64,000 nucleotides of DNA, taken from positions 3,495,001-3,559,000 of the forward strand of contig WPIO01000035.1 in the NCBI GenBank assembly GCA_009760855.2, read 5' to 3'. A model generated the notes under the pieces. The model did not search any database and had not been told where the DNA came from. It saw nothing but the letters and a program-made list of their open reading frames with translations. The DNA is from Cristatella mucedo. Its lineage: Eukaryota > Bryozoa > Phylactolaemata > Cristatellidae. The translations under genes and the position numbers were made by a program. Shown one piece after another: positions 1 to 64,000 of this stretch (the first letter of the stretch is position 1; the number at the start of each line of letters is the position of its first letter).

Positions 1-147
1 TCCTTAAATGCATATCCATGTCGTGTGGTGATCAAGTCCCATCCAGCACACCAGTCAACATTAGAATTCCAATATAGACATATGGTTCTCAATATGTACA
101 TATTTTTTCTCAATATGTTTACAGAAAATCAAGGAAGAGTGCTGCGG

Positions 148-1195
148 GCCCATGAGATTGGCTACCACTTCCATTCCGACGATGCCCAGCTTTATTTATG
201 ATTTTGAACACCAGAATTGATGGCAGTTACTAATTAACAGAATTCCCACCTCGCAGACATCTGAATTAGATGTTGGCCAGTTTCCTTAACTGAATGATGC
301 TAAAAACAAGCCATTACTTATAGGACACCCTGAGCCTTTGGCTTGAAAAAAGACTGTTTTTTTAATAGGTCACTGTAGTACAACCGTCAGTATGTACTCG
401 TAATTAATAAATCTTCTTTGATATACACCTACATTTGAATGTTTCATTGAGAAGACTGCGTGCACTGCTATCAAACACGTCCGAGCCTTATCTTACTATG
501 GGAGTTGTTTACCACAGTACCCTGCAAAAGCGAAGCTAGCTCCATGCTTCTGTCTAAGCAATTTCAGTTTTACTTTGTTAACGAAAAAGCCTCTAAGCCA
601 ATGTAGCTGTTATGTATATGGCTGAAGGGCTAGTTACTAAATCTCGGGGTGGTTATGCTATGCTATGTGTCTCCTTTGCTGAACAAACTTCGATGGCTCC
701 CGGTCCATCAATATATTCAGAGATCCTTACACTGACAAGGACTGTCATGGCCTGTCCCCTGCATACCTGGCTGGAGTGCTGCTCCAGTTTTAGCCTCCTC
801 GTGCCTTTAGATCCTAAACCAACGATAAATGCATTGGCTTTTTTATTCTTACGTTTTAAGATCATTGGTGACAGAAGATTTTTGTCTGCATGCCGAGGCT
901 ATAGAACTTATTCACACAATTTCTACGCACGGACAACTAATCTTCTGATACTGGCAGTGGGATATAATCTAAATATATCCAGGGCTGCTACTTTAAGGCT
1001 ATTGACTTCCTCGAGAGCCCTGCTGACTTGGCTATGTTTCTTACTTTATTTTTTTCGCATAAAATTGAGCCGATTGGCTACCTTACACCCGAAATGCGTT
1101 TAGGCTTTGCCTACACTGTGGAGACAACTCTACCTAAGCCCCCTTAGGCTTTGTAGCTTTGTGGAGTTACAGAAGGACTTACGTTATGATTAGAC
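148..1195 (+). mobile_element. LINE-B copy, 5'-truncated and decayed
   Basis: This is a broken L2/CR1-type LINE. It starts inside the reverse transcriptase at a degenerate catalytic motif, read as HSDDAQLYL where a functional copy would have YADD. It then follows the LINE-B copy at 61.5-62.5 kb through the thumb and C-terminal region. The stretch 612-1103 is open in one frame and contains IIGDRRF, the counterpart of the LINE signature GDR(A/S)F. The 3' end matches the LINE-B terminus (GCTTTGTGGAGTTACAGA, then ACGTTA). Many stops and frameshifts separate the segments, so it cannot be functional. What I see is the alignment with the other copies; the family assignment rests on known L2-clade motifs. 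A solid repeat call, with an approximate left edge. Confidence 0.8.
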
Positions 1196-1424
1196 GAACG
1201 AAGTCGCGAGCTGTTAACTAATTGTGCAGAGAGAAAATTCTGTCAGCACCAAAAGTAAATCAAAAAAGACGACGTAGAATCTCATTCCGTCATCAACAAA
1301 TCCCAATCTAGGAAACCAGCAGCATGATGCTTGAGCTTTTTTAAGGCGAGATCGTCCCCGGACACGGGATCTTCAATCACTAAGGCATGCTCTGACTGTG
1401 GTTGAATTGGCAGTTATAGCCTTG

Positions 1425-1429
1425 GGGAT
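1425..1429. repeat. Target-site duplication, left copy (GGGAT)
   Basis: These five bases directly before the 5' LTR are identical to the five after the 3' LTR. They mark the insertion site and show that the element inserted as a unit. Confidence 0.9.
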
Positions 1430-1706
1430 TGTAGTTTGAGTGTATGCCGGCTCCTCTAATGAGCCTGTGATGTGGCATGGACACCGGCCGGTAACCCCTG
1501 GTGGCCAGATGGTGAATTCACCATCAGGGTCGGCCACTGCACAGTTGTGGTCCTCGATGAATCATCGGGGTCAACCAGAGAAGTGGAGAAGGAAAGAGAC
1601 TCAAGAGTGAGAAGGGACGAAGGCAGTCGTGTGTCTTGCCGCTCTGTGCCTTGTACAATAAACCGTTGGCGTTGTTCTGGGCCAGCGTTTTGTATGCCGA
1701 ACCACA
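1430..1706 (+). repeat. 5' LTR
   Basis: This LTR opens TGTAGTTTG and closes CCGAACCACA. An AATAAA polyadenylation signal lies at 1657-1662, near the expected R/U5 region. An 18-bp perfect palindrome (GATGGTGAATTCACCATC) sits at 1508-1525. It differs from the 3' LTR at perhaps 20 positions by eye, so the insertion is old enough for the LTRs to have diverged. No clear TATA box was found. Confidence 0.9.
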
Positions 1707-2253
1707 AGCTATTTCGTGGGATGGAGCCGATGACGCCATGGGAGATGTCTTGTGCAGCGTCCCTAGGCTTATTTGGCTTCGGAGACTTCGCTGGCTTGCT
1801 GCTGAACTTCGAGAGGGAGATCGAGAAAAGTGGCTACAAACAGAGTGAGTGCCACTTGTTTTTGCTCCTTGCGATGCAAGGCGGGCCTTCACGTTTGCCT
1901 CGGGGCTCCCGCAGGAAGTTCAGGATGACTATGCCAAGCTTCGTGAGGCTCTAGTGAGGGCATTCACCTCGCCGGCCGGTAGAGCGAGATTGCTGCACGC
2001 TGATCGGGTAAAGGCTGGTCGGACTGAGAGGGCCGACAGGAGCGACCGGAAGCGGCAGCAGCGATCGCCGACTGTGTGCCGGGCGACAGAGGTTTGTCAG
2101 GCTGCCACGCCGTGGTGGTAGGCAACGGCTATCAAAGCGGTGACGGTTGGTCAGGCTGTGATGGTGTTCCACGAAGCAACGGCTTTGTGCGAGGCAACGG
2201 TCAGCGGTGTGGCTGAGGCGACGGAGAGTGAGACGGTGCACGGAGAGGCGGCG

Positions 2254-2565
2254 GCGTCCGCGTGGAAGGCGGCGAAGTCTGCGTGGAAGGCGGCGGCGTC
2301 TGCGTGGAAGGCGGCGGCGTCCGCGACAGAGTCGGCGGCGGCGTCCGCGACAGAGTCGGCGGCGTCCAGGTGGAAGGCGGCGGCGGCATCCGCGACAGAG
2401 TCGGCGGCGGCATCCGCGACAGAGTCGGCGGCGGCATCCGCGACAGAGTCGGCGGCGGCGTCCGCGGCAGAGTCGGCGGCATCCGCGTGGAAGGCGGCGG
2501 CGGCACCCGCGACAGAGTCGGCGGCGGCGGCATTCGCGTAAGAGTCGGCGGCGTCCGCCAGAGAG
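2254..2565 (+). repeat. GC-rich coding minisatellite inside the gag frame
   Basis: These are tandem variants of two codon blocks, one of 24 bp encoding AAASATES and one of about 21 bp encoding AAASAWK. The copies keep frame despite expansions, except where the TAA stop at 2539-2541 has arisen. The repeats give very long spurious open frames on both strands. Confidence 0.85.
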
Positions 2566-2636
2566 GTAGTGGCCGGCGATGCAGCGAAAGCCATGAAGGT
2601 GACGTTGGCCTGCGACCAGCCTGTGGGCTGTGACGC

Positions 2637-2820
2637 GGCACAGGCAGGAAAGTGTATGCAGACCGAAGAGTCTGCACAGGCCGGAGAGGCTGTGCAGACT
2701 GAAGAGTCTGCACAGGACGGAGAGGCTGTCCAGGAGGGAGAATCTGTGCAGGCCACAGAGATTGCTCAGGCTGGAGAGACTGCCCAGGTTGGAAAGGGTA
2801 CGCAGGACGGAGAAGCAGCT
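2637..2820 (+). repeat. 18-bp coding repeat (xAQxGE units)
   Basis: About ten 18-bp units encode hexapeptides such as SAQAGE, AVQTEE, SAQDGE and IAQAGE. They lie in the same frame as the upstream Ala-rich block. Units differ by point changes, and no unit breaks the frame. Confidence 0.85.
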
Positions 2821-3062
2821 GCGTATATCGGAGACGCGGCGGCAGAATCGGCAGAGGCGGATGGAGCGACGGCGGTTGAGGTCCGAAAAACCGTGGCTGT
2901 GGACGTCAGCTCGATGACGATGGCTGGTGGCTCACGTTGCCGGCTAGTCGCAAAAGGCCGTGCACCAGCTTGCCTCTTGCGATCAGCCGTCAGGTAGACT
3001 GTGGGGTTAGCTATTGATGTTAGCTGCTATTTCGATGATGTGTAGGGTCTAGTTTTTATCGT

Positions 3063-3112
3063 TTATTGCTGCTTAGATAGGCTCGTTCATTGCTGCATAG
3101 ATAGGCTCGTTC
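3063..3112 (+). repeat. Short tandem duplication before the 3' LTR
   Basis: A 24-bp unit containing TAGATAGGCTCGTTCA occurs twice in tandem with one mismatch. It lies in the untranslated 3' part of the LTR element interior. Confidence 0.8.
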
Positions 3113-3181
3113 ATGTTGCCCTGTACATTGCAGCTACGTGTGTAGGTGCTGCAAACTTATGACCTTGAGGTCGAGGGGGCG

Positions 3182-3459
3182 TGTAGTTTGCTTGTATGTC
3201 GGCTCCTCTAATAAGCCTGTGATGTGGCATGGACACCGGCCTGTAACCCCTGGTGGCCAGATGGTGAATTCACCATCAGGGTCGGCCACTGCACAGTTGT
3301 GGTCCTCGATGAATCATCGGGGTCAACCAGAGGAGTGGAGAAGGGAAGAGACTCGAGTGTGAGAAGGGGGCGAAGGCAGTCGTGTGTCTTGCTGCTCTGT
3401 GCCTTGTACAATAAACCGTTGGCGTTGTTCTGGGCCAGCGTTTTATATGCCGAACCACA
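3182..3459 (+). repeat. 3' LTR
   Basis: Same termini as the 5' LTR (TGTAG to ACA). It has an AATAAA at 3410-3415 and the same 18-bp palindrome at 3260-3277. It is immediately preceded by a purine-rich tract and followed by the GGGAT duplication. Confidence 0.9.
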
Positions 3460-3464
3460 GGGAT
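3460..3464. repeat. Target-site duplication, right copy (GGGAT)
   Basis: Identical to 1425-1429, with no base between it and the 3' LTR. Confidence 0.9.
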
Positions 3465-4459
3465 CAACGGGGAAACATACTGTTCAATTCTAACCATCCG
3501 TAATCAGTTTTGTACATGATCGCGATGTGAAAATTCTATGCCAGTAGAACCTAAACGACTACTGTCGAGGATTGGCGAAATTGTAGCATCTCAATTTTTA
3601 ATCGAAATAAGAGCTATTTCGTGTGCACGTGGTTCGTGTGCACGAAACAACTCGCATGTTGGCCTAATGGGGATTTCTATGTTACTGGTTTGTCAAGTTT
3701 GTTGGTTCGACGAATTTACGAATTAACTCTTGATAAAACCATATAGAGTTTTAAATTCTTGGTCAAATTATTGAGTTAATTATAGGCTGGGAGATTCAAT
3801 AGCCCTGTTTAGAAAGTGGTAGAACAGCTGTGGTAGCTATTATTTCCGTTAACTGCGAATAAAATAAGAATCGTCTGTTGCATGAGTCAAACCAACGAGC
3901 TGGATCGGTAAGTGCAATTGACTTAAAGGTCAATGCCCAATCTCAGCCAAATTCTTCTTGAGTAACGGTTACAAATTCATAACTTACTTTTGGTTACTTG
4001 AATTGCGACCTCGAGAGAAACTGCGGGTTTTGATGATATAGAAACGAGTGAAAATTGGCATGTAGTTTTTCATTCATACTTTGGAAAAATACTGAAAACT
4101 GGAATTCTGTGAAAGTGACGATGGTAAGGCTTTGTCTGACCAACGTAGTACCACAAAGTGGAAAATTGTAGGAAAAAATTAAAGGCACGCATTTCGATTT
4201 ACTGATAGGAAGACAGAAAACTTATAGGAGAAAGAGATAAAGAGAAAGAGACAGTGTAAACTTGAGACTGTCAGAATTTCGTGAGTAGGTCACTAAGACC
4301 ATACAATAATTTGTTAGATAAATGTTATTTTAAAGCTAAGTACCACCATAGCATTCACAGAGATACTTGTTAAGGCTAGGTGCTGGTGAAGCAGCCAGAA
4401 CATAAGATATTCAGGCTAAGTACTGGCTTTGCAAAGAGAGTACAGAGTGGAATTTGAGG
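3465..4459. other. No gene recognised; possible SINE remnant
   Basis: Mostly AT-rich unique-looking sequence. Around 3785-3850 there is a weak antisense match to the SINE S1 tail (AATAGCCCTGTTTAGAAAG). Open frames here are short and show no family motif. Confidence 0.4.
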
Positions 4460-4672
4460 TCAAGATCCACATGCAATATTTACTTCAGGTTTAGTGAGTG
4501 GGCCTTCATTTTTCATGTTAAACCTGTCTTGGAGCTTTCTCGGTCTTTCGAAGAGGTTTCGTAGTAAAGATACGAGGGGTAAAAACTGAGTTGAATTGTT
4601 TTTTGATTCACCGGCCTTATACGCAGATTTTCGGGTGAGTAGAAGGACTTTAAATTTGCTAACAGTTTGCAT
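4460..4672 (-). mobile_element. LINE C-terminal fragment (divergent L2-like)
   Basis: The minus-strand frame begins with SKFKVLLLTRKSAYKAGE, which parallels the conserved L2 C-terminal string FKVLLLTFRSLH. Further on is RNLFERPRKLQDRFN, in the position of the basic segment before GDRAF. It is a short 5'- and 3'-truncated piece of a family distinct from LINE-A. Recognition is by motif order only. Confidence 0.55.
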
Positions 4673-4750
4673 TTAATGAGATCCTCGTCCAGTACCAGAT
4701 TGTGACCTTGGTCGTGAAGGTGGAGTTCCTTGCCCCATGGCTAAGATGCC
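4673..4750 (-). mobile_element. SINE S1 head fragment
   Basis: It contains TGACCTTGGTCGTGAAG followed by CCCCATGGCTAAGATGCC, matching the antisense tRNA-like head of the S1 copy at 25.5 kb. The body and tail are missing or unrecognisable. Confidence 0.5.
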
Positions 4751-5178
4751 ACCCCACTTGAGTTTTATAGACTCCTAAATTAGACTTGACAGGTTGGTGT
4801 GCATTGCAACATTAAGGACGCTGACTTTGTGAGCCACTAATACGAGTCCCAAAGAGATATCTGACTTACAGCAAAGTGTGTGAATGCAACTGCACTACTT
4901 TGGTATCTCAAAAAACTGAATTATGAACTCGTGGTGAAATCAAATTGAGGACATTTTTTCTAGAGTCTAAGCATTTCTTCCCCTTCTCTTGCATGGTGCT
5001 GCACTGCGTTCATAACGACTACAGTTACGCTTATTCAAGACAGTATGCTTCTTGGCGGATGCAATAAGGAATATTAAAATGCAGTCCGAAAGAAGATATC
5101 TAAAATAGCAGCACAAAATAATGACCGTGACTTGAGTCACTCCATGACCTACTTCCATCATAAAGGAGCCTGATAGAA
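4751..5178. other. No gene recognised
   Basis: AT-leaning sequence with no motif, repeat or convincing coding frame noticed. Confidence 0.4.
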
Positions 5179-6265
5179 TAATAATAATAATAATAGACTG
5201 AATAAATAGTCCTCAGATAACTCAATCTCTTTCTTGGCGCTTTAAATTAGCTGCAAAGAAAACACGATCGAATGGTTGATGGTAACATGCTCAATAAACA
5301 GGAAGTATAACATGGTTAGGGTGACGTGCACAGGGTCAGTGTGCAAGTGTGGTTAGTGGCAGCAGGCACAGTGTCAGTGTCAGCACGCATAAGCATGTAA
5401 AGGACAAATCTCAGTGACCCACTAAATGCTGTCTTAAATTGGTGCCTTTTAGCTTATTTTCAGTGGCGTCATGTCAGGGGATGTCGTTGAGCAAGTCGGG
5501 AGTGAGTTCCAGGCTCTGGGAGCATATAAACTAAAGGCGTGATCTCATAACGATTTGAGGTTTGTGCGAGGTATAGGTTAACAGTTAGTTTCCGAAAAGC
5601 AGGTGGTACGATGCTTGGCCTTGTGGGGGAGTAGATCTTACAGATAGGCTGAAGCCAACCAATAAAGGGACCTAAAAGTGAGCAACAAATCCTTGAAGTT
5701 GATCCATTTTCTAACTGGGAGCCAGTTCAGGTCGGTGAGAAGTTTTACAATATGGCAACTTCAACACTCACAACAGACAAGCCTAGCTGCACAGTTTTGA
5801 ACCTGCTTTAAGTGCGTGATTGCACGTGGCTGTAGACCAGCAAGCAGTGAGTTAAAGAAGTGAAGACGGGATGTCATAAATGCACGGACCAACCAACATG
5901 TCAACCAACATATCTAAACAACCCCAAATTATTGTAATGTGATATAGCTGAAAGTAGACAGACTTTATGGTAGAGCTGATTTAGTCGGCTAAAGAATGGT
6001 CACTTTGGAAAAAGACACCGTGATTTCATGCAGATTTAACAGGAGGTATGCTGGCAGATTCAATTCTGAGCGTCAGCCTTTCCAATTACCAAATCCCATT
6101 TGGTTTGCTCATAACGAGTAAGTTTGTTTTATCATAATTTAATTTGGGAAAATTTGCTGCCGTCCATCTGCGGATGTCATCAGTATGTGCAGCAATGGAG
6201 TTGAGAGAATGCGAGGTGCTCGAAGGCTGGGATTAATCAAAGCAAAGATACAACTGGCGTTTCTT
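5179..6265 (-). mobile_element. LINE-A copy, 3' part, decayed
   Basis: An antisense copy that starts, on the plus strand, with an (ATA)n tail and the terminal hairpin region. It then runs through the 3' UTR and C-terminal coding region, parallel to the copy at 46-47.4 kb. Shared strings include GGTACGATGCTTGGCCT and CAAGCCTAGCTGCA. It ends upstream of the region encoding the catalytic YADD motif. Frames are broken throughout, and one side of the terminal hairpin is lost. Confidence 0.85.
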
Positions 6266-6855
6266 ATAACTAGGTTCACCGATACGCTTTTCAGGTTTTA
6301 CAAAGCAGCATTGTGTGATAAGGTAGCAATACGCGTCAATTATTTATTGGTTTTACTGACTGAGACTCTGATCAGGTACATACGTGCAGTTGTATTTTCG
6401 GGGTTTGAGTCAGTGCTTCTCTTTCATTGGTTATAGCAACGAGACGATTCACTCGTAATTATCAATGAGGCTGAGAGGTTGTACGATGGCAAAGCAAGCT
6501 AGACATTTCCCTCAAACAATTTGCTGTACTTTGTCCGTTCACATAAATGCTAATAAAACAGCAATCAATTTTTCCAATGAAACGTCTCCGCTTTAAGTGG
6601 TTTAATAGGAAAATAAAAAATTATTTTTCCTTTAAATAATGTAGCATGTTCCATGGTATAGTAAACGTAACATAGCAGATTCTTAAAAATATTTTTCAGT
6701 TACTCTGTGTTTTTTTGCGATGCTTTTTATTCAATATTCATCAACGGGCTATTTTGCAATCGGTTATTTTGTCGAGGTACTTATCATCTCTATCTTCTTC
6801 TCGTTTATTAATTCTTATCGGTTAATCATTCTGCTGGGTCTTCTGTGTTGTATGA
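6266..6855. other. No gene recognised
   Basis: AT-rich sequence. Small open frames encode hydrophobic peptides of the kind expected by chance in such composition. Confidence 0.4.
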
Positions 6856-6955
6856 AAATATCGGGGTTTCTCTTAGTTCTCTTAGTTCATCAGCAAACGG
6901 AATTTAAATATCGGGGTTTCTCTTAGTTCTCTTAGTTCATCAGCAAACGGAATTT
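6856..6955 (+). repeat. Perfect 50-bp tandem duplication
   Basis: Two head-to-tail copies, 6856-6905 and 6906-6955, that look identical by eye. Each contains CGGGGTTTCTCTTAGTTCTC. Perfect identity points to a recent event or to an assembly duplication. Confidence 0.9.
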
Positions 6956-7805
6956 TGAAAATCAGTGACATTTAGGTCAAAAGATCAAGAAGTCAATAAT
7001 GTATGCTTTTGCAGCATTCGGCTCAGCAGCCAGTACACAGCCGTAACGGAACCGAGTTCGTTGACTTGCCGGGCCACCCAGATATCGGCGTTGCATTCAT
7101 ATACTTGAAATCTCAGTGACATAACAGAGAAGGAATACCGTTCACACTTTTAAAGCAATCGAGATGAGTTTCCTTAAGTCGATGCAAAGACGATGATTGT
7201 TCATTGAAATGCAAAATAATGACACCGAGCTAGTTCCTTTTCCTTAATTACGAGCTTCGGACGTGTGACTGCCAGCATTTTGGTCGAACTAAATTCTTAA
7301 AAAAACAAGCTTCCGTATCAGGCACTTAATTTTTATGAGCGAATTATCATCGGACTCGTTTACACGCCTTCCAGGGCATGATTTAGGTTCAGTGAATGAG
7401 CCTAAAAGCCACCTGGACTAAAGTAATTTGTGTCTGCAGTGTGTACTGCTGTGAACGTGCTACTGCATAGTGGGTTTGTCATTGCCTATAACATAACGCA
7501 TGCAACATGTGCTAGTCACTTCAAAGGGTGACAAGTATTGGTCTATCTATTTTCTTGAAGCATGGGCAATTATTCTTAAGGATTGCATCCACATTCAACG
7601 TTTTCCGGGATAGCAGAACACAGCAGAAATCAAGAGTGCGTACACTCCAAAATATAACGTCCCGTTATTATTTCCGAGCAGTCTACTGGACAACAATAGA
7701 GGGCCACGAGTGCACAGTAACAGATCTAATATACGACTCAATAGTAGGAAGGAAAAATTAATAATTACTACATATTACTTCACATGTCCGTCTATTTTAA
7801 CTGAG

Positions 7806-7810
<5 letters not shown>
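6956..7810. other. No gene recognised
   Basis: No repeat, RNA gene or motif-bearing frame seen. The 77-codon frame at 7528-7761 has no recognisable domain. Confidence 0.4.
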
Positions 7811-7879
<69 letters not shown>

Positions 7880-7922
7880 TATGCGTGTGTGTGTGTGTGT
7901 GCGTGTGTGTGTGTGTGTGTGC
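7811..7922. repeat. Compound (AT)n-(GT)n microsatellite
   Basis: About 65 bp of AT dinucleotides, interrupted by ATAC, is followed by about 40 bp of GT dinucleotides. It produces a spurious antisense frame of alternating T/H and I/Y residues. Confidence 0.95.
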
Positions 7923-8455
7923 TGTAATATATGAACCCTGACTGCTACTTCAGCTTTCGCAATCTGGCTGATAAAGCATTCCAACGTTTAACTTCCCTGC
8001 CATATTCTTAAGTTATGGCCGTTCACGACAGAAGATGATACAATAAGCTTAATATCACTAATTATGGTAGAAGCTTCTCTCGGTTACACTAACTAGTTGT
8101 TAATAACAATGACATCGTACTGCTTACATAGCATTATGAGAGAACTTATTCTTGATCCAGACACTTTAAAACTTAGTGCACGAGAATCGATATCTAAGCA
8201 TAAGTGAAATACGCTGTATTCTGCATACATTAGCAAAACGATCATGACATCGGTGTAATAAAGCACGTGTGAAGACGCTCACGGCCACCATTGAGTAAGA
8301 CCTCAAGTTAGTAAACTGCACTGGGTAATGCTAAGTTTATGCAAATAAATAAACCAGAATAAAAATATAGCTTTGATTAAGTGCATCGAAAGGTTATGCG
8401 AATACGTGTGGGGTTAGCTAAGGCCTAAAAGCAGCAATGTCTTTGCAGGTGGTAA
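7923..8455. other. No gene recognised
   Basis: Unique-looking AT-leaning sequence with no supported feature. Confidence 0.4.
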
Positions 8456-8740
8456 TGTAAGCGGAAGTGATTTTCATACTGTGGGTGTATATGAGGTGAA
8501 TGCTCGATCACCCAAAGATTTAAACTTAGCAAGCGAGAAGGCGGGATTACTAGATGCCGAGGAGTAAGGCTGTCGAGATCCAAGTGTAGAAGCTAGTAGG
8601 TTCAACCAGCATGCAGCTGTAAGTGACTGAAGTGACCTGCTAGCAAAAAATTGGAGTCGTGAAATTGATAAGTCCGATACGAAGCAAGTAAAGCTCAGGC
8701 TGAAATAGGGCAATCTTGCAGCTATGTCTGCTCTGATAGC
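8456..8740 (-). mobile_element. LINE C-terminal fragment (divergent L2-like)
   Basis: The minus-strand frame 8474-8713 ends with LAKFKSLGDRAFTSYTP, the L2-clade C-terminal signature (LKSFGDRAFSSYAPK in LINE-A). The upstream residues do not match LINE-A or LINE-B closely, so this is a third family or a very old copy. Confidence 0.6.
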
Positions 8741-9423
8741 AGACCAGACAAGTCAATGAGCTTGAGCTAGTTGATGGTAGTTAAAGTTAAACCAACTCCG
8801 AGTGTTACATTTTCTAATTTTGACATATCTATATGTCTGCCTACAACTAATAAGTTTGCAATATTATCGACAACATTAGGAATTTATTAACTGTCGAAAC
8901 GCAAATGCTGGCAATGCAGACAGTAAGGGATTTGTGTACGTCGCGTGAGTAGCAAGGATTACACTGGAGAGCTGAAACTAATAATCGTTTTATCTGAATG
9001 CCAAAATGATCTCTGATAACTACATCAGATAGGTATAGAAAGAGGGAAAGAAAAGCATATAAAGGTTAAAGAAATGGTAAGCCAGAGCCTCCACGTACTT
9101 CTTATGTTAAGGGGTTTCTAAATGACCGGCATGAGTACTTAAATTTACACTTTGACGGCACTAAAATGAACTGCTATCAAAACACTTTACGCGCCTTCTT
9201 CGCAGCTGTCATTTTAGCCATCATGTCTGTTACAGCATTGACCCTCAGAAGCACACTTTGATCTCCTTAGAAAAGAATCTCGCCAATCGTTTGGTGACAA
9301 CGTTAACAATCTCAGCAAAGATAAGCATATAAAAGAAAAGTCGCACCGAATGAGTGAAAAGTGTACATAACTTGTGGGTATTAGGCGTTTTTCTATCTCC
9401 TTGAGTCAAATGGTGTCAAACTG
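8741..9423. other. No gene recognised
   Basis: No repeat or coding motif noticed. Confidence 0.4.
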
Positions 9424-9588
9424 GGCTGTGATAGCCCAGAAGGTAAAGCGCTCGCTCTTCACGACCGAGGTTCTGGGTTGGAATTCGGCATTTGAGTAAT
9501 TCTTTATTACCGCATGCAAGCGGTGGTGATAGTCAATAACGCTCTTCAGCCGTCATACAAATGAGGATGTTAAATAAGCTAAGGCGAC
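9424..9588 (+). mobile_element. SINE S1, tRNA-derived
   Basis: The head reads like an RNA polymerase III promoter: an A-box-like TAGCCCAGAAGG, then a degenerate B box in GGGTTGGAATTC. The S1 body (GCAAGCGGTGGTGATAG) and tail (CATACAAATGAGGATGTT) follow, in the same order as the copy at 62.5 kb. SINEs encode no protein and borrow LINE machinery. Confidence 0.75.
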
Positions 9589-10010
9589 AACAGTTGGTAA
9601 TGAGCTCCAGGAATTACGAGCTTAGGAGCTTAAATAACCATCTTTAAAGGATTTGCAATTCCTGAGTGGCACAGCTCAACGACTTCAGACGAAAGAGCAC
9701 GTGGTACTAACCAAATACTGAGAAAAAGGTATTAACTACAGAGAGGCCATAGCAAGAGAATCCAGGAATATATAAGTGAGTCATCGAATCTTTGAGTATA
9801 TATGCTGCTGGATAGGGAGCCAGCGAAGGTTCGTGAGATGTGAGATTAACAGTTAGCGTTTGACCTACGGTACAGAGTAGTCTTTTCGCATTGTTTTGCA
9901 CCAAATGTAACCATCTTATTACACTGGCAGGAAGACCAGCAAGTAGGGATTTACAGAAGTGCTGTTCCCATGTACTAAATGCAGGGAATAATTTGATCGT
10001 GCTATCTCTA
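9589..10010 (-). mobile_element. Divergent LINE 3' coding fragment
   Basis: Antisense sequence whose order matches LINE-A at 46.4-46.7 kb. It includes a GGGAGCCAGCGAAGGTTCG block, then GTTTTGCACCAAATG and GGAAGACCAGCAAGTAGGG. Spacing is similar but identity is low, so this is an old copy or a sister family. No open frame is retained. Confidence 0.55.
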
Positions 10011-11549
10011 TCTGGGCCATTTTGAATTCACGCCATTTTTAAGGGCATAAAGTAAGTAGATTTGACACGGGAGTACCTTTGGTTTTTACCTAGGAGCTAC
10101 TTTAAAACAGGACACGCAGATTCCATATAAAGGCTAAGCAGATATGTTCGCCAAACCAAATGTGAAGGCAGAGCTTTCTACACGTGGTTCGTCATAATTA
10201 CATTAGAGAAACATTAATTTCGTCCATGTGAGAATCATCTCCACAATAAATTTACCATGGAATCTGATAGCAGATTCAATTGCATTACAAAATTACCGGA
10301 TTATATTCTACGAAAGTGATCCCTATTAGGCTAACCTCCTGCTTGACGCATCGTATACAAAGCAATACCAGGATCACCTCTCAGTGATGGACTGCGTTTT
10401 GTTTCACGGAACCGGAGCGTGTATCTTATGCTAGGAAGCAGCTATCACAACTCGGTAGATGAGGCCATACTGCAGATTCTACGTGACTGTATCTACATGA
10501 GAGGCCTTAGGGTGGCTACTAAGTAGATAGAACTACTAATCAAGCTTAACGTCCTCCATGGCTGGCTCAGGGGCACTTCGGAGGTGCTCGCCCTTAGGCA
10601 GGTATTGAACGGGAAAAAATGACGTGTCAGGCTGATCCAATCCGCAGGCATCAGGCATGCAGCCAATCCCTACGGGAGATTTGTGCATGGATCTCATGGG
10701 CCGGGCTGATGGTCCCAGCCACATCGCTTGGCATCAACAGAGGTTTCTGGTTGCATCGATTGCTGTCAATCACTTGACATCATTGAAAAGTATCAGTACC
10801 TGCTGATGGCAGAGTATTGAGTAAGTGTATTGGTAAGATGAAGTTTCCTGAAAGTCCCTTCGAACTTTGTAATGTATGCATCCTCAATCCTGCTGAATTA
10901 AAAGCTTCGCTGTTCATGTAAGGTGGTAGCGTGTATTGCACTTCTATCAATTCAAGAGTCGTCCAATGGACGAATAACAATAATAGTTTTTTACTCGAAA
11001 AATTAATTATTGTAATGCCCAGCGTTTTAATAGAGTTATAAGCAAAGGAGTAGGTCAGAGAGGCAATATATTTTTATTGGGCTGAGCAACCGAGTGTATA
11101 TGGCAGAGAGGTATACATTCCTCGGTGGTTGGTGAAGGTCTTACAAAATTAGGATTGACGTGACCCGACAAGTACCCTGCCCAGTCTCTGAGGTATGCCT
11201 TACCAATAAGTCTCTTATAGCCATTCCTCGCCACCTAGCTACAACTATCACTAGCAAGCACAGTTCCATGCATGCATTTTATCTGGAAACGGGTGAACGA
11301 CGACTGACATCGACTTCATAGGCTGAAAAGTCTGATGGAACTGCTGCTTGGAAAGACTGGCTAGTACGGCTGCTGGTGTATTGAGACAGCTGTTCCATGA
11401 AAATAGGAAAGTCTGAGCCACTGCAGGTCTGTTTCTGCTGACGAGGAAAAGATCAAAGTGCTACTAACGTATCGAGTCTCTAGCAAACTAGGCATTTCAA
11501 CACTCAGTAACACAGTGTTCGCTTCAGGGAAGAAATAATCACCCTGCGA
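10011..11549. other. No gene recognised
   Basis: No supported gene or repeat. A short inverted repeat surrounds GGGCCGGGCTGATGGTCCC near 10698, too short to interpret. Confidence 0.4.
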
Positions 11550-11636
11550 GAGAAGTTTACTTTTATGCTGTGAAGCTGCTCTTGGGTATTTTTTTAAATA
11601 CCCAAGAGCAGCTTCAGAGCACAAAGTAAACTTGTC
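11550..11636. other. 87-nt foldback, pre-miRNA-like hairpin
   Basis: The core is a perfect 21-bp stem, 11571-11591 with 11596-11616, closed by a four-T loop. Pairing continues outward for about 18 more base pairs with three mismatches and one bulge, to 11550 and 11636. Length, small loop and imperfect lower stem resemble an animal miRNA precursor. A recent inverted duplication or the joined ends of a small MITE would look the same. Either strand could be the transcribed one. Confidence 0.6.
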
Positions 11637-14600
11637 ATCTAACCAATTTAATCTAACCATCTAATCATAACATCTACCTAAACCTGATTATACATCCTCA
11701 CGAAATACCTCCATACAATATTAAGGATAAACCTGTTTTCAATGTGCATAGTTGATTTGGCCGGCTTGATGCACTAAAAAGAAAGCAATTAAAGGCTCCG
11801 ACAACTGTGGGAATCAAAATCTTGATGTTCGAGATAGGCTCATTGATTTAAATGATACCTGAAATTGCTTCGTACCTATTTATATTTTTCTTTTTATTCA
11901 ATTTTCTCCCTTCTTTTTAGACGCCTTAATCTTAAGGTAGGTTTGGAGACTATTGAGCTGGATCTTCTAGCCTTCTGCAATATCTCAGGGCACTCTAGTT
12001 CTTGAAATAGGTCAACACTACTGAGAAATCTTAGGTGGTCATTCATAGCACCTTCAAGCCAATTAATTATTCAAGAGAAAACCCCATAGGAGACCACCGG
12101 CGTCTGCAGATTCTTCTCCAGATGCCAAAACGCAGCACTACTTCTTTAGATAGGTCTGGCATTATTGAAATGCCATCTTCACTGGCTTAGACGCTTTCCA
12201 AATATCCTGTGAAATGGAGGCCGCATGATTTTCGGTAACTCTTGCTGCCGTCTGATGCAGGTTGCCAAGTAAGTGCAGTATATTAACTGCAGTGCCTTTC
12301 TGCAATGGCTTGTTCTTTTAAAACGCACCTGGGACACTCTGATCATGCTAGCTCTTTAACGAGACAAAATCGCTGGCAGCGTTCATGTGAAAATTCTATC
12401 TAGCTTTTTCACCTGCCATTGCACGAGCATCGTCAAACCTCATGCAGGCATTCACCTGGCAGATAACTAGACATCTAGCACAAATAAAAATGAAAGTGCA
12501 TCAAAGAAGCAGCCACATTCCTCCGATCTTTTAATCAGACATTCCTTTAACTCCGAACATCCTAAACCAAAGACAGCAGCTCTTGTGATGCTTGCTCTTT
12601 TGTTTTATTGTGGGATTGCATGCTCTTCTTTGACGAATAAGATCGCGGGCTGGAGAAAGCACCAGGATGGAGATTAAGCTGTCATAGGACTTTACATGAG
12701 AGAATTAAAATGTTTCGCATGTAAACATGGCCACAGTATAAGCAGCTGACACAAAGCGGTGTGTGTGTGTGTGTCAGGTGTCGAGTGTCAAAAAAATTAG
12801 TTCTGCCCCACGGTATACGACTGGTAACCACGTATAAAACTCCTTCGTTCGTGTCAGCCCAAATGCCTAATGCCTCCTATATGTAACCTTTGCTAGGGCT
12901 GACACTGTGGGCTTCGGCTTCGGTACATTATGAGGGCCAGACACTTGCAGTTCTGTCAATGAGCCGGAGTAATGCCAAGGAGTGCCCGTATTCTGAAGTT
13001 CTCACACAAATGACTCACCGCTGAGCCGTCTCCCTCGTCAGATACCTGCCTTCAGAGCGAGAACCGGTGGGCCACAATCAGCGATTTCAGATTTGTCCCA
13101 ACTTTAAAGTGAATCACATCGCAGGTAAGCAATAGTCAGTTTCCAGACGCACTCAGACAGTCTGGACAACACGCAGTTGGTACCTGATTTATCTACTTGC
13201 AGAGAGTGCCTGCCCTCACGATTGCATAACAGTCTTTGAACTGCACTGTGGCTTCCAGTCAGCAATCCGGCAAGAAACCTAATCTTATTGATCCCAAAAA
13301 TGGGGAATACTGGAGGAATGTAAGATCAACAGTGATCGCAGATGAAGAGACAATCTCAGGGAGAAGCTGAATTTGACTCGTGAGCACTTTTGGGGCACTG
13401 GGGCATCGAAACAGTTTTGTTTTCAGGTGACCGAAACAAAACCATTGTGGTCAGCACCACATTTGAAAATGGTTTCATAACTCACTGCCAGCACTGCCTG
13501 ATAAAAGCTCCTCCTGTTATGGCTTCTAGCCATATATTTCCCGAAAAGCAATAAATTGCCAAGATCTCCATCGTCGAGATAGGGTCCAAATCTATACTGG
13601 GCAGATGTGTCAAAGAAACTGCCACACTGATGAAGTTGATGACTGTCTATAGCTAGCTCCTCAATGGTGGTGCGGTCCAGGTGTTCAGCTTTTCGTGTGT
13701 GGAAGCGGCTTCCAGGACTATTTATTCTCATATTTCTATGCATGCTCTTGTGACCAGGCTGCTAGCTTCAGCAAACGACGCCACTGGCTATCGCTGGCTC
13801 GCCACACTTTCCGGTACTATCTATGACGACGGAGTGTCAGCTGCCACTGACGGTGGGAGTGCGTTGCAGGCATTGTCAGGGCAAGTAAAGCCAGCCTGCC
13901 ACCGTGAAGTGAAGCATATCTTCCACCAGCTGTCTGCACCGTGAAGACAGCTGCAGTTGGGACATGACATGAGCTAAGGAGCACCTTACTTGTGCCTATC
14001 CACAAGCTTGCCTAAAACTGATCCCTATGTGAGTCTTTCCAGGTGGTCGGGCTTACAAGTTGAATGTCAGCAGATGCTCAATGACTTGTTAATTAGAGGT
14101 GGTGATATTGTAGACGATAATAAGGTCAAAGAAAAAGCATGAGCCAGAGAGATTTGAGGGTCTTCAGATAGGACCATATTCATAACCGTAGTCACTAACT
14201 TCCTGGTGACTTTAACACAAGCCTAGGAAAGGAATACACTTGCAACATAAGTGACCAGCCGACCTGAGGTTGCCATTGTGCCTGGTCAAATTTCACTCAA
14301 AACATACTTTGGACAGATCAGAAAGGCCATAATTCTCTCTCAATCTCAATGGTCTTACTTTTGCACTGCCCTACCTATATAACTGGCTACAAACTGGTTT
14401 AATTCAGCACCTGGTCCTTGTTGGCCCGGGCAGTCGCTAGTAGCAACAACAGATCGCTGCTATGATCTGAGATTGACTGCAACCAGGTTTCCATGATCCA
14501 CTCGTCTATCTCATTCTCTTGACGGAAGCACGAACTGCCACTATGCGATAAGGAAAAAGGATTGGTCAGTTCGGTACTAATCATGCAAACGGCACACATT

Positions 14601-15829
14601 CCTATCCAGCGTTCGTGACCTAACATGGCCTGAAAGTCCTCGTCGTCAATCCCTACATCAGTTGGCAATTACACAACAACCTACTGTGGACGAATTGGCT
14701 CCCAGATATTCGAAACCCTCTAATGCACGCTAATTCAACCGGCCAAGAGACCGGCGAGCATGCCATCCAACAGTGCCCCAACGTCCGTGCCGAGCGGAAA
14801 CCGGAAAACTGGGTAAAATGTTGACTAGCTAATGACCACTGTTATCTCTTTTCTGCAGAGGGCCACCACTGCTTTGGACGTAGACCTGCAGATGACTGAA
14901 GCCACATTAATCATGAAGACTCACATATTCGTTGACTTCAGCCTCACAGGGTCAATGAGTATCATTAATACGATTATTAATACCGCCGTCAGAATCTCCG
15001 AGGGAGCCATGCAATCGCTCCAAGCTAGAGCTGAGGGCAAGCTCCGGCCCAATAGTACTATCCCCTGCTCGCTTTTTATATACCTTGGCTCGAAAAGCAG
15101 TACGAATCAGCTGACAGCAAAGAATCGAGTCTACCTGCAGATTAAGCAATACTTGTCGTTATCTTGGATTCGGAATGACAGTATTGACTTCTGTCCCTAG
15201 ACACTGTACACCTGAAGGACGTTACGTTCTGAGGAATCCGTGCCTGGGTAAGTCTCTTTGGGGCAGCTCCAGGCAAAAAACAGCTCTCGTCATTCCATGG
15301 TTCTCATCCTTACTAGATCCAGTAAGAAGTAAAGTAATACGCCTTTTTTAATGAACTTGTAGTTAATAATCTCAATTCGGATGTTGTACAGCTCCTTGCA
15401 CTAGAACTGATAACCGATAGGTAATAAAGTGCAAGGCATCATGCTAAGGCAAGTACGAAAAAGAGGGTAGTTATCACTTAAAAAACGAGCAAGTAAGGGC
15501 TCAAAATACCTACGGCCACTGCTTTGTTTGACCAACGGACCGTAAAACTCACTCAATTTCTTGCAGGTGAGCGAAATGCACAGGGTAAACAAGAGTTCTG
15601 CTGGAGAGCTATACCATAACATGTATTTGCTTTTAATCATGACACGGAGTTTCTAGATGCACAGCACAGAAGGACAATTTACTTGGACGTAACAATCTCA
15701 GTCTTTGAAATGAATATGGTCAATTTAATGAATTTACTTAATTCAGAAGATGACATGATGTCAGTTGGCAGTGATTGTTAAGCTTTAGAAGCATGGTAAC
15801 TAAACCAAGGTCAAACAGGGATTTGAAGG
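11637..15829. other. Long stretch without a recognisable gene
   Basis: About 4.2 kb with no clear repeat family. A short (GT)n run lies at 12758-12775. Several 90-120-codon frames (13423-13743 minus, 13681-13944 plus, 14832-15200 plus) lack known domains and overlap one another. Near 14740-14800 one frame reads HAIQQCPNVRAER, which recalls the zinc-binding tail after RNase H in some LINEs, but only about 20 residues support this. Confidence 0.35.
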
Positions 15830-16490
15830 TAATTATAGGCACAAGTTATCGACTATAATCAGAAGATTCAATGTATGGTATGACGAGAAATCAACTCAGA
15901 GAGGTAGGCCTGAGCCTGATAATAGAGGGACCTAAAACTGAGTGCAGAATCTTATAGTCGATGCGTATATTGATAGGCAGCCAGTGCAGACTGGTGAGCA
16001 GTGGTGTCATGGCAGCTGCGACGTTTATTGTATGCAACCCTCGCTGTTGAGTTTTCTACCAGCTGCAAGTGAGCCGCTGCGCATATGGGGAGACATAAAT
16101 ACATATAGATAACTAAGTCTAATAGAGATGTTCAGAAGACCTGGACCAGCTTCTCTGAGGTCATCTTATTAAAGCAAGCCCGAACTTTAACTTTGCAACA
16201 TAAGTGAAAGTAGGCAGTGTGGACCTGACGTGCTAATCTAGTGAGAAGTCCTCGATGAAGAAGACGCCTTGATAACTGGCTAAAGGTTCATGAAATACGA
16301 TGGAAGAGTCAACTTGGAGAAATAGGTTTTCCAGTTTCTCGTAACCCTTGCTTCACTCATGGCTGGTCTTCATTCAATTACAGGACGTTTGCTGCCATGT
16401 AAGTGGCAACGTCAGCAAAGCAAATTATAATAAAGTTGAGAAAGTATAAGATGCTGGAAAGTAGACCATAGCATGGCAAAATATACCAGC
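15830..16490 (-). mobile_element. Divergent LINE copy, C-terminal half
   Basis: Antisense copy collinear with LINE-A 46.4-47.0 kb. Matching blocks include AGAGGGACCTAAAACTGAG, GGCAGCCAGTGCAGACTGG, CAGCTGCGACG, a CAAGCCCGAACTTT block and TTTGCTGCCATGTAAGTGG. The separation of blocks matches LINE-A, but substitutions and indels are many. Confidence 0.65.
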
Positions 16491-17274
16491 GTTTCGTCTC
16501 AATAAAAGTCTAAGCCTAGACTCTGCTCTATGACGAGATGGAGAGTAGAAACTAAGGAAATGATTCTAATTATAATAGATCCCGTGGGTGAACCACGCGT
16601 CAATGCCTCACTGGACACGGACGTCAACTCTCTACATTATTTCATTAAGATGAGACCTAAACCAAGCCAAGACAACTCTTGCAATACCTTAATGCAGTTA
16701 CAGGTGATGTGTGATGATGAAGTGAACAGCGGGATCAAAGCTGTAAAGATTGTGTACAGAGCCCTAGCATAAGAACCCTACCCATGTCAGCATTCCTTCG
16801 ACAGTCGTTATACACTTGCCTTGCGGCAGTGACTGGACTGTATAAACAGGACTGGAAAATAATTTCTACGTTTGAAAGTTGGATACAGAGTTATAATATT
16901 CTGCGACGACTCGTTCTTTTGCGTTTAATTAAAACGTCAGTAGCTCCTGTGCATTATTCTAAGAGTAAGGTGCCCACACTTCATTGCATAACCTGGGTCG
17001 TTTAGTCCAGTGTGCTAGATTTTTTATTTTTTAGCAAGCAATACTTTTTTCCTATCCGCTAGCAGCAGGATAGCCATTATATAAATGAGGCTGTTATATC
17101 ATCTGATCTTTAGGGATCGAAATAACTGGCTCCTGATTTTGTGGTGTTGTGCCGATTTTCTAATAAACTTCCGATGACAGACTTTGTGGTGTATTATGAA
17201 AATATCAAGACACTACTGTCATATTTACTGTACTAGCTATGAATTTCATTCGTAAAGCTAAGCATCTCAAAGAG
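16491..17274. other. No gene recognised; possible SINE S1 tail
   Basis: At 17072-17100 the string CATTATATAAATGAGGCTGTTA matches the S1 3' tail in sense orientation, without the head. The rest shows no supported feature. Confidence 0.35.
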
Positions 17275-17400
17275 ATATGTAATGTAATGTATCTCCGTCA
17301 GTAACTCCACAAAGTCATAAAGACCATGTGGGTGTTAGGCAGGAGAGTTTTGTATAGCGCAATCACAGCCTAAGCGGCTTTCGGTACGCATTCGGTAGCT
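17275..17400 (-). mobile_element. LINE-B 3' terminus only
   Basis: Antisense copy of the last ~120 bases of LINE-B: TAATGTAATGTATCTCCGTC, then TAACTCCACAAAGTCATAAAG, ending at CGGTACGCATTCGGTAGC. Such severe 5' truncation is typical of LINE integration. The flanking 17401-17541 frame does not match LINE-B. Confidence 0.8.
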
Positions 17401-17644
17401 AACGACGTGCTTGCGCTCTAGAGGGCTACTAGTTTTCTTAAACGGGGAGTCGAGCTCAGAAATCCGGGCAGAAGGGACAGTGTTGAAGGTGGACTTTAAA
17501 GTAAGATGAAATCTTCTTTGATGATGCCATCCTAATCCCATTTGAGTAAACTCGGCACTTCACTTAGATGGACACCGGCGAATGCCGTCGGATTCAGCCC
17601 TATCCAATTTGGTGCCAGAAGAAACCACGCCACTATAACACGAT

Positions 17645-17851
17645 GGGTATGTACTAACTAAACACATTTGCATGCTGACCCTGTGCATGTCATCCTTAAC
17701 CATGTTATTCATTTTGTTTTTTTTTCAAGCATGATTTTACTTACCATTCAATTGCATTTCCCTTTGCAGCAAATGTTAAGCGCCTATAAAGAGATTAAGT
17801 TCTCTGAGGGCGCTTTATCAAGTACTTTATTACTATTATTATTATTATATG
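17645..17851 (+). mobile_element. LINE-A 3' UTR and tail
   Basis: The last ~200 bases of LINE-A: GCATGCTGACCCTGTGCATG, then the terminal hairpin AAGCGCC...AGAGA...TCTCT...GGGCGCTT, then an (ATT)n tail. Both hairpin stems are intact here. Confidence 0.9.
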
Positions 17852-17944
17852 CACTATAAACTTGTGAGGTTATTCTCTATAAACCGTGCACCGTTGATTG
17901 GAAATGGTGACTTATGTTGTTTATCCGTTGCATCGTCTAACTAA

Positions 17945-18222
17945 TGAAATGCAATATATCTCCATCTGTAACTTCACAAAGCCATAAATACTATGTGAGT
18001 GTTACGCAGAAGAGTTTTCTGTAGTACGCTCACAGCCTAAGCAGCTTTCGGTACGCATTCGGAAGCCTAGGGACTTCATCTCACGCAACAAATAGAAATT
18101 GGTAAGCATTGCAAAGTTAGGAGAGCAATTGAGGTAGTGAGTAGCATGGAAGTAGCAGCTCAGGACCACTGAAAAGGAAGAGATCTAGTCTAATGCAGTC
18201 TCGTCTTTTTTTCAATCCATTA
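17945..18222 (-). mobile_element. LINE-B 3' fragment
   Basis: Antisense match to LINE-B 62.25-62.48 kb, including GAGCTGCTACTTCCATGC when read on the minus strand. It covers the end of the coding region and the terminus, and is longer than the neighbouring copy at 17.3 kb. Confidence 0.85.
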
Positions 18223-18725
18223 GCTGGTCCTTGGTCTAGGCTGGTCGGTATCGAGCGAATCACTTAGCTAAACGTGTAAAGATTTGACAGATTGTTGAAA
18301 CTCTGTGAACTAATAAACTAAGGTAAATTACATAAAAATTACTGCCCGTTTGCATTTTAAGATTTACGCGTTTGAGAATTTTTTTTGAGATAATAGGTAT
18401 TCCCTTTAACTCAAATGTATGCTAACCCTTTAACCGACTACAACATCTGCCAAATTAGGAAGCTCGTTTATGTTCGTCATTGAAGGCCTAGACGTGGCAA
18501 CACACAATGTCAGTCTTAGGTGAACAGATTTCTCACATAGCATTGAATTGATTTCAGGCTGCTCTCTTTGGCCGGTATTCACTCGATTGCACTACCCAAT
18601 CACTGCTCCTCCACGACAGCGACAGACGAAAATTAACTGGCTGCAGAATTGTTCGAGCCTGAGGATAAAGGTGCACTGGTCCGGTTGAGTTGCCTGGGCC
18701 AAATATGGCAGCCGTGAGGAAGTGG
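18223..18725. other. No gene recognised
   Basis: AT-rich sequence without a supported feature. Confidence 0.4.
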
Positions 18726-18762
18726 TTCAATCGGAGCCAGCAGCGCTGTGGCTCCGATTGAA
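18726..18762. repeat. Perfect 14-bp inverted repeat with 9-nt loop
   Basis: TTCAATCGGAGCCA at 18726-18739 pairs exactly with 18749-18762 around the loop GCAGCGCTG. It could form a hairpin or cruciform. Function is unknown. Confidence 0.75.
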
Positions 18763-20267
18763 GCAGGGCAGCCCTCGGTGATTAGCATAAGACAGTAGCA
18801 TGCCATACGTGGCAAGCTTGCTTGGACAGTGCATTGGATTGCAGATTTCTTAGAGGCCCAGATAAATCCTCAATGGCTTGGCAGAACGCAGCGAAAACAG
18901 CAATTGTGACCTGGATAACCTGCTCAAGTCATATACCCAGTCCATTAAAAGTCGGTTAGGGCTCTATTTGCTGGCTGCTCCGCCGACTTGGACGCGAGTC
19001 AGACATTTACCTGTTACTCTGTGCATTCCCTTCGCCACACTGAACTTACCTCTTTTAATCCTGTGTAGTTATCTGATCCTGATTCAGCACCTGTAATAAT
19101 CAGAGGTCATAATAAGCAGTGGCCCTAAGTATGTTCTCGTGTGCTTTTTCTGGCTGGTCTCAGCATGATACCAGGTTTTTAATTAAAACCTTGGCTGCTG
19201 TTATTCTTGCAGCAGATTTAATGAGCCCATACAGAAATGATTCTCAGCGACCTCAATAAAAAAAAGTTCACAGCTTGCGTTACTAGTTGATTAACTGACT
19301 CAGCAACTGTAGCATGTCGTGATTGAACTAATTTGGCAGAAATGGACAGGCATAAGAACGATATTCTAGCGTTAGCAGCATATGACAGCAATCGAAAGTG
19401 CCTGTACATCAAAACGAATAATCCATGACATGAATAGCAGCATTCTACTCTATAGCCATATACAGGCACGTTTGCACGTCGCTGGCCAGAGCAGAGTCAA
19501 CCTTGAATTTAAAACAAAAACACCTAAAACTCCAAAATTCTTAAGAAAAACTGAATTGTTACATTTTGATTGGGTGTTTTATTCGGTCTAAACCACATAG
19601 TTGAAAATATCTGGTCCCTAACTATTATAAATCAGGTATAAAGAACATTGCAACCACTGTTACGGTCTGAATGCTTTGAAAAAGCACATGTTTCAATTCC
19701 TACTATAGCACTCAGCTAGTATTGGTTGATTCCGGATGCTTTACTGGAAATGTCTTCAACAACAGCTATCAAGTGGCTGTATAAGGTTACTAACTCATCT
19801 CAACAGAACTTGGAGTTTGCGAACTTGCTCGTAACTCTGTTTCATGTATGCATGGATAAATCAATTATTTTAATGTGCCGTTAATTTTTCTTAATCACAA
19901 AATAGTCGTCGCTTTTGTCTTCCGTTATAGCCAAAACGTGAAATTAAACCTAGCTGCGATCCTTTTCCAGTGAATCCTTGCCAAAGTACTTTAAAAAACC
20001 AGGCGCTGTAGTTAGTCGTCTACCATTCGTTACTTCGATCGGCGTGATTGCAGCTTTTCTCAAACGAAATCACTTTAGCCGTCATTGCTTGCTCACGTTA
20101 TGGGTACGTGAGCACTAATGTCCGTGAGATTCCTTCAGGTTTTTTCGGGCTGTATCCAAAAACTCTAGTAAGATATCTACAACATTTACAACCTATTTTT
20201 TGGTGTCAATGCTTCTGTAAGAGCTTCAGATTTGCTATTTTTAATTGCAAATTTGAAGTTTAAGGTT
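18763..20267. other. No gene recognised
   Basis: Only short frames and no repeat family noticed. Confidence 0.4.
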
Positions 20268-20425
20268 AGCTAATTTTGAGGCCGCATTTAATAAAAAGTA
20301 AGATAAGCCTTAATGGTTATCACAGCCATTTGCAGTAGTCAGCAAAAGATCGCTAACGGCAGGAATCAATCCCATGACCTGGGTCGTGAAGAGCTAAGCG
20401 AAGACCTAGAGGTATCTGAAGCATG
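20268..20425 (-). mobile_element. SINE S1, tRNA-derived
   Basis: Antisense copy: degenerate tail, body (TGGTTATCACAGCCATTTGC), then the tRNA-like head with CCATGACCTGGGTCGTGAAG. On the minus strand the B-box region reads GGGATTGATTCC. Confidence 0.65.
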
Positions 20426-21071
20426 ATCTTACCAGAACTGCAGAAACCAGGCAAAGGTCAAGCCATGCGAAATTAAAACTAGTGTTGCAAAAAGGCTAGC
20501 AGCTTGCTCGACAAAGGCCACTGTCTGATGTGCCAGGAGCAGATTATAGGCAAAAACACTTTCGATGGGGTCGTTAATTAACCAATACTGAGCAATAGGC
20601 TAAGGAATGCTCCACCATAACGGCTTCTGCAAGTGCGATAGTGGAGGCCAGAGCTAGGCTATTAGTGTCAATAGTGACTGAGGCACTGTGACCAGTAGCT
20701 GTTACAGTCCAATCATTACTGTTGCTACATTCTCAGAACAATTCCTAAGCGATGGCTTCTGTCTTATATAAAAAAATAATCTGAAATGATTATTGGTCAG
20801 GGAATTTTTTAATGTAAACAGTAAGCTTGACTTTAAATACACGTATTTTTTTAATCATTGGGTATTTTTTCATCATTTTCATATCCTGCTACCATTACCA
20901 TAGCTCAAGGTGCCACTGCTGCATCGATAACTCCAGAAAAACATGCAGCAAGGGAGTTGGAAGCCTAAAACAATCTGCCAGGCAAAGGAAACCAAAGTGC
21001 ATTTAACAACGCTTCACCTGATCATATAGGAAAGATTATGTTGTGCTTGGTTGCTTCATTTGCAAGAGGAA

Positions 21072-21075
<4 letters not shown>
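20426..21075. other. No gene recognised
   Basis: No supported feature seen. Confidence 0.4.

Positions 21076-21109
<34 letters not shown>
21076..21109. repeat. (AT)n microsatellite
   Basis: About 34 bp of uninterrupted AT dinucleotides. It directly precedes an antisense LINE fragment and may be linked to that insertion. Confidence 0.95.
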
Positions 21110-21112
<3 letters not shown>

Positions 21113-21119
21113 GAACAAT

Positions 21120-21530
21120 GGAACGAGCATGTCTCATATCTCTTGAAACCCGATATTCAAAATGGGAATAGGATTGTTTTGCCCTTTAACTTCTGCACTC
21201 TGAAATCCAAAGCTGAGATATGAGCTGAACCGTTTCAAAGCACTGCCAAAGATACTCAGACAATGTGATGTGCGTTCATGGAGAACTTTGTGATAAGCGA
21301 TTTTATGCACGGCCACGAGATCCAGCAGAACTGGCACTGTGAGTCTACCTGAAATTGTATGACAGAGTCTCCGATATGGCCCATATGTAGGTCCAACTTC
21401 CTCCAAGCACTGGAGAGAGGCCTCAGGCAACTCGAAACGAGTTGTGGAACTTTACCTGACATCTTCGTGATACCTTCGGGTATTCCGCTGACATCTATGC
21501 TTTGACTATTCATGCACTGTTGTTGGATAT
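21120..21530 (-). mobile_element. LINE reverse transcriptase fragment, decayed
   Basis: The minus frame 21134-21430 contains VLLDLVAVHKIAYHKVL, the position of catalytic motif A (LLDLSAAFDTIDH in intact elements), then RFSSYLSFGFQSAEVKGQ, matching WF(K/S)SxLSxRxQSVxVNG. The motif A aspartate is lost, since FDT has become HKI. The copy ends before the YADD motif. It differs from LINE-A and LINE-B here, so it is probably another L2/CR1 family. Confidence 0.6.
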
Positions 21531-21864
21531 ACTGCTCAAAAACAGGACCTGCTTAAAACAAGGTGCAATGCGCCAAATAGTCAATACTTACAGGCAAGCA
21601 TTCTTCGACGGGTCAGAAAGAAACTGCATATATCTAGAGTTCACCATATAAATGGTTTGGCCATCATACCTATTATTCATAAGTTAAAAGCATTAATTAA
21701 CACTCATTGTGGTTTTTGTTCACTCCCTGTCAGCATGTTATGAAAAGTCGACCGGCAGCAGCTACTAAGTTTCAACTTAAATTCGAAGGGGCATCGTCTG
21801 CCTAGCGTCTATTTGCCGACTAGAATGCTAGCCGCTTAATCGAAGTCGCGAAAATATTGGACAG
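21531..21864. other. Unassigned, possibly LINE-B 5' sequence
   Basis: No clear motif. The adjacent LINE-B copy may extend into this stretch, but no second copy in the window covers it for comparison. Confidence 0.3.
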
Positions 21865-23605
21865 CCTCTTAAATTTCTTCAGTTAAATGCCCGATCCCTA
21901 AAAACTAAGGGTTTAGTAATCCGCGATCAGGTGGTCCAGGAGAAGCTAGATGCATTTCAGCTGACCAAGACGTGGATGCTCTGGCAGCCAAACAACTGAG
22001 AGCACCTCATCCGGGCTCTCATTGTTTCATCCGTGTGGTCTTAGAAGACAGGTTGCCGTTTTTGTTGGTGGACCGCAATTCGTGAAATGCATTGTTTACA
22101 TAGGCCATCGTTTGAATTTGATACAATCGTGTCCTCGTCGAAAACCATTACTCTCACTGTTATGACAAACCAACCTCATTCTAGTGGTCTAAACTTGTCC
22201 ATGGAGGAGTTGTTCCTCGATGAAATGCTTGCGTGTGACAGCCAGTTACTGGTTAGAGGAGACCTCAAAATTAATTTTGCCAACCCCAGCAACTGTCAGG
22301 TCCGCTCAGTTCTTCGCTGATTTGAGAACTTTGGTTTAGTCAAATAGGTCAATCATACCCCTAACTTCAGTGGCCACGTCCTTGATCTTGCTATCACTAA
22401 GAAAATTTGCCCTAATGACCTTGTCGTGTGCCTACAGACCATCTCGGATTATTGCACTTTCTCATTTACGGTCTCAGTTCTGTCCTACATGCAGGGTAAT
22501 GGTGAGTTTGTCCAGTGACGCAGCTTAAAAGGCAATGACCAATGAAAGGTTTTCAAATCTTTATGCGAGACAGGTTATCTTGATATGCACTCAGACTCAG
22601 CCGATCGCCTTGATACCTTTACTGGCGGAATGAATATATCGCACTTAGGAATGCCCTTGACGAGCATGCTCCAATAGGTTCTGTCAGTGTACAGAGTTAC
22701 CGAGATACTTTTCAAGTTTAAAAAAAATAAAAATAAAAAATTCTCAGCTTTAAGCACAATCTAGAGCGCCGTTTTATGAAGTTTGGGTCTGATGAAAATC
22801 TAGTCAATTCAAAGACTTCTTTCGATTCGGATGCCTAGAAAGTGCAGGGCTTCTTTCTTTCACTCAAATACTGAAGTCTGGCCAATCAGAGCCAAGCGAG
22901 GTTTATACGACGGTAAACAACTTGCTGGCAAGTTCTGAGAGGTCTCATTCTCCAAATATTAATGGCTCAGCAGACAAGCTTTTGACCATTTACTAAAAAC
23001 AATGTGCACATTGTTCCTCCATAGAATTCCCTCCTGCTAATGCAATTGGTGAATCGCAACCTCGGATCTTCCTTAAGAAAGTTTCCGAGGTTTCAGGATG
23101 CAATGTGGTTACCTTAGCAAGGTTTAGTAAGAAAAAGAAAGCTTTCTCCTGAAGACTCTGTATAATGCCCTCTACGTTCTTCACTGGCAGACAAACTTAG
23201 CCCAGCCATAAAAGAGTTTTGTTGATGATTCTCTGAAAAAAGGGTTTGAACCTAAGTCCTTCGAATTGGTCATCTTTAGACCAATTCTTAAGAAGGCTGG
23301 ATTCAATGCAGAGGTCCTTGTAAACTAACGCCCAGTTTTCGGTCTTTCATTTTTGTCTAAGGGATACTTCAAAAGTTGTCGCTGAGCTTCTTGTAGCGTG
23401 CGTTGAAAAGGATTATCACCGCAATTTCAATCGTAGTTCAGGCTGCAGTATTCCACCAAAACTGCTCTCTCCGTGTGACCAATGAAATCCTGTGTAGCAA
23501 CAATGACGGGAACGTCACCAACCTAGTGCTGTTAGATTTATCAGCTGGAATCCGCACAACGACCTCTAATGTACTCGTAATTGTGCTTACGTTGCCTAGT
23601 AGATA
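21865..23605 (+). mobile_element. LINE-B copy with endonuclease and early RT regions, decayed
   Basis: Starts with LQLNARSLKTKG and LDAFQLTKTW, the opening of the APE-type endonuclease that nicks target DNA in L2/CR1 LINEs. A later frame (22087-22320) carries LLVRGDLKINF, the counterpart of the GDFN catalytic motif. The linker and N-terminal reverse transcriptase follow, reaching NLVLLDLSAGIRTTTSN (motif A, with the FDT aspartate missing) and stopping there. Blocks from 22480 on align with the LINE-B copy at 59.4-60.6 kb. Numerous stops and frameshifts make it non-functional. It is the only copy here that retains endonuclease sequence. Confidence 0.8.
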
Positions 23606-25504
23606 GACGATTGTAAATAAGATTTAATCTCCTTTGCTATTATTCATTCCAAGTTATTTTTTTATATTAGCAATAAGGACACTGGATAGAAGTTTGAAAT
23701 TTTTTGAGTCGAGTTTTGACATTTACAAAAATGATTGAACTAGGCTTTTTCAAAGGATGCATGAAAAATACCAAATGCTATGACTATATCTGGACTGTAG
23801 CATATTTTTGCATTAAGATCTTCTTGGAATCGTAAATAACGTGGATAATAGGTTAGTATAAGTATTGAAGGTGGAATTGAGTATGAAGCAGAAACGCATG
23901 GTGATTAGTTCAGTGCGAATATCACCTTGGCCACGGACTTGCTAATCATTCACATCTTGCTGGCCAAGCAGATGGACATGTGCTCTAGTAGATCTCCACG
24001 AGGATTGCTTGCTAAGACGTTGAGGTAAGTAGATAGTTGATGGTCGACTTCAGCATTTTAAAATTTGTTTCATGTTATTTTTATGTAACTTAGACTTGTT
24101 CTCAGCAATGATAGATTTGTGTGACCTGCCGTAGTCAATGTATGCTGGTTCACGGCAGTAAATCCTCACCTTTGACAGGCTATCTCAAGCGTGTGGTGAT
24201 CCTAGCTAGATCAGTGTCAGCAATAAACTATTGGCTATATAAGTGGTTACGTACAATCTGATTAGTAGGAATAGCAATTTCTTCCGTAACGTTGTCAAGA
24301 AAATTTCATGTTTTAGCAACCAACCAGTAAGAATAGGTTTTGACATAGGATTCAGTTGATGGGGTTATTAAAATGTTTGTGTGGACAGCATCGATGCAAA
24401 TAATTGTAAAATTTTAGAATCCCCATGATGTTTTCATACAGAAGGGTACAATAACAAAAATCTGAATTATATCTACTGGGTTCGAACATTCAGTGTTTGG
24501 TAAAAACAGAACTCAATAACACATAACGCCTGGATTATTTTTCAATCGAGTGCTGAGGAAATGTACATGAGCCACAACTATGCAAGCCAACAAACCAAAT
24601 CAGAACCTTAATATTCATCTGGTCCATCGACATGAGTGCCCTAATCTAAGTACCATACAAGAAAGAAATTATTTCTTGAACACACAAGGGACGTGAAATC
24701 AGGAATGCTGCATGATATGGAGCGTATACTACTGCGACTGTCTAATAAATTGTAAATACACCACATTTGCTTTAGTCTATGATATCCTACTTAGCGTGAC
24801 CCTACTCACATAGTACTCCAATAGAAGTGTCCGATATAAAAGCTTCCTAACTTCTCTTTAGGGATAACAGCCCCGTTCAGATAAGGATTCTTTATAAAAT
24901 GCCTTTATGGTGAGAAGCCCGGAAGCCCTTTCTCTTCCAAGCCCACAACAAATATGGCACTCCTTTGGGCAAAAAAATTGATAGCTGTACTGAAAATTAG
25001 TGCCGAGTTTCCGCTTCTGAGGCACTCCAACCAGAAAGAAGCTTAGCCTCTCTAATAGAACTTACGGAGATGCGCTCACTTCGGCAGAGCTCGAAGGGCA
25101 GCTCCTTCAAAGGTTAGCTGCCAGTTAACTTCTTGCACCAGCGTCAGCATAATGGAGTTCCTCACACCTAGGTGCACCTGCAGCTGCGATTCGATAGCAC
25201 CTTATTCGTCCCCATTGGAAAAACAGGAGGTAAGCTCCATCTGGAGAGCCACAACCAAGCACGACGTGCACCCATAAAGAACTTTTTTTTGCATCATCAA
25301 AGTTGGGATACTTAAATTCTGGTTAGCTTGAAGGTCCAGAACTTTAAGAAGCCATCTGCCAGCTTTTTTGAGAACTTTTGCAGAGAAATGGGCACCCATA
25401 ATTTATGTAGCATGAGTATCAGTTTAGATTTTTCCGGCGGTTCTACTTGAAAAATTGCATTGAGGCTTTTATTAGCCGACCTTTTTCACTTACGGATTTC
25501 ACTC
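23606..25504. other. No gene recognised
   Basis: About 1.9 kb of AT-rich sequence with no supported repeat or coding motif. The 65-codon minus frame at 25202-25399 has no recognised domain. Confidence 0.4.
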
Positions 25505-25690
25505 CGAGAAAGGCGATTCAATAGCCTCGCTTTTATAGAGGCAGAAGACCTATAACCACAATCACCATGGCTCCCAGTGAGAAATACAGTACCGCCAACT
25601 TCAGGTCTTGAACTCACAACCTTGGTCGTGAAGAGCTAGTACCTCACCCATCGGCTAAGATCCAGGGGGAAATTAAAGGTTATCTGATTT
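25505..25690 (-). mobile_element. SINE S1, tRNA-derived
   Basis: Antisense copy with tail (AATAGCCTCGCTTTTATAG), body (ACCACAATCACCATGGC) and tRNA-like head (CACAACCTTGGTCGTGAAG, then CATCGGCTAAGATCC). It lies end to end with a second antisense copy. Confidence 0.75.
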
Positions 25691-25694
25691 AAAA

Positions 25695-25845
25695 GCCACA
25701 TTTATAAAGGGACAGAATATTGTTATGGCTATCACCGCCACTTGCAGTGAGTAATAAAGTATTGTCTCTTGCAGAACTCAAACGCACGACCTGGGTCGTG
25801 AAGAGTTGGCACGTTATCCGTCGAGTACTACCGTGACCGTCCGTC
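25695..25845 (-). mobile_element. SINE S1, second antisense copy
   Basis: Body GGCTATCACCGCCACTTGCA and head CACGACCTGGGTCGTGAAG. It follows the previous copy in the same orientation within about 5 bases, either as a tandem pair or as one inserted at the tail of the other. Confidence 0.75.
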
Positions 25846-26921
25846 AGTCGTTGACCATTACTAAGTCAACTTCAGAGCATAATATGCAACCAGTGACATT
25901 TTATATAATGGAGTGCATGCTTAATTACAGTAGTTTAGCGAATACAACTACTTTATATTACTAATGGTTCCTGAATTGCAACGCGAAAACGATTTTCCCG
26001 AAAAAATGTTACCGGTGCAGGATTTTCAAATTGAAAATTAAAGACCGTAAAAATAGGAATATAGTGGCGCAAAGGGTCATCCAAAAAGGTCACCGACCAA
26101 CGTAGCTCGTATTGACCAACCCGGTCAGAATCTAAATGTCTACCCTGCCTTCTCTGACGTAATCTCCGCAGCTTTTACGTGCTCAATTAAATAACGGGCT
26201 GATCAAAAGCCTGCTCGTAGCAATTTAGTAATCCCATGATTTATTTAATATAATTTTCAATAACTCAATTCAAATTCAACGATCTATTTCAACTAGGAGG
26301 GTGCACGTCGGAGCCAAATATGCTAATCTGTAAATTATGTACCCTTATAATTTGACTTGACATTCATTACAACTTTTCAATCGTAGTAGTACTATCAATA
26401 TCACAAAGAGCACAGCGAAGATTTGACAATAGTGATTGATGGCGAGTCAATTATTCTTTGGCCTTGGAGTTGCATTAAAATGTCACTCAACGTTCGCTGC
26501 GAATGCACACGACTCCTTTTCAGCTGAATACTGAGCTAATGACATGCGACATGGACTTTTCATATTCAGGAATGAGTGCTATTGAGTGCCTCCGAGAATG
26601 TCTACTGTTGGCATAACTGCTTGCATCGGCTCAGCAAACTACGCTTTATTTTAGCCATGCTTTGAGGTGCCAGACCCTCATGCATCTAATAGGACAAACG
26701 TCTTTTGCTTTCTTGGTAGTGGAAAGCTGAGCACTTTAGTCCCGGAAAAGCTACAGTTGGTTCGTAACCATCGTTACACTAGGCCCTCGCTGCTTTTTTA
26801 CTAATGTCCTTGGGCAGCAAGCACACACCACTCCCAACTCTGCTAGTCTTTGCCAATGCCTGATAAAAAGGTCTCAATGCAGAGATAATGACTTGTAGGC
26901 TCAGCAGCAATGCTCACAGGT
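25846..26921. other. No gene recognised
   Basis: AT-rich sequence without a supported feature. Confidence 0.4.
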
Positions 26922-27055
26922 ATATGTAATGTAATGTATCTCCGTCTGTAACTCCACAAAGTCATAAAGACTATGTGGGTGTTACGCAGGAGAGTTTTGT
27001 GTAGCGCACTAACAGCCTAAGCGGTTTTATGTATGCATTCAGTAGCCAACAGAAG
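26922..27055 (-). mobile_element. LINE-B 3' terminus only
   Basis: Antisense copy nearly identical to the one at 17275-17400, from TAATGTAATGTATCTCCGTC to GCATTCAGTAGCCAAC. It is severely 5'-truncated. Confidence 0.85.
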
Positions 27056-27419
27056 TATTTCTTTGATAACGGAACAAGACAGTAACCCTAGTCTAGGAAG
27101 TCAGTATCAGAGCACTGAGCAGTCGAGTCGATAGCAGCGGACACCGTCAGGTGTACTTCACCAGCCACGCTGTACAATAACTCCTATTGTACGTATGGGG
27201 CGTCAATAAACTGCCCAGTCCAGGGTCTGGAGCCCAATTCTTTGCCTATTATGTGACTTGAGCTACTTGACGTTTAAGCATAGACTGTGACTTTCCCTTT
27301 TTTGTGAGCCATTATCGCTTAGATAATACCAGTAATGCGATGGTATTCCTAATCTTCTTGATTTATATCCCCAATTAGTGTTCACCACATCCTAGACACT
27401 GCTGACGGTTTTCCGAAAC
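27056..27419. other. No gene recognised
   Basis: Contains a short inverted repeat around ACTCCTATTGTACG near 27180. Nothing else noticed. Confidence 0.4.
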
Positions 27420-27660
27420 ACCGGCAGAGACTGTCAGTGAGTGTGTCCCTGTGATTCGCCTTTATGTACTTATGCGCGCTGACACGTGCATGCTGCCATT
27501 AACCACATTTGTATGCTGACCCTGTGCCTGTCACCACTAACTATACTATTCTTGTTGCTTAATGAGTACTAACCATTCGATCGTGCTTCTTCTCCAGCAA
27601 TTTTAAAGCGCCTAAAAAGAGATTGATTTCTCGGATGGCACTTTATCGACTGCACTATTT
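27420..27660 (+). mobile_element. LINE-A 3' UTR copy, older
   Basis: Matches the LINE-A 3' UTR (GTCCCTGTGATTCGCC, GCATGCTGCCATTAACCAC) and ends with a partly decayed terminal hairpin (AAAGCGCC... GGCACTTTATC). It lacks a clean ATT tail. Confidence 0.85.
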
Positions 27661-27829
27661 TTTTTATTCCGCAGCCTGCGTCACAGCTCCAGCACCAGCA
27701 CTCCGACTTCTCGCTCGCCCGACTTCTCTGCTGCCCATTATGCTGCCGCTAATCTGGAGCAGCAATTTTACGCTGCCTACTTCGACTGTCACTCTGGTTA
27801 GCACCTATCGGACCGCCAATCTCGCTGGC

Positions 27830-28128
27830 TCAGACTTCATTTATGATCGTCTATTTAGGACAGCATTTAGTGGGTCCCTGTGATTCGTCCTTGATGTGCT
27901 TATGCGTGCTGACACTGTGCATGCTGCCACTAACCACATTTGCATGCTGACCCTGTGCATGTCACCCCTAACCATATTATTCATTTCGTTTGTTTTTCAA
28001 GCATGATTTTACTTACCATTCAATTGCATTTCACTTTACAACAAATGTAAAGCACCTAGAGAGAGATTAAGTTCTCTGAGGGCGCTTTATCAAGTGAATT
28101 ATTATCATTATTATTATTATTATTATCG
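27830..28128 (+). mobile_element. LINE-A 3' end, second copy in tandem
   Basis: Begins with the last codons of the ORF (frame reading RLFRTAFSGSL, as in the intact copy), then the full 3' UTR, hairpin and (ATT)n tail. It has the same orientation as the copy 200 bases upstream. The 60-200 bases between the two copies are not LINE sequence. Confidence 0.9.
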
Positions 28129-29839
28129 ACGCAAATCCGTGCAAAAATAGTCGAAATGGCAGGGACGGCAGTTCCGCCTTCTTTTTTTTTACGTCGGCAT
28201 CGTTCGTTCCTTGAAAAGAGTACGCCGGCTGCAAACGTGTCAGCTCCCAGCACTATAGCGCCCTGCCGACGGCTGCCGAGGGATATTGGCTGGCATAACA
28301 GTGGGCTGATTGGCGGCGGCAACGTAAAGCAGGCAACGTAAAGCAGCACTACAGGTGTCGTACGCTCCCATCGCAGAGGTCTCACGAGAGAGAGATGCTG
28401 ACTGTGAGATACTCTCCTCTGCCCGGGTCGTCTAGCAATACACTTGCCTGGGAGCAGAACGGAAATCCGCTTTGACTGACAGCCACTAGGGATACGTAAG
28501 AAATTCTTACTTCTTGAAGAAACTGTGCAAAGGAATGCTGAGCCCAAAATGTTTAGTTGGGCTTTTAGATGGTCATCTCACTCTCCCGTGACAAACGCTG
28601 GTTAGTACAGTACTGCAAGCTATGTTAATTTTCTGCATTGTCCTCGTGCTCTCTTTCTAGCTGCTTTGAGCGTTGCTACCATCGTGAGTCAGATCACAGC
28701 GCGACCGAAGGGTTTGAATAGTTTGAACCAGATGAGAAGGGCAGTAGCACAATATAGTGGCAGTAGGCAGTAAGTCCACATAGTTGTGTCTAGAGATACA
28801 TAGGCTCTGAGTGACAAACAACAACCCACTAGCATCGCTCCGAGACTCTTCAGTTTGGTGGAGATAGGCACCAATTTAGTCATATTTGGTGCATTTTACT
28901 CAGAGATACAGACACGTTTGAAGTAATATTCACCACGAAGCAGTGAACCCCAAGTTTCAAGTGGAAAAATAGAAGGTCGCTTTTCCTAATTGCAATCCAT
29001 GTATCAAGCCAAAAGTGAGAATAAGACGATGACTAGATAATTATAAAGGAGAAAATCAGAGCGATCATGGAGTTTATAGAATATTTCTTTATTTGCTGGC
29101 TGCTTTCATGAAACATTGGCCATGGTTGAAAAAGTCTAAAACCCAAGACAGTTAAGCTGATTAGGGAACATCGCCATCTTGCCCAGAATCGGATTTACTC
29201 TTGGCAGGTGGCTTTCTCATGCTTTCTACCCACCGGCATCCTGGTAAGGTTTTCATGCCTGGAGCTTCAGTGACTTAAATGTTGACGTAGCTAGATGTTA
29301 AGATGGAAACGACAACATTGTCTTCCAGATACCTAATGCAGGCTGGAAAGGAGGAATATTGCTTAGTGATGATACTTTTTTACGATTGAAGCTGGCATAC
29401 TACAAAAGTCTATTAATATGGGAGTAGCTCGTATGCTCTGACAAGTGGTTGAGTTTCCAGTACCACTTTAATTGTCATTGGATCAGGGTATTTAGTGATG
29501 TCAATCGGTAGAAAGCTACAGGCCTTAAGTTCACAAGAGCTGAATGCACACTACACAGTGAATTAGAAATAGGATAGAGGCATTGCTAAGTGACCAGATC
29601 TTTCTGATCTGGTGACGCGATTGGAAGCCCTAATTAGTAATATCTAACCTAGGTATACCGGAAAATAGAATAAGGAAAGCTAAAATTTAGTAAAAAAAAA
29701 AGACATGCATTCGAAGTGTCGCTTCCTGGGGATTGCTTTACAGCCAATTCAAAGTGTTTTAGAAAGAGATTTGCTGCTCTGGGACTGCTATAGAAAGCCT
29801 TAATATTGTATTACAACTATTTTAATAGTACTTGTATTA
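28129..29839. other. No gene recognised
   Basis: 28150-28540 is moderately GC-rich, with overlapping open frames on both strands that carry no known domain. The remainder is AT-rich. Confidence 0.35.
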
Positions 29840-30110
29840 TTGTAATTAGTTATGCCAGATCATTTCAATGGACAGTTGTTACATTCAGGAAAGCAAACCA
29901 AGCCACCCAGATGTGTGCCATTTTTAAAATGCCTAAATACAGGTGCTGGAAGATTTGCAAGGAGAGAGTTACATAAGCATAGACAAGATAGCAAAAACGA
30001 TCTTGCTGTAATGACTTCAGGAAGCTATTCTCAAAATGGTATTAATGAAATGACATCATCGAAGCAAGCCCAAACTGCTGCGACTTGTTGAAGGTGAAGT
30101 TAGTAATATA
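29840..30110 (-). mobile_element. Probable divergent LINE fragment
   Basis: Antisense blocks in LINE order: a GAAGATTTGCAAGGAG block, then CATCGAAGCAAGCCCAAACT, which parallels AAGCAAGCCCGAACTTT at 16.2 kb and the equivalent site in LINE-A. Identity is low. Confidence 0.4.
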
Positions 30111-30478
30111 TCTTGTGGCAGGCCACTTTTTAATAGGGAGCCCAGAATCTAGTCAGATGCTGCAAAAGGGACGCCGGCTTAGCCAATTTTAAGCATTAGG
30201 CGTTCCGATTTGTAAACTTCGCCATCGGGCTGTCCTTAACTATACAGTTGTCTTGCCGTTTTCAATTTCAGTACGTCAGCTTACGTTGAAGCGAAAATGT
30301 TACCAGTGTCAGCTGCATTGTAACTGAGTGAGTCTCGGGAACTCGTCGGCAAATAGCTAACATCACCACGTCTGCTGATGAGTATCATTTACCCTGAACT
30401 GAAAGAAGAGACTGTGCTTTATTTTTAGCATCAATTTCCTACGGCGTGGGAGTCGTGACTAGGGGGAGCCTCAAAGAG

Positions 30479-30674
30479 AACCTCGTGTACTCTAACCTCG
30501 TGTACTCTAACCTCTTGTACTCTAACCTCATGTACTCTAACCTCGTGTACTCTAACCTCGTGTACTCTAACCTCGTGTACTCTATTACTCGTGTACTCTA
30601 ACCTCGTGTACTCTAACCTCGTGTACTCTAACCTCGTGTACTCTAACCTCGTATACTCTAACCTCGTGTACTCT
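30479..30674 (+). repeat. 15-bp minisatellite, about 13 units
   Basis: Tandem units of AACCTCGTGTACTCT. Ten units match exactly, three carry single changes (CTTGT, CATGT, GTATAC), and one 16-bp variant begins ATTACTCG. There are no spacers, so it is not a CRISPR array. Confidence 0.95.
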
Positions 30675-30682
30675 ATTACTCG

Positions 30683-32209
30683 ATCAACTTTAAATCCCGA
30701 ATCGTCTATGCTAAACCCTTAAAAAAATCAGTATGCGACTGCTACGGTGGCTGTTTTACCTGAGAACATTTGTCTCGCACTTCATTTTTACAAAAGCTCG
30801 ATCCAGCCCAAAAATTTTACTTGACTTCATGGTTGCACTTTAATCTGATGTGACTATGCCTGAATACAAGCCCAAGCATGCCCATAACCAAGCAAGAAAA
30901 GGGCCATGGTGGCATCGCGACTCTGATAATGTTATGACTTCTAAACTGAAGCAAATTCCTATGTATTATTATATTCTGCACAAGAAGGAGGCATTTTTCC
31001 TGATCAATTTCGCAATAGGGACAACTGCACAGGTAGAGATATTAATCTCACATCTCGAGCCAAAATGAGTAATAGCACGGACAACAGCAAAAATTAATTC
31101 ACGCTCGCTACTTAATTGGCTCAGACTTCACTTTAGAGACTAGGTATTCTTAAGTTTTCACGCTAAACAGATTCCAGACACGATATCAATGTGCCTTTTT
31201 GGGTTGGAGCTAACTACTGCAGGAGAAAGTATGTATTCTCAAGTTATGGCACGATTTCCACCTACCATCCTTAGAGTATAGTCTCTTGCTAAATTTAGCA
31301 CCCCAGAAGCTCGTTGGCTTCTAGGCTGAGGGGATATTAGCCTCTTTGCAACATTAGAATACATTGAATTCCACGATTTTCATATACGTCGTTTCACGAT
31401 ATCCTCTGTCAATATGCGAGATAACGTCTCTGTTCAGCTCTTCCCTAGTGGTCGTATGCAGGACCGACAACAATCCAAGTGACGGACGTGGCTCTTTCCG
31501 GCGAGAGGGCGCGTCTACCTTTGCTAGCACCCAAGAAAGTTCGCTCACTGAATTGGTAAGCCGTCATACCTCCATTGTGCAGCACCTTCGTACTACATCG
31601 AGGGATTGAGATGTTCTTCCGGACTACTACACTTGCAGGTGGCTACACTTGTGAGCGCTACCCTACATATCCAACTTTATCGCTTCGCAAGTGTGACCTC
31701 TCACCAATAACTCCTTAACAAATTGTTAACTAGGCGTCCCTTAATCTAAATTGAAATCCTTTCGTGATCGTGTCGTCACCTCACATGCACTAAAGTCCTG
31801 GGAATTGCTTGTTGTTATGGTCACTGTCTTTAATGTCCTTCCATTAATTACGTATCGGCTTGGTCTGACACGCCTGTCGACATTAAGTTATCATTCGTAC
31901 CCATGAGCATGTCTTTTTTGTTACGGCGGGCTTTGTGGAAATAACTGTTAACGGTACAGTAAAAGGCGTCAGTCGTTGATGCTACGAATCGGAGGGACAT
32001 TCGTGTTTGCTTAAGCATGAGTTCCTAAGCATGATGCTTGCTTGCTTTGAGATACCTACGATGCTTGCGGATGCCTAGCTTGGCTCTAGCGCTTGTTGGC
32101 TTATTCACATGTCGCTCGTTACAAAGTGCATGGATGAAGAATAAGTGCTGCTTACAGGGTACTGTACAAGCCGTCTATTGTTCTTATTCGGTACTGTAAA
32201 CATGATCTA
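30683..32209. other. No gene recognised
   Basis: The minus frame 31354-31548 and plus frame 31364-31609 overlap, and neither shows a known domain. Confidence 0.4.
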
Positions 32210-32958
32210 TAAAATTTCTAAAATGTGGGCTCGTTTAGACGGAGATAACATATCTAAGCTGGTACACGCATTTTTTATATCCCTCCGTGACTTTTGTAAC
32301 TCACTGCTTGCTGTGCAATCAGGCACTTACAGCTTGTGCAAAATTCTGCAGCTAGGATTGTCTGCCGTGAGCGTCGCAGCTGCCACATCACACCACTTCT
32401 AACCGACCTGCACTGGCTCCCAGTCAAGCAACTCATCGCCTTCAAGGTTTTGTTACTCACTTTCAGGTCCCTTCATTTTTTAGCTTCAGCTTACTTATCA
32501 GATCTACTGCTCCACCAGGCAAATCATTGTACCACCCGCCTTTTTGAATCCAACTGTTTACCTATACTTTGTAAAAACCTCAAATCCTTTGGAGACCGTG
32601 CCTTTAATTCGCATGCTACCAAAGCATGGAACTCACTCCCGACTACTGTTAAGACATCTCCTGACTTGACTACATTTAAAAAGAAAATAAAAACGCATTT
32701 ATTTATCCCAGCATTTAGTTGGTCCCTGTGATTCGATCTTTGCGTGCTTATGCATGCTGCTCTGTGCATGTTACCACTAAACATACTTACATCCTGACCC
32801 TGTACATGTCACTCCTAACCACGTTATTTTTGTTTTTAAATTGAGCATGCTACCACTAACCAGTCAATCATACTTCCCTTCCAGCAAATATAAAGCACCT
32901 AGAAATATTTTGAGTTCACAAAGGGTGCTTTACTAAGAGTGTTATTATTATTATTATA
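32210..32958 (+). mobile_element. LINE-A copy, C-terminal ORF and 3' end
   Basis: 5'-truncated copy starting in the post-catalytic region. 32336-32731 is open and encodes QNSAARIVCRERRSCHITPL, LHWLPVKQLIAFKVLLLTF, a GDRAFNSHATKAWNSLP segment and a terminal KTHLFIPAF, all diagnostic of the L2-clade C-terminus. A frameshift near 32335 separates it from the upstream piece. The 3' UTR, a hairpin with outer stem GCACC/GGTGC and an (ATT)n tail follow. This C-terminal domain has no assigned catalytic role. Confidence 0.9.
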
Positions 32959-33107
32959 GCCGAAGATTACCTGCACCAAAATCACTTTCAAGGCAATTCA
33001 GTGCATTAGGGGTAACACTAAAAAGCCAAATAGTTCTTTGTCATGTGACCAGTTAGTAGCTTTAGGTTTGTAACCTCAGCTGCTCGGTTGAAATTAAAGG
33101 TGGCTGG

Positions 33108-33275
33108 AAACATTGCCAGGGTCTTGGCCTTAGGGTTAAGGTGATCGCTTTTTCACAAACCTGGTAGTGGGTTCAAGTTATGCAGCCTTTACTGCCCACT
33201 GCAAGTGGTGGTAATAGCCGAGAAGGCTCTTCTACTGCCATTATATAAATACAGCTATTAAATTGGCTAACATTT
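33108..33275 (+). mobile_element. SINE S1, tRNA-derived
   Basis: Head with TTGGCCTTAGGGTTAAGG (A-box region) and GGGTTCAAGTT (B-box region), then the body CCACTGCAAGTGGTGGTAAT and tail TTATATAAATACAGCTATTA. It lies about 150 bases downstream of the LINE-A tail, in the same orientation. Confidence 0.8.
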
Positions 33276-35159
33276 ATTATAAGGTTCTCTTAGGGTGCTA
33301 TAACCAATAATTACTTGCATAGTTGTATCCATCATTCAGTGAGCCTTTTAATTAGAAGCCTCAATATTGGCTGGGGGCAGCATCTTTCTTCAAGATTCTG
33401 CAATGGAAACTGTTTCTCTTGTTGTAAAAGGTTCTTAAGCTGAATGGCTACATCAGCTTCTCTGATCAACCTTCCAGCTGTGTACTATAAAGTAAGCTAA
33501 AAGAGTTGTGCATTTTAAAATGTTTATCGCGGTCACATTAGTCCCTGCGTTCATGAAATTCCGTCCGGACGTCGTTTTATCTCTTTTTTATCCGTCATGT
33601 GACCTGCATTGTAACATTCGTACACAGGGACCCAATCTCAATTATAGCAATGCTTGCTGCTCGCAAATGTCATGCTCTAAAAATCAACCGACCTATACTA
33701 GATCCCTAAAAGCTTTTCGATTGTAATGTCCTGTTATTTCTTCTTAGGTCCGCTATCCTCACTCTCCCGATAATCAACCCCTAGGTTTTGCTACTCTTTC
33801 CACAGGAATCATCGACTTGTTTGACTTCCGCCATATGTCACTCTGGCCATCAAACGAAACCAAATAAGCCACCCTCATAGCCGCAGCCTTCGGGGTGAGA
33901 CTCGAGGGTCTCGAGAAATAGGCGACACCATTTCTTTCGAAGGGGCATGTGCAAGTGTACGATATGCATGGCAAGCAGAAATGCTTAACCAAGGCTGAAA
34001 ATAATAATTGCATAAAGGTCAATAGCTGAGCTTGTGTCGCTGCATCCGAGTTCGTGAGTCCTCACTCGGATGACCGTGGGTAGAAAGTTTCAGGGTCAGC
34101 CTCGCGTGCATAAAGAGTGTACCCGGACAGATGCCCGACTTCGATCCGCCCATCCATCCGCGAAGGAGGCGTCCTGAAGAGAGCGCCTCCGGGACGTCCC
34201 ATCTTATTCCTCGGTAGTCCTGCCGAAGCCTGGAATCCTTCTTTGACTGGGTACCGGGCTTTCGGGCACAAGCTAGCTAGCTTAAAGACCTTCTAGATAT
34301 CGGATGTGCAAGCACTTAAACGCAGGTTGATTGGGCGTAAATAGTGACACACTCAAATGCATTGAGAGTTTTGACGGCAGCTTTGGGCACACAACCTTAG
34401 GGGATTTCTGGGCGTGATTTTGATCAATTTTAAAGCGGGCCTAAAAATTAAAGCGAGAGAGAGTCTATCCGGTTCAAATCTTACGGGTCAGTTTCCAGAG
34501 TGGGCTATTTCAACGCCCTACGATTACTAACTATGAGCTTGGCTGCTAAGTTTTCACAGATAGCCGCTTGTGAGATATTCACGATAGGCAGAGGTTAATG
34601 AGCAGCACGATTCATGAATGTGTGCAAGCGAGATCATTGTATAACTTACAGCCTGACCAGTATTTGAGACACGGTCCTGACCGCAGTCACTCTCTTGGAG
34701 TAACGGTCAGCAGTTAGTGAGTCCAGCACACTGAGCGTGAGCTGCTGTAAGAAGGAATCCGTTGCAGGTCGTCTGCAGTATTAGCCTTAATATACCGGCT
34801 ATAGTTGATTTGTTTTTCTAGTATGGTTTTGTTGTTTAGCGCTTCGTGCAGAATATCAGCTCATCGTTATCGCTTGCGTATTGCGTGCATCCACTAGTTA
34901 GGGTCGCCCGGTCGTAAAACTATATTTAATCAAGAAGGCATCAAAGTGAAACGACAACGTGCTAGGTCAGCCAAATTATGACCAACACTATTTTCTCCAG
35001 GTTAACGAGTTATTATGGCTTGTTACCGGTCACGGAATAATCTTAACCAAATGCTGCTTAAAAAAACAAGCCTTGTAATAAGCAGCGAGTTTTGCTTTTG
35101 GATTTGCGCCTAAGCAGTTGACCTGAACTAAGGAGCTCTACGGTTTAAGCCGGGCGAGA
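33276..35159. other. No gene recognised
   Basis: A short inverted repeat (ATCCGAG...CTCGGAT) lies at about 34045-34071. 34060-34270 is locally GC-rich with no identified content. Confidence 0.4.
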
Positions 35160-35980
35160 GTATTTGATTGTCACGGCCGCGGTTGAATACCTGAAGTCCT
35201 CTTTCGCTCTCGAGTATACTTCTTTACGCGACGGATTCGTGCGGCCTATCGTGAGGTGCACGCACTCGTCATCGCTGCCGCGTACCGCTCTGTTGGCACG
35301 TACCAGCGCGCATTGGTGCTGCACCTACAAGTCGCTGGTCGTTGTTCCGCAGCGTCAGCAATTCGCTGGCACAAGTCGCGCGTCGGCGCTTCGGACAAGC
35401 GCGGTCGCGAGCGCTACGGTTGCAGCCTAGCTCTTTTTGGACGAAGAAGCCGCTATGCACGCGTGTAATGGCAGTTTTACGGAAGCTTAAGCAGTTATAT
35501 TCGCGTCGAAGCTTCAACCGCTGCCGAGTGGTCCGCCTTAGGCGCGCAGCGCGAAGTCTTTAAACGGCGGACTACTTTCGGCGTTGAGACGACTGCCAGG
35601 AGGCACGCGTTTGGCGCGAAGCGTCCGGGGTCTCTAGTCGTGAGCTGTACCGACTGTTTACGGAAGTGGTTGCAGAGTCCTTCCGGGCTGTAGGCCTTCG
35701 GTGCGAAGCTCGGTGCGAATTCCAAAGAAGGGAAACGCTAAGTCAAGGAGTGAAACCAAATAAGCACGTGCTGGACAACACACCTCGAAGATGAGGCTCG
35801 TTCTATTCGGCGTAGTCAAGAGAGGCTTTCAGGCGGCGAACTTGCGGAGTGAAAATTCAGTTTCATACTTCAGCATGCACCGTTGCTGGTTACGAGGCGC
35901 CAGGATATGCGTGCCGCTGGCCGTCTCTGGAAGGCGCGACACGTCAGCTCTTTTCTTTGTCGCGTACGGAAAAGCATAAC
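35160..35980. promoter_or_regulatory. CpG-rich segment, possible promoter-associated DNA
   Basis: This stretch is clearly richer in GC and CG dinucleotides than the surrounding AT-leaning DNA. All open frames (for example 35164-35430 plus and 35269-35517 minus) overlap each other and lack recognisable domains, so I do not call a gene. Composition is what I see; a regulatory role is inference. Confidence 0.3.
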
Positions 35981-37181
35981 GGGGCATAACTTTTTGCTCT
36001 TAACCTCTTCCCTACTTGCAAGCAAAGGCGGGAAATATTTTTTGGCACATCTCTCTCCTAGCTTCTGACTACAACCCCCCCCCCCCGGCTCACAGAGTGG
36101 TAGCTCAGAGCACGGCTCTGGAACTCGATGGTTTTTCACGATACGCTCCGTGAACGACGACCATTAATTCTGCTTTATCGCGGCGGAAGTAAATAATTGA
36201 ATGAACTTTCGCTGCGCCACCTGAATGACTTGCGGCGCTCATTTGATTGATGCACTCTCACTTCCAGCCCACGACGCATCAAAGCGAGGCCGCTCCATCG
36301 CTTTATAGAGACTGTCGGCTCCTATACCGCCTAGCTCCGCTGCCTGCTCGACTGCAGCTCTCCCGGAGATTCTCCCAGGATTCGTCCGCTCGAGCCCTGA
36401 TTTCGCTCGTCAAGGCATGGTAAAATTCGATTTTCAGCTGTCAGCGAGTAAATGCGGTCGTCAGTGCTGAGCTGCATCAGTGCACACAGCCGCCCCTTGA
36501 TGCCGAGCCCATTTGTCAGGATAGAGTAAATCTCCGCCATCTGACACCTCTTGGAGATGTTTGTCTGCCAAAGTATGCGGAGGGCTAGGCGCCTCTTGGT
36601 GCAATTGGTTACGTCAAGGAGTTGGCTCGGATGCCTAGCAGCGGCAGAGAGCGAACCGGTGCGATAGGCGTTAGCGGTTTAAGCCTGCACAGCACGTCTG
36701 ACGCTGTATTTATCTCCCTTGAAATAGCTCACTTTTAAGCTTGCAATTCGCAGATCTAATCATGTGGGCTATCTGGCGCGTTTTCCGAGCGCAACAACTT
36801 GGCTAGAGCTCCGAGCCGGTCGAAAACTCTTTCCGGTACAGCAAGCAGTAGTTAAGGGGCCTATAACTGCCCCTGCAGCAAAAATTGACAAGGCCAACTT
36901 CGGAAATCTATGCCTCAAATTAAAAATAATCTTTCGTTCAAGTAGGCCACAGAGTGCTGTTTGATTTTGAGGACATGCGTATGCAACAGAGCTGGCATTT
37001 AGTGGGAGTTAAGCAAACGACGTCAGAGTTAATATGTTTGCGAGAGAATATTAGTGGTGGAGAGAGAAAGTGAACGTGATAGCGACGGCAGAGGCTTGTG
37101 GTCGAAGCGGGGACTCAGGGACTTCACTTTAGCGACGAAAAGAGAAGACGGGTCATTTAACAAGATCGAATAGCAACAAAA
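35981..37181. other. No gene recognised; C tract
   Basis: Contains a run of about 13 C at 36074-36086 and moderate GC content. No supported coding frame. Confidence 0.4.
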
Positions 37182-37475
37182 TTACTCTTTTACAGACACC
37201 CTGGTGAAAATTCCTCGCCAATCATCATCCGCTGAAAAGCGGCGCTGGTCCTTGTCTCGGCCAATGGGACTAGCAAAAGACGGCTGTTGAGGCTCCTCAG
37301 CAACAATCCAATACTTTTGACGCCAATTTCTAATAGCGTATTTCGGCGACTTTTCACTAAAGTCCTTAGGCATCACCGGTGCCCTACGAAGTTGGCTAGC
37401 AACCTCCAGCACATAGATCATTGGATTACTTTCACCAGGATGTTGTCTCAAAGACGAAGCCGTTGAGGATGCCAT
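37182..37475 (-). CDS. Possible hypothetical exon, 97 codons
   Basis: An ATG-to-stop frame on the minus strand with balanced, non-repetitive composition, including a WRQKYWIV stretch. I do not recognise the family. No partner exon, splice signal pair or promoter was established, and a frame of this length can occur by chance. It is listed because its composition looks more protein-like than its neighbours. Two more minus frames upstream (38128-38388 and 37874-38131) are equally unassigned. Confidence 0.2.
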   Translation of the reverse strand: MASSTASSLRQHPGESNPMIYVLEVASQLRRAPVMPKDFSEKSPKYAIRNWRQKYWIVAEEPQQPSFASPIGRDKDQRRFSADDDWRGIFTRVSVKE

Positions 37476-38854
37476 CCATTTGTTGCGACGTGGAACAGAA
37501 GAACATCAGTCAAGTCGGCTAATACACAAAGAGGAGTCACCGAAGCGTAGAGAAGCTGAATTTAACAATTTCGCGTCAATAGCATGGAACAGCCTGTAGG
37601 GCATCCGCGGAGGACTACAGATATCTGGCATATACCCTGACATTCAGCTCACCAGAAAGCACAAACCCAACCGATACGTTTGATGACCAGAGCATAGCCG
37701 ACTAATCTATACACGACTTTAGGGCTTTATGCAGCCTAAGCATAGACTATGACTGAATGGGATCCCATTCCTTATTATTCATTAACCGCTATAAGTACCT
37801 CGGCAGTCACATTCTAGCTAACGTAGCATGCAGACGTTTCATTCTGGCTCTACCAGAGTCTCGTCATCAATGCTTAGATGTTTGAGTTTAAGGTAAAGAA
37901 ACGCGCCAAACAGCCTTCAGTTGCATCTTTGTTTTCATGTACCTGTGCCATTACCTGTGCATAAGCATGCAAGGCATAGGCGTAAATGCCAAACAAACAA
38001 CCAGAACAAGAAATGTCAACTGTGTTTGAGTTATCAAAATTAATTAAATCCATTGGAAACAAGTGTAGGCTACCATCGAGCTTTTGAAACAAATCGTTGG
38101 AAATCAACGGAAGATACCACACACTATTCACAGCAGAAGAAATCGCTGGGTTGAATTACCTCGGAGATCAGTAGGCTTGTAACAGACGGATTTGCGGGAA
38201 AATTGAGAGAGAGAGAGACGGCGAGGCTTGCGATAAAGAAATGTTTGGGAAACGTGCAGAAGACGCCTGGCTAAATCTTCCTTCTCATCGCGATTTGGAA
38301 GGACACCGAGTACAGAGACCATCAGAACAAAGCGATAAGCGAAATTCAGGCAAGGTTCAACTGTCGAAACGTATGGGGACCGAGCCACCTATTGAAGTAA
38401 TGTCAAAACTGCGGTTCCCTGTCTTTTTTCCACAAAGCCGTAAATCTAACAGGGTTAAGTCACTGCTTTACGTGCTAGCTTAGCCTGAAAACTTCTAGAT
38501 CCTATACAGTGGCAAATGTAAGCAGAGTTATGCCACATACAAGATACGGGCAGCTCTAATCAGCTAGCCTGGATTGGAATCCTCAAAAGTATCCCTGAAA
38601 TGACAGCTCTGGGCACCTACTATTTTTCGCACTACTCAGCGAACTCACACGAAAGTTCTGTCCCTGGAATATTAGGCCAAGCCACTTTGTGGGTGGCTTA
38701 TCCAGCGAAAGCTAGCCAGTAATGCGATGTGCATTAGCCTTAGAGCTGAGAATGGGCGGTGAGAGTCACCACATAAGCAAAAAGTAGAAAGTGCAAAACT
38801 AGCGCTGCTATGCTGGCAGCCTGCAAATTCTCGTTCGCCACAAGTCGTTGTTGA
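37476..38854. other. No gene recognised
   Basis: Short frames only. A GA-dinucleotide run of about 14 bases lies near 38204. Confidence 0.4.
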
Positions 38855-38925
38855 TTTAGCCCCAAGAGTAAGGTGCTCGCCTTTCAAGCCCAAGGTGGTG
38901 CACTTGAGCCGTGTGATATACATGA
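38855..38925 (+). mobile_element. Possible SINE head (tRNA-like)
   Basis: Reads TAGCCCCAAGAGTAAGG, GTGCTCGCCTTTCAAG and then CACTTGAGCC, in the order and spacing of the S1/S2 heads. No SINE body or tail follows. Confidence 0.35.
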
Positions 38926-39289
38926 ATGTATTTTAACTTATCCTAGGGCACTGTACAAATGACACACACTGATGGCTCATGAGTAATAGTATTGTCTTGA
39001 TTAGATGCAAAAAGCAGCTGTAAATTTCGCGAGGCTTTGCTGAGTTTTTGCACTTCTTTTTGCACACCGTAAAGGTCAGTCAGGCCCTATCGCCATAATG
39101 TATTCCATATACCGGCAAATCATTCAAAGTTTGAAACGTGCCAGGATTTTCTTCCAGGTGGATAGACCCACCGAAATTGCAAGGGGAGGGGGCCAGACCA
39201 GCAAGTAATGAAAATAATTATTGCATTACATCGTACTTGTTAATCCGTAAGAACTTGGAGGTGGCCATCGAGTAGAACTATGACACCAT
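38926..39289. other. No gene recognised
   Basis: No supported feature. Confidence 0.4.
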
Positions 39290-39410
39290 TTTGTCGTTGA
39301 TGACGATCGGTAATGGCTAAGGTAAAGGGGGCAGCCTAGATCGCAGCATTGCTAGAGGGAGTGGGTATAGCCCTCCGCCCCTGATTTGGCTCCGCCACTG
39401 ATTTAAGGAA
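39290..39410. mobile_element. Possible DNA-transposon terminus
   Basis: Ends with CCCCTGATTTGGCTCCGCCACTG. On the other strand this starts CAGTGGCGGAGCCAAAT, a terminal sequence type common in hAT-like and other DNA transposons of animals. I could not find a matching opposite end, so only one terminus is suggested. Confidence 0.3.
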
Positions 39411-40244
39411 GGTCTTACAATAACTCTGGATATCTTACGATTGAATTTCGAATGTATATTTAAGAACTAGAAGTTAATGAAGTTCCTTTTGGGTGTACTT
39501 ACAAGTCCACAGCAAGGTGTCTGAAATGGCCGCGAAAAGAAGATGGACAAAACGCAAATCAGCCTCTATAGTTAGCTGTGTTAGTTTGTATTTTAGTTAG
39601 TTAACTTGCAATCTGTTACCTCAACTGAAGGCAAACTTATGTTATGCCATTACGAAATTTTAGCACTACTACAGCGATACAGCAATCATTAAACCTGAAA
39701 AAGGAGGGACATTGTTTTCTTATTTGCAAATATACCTGACAAATGCATTCTCATTCTTGGAATTTAATATGCCTTGGCAAGGACAATAATATTTTGAGAT
39801 TTTTCTGTATAGGCACGGTGATGATTTCAGTTACACAGACGTAGCACGCGTTCTTTCAGCTACCTAAACTAGTTAGGGTTCGGCTGACCTAACACTATAT
39901 AATAGTATATGTAGAAGTGTAAAAGCAGTTGTGTCTTAAAAAGAGCAGTTTATTTTATGTTATTCTATAATAAGAAAGTAGTGAATAGCAATATCTTATT
40001 GATATGACATGAAAATGTTGCTCTTACTCAGCAGTTTGTGACGTGTGTTAACAATTGTTCAAAGCAATAGTAAAAGCGCACTCCATCATATCATTGTTAA
40101 GATATACATCGCCAACAAAGAATTCTTTAGTAGGCTTGACTGTGTTTATAAAAATTAGTGAGAAACTCATTTCACGTGCGAGGATGGCAAGAAAACACTT
40201 GAAGTTAAGGTTAAGAATTTCATCTCGTTAGTTGAATACCTGTG
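39411..40244. other. No gene recognised
   Basis: AT-rich sequence without a supported feature. Confidence 0.4.
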
Positions 40245-40326
40245 CAGCAAATTTCAAGAACCTAGAAAGAGATTAAGTTATCTCTGAGGATTCTGTGTAA
40301 ATGTATTATTACTATTATTATTATCA
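40245..40326 (+). mobile_element. LINE-A-type 3' tail only
   Basis: About 80 bases: GCAGCAAATTTCAAG, a terminal hairpin with outer stem AGAACC/GGATTCT and inner AGAGA/TCTCT, then a tail of ATT repeats. The altered outer stem can still pair with one bulge. Confidence 0.8.
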
Positions 40327-40339
40327 AACTAATTCGAAA

Positions 40340-40790
40340 TATTGGGTGGTGTGTGGGCCCTTCAAAAGTTTGAATTGCCAAGGGAACACAGCCGATTACG
40401 TGTCTAAATACACCTTCAACCGTCACCCTGGACCACACTGAACGAAGCTCACAGTCCCTTTTGAGATGGATCAGCCATTCTCAGGAGAGATCAGCAAGTC
40501 ACGCAGACAGGACGACGTTGCAGGTTCATATTTCAATTTCGCATATGCGGCTGAGGCGGCATAGATTTACTCAACTTACCCAACGGACTTAAGCAACCTG
40601 AAAGACGTCAGTGATCCTATCAGAGACCTTAGTCCCACCAAAGCTGATATTGAACTTCTGACATCTAGGCTCAAGGAGTGGAGCAATTGTGAGAGCATCC
40701 TATACGAGGAAGTTCCAATAATTATTTTCTAATTCCTTCTATAAGAAGGATAGACCATGCTTCTACACAATGCGGCCAGTCTACTCGAGG
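40340..40790 (+). pseudogene. Fragment of an unassigned, probably transposon-borne protein gene
   Basis: In one frame the plus strand reads through about 90 codons with two stops. It includes a GEISKSRRQDDVAGSYFNF stretch and then PIRDLSPTKADIELLTSR followed by LKEWS. The second string resembles a segment I recall from a widespread animal hypothetical-protein family (pattern RDLGLSKxxAELLxSRLKEWN), often multicopy. I cannot name that family. After a frameshift near 40725 another frame continues with FYKKDRPCFY. It is clearly decayed, and the identification rests on recalled motif similarity only. Confidence 0.4.
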
Positions 40791-41119
40791 CCATACGAGT
40801 CGTCGGTAACCCAAGGGAATACAGCCAATGAATAGCCCTTGGTCCAGGAGCCTCGAACCTGTTCTGCTCTACAGCGGGAATAATTATGAAGACTATATCT
40901 GGGTGGTCATGAGATACTTTAAAATGATGATATTCTGGTGAGTCACCAAGGCAATTTCACGAAGATATCAACATCAAGTGTGAGCTGTTGTAGAGCCACT
41001 GGAAGGTAATGGTGTAATTACTTTCAAAGCACATTTCAAAGCTGGTATCTTCATGGGGATGCAAATAAAGAAGACAATAATGTGTGAAAAATTCGTCAAG
41101 AAAAAAGTAAAAAATATAA
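40791..41119. other. No gene recognised
   Basis: May include the continuation of the preceding pseudogene. No clear motif. Confidence 0.3.
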
Positions 41120-41258
41120 TTCATTTGTATAGCACCATAAGAGAACTTAATCTCCATTCAGGCGCTTCATATATTCCTCGGGGCTCAAGCCAAAGACCTC
41201 GGCCGGACCTTGGCCACCGTGGTGAGCACATTAACCACTGGGCTCGGTGAAGCCCAAC
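41120..41258 (-). mobile_element. SINE S2, tRNA head plus LINE-A-like tail
   Basis: Read on the minus strand: a tRNA-like head with CCCAGTGGTTAATGTGCTC (A-box region) and GGCTTGAGCCCC (B-box region), a short linker, then GAAGCGCCTGAAT... AGATTAAGTTCTCTTATGG. The last part is the LINE-A terminal hairpin. It ends at an AT-rich tail. Known SINEs use such shared 3' ends to recruit the partner LINE reverse transcriptase. Confidence 0.8.
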
Positions 41259-44130
41259 TAGGATAGAGAAGGAGGTTTGCAATAGTTTCGTTGCAGTGGT
41301 TCACTTTGGTTTGGTTCATACGCAAGTCTGAAGACGATTTTAGGCTTTCATAAATACCTATGCCACTTGTGAATTCATAATTTCTTTAAAGGCTCGTATC
41401 ATTGAAACTCATATTAAAAAATCCAGAAGAGTAAGCGAGCTTACTGAATAGACCAAGGTCAATGAGTTCACAAAGAAGTACCATACTTTGAGGGCTGTAT
41501 TAACTAAAGTATAGGAAAACATGACAGAAACTAACTTCGGGGCTTCATTGCTGTAGTAATTAGTAAAAAAAGTGGCAAATCTATAACGTCTTATCATAAC
41601 CTAAGGCATTCATGTTGTGATTTTTGAAAGACTGCAGAGTAAATGCATGTTTTTTATTGATTTGCTACTACAGCCGATATGATGTGAGTCATAGCATGTA
41701 AATTAGCCTGCAGTCTTCTCTGATGGGTTAATTTCTAGTTTATAACGATACGGTTCATTAAAGAAAAGTCTGTAGGGAACAATCGCCATTTTCAAGACTT
41801 CGCAGGCATGTGCGGTTGTAAAATGACAAATTAAAATGACAAAAAGAAAATTACAATATAAATCTAAATTATAAAATTACTACCCGTTGACTAGAATGGC
41901 TTTACATAGATTATTCACATTTTCATAGCACTCTATTAAACAAAATCTCTTTTTAGGAACGCTAAATATACTGGAAAAGAAGAAAGTTAACTTATTTGCG
42001 ATAAGAATATGCTTTTTCATGTGAGCACCTAATGGTAGTTCTCATATGAAGAGCAAAGTCTAGGAAGAAAAATTAGCTTTAAGATTTTCCTAAATGCCTA
42101 TACAATACGAGAAGTCTTGATGTTAGTCAGTAAGTCATGTGACCTTGAATTCGATTCATTAATCAATCAGGGAGCCAGTAGCGGCCAGAGAATGGATGGT
42201 TTTATTAGAGAGCTGCTACGTTTGCGACTGACTGGCCTGGCTCTAGAGTTGTGCACCATTTATAAGTTTCACGCAAGAACGCAGGAAAACATGCACGAAG
42301 AGAGCCACCGTCGCTAAAATGGTGGATCGCATTTGAGCGCCTATACCAGCTCATGTGCTAGAACTATAAGCTGCCCGGAAGTTGAAATATGAGTTAATTG
42401 GAAGATGGGGAAGGTAAAAGTGTAGCTGTATGATTCACAATTAACTCGGAAAGAGAGAGAGAGACAGAACGCCTGACAGTGCAGGTTGTGAAAGTAATGT
42501 AAACTAGAAGAGATTCTGGGGTGATCCATAATTGGAATTAGCATAGACGATCCGTAGGTGCTGAAAAAAGCATCACTACAAATGAATCTCTTCATATAAA
42601 TCCTCTGTCTACTCATAAATTCTCCATATGCTTGGAAAATTTTTAAAGTGAAGATTTTTTGCAGGGCTTAAGGCATAATCTGTTATCATGCAAGTCGGCT
42701 AATCTTGTTTACGGCTGCACAAGCATGGAGGTTTTGCTGTTTTCATCAAAGATTAGGCGAAATAAAATATTAACTTTAAGAATTTACTTAAATTGCATCA
42801 CAATTCTTTACAAGAATTTGTTATTTTAGGGTTATTCCTTCATTTTTTTATAGCTTCTGAGAACCGCATGCTCGATACCCTGCTTCGGTTGTCACTTAGC
42901 TGAACGCCATTGGCAAAAATAGCTACCTCACACAAGTGTCGCTAGCTAGCGCCCGCCTGAACTCGCTGGTTTCCATACCTACCACGTGCTCTCCATCAGA
43001 TATTTTCTATCCTCTATTGTTACTTGTCAATATAGCCGCTGAACTAAAACTGCAGTAAATATTCAGCTCTTTTGGAAGCTCTGATGTGCATGTACTCCGG
43101 AACACAAAAGATCCTGGTGAAAACGAGGCGGTACCCTCTCCTGGGCCTCAGCAATTTTTTCAGTAAAAGGATGGCTATTATATGTATCCACTATTAAACT
43201 ATACGCTTATATAAAATGCATGAACAAGTACGCCCAACGGTTTTAATTACTGGCATGTACTTTCTATTGGGAAGTCATTTCCGGTTAGCTGCCGGGCATC
43301 AGTCTGCAGCGCTACGTCAGAAATTTGCTGAAGGATTCTGAATGTAAAAAATATCTCTGATGATGATGCGCTTAAATATTATAATATCAGAACAGGCAAC
43401 ACTCGACGCAATACCTACAGCGTTGAACGTAATCAGTAAATAGCCTATGTGGTCTGGTTAGGTATCACCTGAGCTTATGGGTGGGGGTCCGGGGCGCTTG
43501 TCCCTGCAAAATTCAGAACACGGCTAAATGTCCTCAACGAAGATTTGCGTTTTTAAACCCACGTTTAAGGAGCGCCTTACGATTTATTATACTGCCTTCA
43601 GGCTCCTAACGTCGTTCGTGAGGAGTGACCTGCATTACTAAGTTGTGACTTCTGTTGGTTCTCGATACGATCTCAGTCGTGCGTTTTCTGAAAGTATTGC
43701 AATAGCATGTAACCGAATTCTTGCTAATTTGGTAGAAAACAAAATTTTCTCTTTCAGTTTAGTTTATTGTTGTTCATTTTTTGTATGCTTATGCAGCCAA
43801 CGCCAGAATGCGGCAAGGTTCACCAAGAAATCTTTACAGCTTTACACAGAGAGATAGATACGAGTTCAATTTAATGCGTATGAGCAATATACTGGCCAGG
43901 GTGGACATTGGTTAGTAGCATGTGAGCTCCTTAACTGAGGACGTGATCTATGCAGGCCCTGCTCTGAGCCTCACAGCAATTTTAATACGCGATTCCTTAG
44001 CGAATAATCATGTTGGTGCATAGAGCGAGAGTAAGAAAGCATCATGAGTCGGACCTTTATTTCACATGCGCATTCCGCCCGGTATGGCATATAAACCGTT
44101 TAAAATTAACGCCGCCCTTGCCTCGGCCAC
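41259..44130. other. No gene recognised
   Basis: About 2.9 kb of AT-leaning sequence. Frames such as 42341-42616 minus and 42117-42317 plus show no known domain. Confidence 0.4.
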
Positions 44131-44178
44131 GGCTAATGCTGCAGCTGCTGTTGCTGCCGCTGCCGCTGCCACCACTGC
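44131..44178. repeat. Imperfect (CTG/CCG)n trinucleotide repeat
   Basis: GCTGCTGTTGCTGCCGCTGC and similar triplets over about 48 bases, interrupted. No coding context established. Confidence 0.8.
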
Positions 44179-45589
44179 TGAAGAGAACAGGCGAACTAAT
44201 GGCCATCAAGTATAACAACAAGCAAAGAAAACGATACGCTGGAATGAAATATAGTGGCTGTGTGCATAAGGATTTTCTGCACCTCGAAATTTATTAGCAA
44301 TAGCAATTCAAAGATTAAACTCACTTAAGAAGCTAATTTTGAATCAGCTTCAAAAAACGTGTAGATACATTTGCCACAAAACATCGGTATCATGCAGTTT
44401 TTCTGGGTGAGACGGATATTTATAGGGAATTGACTCACGAAATAGTTCTCACGATCTCACAGAACAGATATATCTACCAGTAAAGCGTGAGCATTAATAA
44501 TAAATTAAAAGCAATTATGATTAAGTGTTGGAGCCAAAGTATCCTCTCCTTTATCTTCTATTTTTGCAATTGAACATAGTGACGATTTTATGCCAGCTTT
44601 CACGAGCAGGTCAGGTAAAGATTCACTACTTTTAAATAATGCACTTCAAGCTTTTGACGCAATTAACTGTTTTTACACATTCACTTCTATTATAAATTGA
44701 AGGAAATTAGCAATGCTGGAAGGCCTACCTCCAATCACCGATCAAGACTCGCCAGAACTACTGGCACGCTATTGTCGCAAAATTCTTGAACTACTGGAGC
44801 TCCTGTGACTTCAATGACAGAGCCAAAGTTGTGTTAATTCTAAAATTCTAAAAAAAATTTAATTTTTAATTGTTAAAATTGTTAATTCTAAAATTCTATA
44901 AGTGCTTCATCGGGGAAGGACTTTCAGGGAGAATGGTGGCAGCAGTCGCAGCATGAATAGCCTGTAAGACACGCAAATAGTTCTCGTTAAGGAAACTGCC
45001 TTTGAAGACAAATCCTTAGAAGAGACTGAATGCAAGCTATCTAGTCTAGTAAAATTCACCCATGTTCCAGTGCTGTAGCTGCATATTTTGGTTTCCGAGC
45101 TGACCTGGCTAGTGTGATTTTCGCTTCCGCAATTGGCATACAAAACGCGGCTCTCCTTCTCCATGCAGGTCTTGCCAGCTATACAAGCTGCTTAACAGTC
45201 ACTCTCTTGGCCTCTAAAGCTGATTGCAAAACAAATCGTACTGTAAAAACCCTTTGATTTGTTAGAAGGTACCGTTAGAAACAAGGATTGAAGATTACTA
45301 AGTGGTGAACCCCAGTAAGCACACGTTTCTAGAGCAATAGCAACACAGCGTATTTGCATAGTAATTATTGTGCTTACTAAATGAGGTCGTAGTTATAATA
45401 GTAGAGGTAAACAGAATCGTCGGCTCTCCCTTCGATATTTAGCGATATTTTACTCAAGTATGCATAGGCAAGTCTACGTCAGCACGAAATGTTAGTCATT
45501 TATTTTGTTGACTTTGGAATTGTACTGCACTTAAATCTATCCTGGTCCTGCTGTTTAAATCAAGATTCAATCAATATTGATACTAATTG
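44179..45589. other. No gene recognised; small direct repeat
   Basis: GTTAATTCTAAAATTCTA occurs twice, near 44836 and 44881, around AT-rich sequence. The minus frame 44907-45164 is unassigned. Confidence 0.4.
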
Positions 45590-45742
45590 CAATCACCTGC
45601 TTTATTTTTTACTTGTATTGCAACGACTGACCAATTAGTTAAAATATTATTTTGCATCAAATTTAAAGCACCTAGAAAGAGATTGAGTTCACTGGGGGTG
45701 CTTTATTAAATATATCATTATTGTTATTGTTATTGTTATTTT
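45590..45742 (+). mobile_element. LINE-A-type 3' tail
   Basis: About 150 bases: a degenerate 3' UTR, the terminal hairpin with outer stem AAGCACC/GGTGCTT, then (ATT/GTT)n. The two arms of the outer stem differ from the commonest form by paired changes. Confidence 0.85.
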
Positions 45743-45987
45743 TCCTCGGGGCTTTTGGACTTGCTCTTTTTTGTGATCCGTCGTGTGACGCATGCACATG
45801 CCCATGCCACTTGCTCTCCACTTCTTTCCTTCACCACTTTTCTCCACTGACATTGACTCTGCAGCCTTACTTTATAGAGAAAGGCTGCACCTCTAACTAT
45901 TTTTATCATGCCTGACTTAAACCAAAAAATGCTGGAATAACGAAATGTCAGACGTATTTCTCTCTAGTTTCAGCTAGATGATTTAGT
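45743..45987. other. Spacer between two opposed LINE copies
   Basis: About 245 bases. It separates a plus-strand LINE tail from the antisense LINE-A tail; no feature recognised. Confidence 0.4.
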
Positions 45988-47478
45988 TTAATGATAATAT
46001 TAATATTATTAATGTACTTGATAAAGCGCCCTCAAAGAACTTAATCTCTTTCTAGGCGCTTTACATTTGCTGCAAAGGGAAATGCAATTGAATGGTAAGT
46101 AAAATCATGCTTAAAAAAATGAATAACATGGTTAGGGGTGACATGCACAGGGTCAGCCTGCAAATGTGGTTAGTGGCAGCATGCACAGTTTCAGCACGCA
46201 TAAGCACATCAAGGACGAATCACAGGGACCCACTAAATGCTGTCCTAAATAGGTGTGTTTTTAGGTTCCTTTTAAATGTGGTCACGTCAGGGGATGTTCT
46301 GACGCAGGTCGGGACGGAGTTCCGAGCTTTGGGAGCATATGAACTAAATGCACGGTCTCCAAAGGATTTAAGGTTTGCATGAGGTATTTCTAGACTGTTG
46401 GATTCCGAAAAGCGGATGGTACGATGCTTGGCCTGATGTGGTAGTATATCTGACAGATAGGCTGGAGCCATAGAATGAAGTGACCTAAAAGTGAGCAACA
46501 AAACCTTGAAGTCAATCCGTAGCTTGACTGGTAGCCAGTGCAGGTCGGCGAGAAGTTGAGTAATGTGGCAACTGCGACGCTCACGACAGACAAGCCTAGC
46601 TGCAGAGTTTTGCACCAGTTGCAATCGCCTGATCGCACATGCTGGTAGGCCAGTAAGCAATGAGTTGCAGAAGTCGAGACAGGATGTCACGAATCCATGG
46701 AGCATCTTGGACGTGGTATGCTTATCTAAACAAGCCGAAGTTTTAGCAGTGTTATGAAGCTGAAAATAGGCAGATTTGACTGTGGATCTGATGTGGTCGT
46801 CTAGCGAGAGGTTGCTTTGGAATATGATACCTAGATTTCGAGCTGATTCGACAGGAGGTATGCTGGCTGAGCCAATTTTGAGAGACAGACTATTCAATCT
46901 CTGAATCACACTGGGTTTGCCCATAACTAAGTTAGTTTTATCATCGTTTAGTTTTAAAAAATTTGCTGCCATCCATGTGCAGATATCATCAATGCATGCA
47001 GCAAGTGAGTTGAGAGAATTTGAGGTGCTCGAAGGCTGGGAGGGATCAAAGCAAAGGTACAACTGAGTGTCATCCGCATAGAAGTGAAAGCCTAGATTTC
47101 GCTTGGCAATCATATCAGCAAGAGGGAGAGTATAAACCGTGAAAAGAAACGGACCTAGCACGGAGCCCTGAGGTACTCCATATTTCAGAGGTACTTCAGA
47201 TGATCTTTGTCCATTCACGTCAATACTCTGGAGTCTCCCACTGAGACATGATTTGAACCATTGTAGAGCAATGCCAGTGATGCCCAGGCGAGATGAGAGG
47301 CGCTCTAGAAGAATTTTCTGATCGATGGTGTCAAAAGCTGCCAAAAGATCGAGCAAAACAAGCAGCTTGACTTGTGCTACCATCAGATAATTATGAATAA
47401 AAGATTCACGAATGAGCCTCTCAGATCTGTGAGACATGGGGAACCTGCACTGCGAGGGAAATCTGAAATATATCTCTG
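45988..47478 (-). mobile_element. LINE-A copy, best preserved in the window
   Basis: Antisense insertion of about 1.5 kb. The tail (ATT/AAT)n and terminal hairpin lie at 45988-46075, the 3' UTR extends to 46219, and the coding region to about 47478. It is 5'-truncated inside the N-terminal part of the reverse transcriptase. It serves here as the reference for the other LINE-A copies. Confidence 0.95.
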
Positions 47479-47485
47479 GTTTCAC
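46220..47485 (-). CDS. LINE-A reverse transcriptase, 5'-truncated but open (421 codons)
   Basis: This would be the reverse transcriptase part of an L2/CR1-type LINE ORF2, which copies LINE RNA into DNA at a nicked target. Motifs in order: LLDLLAAFDTID (motif A, catalytic Asp, near residue 50), GVPQGSVLGP (motif B), HFYADDTQLYL (motif C; YADD codons at 47069-47080), FLKLNDDKTNLV (motif D), RNLGIIFQSNLSLDDHI (motif E). The C-terminal domain follows with ADLHWLPVK, FKVLLLTFRSLH, APAYLSDIL and GDRAFSSYAPK, ending FSGSL. The APE endonuclease and N-terminal part are absent, so it cannot move by itself. The frame has no stop or shift, unlike all other copies here, implying a younger insertion. The start codon used by the frame is probably not biological, because the copy begins mid-domain. 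Confidence 0.9.
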   Translation of the reverse strand: MKPEIYFRFPSQCRFPMSHRSERLIRESFIHNYLMVAQVKLLVLLDLLAAFDTIDQKILLERLSSRLGITGIALQWFKSCLSGRLQSIDVNGQRSSEVPLKYGVPQGSVLGPFLFTVYTLPLADMIAKRNLGFHFYADDTQLYLCFDPSQPSSTSNSLNSLAACIDDICTWMAANFLKLNDDKTNLVMGKPSVIQRLNSLSLKIGSASIPPVESARNLGIIFQSNLSLDDHIRSTVKSAYFQLHNTAKTSACLDKHTTSKMLHGFVTSCLDFCNSLLTGLPACAIRRLQLVQNSAARLVCRERRSCHITQLLADLHWLPVKLRIDFKVLLLTFRSLHSMAPAYLSDILPHQAKHRTIRFSESNSLEIPHANLKSFGDRAFSSYAPKARNSVPTCVRTSPDVTTFKRNLKTHLFRTAFSGSL

Positions 47486-50400
47486 AGTTTTACCTCAGTG
47501 TGCAAAATATGAATTTCTCAGTTAAAATCTTGATATAATATAAATCATTAAATATCGAAATATTATTAAGGGATTATCGACAAAGAAATCAAGCAGTGAA
47601 GGTAGCAATTTAATAGATATAAATTTGATTGTTGTGACAGCTCTCGTCAAAAATTAAAAACAAATTTAACTAATGGATACTTGGTAAATTGATGCATTTC
47701 ATTTACTGCTATGTTGCAGGTCTGAAATATCGTTGGCAAAACATGAATTTGTTGTACAAAAGCGCAAAAATTTAAACAAATTGAGGTACGAAACCAAACG
47801 CATGGATAGGAATGGATTTATGCTACCATTCATACCGGGTCAGGCGAAATCAGATTCCAGTGAACCGCAAGCTACAAAAAAAGAGTGAGGAGACCATGAC
47901 GGAAGCAGCAGGCAAAGTAAACTGAAGGAATGCGAATAAAGTCCGCAGAATTTCCCTACGCTTCTCCACAACGGAAGGGAAGGCGCAATTCGCAGATAGC
48001 GATTGTTGTCAGTAAGCTCTACCAGTTTCTGACAGTATGCATAATGGGTCCCGGCCGTGCCATTAGAAATAACTACTGCCGTAGTAAGACTGTATCTCAG
48101 AAGGCGAGAAAGTCTATACGATGGTTTGCGTATTTATATCGTGAAACTTATAACTGCCAATGTTAAAGATACCAAATTTTCTCAATCAAAAGAAAACTAG
48201 ATATTCAATCGGACTTCTTTTCCAAGACGCTTCCAAATTGAAAGCAATGGTCCGCACATAGCTGGCGATCCGAACCGTAGGATGCCGTTTGCTGTTCCTG
48301 TTACAAGTTGTTTGGTAGGACAAAAATGAGACTAGCGTCTAAGAGCTGCAGAAGTTGGTAATGCAAGAGTTAGACCTTGGAGGACCATGAGAAGTCAGGG
48401 ACCACAGGCAGCACAATATGGACTGGACAGAGCTTTAGTTGCACCTTAAAGTCTGTCCAACCCTAGGCAAATAGACGCTAGTTTTAGTAAAGAAAGACAG
48501 TTTATTTCCTCTCCGTGTTAGAACCATCTTAGCAATCGTACCGTTTTAGGATTTGGGGATATGGCCCTTTGTATGAATTTTGATAGGCTCTACTTCCATA
48601 AAACGGAAATTTGCTCTTAGTGAAACTAAATTACTTACAAAGTCCGATTCCAGGTTGGCTGAATACATGGTGCGATCGGAATGCATAAAGAGTGATTCAT
48701 TTTCTGGAGCTTGAAAGTAAAAATAGCTGATCACTCTCATCTCGGATGAAATTCAGAAAGAGATCACAGATCGCACAAAAAAATTCTAAATGATACAGTA
48801 TTATATTGGATTGCGCACCAGATATCATTCACATCGTGCAAATAATCACGATCCTTCACGTCATGGACTTCAAAAACGCAAGAAGGTAATTAAAATATAA
48901 TTTCAAGAAAATTGGTTCAAAATCTAATTATTATGAATGGTACTTTTACGATGACGCAAATTTTAAAACTGGATCGGAAATTTTGATTATTTTAACGTTA
49001 AATAAAAAATGATTATTCAAGCCATACATAACCCGGATTTAAACAGGAAGCAACAAATGTACAAATAAATATTTACCGATCTCTGCATCACACGCAACTG
49101 GTATTTTGGCTTGTAGACCTCGATAGATCGAGGGCATGTGTGAAGCTTGTTGAGATGCATGCTTGTGACTTTAATAAAGCTTTATTTTAAGTGTAGCCTG
49201 ATTTTTCTTTTAAATTCCATAACTCGGGTAATACCTAATTTATTAGATTAAATTTTTTTATTTGCGAGGTCAGATCTGGTTTTCCCACATGAGGCAAGAT
49301 TATTTTTAATTTTGGCTGTATGCATTTTGCTCTGAAAGTCTACTTTTTCAGAAAATAAACCTCCGGAATACTTGATAACGAAGCACAGCAAAACATACGT
49401 GAAAGTCGTCAGAATATCCGATCACGTTTCTAACACAATCATCTTTTGAAAGTTACCGTAAGCAAATATTCTATTGTCATACCAAGTTTATAAGTAATTT
49501 ATTTACATTTCCCCTTAAAGAGTACTTGTTTATGGTTTCTGAAAATGGTTGACTCAAGAATAACCGAACTTTTTGAGTTACTATTGGAGAAGCTCGATCA
49601 GTTGGAGCTGAACCTGACATATTGCAGTTGCCAAGCTAATGATAATGGCAGCAACATGGCGGGCAAATACTCCCATGTTCAAGCATGAATTTTAAAGATG
49701 AAGTCGCTAGCATTATTTTCTCCTTGCATCAATTAAAATTTTACCGTTTTTGTTACCTGCGATACAGCAAGCACGTAGGTAACTGCAATATTCTTCTTTG
49801 GTTACTTGTAGCCAGTCTGTGCATTTTTCCGCTATTAACTTATGGGTTGAATGCATTGAAGGAGTTCTACTTCATGACTGTGAACTAATCATTAGATAAT
49901 CGCTGGTAATAGCGTAAAAGCGCATTGATACTAAACCAAGGACATCCACGTGATGCTATTAAGCATTTGTGATGCTTCCAAAGGCAAATATTTCAAGACG
50001 TACTCTGAGGCATTAGTAGGAGAAATTGCTTCTTTCTGATCCAACTGTATTCGAAAATACGGCACGATGTGATAGGAGATATCAATACTATAGATATCAA
50101 TAATCGGTCAGCAAGACACTAGAGGAAGAGAACATGAAAATTGAAAGCACCCAGGATCTTTTCAGAGACACTCGGTGATTGCTATGCGGCTGACCCATAA
50201 AGCGGTACTTTCTTCTTATCAGCAGTCGATGCAGTAGCAAACTTATGCGAACAGCAAGACATAATAGCCGAGAAACCAGCTGAAATAGACCGAAGTGTGT
50301 CGCGTCATTTCGGATATGAAGATTGAGACGACCTTATCGTCTATGGTTTGCACAAATTCTTGAAATCTTTGAGTATTTAAAATACTCGTTTGGTGGAGCA

Positions 50401-51316
50401 CTAAGAAACTAATAGCTACTGAAAAGTTGTGCAGTCGTGTCCGCTGCACTAAAGAACATTCTGAAGGAGAATTCGGCATAATATACTTCGAGAATATGGA
50501 GCAGGCAGAGGAGCATTGCTACCTTTCGCATTCACTCTCACCCTAGTGCAGAAGAGTCCACTGCATGGTAGATTAAATTCTGAAATAAGGAGTCAAAGAG
50601 GCTTTTCCTAATTTGACGATTTCTTTATGAATCGTTTTCAACTGACTGTCAGCGTGTTGCATTCTAAGAGCAAAGCTTCTCTAAATTGAATCTCGCCAAA
50701 TCCAATTTTCGTTTAACTTTAGCACAGGAGAAATCTTTTGGGGTTTTCAACGATTTTCATCGAACATTAACCAAGCATTAAGCATTTACACTTAATCTCA
50801 TTCAGTTAATCGAAAATATACTTCATAGAAGAAAAGTGCGCCGCATTCCGCTGAGTATACAAATAAATAGAATGAAATATTTATCTTTTTTTAAATAGAA
50901 TGAATGAAATATTTATCTGTTTCTGCTTAACTTGAACTTGAACATTAACTATCAATGCAAAATAAGCAACCAACTTTGAATGCATTGGAAACAAATCCGA
51001 AAAGAAGAGGCTGCAGCACCTCTCAAAGTCGCTCGCTCGACGGCTCGACAGCTGCAAGTGGCTTGAGCGGCAATAAAGCTTTGCCCCAGCGACTCCTTCC
51101 CGTTTCACGTCAACACCGGAACTCGGACTGCAGCAAAGCATATGGCTGCCACTTTGCGTAGTACACGTGAATTTATCAAATTTCACTGAAATGCGAGACA
51201 TTTGATTGATTTGTACAGTTGCCGCTCTCCCTCAGTACAGTCATAAACAAGCTACCCGCCGTTACCAGCCGTTAAACATCAGTATCTTTGCCAGTCCCGA
51301 AATTGAACCCAACATG
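47486..51316. other. No gene recognised
   Basis: About 3.8 kb of AT-rich DNA with no supported repeat family or coding motif. Frames here are short and hydrophobic or lysine/asparagine-rich, as expected by chance. Confidence 0.4.
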
Positions 51317-51388
51317 TAACTCTGGAGCAACCAGTAACTCTGGAGCAACCAGTAACTCTGGAGCAACCAGTAACTCTGGAACAACCCG
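51317..51388 (+). repeat. 18-bp tandem repeat, four units
   Basis: Units of TAACTCTGGAGCAACCAG. The fourth has two changes (GGAACAACCCG). Confidence 0.9.
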
Positions 51389-53172
51389 AGCTGTCGGCTA
51401 AAAATGTCGGACAGACATTTCATCTGGGCCATAAGCACCGAACGGCAGCACTATTTAGTTACTTATGTAAAACGTGAGTAATAACAAGGACGCAGTTATT
51501 TGAACGAACGGCCAAGAACAGCAGGCTTCTGTGATGGAGTGCATGACTCTTACCTCATCTAGGGTGCTCAATCACATATAGCATGTTCAGAGAGCATTTG
51601 CAGCCCCTCTGCCCAGCGGGGGGGGGGGCGTTAAGCGATCTGGGCCGGACCCCTAATGCCCAGGCCAAATAACCATCACCGACACCAAATTTCGGTCCTA
51701 CTTCCACTCGATGAGCAACCGCACCGAGTTCGTGTCGATTAACGCTACGATCGGCCACTATAATACCAAGTATAAGTACATTATACCGAGACGCTCTGGT
51801 ATCTATTATAGCCACCACTAGGCATGCCTCATAGTGCTCCTGTATTTACATTGAGTTCTCCCTATATTATTATTGTGGTATCTTCTTATTATAATGGTTC
51901 TTCCTCATACTAGTTAGCCAGCTATTGGCGTGCATGACTAGTTAGCGATCATCGTCGGCGTCAATATCGTCGGCTTCAAGTTAGCTGCGCTTCTTTCAAG
52001 CAGCATGTGCAAGCACATTCACTGCCTCTGCCTTGATAACCCAGGGTAAGTCACCTCCTGATTTTGTCCCGCTTAAATCTGTCATGCTCTGACTGAATGC
52101 GATTTAGTATCCCAGAAAGTTAAATGCGGTACAGACTTTTTACTCTTTGCTAGAATACTAAATCACAATCGGTAACCTATGCTTTCCTTGCCCGATTTGA
52201 ATTTCAGTGACATAATTAGCTTTTACATTTGAGGTCCCTAAATTAAATATGCTCTTTGCTGCAATAGGCTATACGTTTTGCTTCCAAGATGTGAGTACTT
52301 TATTTTACGTTAGTTCGAATCTGAAATTGTCATAAGTCTATGTCGTTAAACTTTGGGTTACGACTTGGCAAGCCAACTTTTTTTTCTTGTCCATCTGGTT
52401 CTTCAGTAATAGCACTACCCAGTCATCGTCAAGGTCGTTTCTAGGCTGTTCAGATTTTTTGGTCTAACCTTCTGCTAATCACTTAATAGTCATATAACTT
52501 CCTGGGAGGTTACACATTAGTCTTTTTTCCAGCATTGGGTTTTGATGGAAAGCGTTTTTATATTCAGCTGAACATAAAATTACCATATCGTAGCAATAAT
52601 GACACTGCAATTACATAATCAAGCAGCTTTCTCACGTAGAAAAGAGCCTATTTCCCATATCCCAGACTTGATACTGGCTTTCTGTCTCTCACTGCTCGCG
52701 TTATGTCACTCACACTGAGCAGCTCGTTGCGATAGCAGTGGCTGTCTACTGTTATCCACTATCAATCCTTCATTGACATCGGTATATTCTTGTGGGAAAT
52801 TGGCGCCAAAATAGTTTGCCTAACTAAAATAACTTACCTACTGCATTCACAAGAAATATGTTGTCTGTCTTTTTATACATTCTCTACTAATACTAACTCT
52901 CTGCCGAGATTGAATGATTGCACTTGGGTTAGGCCTCGAGTGGAAATACTGTAGTTCAATGTTACTGGGAAATAATATTCGCTGTCCCTAAAGTGATCTT
53001 CACCATATTAAGAATCTCTATTAGATCTCTTTTCTACACGAAACAGACATTTTCATCGATTGAGCCTTAGACATGTGCCAGCCGCCCCCTCAGGAAATGC
53101 ATGCACTCAGTTATGTTGACGATCATTTGCAACGTACCCAGTTTGAATCAAGGTCTTCAGTTCTCTAATGTA
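51389..53172. other. No gene recognised; G run
   Basis: A run of about 10 G lies near 51620. The minus frame 51555-51818 spans it and has no known domain. The rest is AT-leaning. Confidence 0.4.
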
Positions 53173-53212
53173 AGCCCTTAGCAGCCCGATTATAAGCCCT
53201 TAGCAGCCCGAT
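53173..53212 (+). repeat. Two tandem copies of a ~20-bp unit
   Basis: TAAGCCCTTAGCAGCCCGAT appears twice head to tail with one or two bases between copies. Confidence 0.8.
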
Positions 53213-54748
<1,536 letters not shown>

Positions 54749-55145
54749 CCGCATCCTAGACGGTGGGATTGAGGTCCACCGCTGTTATACAACATCTTAA
54801 GACCAGCTGACGACTCGGACATTCAGTCACCGCCATTCCATAGCTTTCTCGACTCGTACGACCCGCTTGTGCTTCTAACAGACTCTTTGACGTGTGAGGC
54901 GACGCCAGCTCGCGAACAGGCAGCACGATATGCCTTAAATGCCTCGTAGAAAGCGTGACTACAGCATTCCTTGCTGCTTGGGGGGTCGCGTACGTAAATG
55001 CACGCAGATAAACGAGTGCGCATCGTTGAAGCTATGCTTGGTTTAGCGTAGCATCAAGCTCAGTTTACTCTCCTCGCTAGCTCCGAGTTCCAAATGCTCG
55101 GCGTTTAGCCGCGGTCGAGACGGGCCACTTGAAAAATCTTCGCAG
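54749..55145. other. No gene recognised
   Basis: Transition from the CT tract to the CpG-rich region; no supported feature. Confidence 0.4.
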
Positions 55146-56500
55146 TTACGTCCGCGACATCGCTCGGTAGCTCAGGTGGCAGCTAGGTTGGCGCTGCGAC
55201 CGCCCCCGGCAGAGGACGCGGGCAGTTTGTGCCTTGCCACGGCGGCGGCGGCGGCGACGGCTTGGCGAGTGAGCGCTCAGCACGGCGACGACTTCAGAAG
55301 GCCGTGCGGGGCTTGGCGTTCCGCTGCATGGCACTTTCGCCTTCGATGCCAGACCGCTGAAGGAGCTTGACTGCTTAGCTAGACTGCCCCGGACTGCCGA
55401 AGGACGGCTCCGCCGGCTCCGCTCTGGCGGATCTGGCGCCGCGCGGAGGAGGAAGAGACGCTCCTCCTCCTCCGCGCGGCCGCTGGCGAGGATTAGGGCC
55501 GCGAAGCGAGCGCCCGCGACAGGCCGAGCGGCGCCCGCGAGGCGGTCATTGGCATCGATGCGGTCGGGCAGTTCGAGCTTAATTGATGCGCTCGTCGCGT
55601 CCTCCGCCGACGACGGGGCGTCATCCTTCGAGCCGCAGCGCTCGGCGTAAGCTGCCGCCTCGGTCACGCGCGATTTCCTTGCGACCGCAGGCTTAGGAGA
55701 GCGCCGCGCCTAGTTCGCGCCGGTCGGCACCTCGCTCCGAACGCCGGCGGGGCCGGCGGCGGCGCCGGCGGCGTAAGAGGAAGCGTCGCGCAGCTCGCGG
55801 GCGCCCGCCGGTGCGCTCGGCGGCGGCGGCCAGGGCAGCGACGGCAGCGGCGGCAGCGGCTACGCAGTACGACGATGACGAGAGTTTCTGCTTGTGTTTC
55901 ACGAGCTGTCAGCCAGTGAGGTGGCAGAGCGCTGAGGCATGCGATATCTGCAGCCGATGAGGAATGGAGCGATTCGTATAGTTGAGTGCAGCTGCTACGC
56001 GAGCTGTCTATTACAGGCAGTCGCCTGGCTTTTGCCAAGCGAACGGCATCTTCTTTGCTTCCGAGACGCCTGGCTTCATCGTCCCGAGGAAACCGCGGCC
56101 GCACCCAATGTAACTTCCGCTGTCGGCTGGCGCGATCCGTAAACACCTCGGCGGTGGGCGAGCCCTCTTAGGCTTATTACCGCTTCAGTAATGCGACGGG
56201 ACAGGCGCGCCTAGATCCGTTACAGCTTAGCGAAGCTTTGGAAATGATTGGATGCAGTCGGCATGAACTAGCCGCGTTCGCTCAATCGTAAGAATAGGGC
56301 CGCTGCCCAGCCCCTTCCGCGGCCTGCCCACCCCCACCCCCACCGCCTGCCTGGCAGCACGGTCGAAGTCTGCCTCGCCCGTCGGCTTAATTTTGGGCGC
56401 CCGTTCGGTTTCAATGCAGCAATCATTCGGCCTTCAGAGAGAGGCTGCAGTCTACATTGCACACCGAACGTCCGTGCGTCAGTGACGCGCATTTTCAAGC
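55146..56500 (-). promoter_or_regulatory. CpG-rich segment, candidate promoter or first exon
   Basis: The densest CG-dinucleotide region in the window, with (GCG)n runs near 55241-55258 and 55820-55860. Two long minus frames (55146-55667, 173 codons; 55664-56146, 160 codons) are rich in Ala, Arg, Ser and Pro. A third, 55693-55902, reads CVAAAAAAVAALAAAAERTGG. GC-rich DNA yields long frames by chance, so coding is not established. Alanine runs are also common in first exons of animal transcription factors. The minus strand is chosen only because its frames are longest. Confidence 0.3.
55438..55480. repeat. Perfect 16-bp GC-rich hairpin
   Basis: GCCGCGCGGAGGAGGA (55438-55453) pairs exactly with 55465-55480 around an 11-nt loop. 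It lies inside the CpG-rich segment, where it would be very stable in RNA. Confidence 0.8.
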
Positions 56501-56754
56501 GGTACTACAACAATCTTCCTCTCTCGAATGCCAAGAAGGTCAAAAGCCCCATCCATCCTGTGCGGTAGCCTTTCGAATAATTCATATCCAGGTGGGCGCC
56601 GAAGGCAATATCCTCGGGCGAAGGACCTGACTTTTCGCGTGCTTTCTGCCATTCCGTAAGTTTCAATTAGGTTTGTACTTTAAATCCTCGGTATGTTGTT
56701 ACTCGTTTAAATCCTCGTCTGGGTTGATTTCTAAAGCAGCCATGGTAGTACGGC
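56501..56754. other. No gene recognised
   Basis: Short spacer upstream of a LINE-A copy. Confidence 0.4.
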
Positions 56755-57562
56755 GGTATCCATCAGCTCCACAGTCAAGTCTGCCTACTTTCAGCTGCAT
56801 ATCATTGCTGAAGCGTCGGGCTTGCTTAGATAGGAATATTACATCTAAATTGGTCCATAAATTTGCCATATTATGTCTCAACTTCTGTAACTCACTGTTT
56901 GCTTTTCTACCGGCGTGTGCGATCGGGTGCTTACAGTTAGTGCAAAACTCTGCAGAAAGGCTTGTCTGTTGTGAGCGTCGCAGTTGCAACATCGCACCAC
57001 TTCTCGCCGACCTGCACTGGCTCCCAGTCAAGTAATGCGTTGACTTTAATGTTCCGTCACTCACTTCTAGGTCCATTCACTCCTTGGCTCCAGCCTACCT
57101 ATCAGATCTATTTCCCCACCATGCTAAGTATCGTACCACCATCTTTTCGGAATCATTCATTTATATCTCGTACGAACTTCAGATCCTTTGGAGACATACC
57201 TTTGGTTCGTATGTTTCAAAAGTCTGGAACTCACTTTTGACTGGCGTTACGACATCACCTGACTTGACCAAATTTAAAAAGAAGCTGAAGACGCATCTAT
57301 TTATGACAGCATTTAGTGAGTCTATGTGTTTTGTCCTTTATATGTGCATGCGTGCTTAAACTGTGCATTCTTCCACTTACCATTTATGCATGCTGACCAT
57401 GTGGATGTCACCTCTAGCCACGTTATGCTTGTTGACATTCAGTATGCTACCACTAACCACTCAATCATGCTTCCTTTACAACATGTGTGTAACGTAGAAA
57501 TGTACAGCACAGAAAGAGATTTAGTTCTCTAAGGGTGGTATACAAATGTATCATTATTAATT
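56755..57562 (+). mobile_element. LINE-A copy, C-terminal region and 3' end
   Basis: 5'-truncated copy beginning near the STVKSAYFQL segment. Two open pieces remain in different frames: one to 57035, with QLVQNSAERLVCCERRSC and LADLHWLPVK, and one at 57084-57359, with APAYLSDLFPHHAKY and KTHLFMTAFSES. At least one frameshift lies near 57035-57085. The 3' UTR follows, with a hairpin region that is damaged in its outer stem, and a short ATT tail. Confidence 0.88.
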
Positions 57563-57703
57563 TTTAGAATTTCTTTACATGAGTTCAAACTAGTGGGCTG
57601 ATTCTTTTGAGTAAGACAATAATAATACAAATAATAATAATACAATAACTCTATATCGCCCTCAGCGAGCTAAACTCTCCCTTAGTACTTCACATACTTG
57701 TAT
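57563..57703. other. Short spacer with AAT repeats
   Basis: ATAATAATACAAATAATAATA near 57618 followed by a degenerate antisense LINE-tail-like string (CGCCCTCAGCGAGCTAAACTC). Probably another antisense tail remnant of about 80 bases. Confidence 0.5.
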
Positions 57704-57740
57704 ATGTATATATATATATATAATATATAATATATATATA
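57704..57740. repeat. (TA)n microsatellite at the SINE tail
   Basis: About 37 bp of TA repeats at the 3' side of the antisense S2 SINE. It may be that SINE's expanded tail. Confidence 0.9.
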
Positions 57741-57879
57741 ATTCAATTTGTATGGCGCCCCAAGAGAACTTAATCTATATTCAGGCGCTTCACATTAGCC
57801 TCGGGGCTCGAGCCCACGACCTGAGCCAGGCCTCGGTCGGGGCGAGCACCTTAACCTCTGGACCAAACCAGCTCGGCTT
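57741..57879 (-). mobile_element. SINE S2, tRNA head plus LINE-A-like tail
   Basis: On the minus strand: GGTCCAGAGGTTAAGGTGC (A-box region), GGGCTCGAGCCCC (B-box region), then GAAGCGCCTGAAT... AGATTAAGTTCTCTTGGGG, whose outer stem GCGCC/GGCGC is intact. It is closely similar to the copy at 41.1 kb. Its 5' end directly abuts antisense LINE 3' UTR sequence. Confidence 0.85.
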
Positions 57880-58400
57880 ATGGTGTCAAGGGAACATGCC
57901 AATGTGGTTAGTGATAACCTATCCTGTTTCAGTACGAATACACGCACAAAATATAGTTCACATAGGCCCAGCAAATACTCTGTGGGAAATTTGTGTTTGG
58001 CTTCTGTTGGAATGCCGTTTACTCAAGGGATGTCGCAACCTCTGTCGGGTTTAACTTCCAGGCTTGGAAGCGTACGAGCTGAAGGCGAGGTCTTCAGAGG
58101 TATTCAGCTACGTTCGAGGCACAGCTAGACAATGTGAATCAAAAGAGCGGGTGGCATGATGACTGGCCTCATTGAGGAGTAGCTCTTGTGGGTAGGCGGG
58201 AGAAAAGGGAGTGCAGGGACCTAAACCTGAGCGAAAAAACCTCAAAGTAGTTGCGACCCTGAATTAAGAGCAAGTGCAGGCTGGACTTCTCTGAATGGCA
58301 GGCGTAGTCAAAATTGGCAGGCTTGAATGTAAGCATTGAGTTGCTTCAGGGATTTGAGGGAAAGGATCCGAGTGGGAGTGATACTAAGGGAGCGGTGTCT
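57880..58400 (-). mobile_element. LINE-A-like fragment joined to the S2 SINE
   Basis: Antisense, collinear with LINE-A 46.13-46.65 kb: GCCAATGTGGTTAGTG (3' UTR), GGCTTGGAAGCGTACGAGC, GACTGGCCTCATTGAGGAG and AGGGACCTAAACCTGAGCG. The normal last ~110 bases, including the terminal hairpin, are missing, and S2 occupies that place. Frames are broken. Confidence 0.7.
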
Positions 58401-59394
58401 TGTAAGGATGTCGTTGTTTAAGGTTTAGATTCTCTTATTTATCTATCTTGCTTACATAGAAGCTGGAAAAACAACCTGTGAGGATACCAAAACCAATCAC
58501 AATTTAAGGTGCTAACCTAGGAGTGGTTAAGGAGATTATTGATGGTCTTCATCAGCATTGTTGTACCGCCCAACTGTAATTCGCCTATGATTTAAATGAA
58601 GGAGGACTTTTCATATTCTTACAGAGATTAATACGATCTTCTGTGGTCCTCAAACGCCAGTCGATCATCGATCAGTCGTGCCCTTATTTATGCTTTCTCA
58701 ATCATGCACTTACCAGACCAAGATAGTTTAATGTTTGAGGTGAATCACAGGCCACTAGAGGGAGGGCATACAGCTTGCTTAATTAGAGGATCTAACTCAT
58801 TCAGAACTTCGGATATGTCGCGTTGTAACATTCCACCACTGAGAACATGTAGAGAAGAAGAATGTAGCAGCTGGGATATGGATGATAGTTTTATGAAGAC
58901 GGCACAATATCATGGGTCTCGAGGTTTACCTATTCGCACTTGATTCTGAACACCAATGAGGGAGTAAACTTCAGACTGGATGAGATCAGGGTGTTAATGT
59001 TTTCAGAATATAGTACTAGTAGGTGACGACAGCGTTCAATCATAGGAGAATACTTTCTCTCTATTGTGTGACCTTTAAGCTACATTTGAAAATAAATTAG
59101 TCAGCTGGCGATATGTGGCGTCAGCTCAGTAGTCGAAATGAATTTCCAAATCGCCCAGCGCCATAAAGGGATACTAATCGCAGCCAGAATCAAAGTGAGA
59201 TCACAGCAATCTGCGATAAACAAAGACTTTAATATGGGGCTGGTGGATTATTCTCACCGTCAGCAATTAGCTGTTGGAGAACTCAAAACAAGAGATTCGT
59301 AAGATTCCGCCATTGAATTACTGTGAGATATTATGAATTGAGAGAGTACGTCAGACAGTGCCATCTTACGAACCAGCTCAATGTTCAGTGTACT
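58401..59394. other. No gene recognised
   Basis: A 79-codon plus frame at 58704-58943 has no known domain. No repeat noticed. Confidence 0.4.
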
Positions 59395-59564
59395 GTTCCT
59401 GCTCTCTTTTACATACAGGGTAATTTCAAACTTGTCCAGCCACGTCACTTAAACAAGTTTTTGAAATCTGTGACTCGGGGCTTATTGATCTGCACCTAGA
59501 CTCAACAGACAGCCTCGATACCCTCACTGATGCTCTGAACATGACACTTGGGATTGCTCTTGAC

Positions 59565-59683
59565 AATAATAAAAATAATAATAATGCACTTGATAAAGCG
59601 CCCTCAGAGAACTTAATCTCTCTCTAGGCGCTTTACATTTGCTGCAAGGGGAAATGCAATTGAATGGTGAGTAATATCATGCT
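59565..59683 (-). mobile_element. LINE-A tail nested in LINE-B (first)
   Basis: Antisense insertion of about 120 bases: an (AAT)n tail, hairpin with both stems intact, and the start of the 3' UTR. LINE-B continues on both sides. A likely short duplication, CTTGAYAAT, is seen at both edges (59559 onward and 59682 onward). Confidence 0.85.
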
Positions 59684-60611
59684 TGATAATCATGCTCCCG
59701 TTCATTATATCTGTGTACCGAGTGATTCGTTTCAAATTACAAAAAAACTTCAAAACATGCGCCGTGTTAAGCCCAGGCTTGAACGTCGTTTTAAGAAATC
59801 GGGTTCTAATGCAGATCTAATCGATTTTCAAGACTTCCTTCGAGTTTAAGACTGAAAAGTTTAAAGCCGGGGCTTCTTTTTGCACTCGAAAACTGAAGTC
59901 CTGCCAATCAGATCCAAAACAGATTTATAGGACGATAAACAATTTACCTGCCACTGCTGAGAGGTCTGACTCCCCAGATATTAACAGCTCAACAGAAAAG
60001 TTTTCAGCCTGCTTTACTGAAAAGATTTTGCACATTTGTGCCTCCATAAAACTCCTTCGGAGTAAAGCAGTTGCGGAATCGCATCCCTCTGCCCTTCTTC
60101 AAAGATTTTTCAAGGTTTTATGTATGAGATGATGCTACATTAATACGGTCTAGTAAAAAGAGCTCGTCTCCTAGAGACCTTATGCCATCATCGCTGTGAT
60201 CTTCACTGGCTGACTAACTTAGCCGTGCGATAACCAAGATTTGTAATGCTTACACGGAAAAAGGGTTTGTACCCAAGTCCTTCAAAACGGCAATGTTTGG
60301 GTCCATACTTGAAAAGCCACGATTTTATGCAGAGGTCCTTGCTAACGATCACCTATTTTCCCTTCTTTCTTTCTTGTCAAAGATTCTTGAAAATAATTGT
60401 CGCTAAGCAACTGGTTGCACATAATGAAAATAATGAAATGTCAGAAAAATTTCTATCGGAGTTCTAGAGGCACTACTCCACTGAGACTGCTCTCCTCCGT
60501 GTTAACAAGGACATACTATGTGGCAACGATGACGGGAATTTCACTGCCCTAACTCTGCTAGATCTGTCAGCTGCCTTCGACACCAGTGATCACGATGTTC
60601 TACTTCAACGA

Positions 60612-60806
60612 TTGAGAACAACGATCGGTCTGGCAGACGAGGAACTGGCGTGGATTAAATCGTACTTGTCTGATCGTATTCAATCCGTGTCGTGTGGAGG
60701 TCATATCTCACCCACGAGACCGGTCACCTGTGCAGTCCCTCAAGGGTCCGTCCTCGGTCCCTTGCTATTCTCCATTTATACTCTACCGATGGGAAACGCG
60801 ATTTAG
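60612..60806 (+). pseudogene. LINE-B reverse transcriptase fragment with motif B
   Basis: Open 64 codons: ELAWIKSYLSDRIQSVSCGG, then AVPQGSVLGPLLFSIYTLP, the palm region of the L2-type enzyme. The preceding motif A lies in the adjacent sequence. A TAG after the GNAI segment ends the frame. The motif C that follows has Glu in place of the first catalytic Asp, so activity would be lost even without the stop. Confidence 0.8.
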
Positions 60807-60891
60807 GTCCATGAAATAGAATATCACTTTTACGCTGAAGATACTCAGACGTATTTGTCATTTAAACGGTCAGAATCTGCCGCAATAACTC

Positions 60892-61496
60892 ATTAAATAA
60901 TAATAATAATAATAATAATGCACTTGATAAAGCACCCTCAGAGAATTCAATCTCTTTCTAGGCACTATACATTTGCTGCAAAGGGAAACGCAACTGTATG
61001 GTAAGTAATATCATGCTTGATAAACAACATCGATAACATAGCTATTGGGTGACATGCACAGGGTCAGCATGCAAAGCATGAATGTGGTTAGTGGCAGCAT
61101 GCACAGTGTCAGCACGCATAAGCACATTAAGGCCGAATCTGAGGGACCCACTAAATGCTGTCCTAAATAGGTGTCTTTAATTTTCTTTTGAACGTGGTCA
61201 AGTCAGGGGATATTCTGACGCAAGTTGAGAGGGAGTTCCAGGCTTTGGGAGCATACGAACTAAATGCACGGTCTCCAAAGGATTTGAGGTTTGTACGAGG
61301 TATTGGTAAACTGTTGGCTTCCGAAAGGCCGGTGGTACGATGCTTGGCCTGGTGGGGTAGTAGATCTGAGTGATAAGTTGGAGCCAAAGAATGAGCTGAC
61401 CTACAAGTGAGCGACAAAACCATGAAGTCGATCCGTTGCTTGACTGGTAGCCAGTGCAGGTCGGCGAGAAGTGGTGTGACGTGGCAACTGCGACGA
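60892..61496 (-). mobile_element. LINE-A 3' copy nested in LINE-B (second)
   Basis: Antisense insertion of about 600 bases: (AAT)n tail, hairpin (outer stem partly wobble-paired), 3' UTR and C-terminal codons. The minus frame 61163-61423 encodes a LAPTYHSDLLPHQAKH segment, then LKSFGDRAFSSYAPKAWNSL. It splits LINE-B between motif C and the FLKLN motif. AT-rich bases at both edges (CATTAAATAA and AATAAATTA) may be the target duplication, but slippage in the tail makes this unsure. Confidence 0.88.
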
Positions 61497-61548
61497 AATC
61501 AATTTTTGATAATAAATAAATTATTGCGTTGCCAAAATTCGATCCCAG

Positions 61549-62542
61549 ATGTCGGGAAATTTTTTGAAACTAAACTGCAATAAAATCAAACTGCTTTTCA
61601 TAGGAAACCCTGAGCGTATGGCTAGATTAGAACGATTTGCTCTTCTCATAGGTGGTGCTGCTGTGCGACCATCCCCAAGTGCCCGAAATGTATATGTTGT
61701 TTTCGACAGCTGCCCAAATTTTAAAAAGCTTTGTTTAGAAGATCTCTTCTACAGCTAGCCATCACATCCGATCCTTGTCTGCGATTAGGAGCTGTCTTCC
61801 ACGGTGGCTTGCAAAAAAGTTAACTAACTCCTTAGTTTTTTCTTGGCTTGATAATTGTAATTCCCTTTTGAATGGGCTAGCAAGAAAAGCAGCCAGGCCA
61901 CTGCAAATGGCTATGCATATGGCTGCAAGGCTAGTTTTCAAGTCCCAGAGGTTTGACCACGTGTCTCATTTGCTAATAGAGCTAGGATGGCTTCCGGTTG
62001 ATCAACAGATACAGAGCGAAGTTCTTACGATGACCAACAAGGCCCGCCACGGCTTGGCTTCTCCATTCCTTGCAGAACTGCTGCACCAGTTTCAGCCTCC
62101 TAGTGCCCTCATGTCCTGCGTGGACAATAAATTAGCTGTTTCATTCCTACGCTTAAAGACCGTTGGCGACAGAAGCTTTAGCTCTGAAGGTCCTAGATTG
62201 TGGAACTCGCCTCCACAAGTCTTACGCAACGACAACTACTCTCCTGCTGCCGACTATGGCTCATCCTTTCCAGCGGTCTTGAGCTGCTACTTCCATGCCA
62301 TTCACTACTTCAACTGCTCGCCTGCCTCTGCTATACTTTTTACTTCTCTTTGTTGCGTGAGATGGAGTCCATTGGCTACCGAATGCGTACCGAAAGCCGC
62401 TTTGGCTGTGAGTGGGCTAAACAAAACTCTCCTGAGTAACACTCACATAGGCTTTGTGGAGTTACAGATGGAGATACGTTACATTAGATTACATTGTTTA
62501 GATTACATTAGATTACCTTGTTACATTAGATTACATAGGTGA
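61549..62542 (+). pseudogene. LINE-B C-terminal coding region (two open pieces)
   Basis: 61549-61758 encodes SGNFLKLNCNKIKLLFIGNP (motif D region) and SARNVYVVFDSCPNF (motif E region). 61775-62542 is open for 255 codons: a LTNSLVFSWLDNCNSLLNGL stretch, then AARLVFKSQRFDHVSHLL, ELGWLPVDQQIQSEVLTMT, ASPFLAELLHQFQP and LKTVGDRSFSSEGPRLWNSP. The two pieces are in different frames, separated by a stop near 61757. It runs past the usual coding end into the 3' terminus, so the last ~60 codons are probably not real protein. Confidence 0.8.
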
Positions 62543-62705
62543 GCCACGATGGCACACTAGGTAAGGCGGTTGCTTTCACGACCTCGGTCCCGAGGTCATG
62601 GGTTCGATTCCTGTGGTGGGCGATTAAGTATTGCCACTGCAAGCGGTGGTGATAGCCGTAAAGGCTCTTCTGCCGCTATACAAAAAGAGGCTGTTTAACC
62701 AGCTA
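62530..62705 (+). mobile_element. SINE S1, best preserved copy
   Basis: tRNA-like head with A-box-like TGGCACACTAGG and a consensus-quality B box, GGTTCGATTCC. The S1 body follows (GCCACTGCAAGCGGTGGTGA, GATAGCCGTAAAGGCTC), then the tail TATACAAAAAGAGGCTGTT. The intact B box suggests the youngest copy here. It begins within about 10 bases of the LINE-B tail. I cannot assign the source tRNA. Confidence 0.88.
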
Positions 62706-64000
62706 GGACATTGTGATTAATCTAGAGGTGTAAAAGAAAGAGGAGCCTTTCGGGTCGGCTTTTATTCTTGCTAAGCAATCAATCCCATTCAGCCAGGCCT
62801 TGGTCCATGGAAACAGGTTAAGGGCATCGTCGAGAATCTCTTCGCCTATCGTTAGGGGTTCATCGCACGGTGAGCGAACGTTCGACTGGTACACGTAGAG
62901 ACTCGCCGTTAAGTTTGGGTGATTTCGGCAATTACGGCGATTTGCTGGGGGATCGTACCAGACTGCTGGTGACAGTGCTGAGAATACTGAGCATGCGCCC
63001 CTGTCACCTGTCACGTTGTCACCCCGTCACTTGCTAAGAGTGGTTGGCTTCCTGCAATAGCAGCGGCCTCGGCGATGGTGCCGGACGCTCCTCACCGATC
63101 AGCCGTCCAGCTCCGAGCCAACTTGCCGAGATTCCTAGCTAAGGGATTAAGCTCATTCAATTTTTCCACGGCCATCCAGCTTTAGTCGCGACTGTTGAGT
63201 CGCGGTCGATCGCACAGCGGTGAAACGGAAGAGACAGGGGTCCAAGGAGGATAAGCTAGAGTTGCTCAGCGGCGTTTGGCTAAACCCGTATCCGTCCTGA
63301 ATGAGGACGGTGGGACGCCGTCGGAGAGGAGAGCCTCCTGGCCGCCATGACTATTCCCGGCGTGGATTTCCGCAGAGGTTCGAACAGCTATCAGGTCGCC
63401 TAGTAACACCAGAGTACGCTGCTCCCAGCGGCTGACGGCCTTAGCAGCTTGACATCTAGCTACCGTCCGGATACGGCTGCTGCCGCCAACCCGTGCTGGA
63501 CGAGGGCGTCCGGCGGAACTACTGGCGCGACAGGCCGCTCGCTCAGTTGTTCCAGCTTCGTGCAAGCCGCTATGCGAAATAGCTGCCCGTCTAAAGCAGA
63601 TATCCCGAGTTCAAGTCAGCTTCATTTTTAGAGTATTTACTGTACTGATGCAATAAAAGCTATAGTTTCTGAGGCATAGCATTTTATTGTTAATCTTCGT
63701 GCTGCATCCAAATTTTCACTGGTTTACACATAGAATAAATTCACTCGGCGGCTACACTTCTGGGCGCAGACGCCGACTTCTTGCGGCTGTGCGTACTGGT
63801 ACGGATCAGCAGCTTGGGTCGCAATCACAGGTTTTATTCGTTTTTAGAGGCCTGCGTGTGAAGCATGCCGGATATGTCGTGCCAGATGCCATTCGTACGC
63901 GGCTCTTTCGAACAGGTACCGATCAAATTGGTAGACCCTTAGCCGTGATTTATTAAAAAGAATAGCTCTCCCAAAGAACTCAAGCGAAAAATAAAATAAG
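62706..64000. other. No gene recognised; CpG-rich patches
   Basis: 62850-63580 is locally CG-rich, with a 103-codon minus frame (62703-63014) and a 99-codon minus frame (63266-63565). Neither shows a known domain, so I do not call genes. Confidence 0.35.

Follow-up and report, generated by a model that had tools for sequence, protein, structure and literature searches.

The 64-kb stretch of DNA analysed here, called the window below, contains an LTR retrotransposon of 2,030 bp (1430-3459) in which only gag-looking residues and simple repeats lie between the LTRs. On balance, and by a narrow preference over everything else we considered, we regard it as a single copy of a non-autonomous element that was mobilised in trans and whose gag-like start is a relic, probably of Ty3/Gypsy-like kind. 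What counted for this explanation is the LTR pair with its target-site duplication, the lack of any match to a gag or pol family and of any credible pol motif, and the presence of gag-looking residues, recognised by eye, which lie in two frames, the first of them starting 15 nt after the LTR. The features referred to in the text are the following.

1425-1429, no strand, left copy of the target-site duplication, GGGAT (sequence, BLAST)
1430-1706, plus strand, 5' LTR, 277 bp, TGTAG...CCACA, with an AATAAA signal at 1657 and an internal palindrome at 1508-1525
1707-3181, interior, 1,475 bp
1707-1720, plus strand, 14-nt stretch from the 5' LTR to the first ATG of the gag-like frame, with TGG triplets starting at 1717 and 1722
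1721-1880, plus strand, gag-like piece A (label given by eye), ATG at 1721, contains LLNFEREIEKSGYKQSE; frame open to a stop at 1952
1879-2118, plus strand, gag-like piece B (label given by eye), in another frame, contains LPQEVQDDYAKLREALVRAF; ends at TAG 2119
2223-2573, plus strand, GC-rich minisatellite, unit length 18-24 bp, rich in Ala/Ser/Glu when read in the piece-B frame, with an in-frame TAA at 2539
2638-2817, plus strand, 18-bp (36-bp) repeats, Ala/Gln/Gly/Glu-rich; frame ends at TAG 2995
3059-3114, plus strand, direct repeat of 24 bp in 2.3 copies, lying after the last stop of the tail frame and before the 3' LTR
3173-3181, plus strand, weak polypurine-tract candidate, GAGGGGGCG
3182-3459, plus strand, 3' LTR, 278 bp (BLAST)
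3460-3464, no strand, right copy of the target-site duplication, GGGAT (sequence, BLAST)

The element has both of the features by which an LTR retrotransposon is recognised, namely paired LTRs in direct orientation with TG...CA ends and a target-site duplication. The two LTRs are identical in 265 of 278 aligned columns and differ by 12 substitutions (8 transitions and 4 transversions) and one 1-nt indel. The K2P distance between them is 0.045 (4.5% diverged). With rates assumed to lie between 2e-9 and 1.5e-8 per site per year, which may not be those of the host, the insertion would be about 11 to 1.5 million years old. A 5-base match at exactly the spacing of the GGGAT copies occurs at only 73 of 61,960 window positions (0.12%), so that an LTR pair with equal flanks is no accident and a chance origin of the duplication is very unlikely. 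The LTRs with their ends, the perfect duplication, the limits of the element and the 1.5-kb interior had all been proposed in a sequence-only reading of this DNA, and we find them as described there. LTRs flanked by a short duplicated target result from the reverse transcription of an LTR-to-LTR RNA inside a Gag particle, after which integrase joins the product to DNA; the paired LTRs, the TG/CA ends and the 5-bp duplication seen here are the mark of reverse transcription and integrase-mediated insertion. Each LTR also carries an AATAAA signal (1657 and 3410) and the palindrome GATGGTGAATTCACCATC (1508-1525 and 3260-3277), which is predicted to form a 7-bp hairpin; the RNA fold of the palindrome region (z -1.53 and -0.90) and that of 1624-1760 (z 1.25) are unremarkable against shuffled sequences. 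No empty insertion site was found elsewhere in the window, and a scan for bacterial promoters and terminators, a type of scan not applicable to this element, gave no match.

The earlier statement that pol is missing is supported insofar as none is recognisable. Neither a zinc-knuckle (CCHC) nor a protease motif was found in the six frames of the interior, reverse transcriptase and integrase motifs had no credible match there, and Pfam returned no pol family (see below). Two matches of the six-frame scan look like chance, a lone YFDD downstream of the tail and, in a reverse frame rich in Arg, an HHCC-like one. Reverse transcriptase and integrase are beyond what the element can supply, and a working capsid probably is too, so that all three would have come in trans. 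We suppose that an RNA was transcribed from the 5' LTR and that its packaging, copying and integration would have been carried out by Gag and Pol that an autonomous relative at another place in the genome provided in trans. The main role of the element's own interior would then have been that of a packaged RNA spacer; the gag-like start would be a relic of the autonomous ancestor, and the minisatellites would occupy the place of the lost remainder of gag and pol.

Since no second copy, partner or primer-binding site came to light in the 64-kb window, mobilisation in trans is something that we infer. Another copy or fragment of the LTR was absent from the window by pattern search (up to 3 mismatches) and by BLAST, and an exact 25-mer of the LTR had 0 matches in viral contigs. 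Pattern searches of the viral contigs gave 13 stretches for piece B, 12 for the tail and 40 for piece A, and 294 stretches were obtained with piece B in prokaryotic genome contigs, none of them confirmed; the lack of a relative in such collections says little, because they are poor places to look for animal repeats. In a comparison with the tRNA ends known to us, no primer-binding site could be recognised after the 5' LTR, where the TGG triplets at 1717 and 1722 could pair with a tRNA end, and no tRNA gene was found in the window. Self-priming is without support, as the longest exact complementarity of 1707-1776 to the element is 9 nt, below the limit of 10 nt. The purine-rich tract reported earlier does exist in the form of a 7-nt run, GAGGGGG, that ends 2 nt upstream of the 3' LTR, but it is weak, an uninterrupted purine run of equal length being present at 233 of 8,835 other sampled positions (2.6%); with one or two interruptions allowed it is equalled at 431 and 224 of the 8,835, respectively.

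The interior had also been credited with a gag-like frame, and here our results differ: there is no single frame of this kind. The gag-looking residues amount to at most about 130 codons, divided between two frames with the change at about 1879-1880 and followed by Ala/Glu-rich minisatellites, and the piece-B frame meets stops at 2119 and 2539 before it ends at TAG 2995. Judged by eye, the segments 1721 to about 1880 and about 1879 to 2118 resemble the first half of a Ty3/Gypsy-type capsid domain, whereas the C-terminal half of the capsid and the nucleocapsid are not recognisable in the interior. Pfam returned no gag or pol family for any of the 16 ORFs of at least 60 codons that overlap the interior (nine searched at E up to 1 and seven at E up to 10, with HMMER filters discarding most matches above about E 0.1), nor for six shorter pieces searched at E up to 10; pieces A and B were searched separately. 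Among the nine ORFs all matches were to unrelated families and fell short of the curated cut-off (IRF-2BP1_2, E 0.26; Polo_box_2, E 0.038; EAD1, E 0.041), those of the trimmed pieces were of the same sort (Polo_box_2, E 0.022 and 0.061; EAD1, E 0.025), and the second group of seven interior ORFs had zero Pfam matches of any kind. A sequence search of the PDB with the piece-B frame yielded a single marginal match to a Programmed Cell Death Protein 5 homolog (E 0.0088), taken as chance, and none with piece A.

Single-sequence structure models of the two frames are helical and of low confidence (pLDDT 68.8 for the piece-B frame and 59.7 for the piece-A frame); as far as models of this quality go, they would agree with a capsid domain. 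The model of piece A had 32 matches up to E 10 among PDB folds, with 0 at E 0.001 or below and no retroelement capsid among them, three of the 32 being filovirus VP30 domains (E 5.3 to 7.7). Against viral models it had 21 matches up to E 10, 0 of them at 0.001 or better and one of them to the nucleoprotein of Manawa virus (E 5.2), and the model of piece B had 0 matches up to E 10 among PDB folds. These absent fold matches carry little weight because of the low confidence of the models. The Ty3/Gypsy assignment comes from resemblance by eye, and gag found no confirmation in Pfam, in PDB sequences or in the fold searches. The description of the element as capsid-bearing could not be upheld, the stretch in question being short, frameshifted and devoid of a recognisable C-terminal half or zinc knuckle; the claim of a capsid is weak, and what had been read as a capsid gene is a broken fragment at best, with simple repeats after it.

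Internal deletion is a common fate of LTR elements, and the copy may be a one-off derivative of an ordinary autonomous element that lost pol and most of gag, either through template switching in reverse transcription or through deletion after insertion. We consider this possible, although unlikely. The gag-like part breaks off before any recognisable C-terminal half of the capsid or zinc knuckle, which is what a deletion would produce, but the gap is filled by about 0.9 kb rich in repeats (the GC content of 2122-2573 is 0.72), and a plain deletion leaves this unaccounted for. One copy cannot separate an old non-autonomous lineage from a one-off deletion. If this copy is the sole one, the element is an ordinary defective retroelement; if many copies share the interior, it becomes a further case in which helper-dependent and autonomous LTR elements divide the labour, and the question arises whether packaging gains or suffers from a truncated gag product.

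The lack of support for gag from Pfam, PDB sequence and fold searches may also be taken at face value. The gag look would then be due to chance, and the element would be LARD- or TRIM-like, with a non-coding filler containing minisatellites as its interior; the mechanism would overlap with that of our preferred explanation, from which this one differs by denying the gag relic. In favour of it, the frame of piece A stays open in 56 of 1,000 shuffles and that of piece B in 102 of 1,000. Against such a coincidence stands the arrangement of two gag-looking stretches, identified by eye, in the expected order and directly after the LTR where gag belongs, and we hold an element without any gag to be rather improbable. 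The weights that we give to the different readings overlap, because a gag-less or a semi-autonomous element would be mobilised in trans as well.

The repeat-rich tail bears on a further question, namely whether the interior was once a longer gene. GC-rich minisatellites make up much of the sequence from 2122 to about 2900, and their unit spacings are multiples of three, which would fit a coding past, although slippage of GCG triplets gives the same result. Pairwise differences between repeat units are distributed over the first, second and third codon positions as 12/0/12 for the 24-mers, 128/148/136 for the 18-mers and 8/8/9 for the 36-mers, with no excess at the third position. Within 1849-2994 the piece-B frame has 2 stops versus 10 and 10 in the other forward frames, and 15 of 1,000 dinucleotide shuffles of this region contain a forward frame with as few. 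A semi-autonomous family of the TR-GAG type could be built on this observation: a single open frame of about 425 codons (1721-2994) would have existed at insertion, its capsid-like start and Ala/Glu-rich tail would have aided RNA packaging, and the frame change and the two stops would have been acquired later. The divergence of the LTRs leads one to expect about 28 substitutions in 1721-2994 since insertion (half of 0.045 x 1,274). If about 4% of substitutions are nonsense, 28 would suffice for one or two new stops. The shuffle test, however, flatters the piece-B frame, because shuffling destroys the tandem repeats, and a reverse frame is open for 326 codons (1951-2931) over the same region. 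With neither a gag family match nor a zinc knuckle, and with repeat copies that are free of codon-position bias, a coding past of the tail is a possibility rather than a result, and we judge a family of this type to be distinctly improbable. More improbable still is a multi-copy animal LTR family whose intact members would encode a single protein, a half-capsid-like start fused to a long Ala/Glu-rich repetitive tail that replaces the C-terminal half of the capsid and the nucleocapsid, as a packaging helper acting together with the Gag-Pol of an autonomous partner; we know of no description of a gag-derived packaging helper of this type.

The layout had been likened to that of TR-GAG elements. 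Under the Inpactor rule, as given in the relevant passage of PMC6022998, these are elements with only a GAG domain (or GAG and protease), while elements with no domain are called TRIMs below 2,000 bases and LARDs at 2,000 or above. Our element shares with the TR-GAG elements of plants the LTRs and the lack of a reverse transcriptase, RNase H or integrase domain (Pfam and motif scan). The TR-GAG elements carry a recognisable GAG domain, in the active Arabidopsis example a single ORF for a GAG of 562 aa (PMC8704663, excerpt), whereas here the frame is broken and Pfam found no such domain in the ORFs and pieces of the interior. On this evidence the definition of a TR-GAG does not apply, and with 2,030 bp and no Pfam domain above cut-off the element falls just inside the LARD class of the PMC6022998 passage. 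The remark that TR-GAGs are described mainly from plants agrees with the use of the label in print, which we met in plant papers by title and, in a brown alga paper, as a phrase in the reference list; among the papers listed, judged mainly by title, we took none for a description of a TR-GAG from an animal. Non-autonomous LTR elements as such are well described in animals, and one of these keeps part of gag (PMC6466679, excerpt).

LARDs and TRIMs have LTRs and a target-site duplication around an interior without a recognisable domain, as here, with the difference that a gag-like relic may be present in our element. In the excerpts from the papers on an ant (PMC3532108) and tapeworms (PMC4558846), the TRIMs have a primer-binding site, which was not recognised here, and their mobilisation in trans is the inference of the respective authors; the LARDs of the ant paper are far longer (LTRs of ~4.4 kb) and its TRIMs shorter (under 1,000 bp). 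The mouse IAP I-delta-1, ETn, VL30 and MaLR are non-autonomous LTR elements, of which I-delta-1 keeps part of gag, and I-delta-1 and VL30 depend on the proteins of coding relatives (PMC6466679, excerpt). The same dependence is described for the D-type elements of ERVK[2-1-LTR] in cattle, which account for 85% of the catalogue presented in PMC10924933. All these are likewise non-autonomous LTR copies but belong to mammalian endogenous retroviruses, and VL30 (5.5 kb) and the cattle D-type (~6.8 kb) are longer than our element. In wheat, RLG_Sabrina and RLG_WHAM, with RLG_Wilma as partner, are non- or semi-autonomous and supply at most Gag (or Gag and protease), and in some RLG_Sabrina variants the Gag region has been swapped for unrelated sequence; RLG_Sabrina differs from our case in being a plant element with thousands of full-length copies, whose partner relations were analysed on copy populations (PMC9744471, excerpt). 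Non-autonomous LTR elements, some with partial gag, are already known in animals. Lacking the enzymes for its own movement, and with a capsid gene that is broken at best, the element looks like an ordinary parasite of a parasite and not like a new class.

The window contains other repeats as well, and Rfam gave no family at threshold. The element starts 235 bp downstream of an old repeat in its left flank (611-1194), which is 66% identical over 597 columns to 61912-62488. A LINE reverse transcriptase frame of 424 codons lies on the minus strand at 46220-47494 (Pfam RVT_1, E 1.9e-20), presumably of the CR1/L2 type of animals, which it resembles; it makes the animal genome assumed in the earlier reading likely. 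Related fragments occur near 5177-6256, 27851-28122, 32209-32957, 56761-57577 and 60893-61495; several are ~72-91% identical pairwise by BLAST, and they provide most of the strongest self-matches of the window. A (CT)n microsatellite of about 91 copies (54566-54747) adjoins a stretch rich in GC (0.585 over 54001-56000), whose minus strand carries open frames; for one of them, 55664-56167, a Pfam search with the limit set at E 0.01 gave no match. The window further contains 13 copies of the 15-bp tandem repeat AACCTCGTGTACTCT with 93% matches (30479-30675) and an imperfect palindrome of 87 bp (11550-11636) that matches its own reverse complement at 86%.
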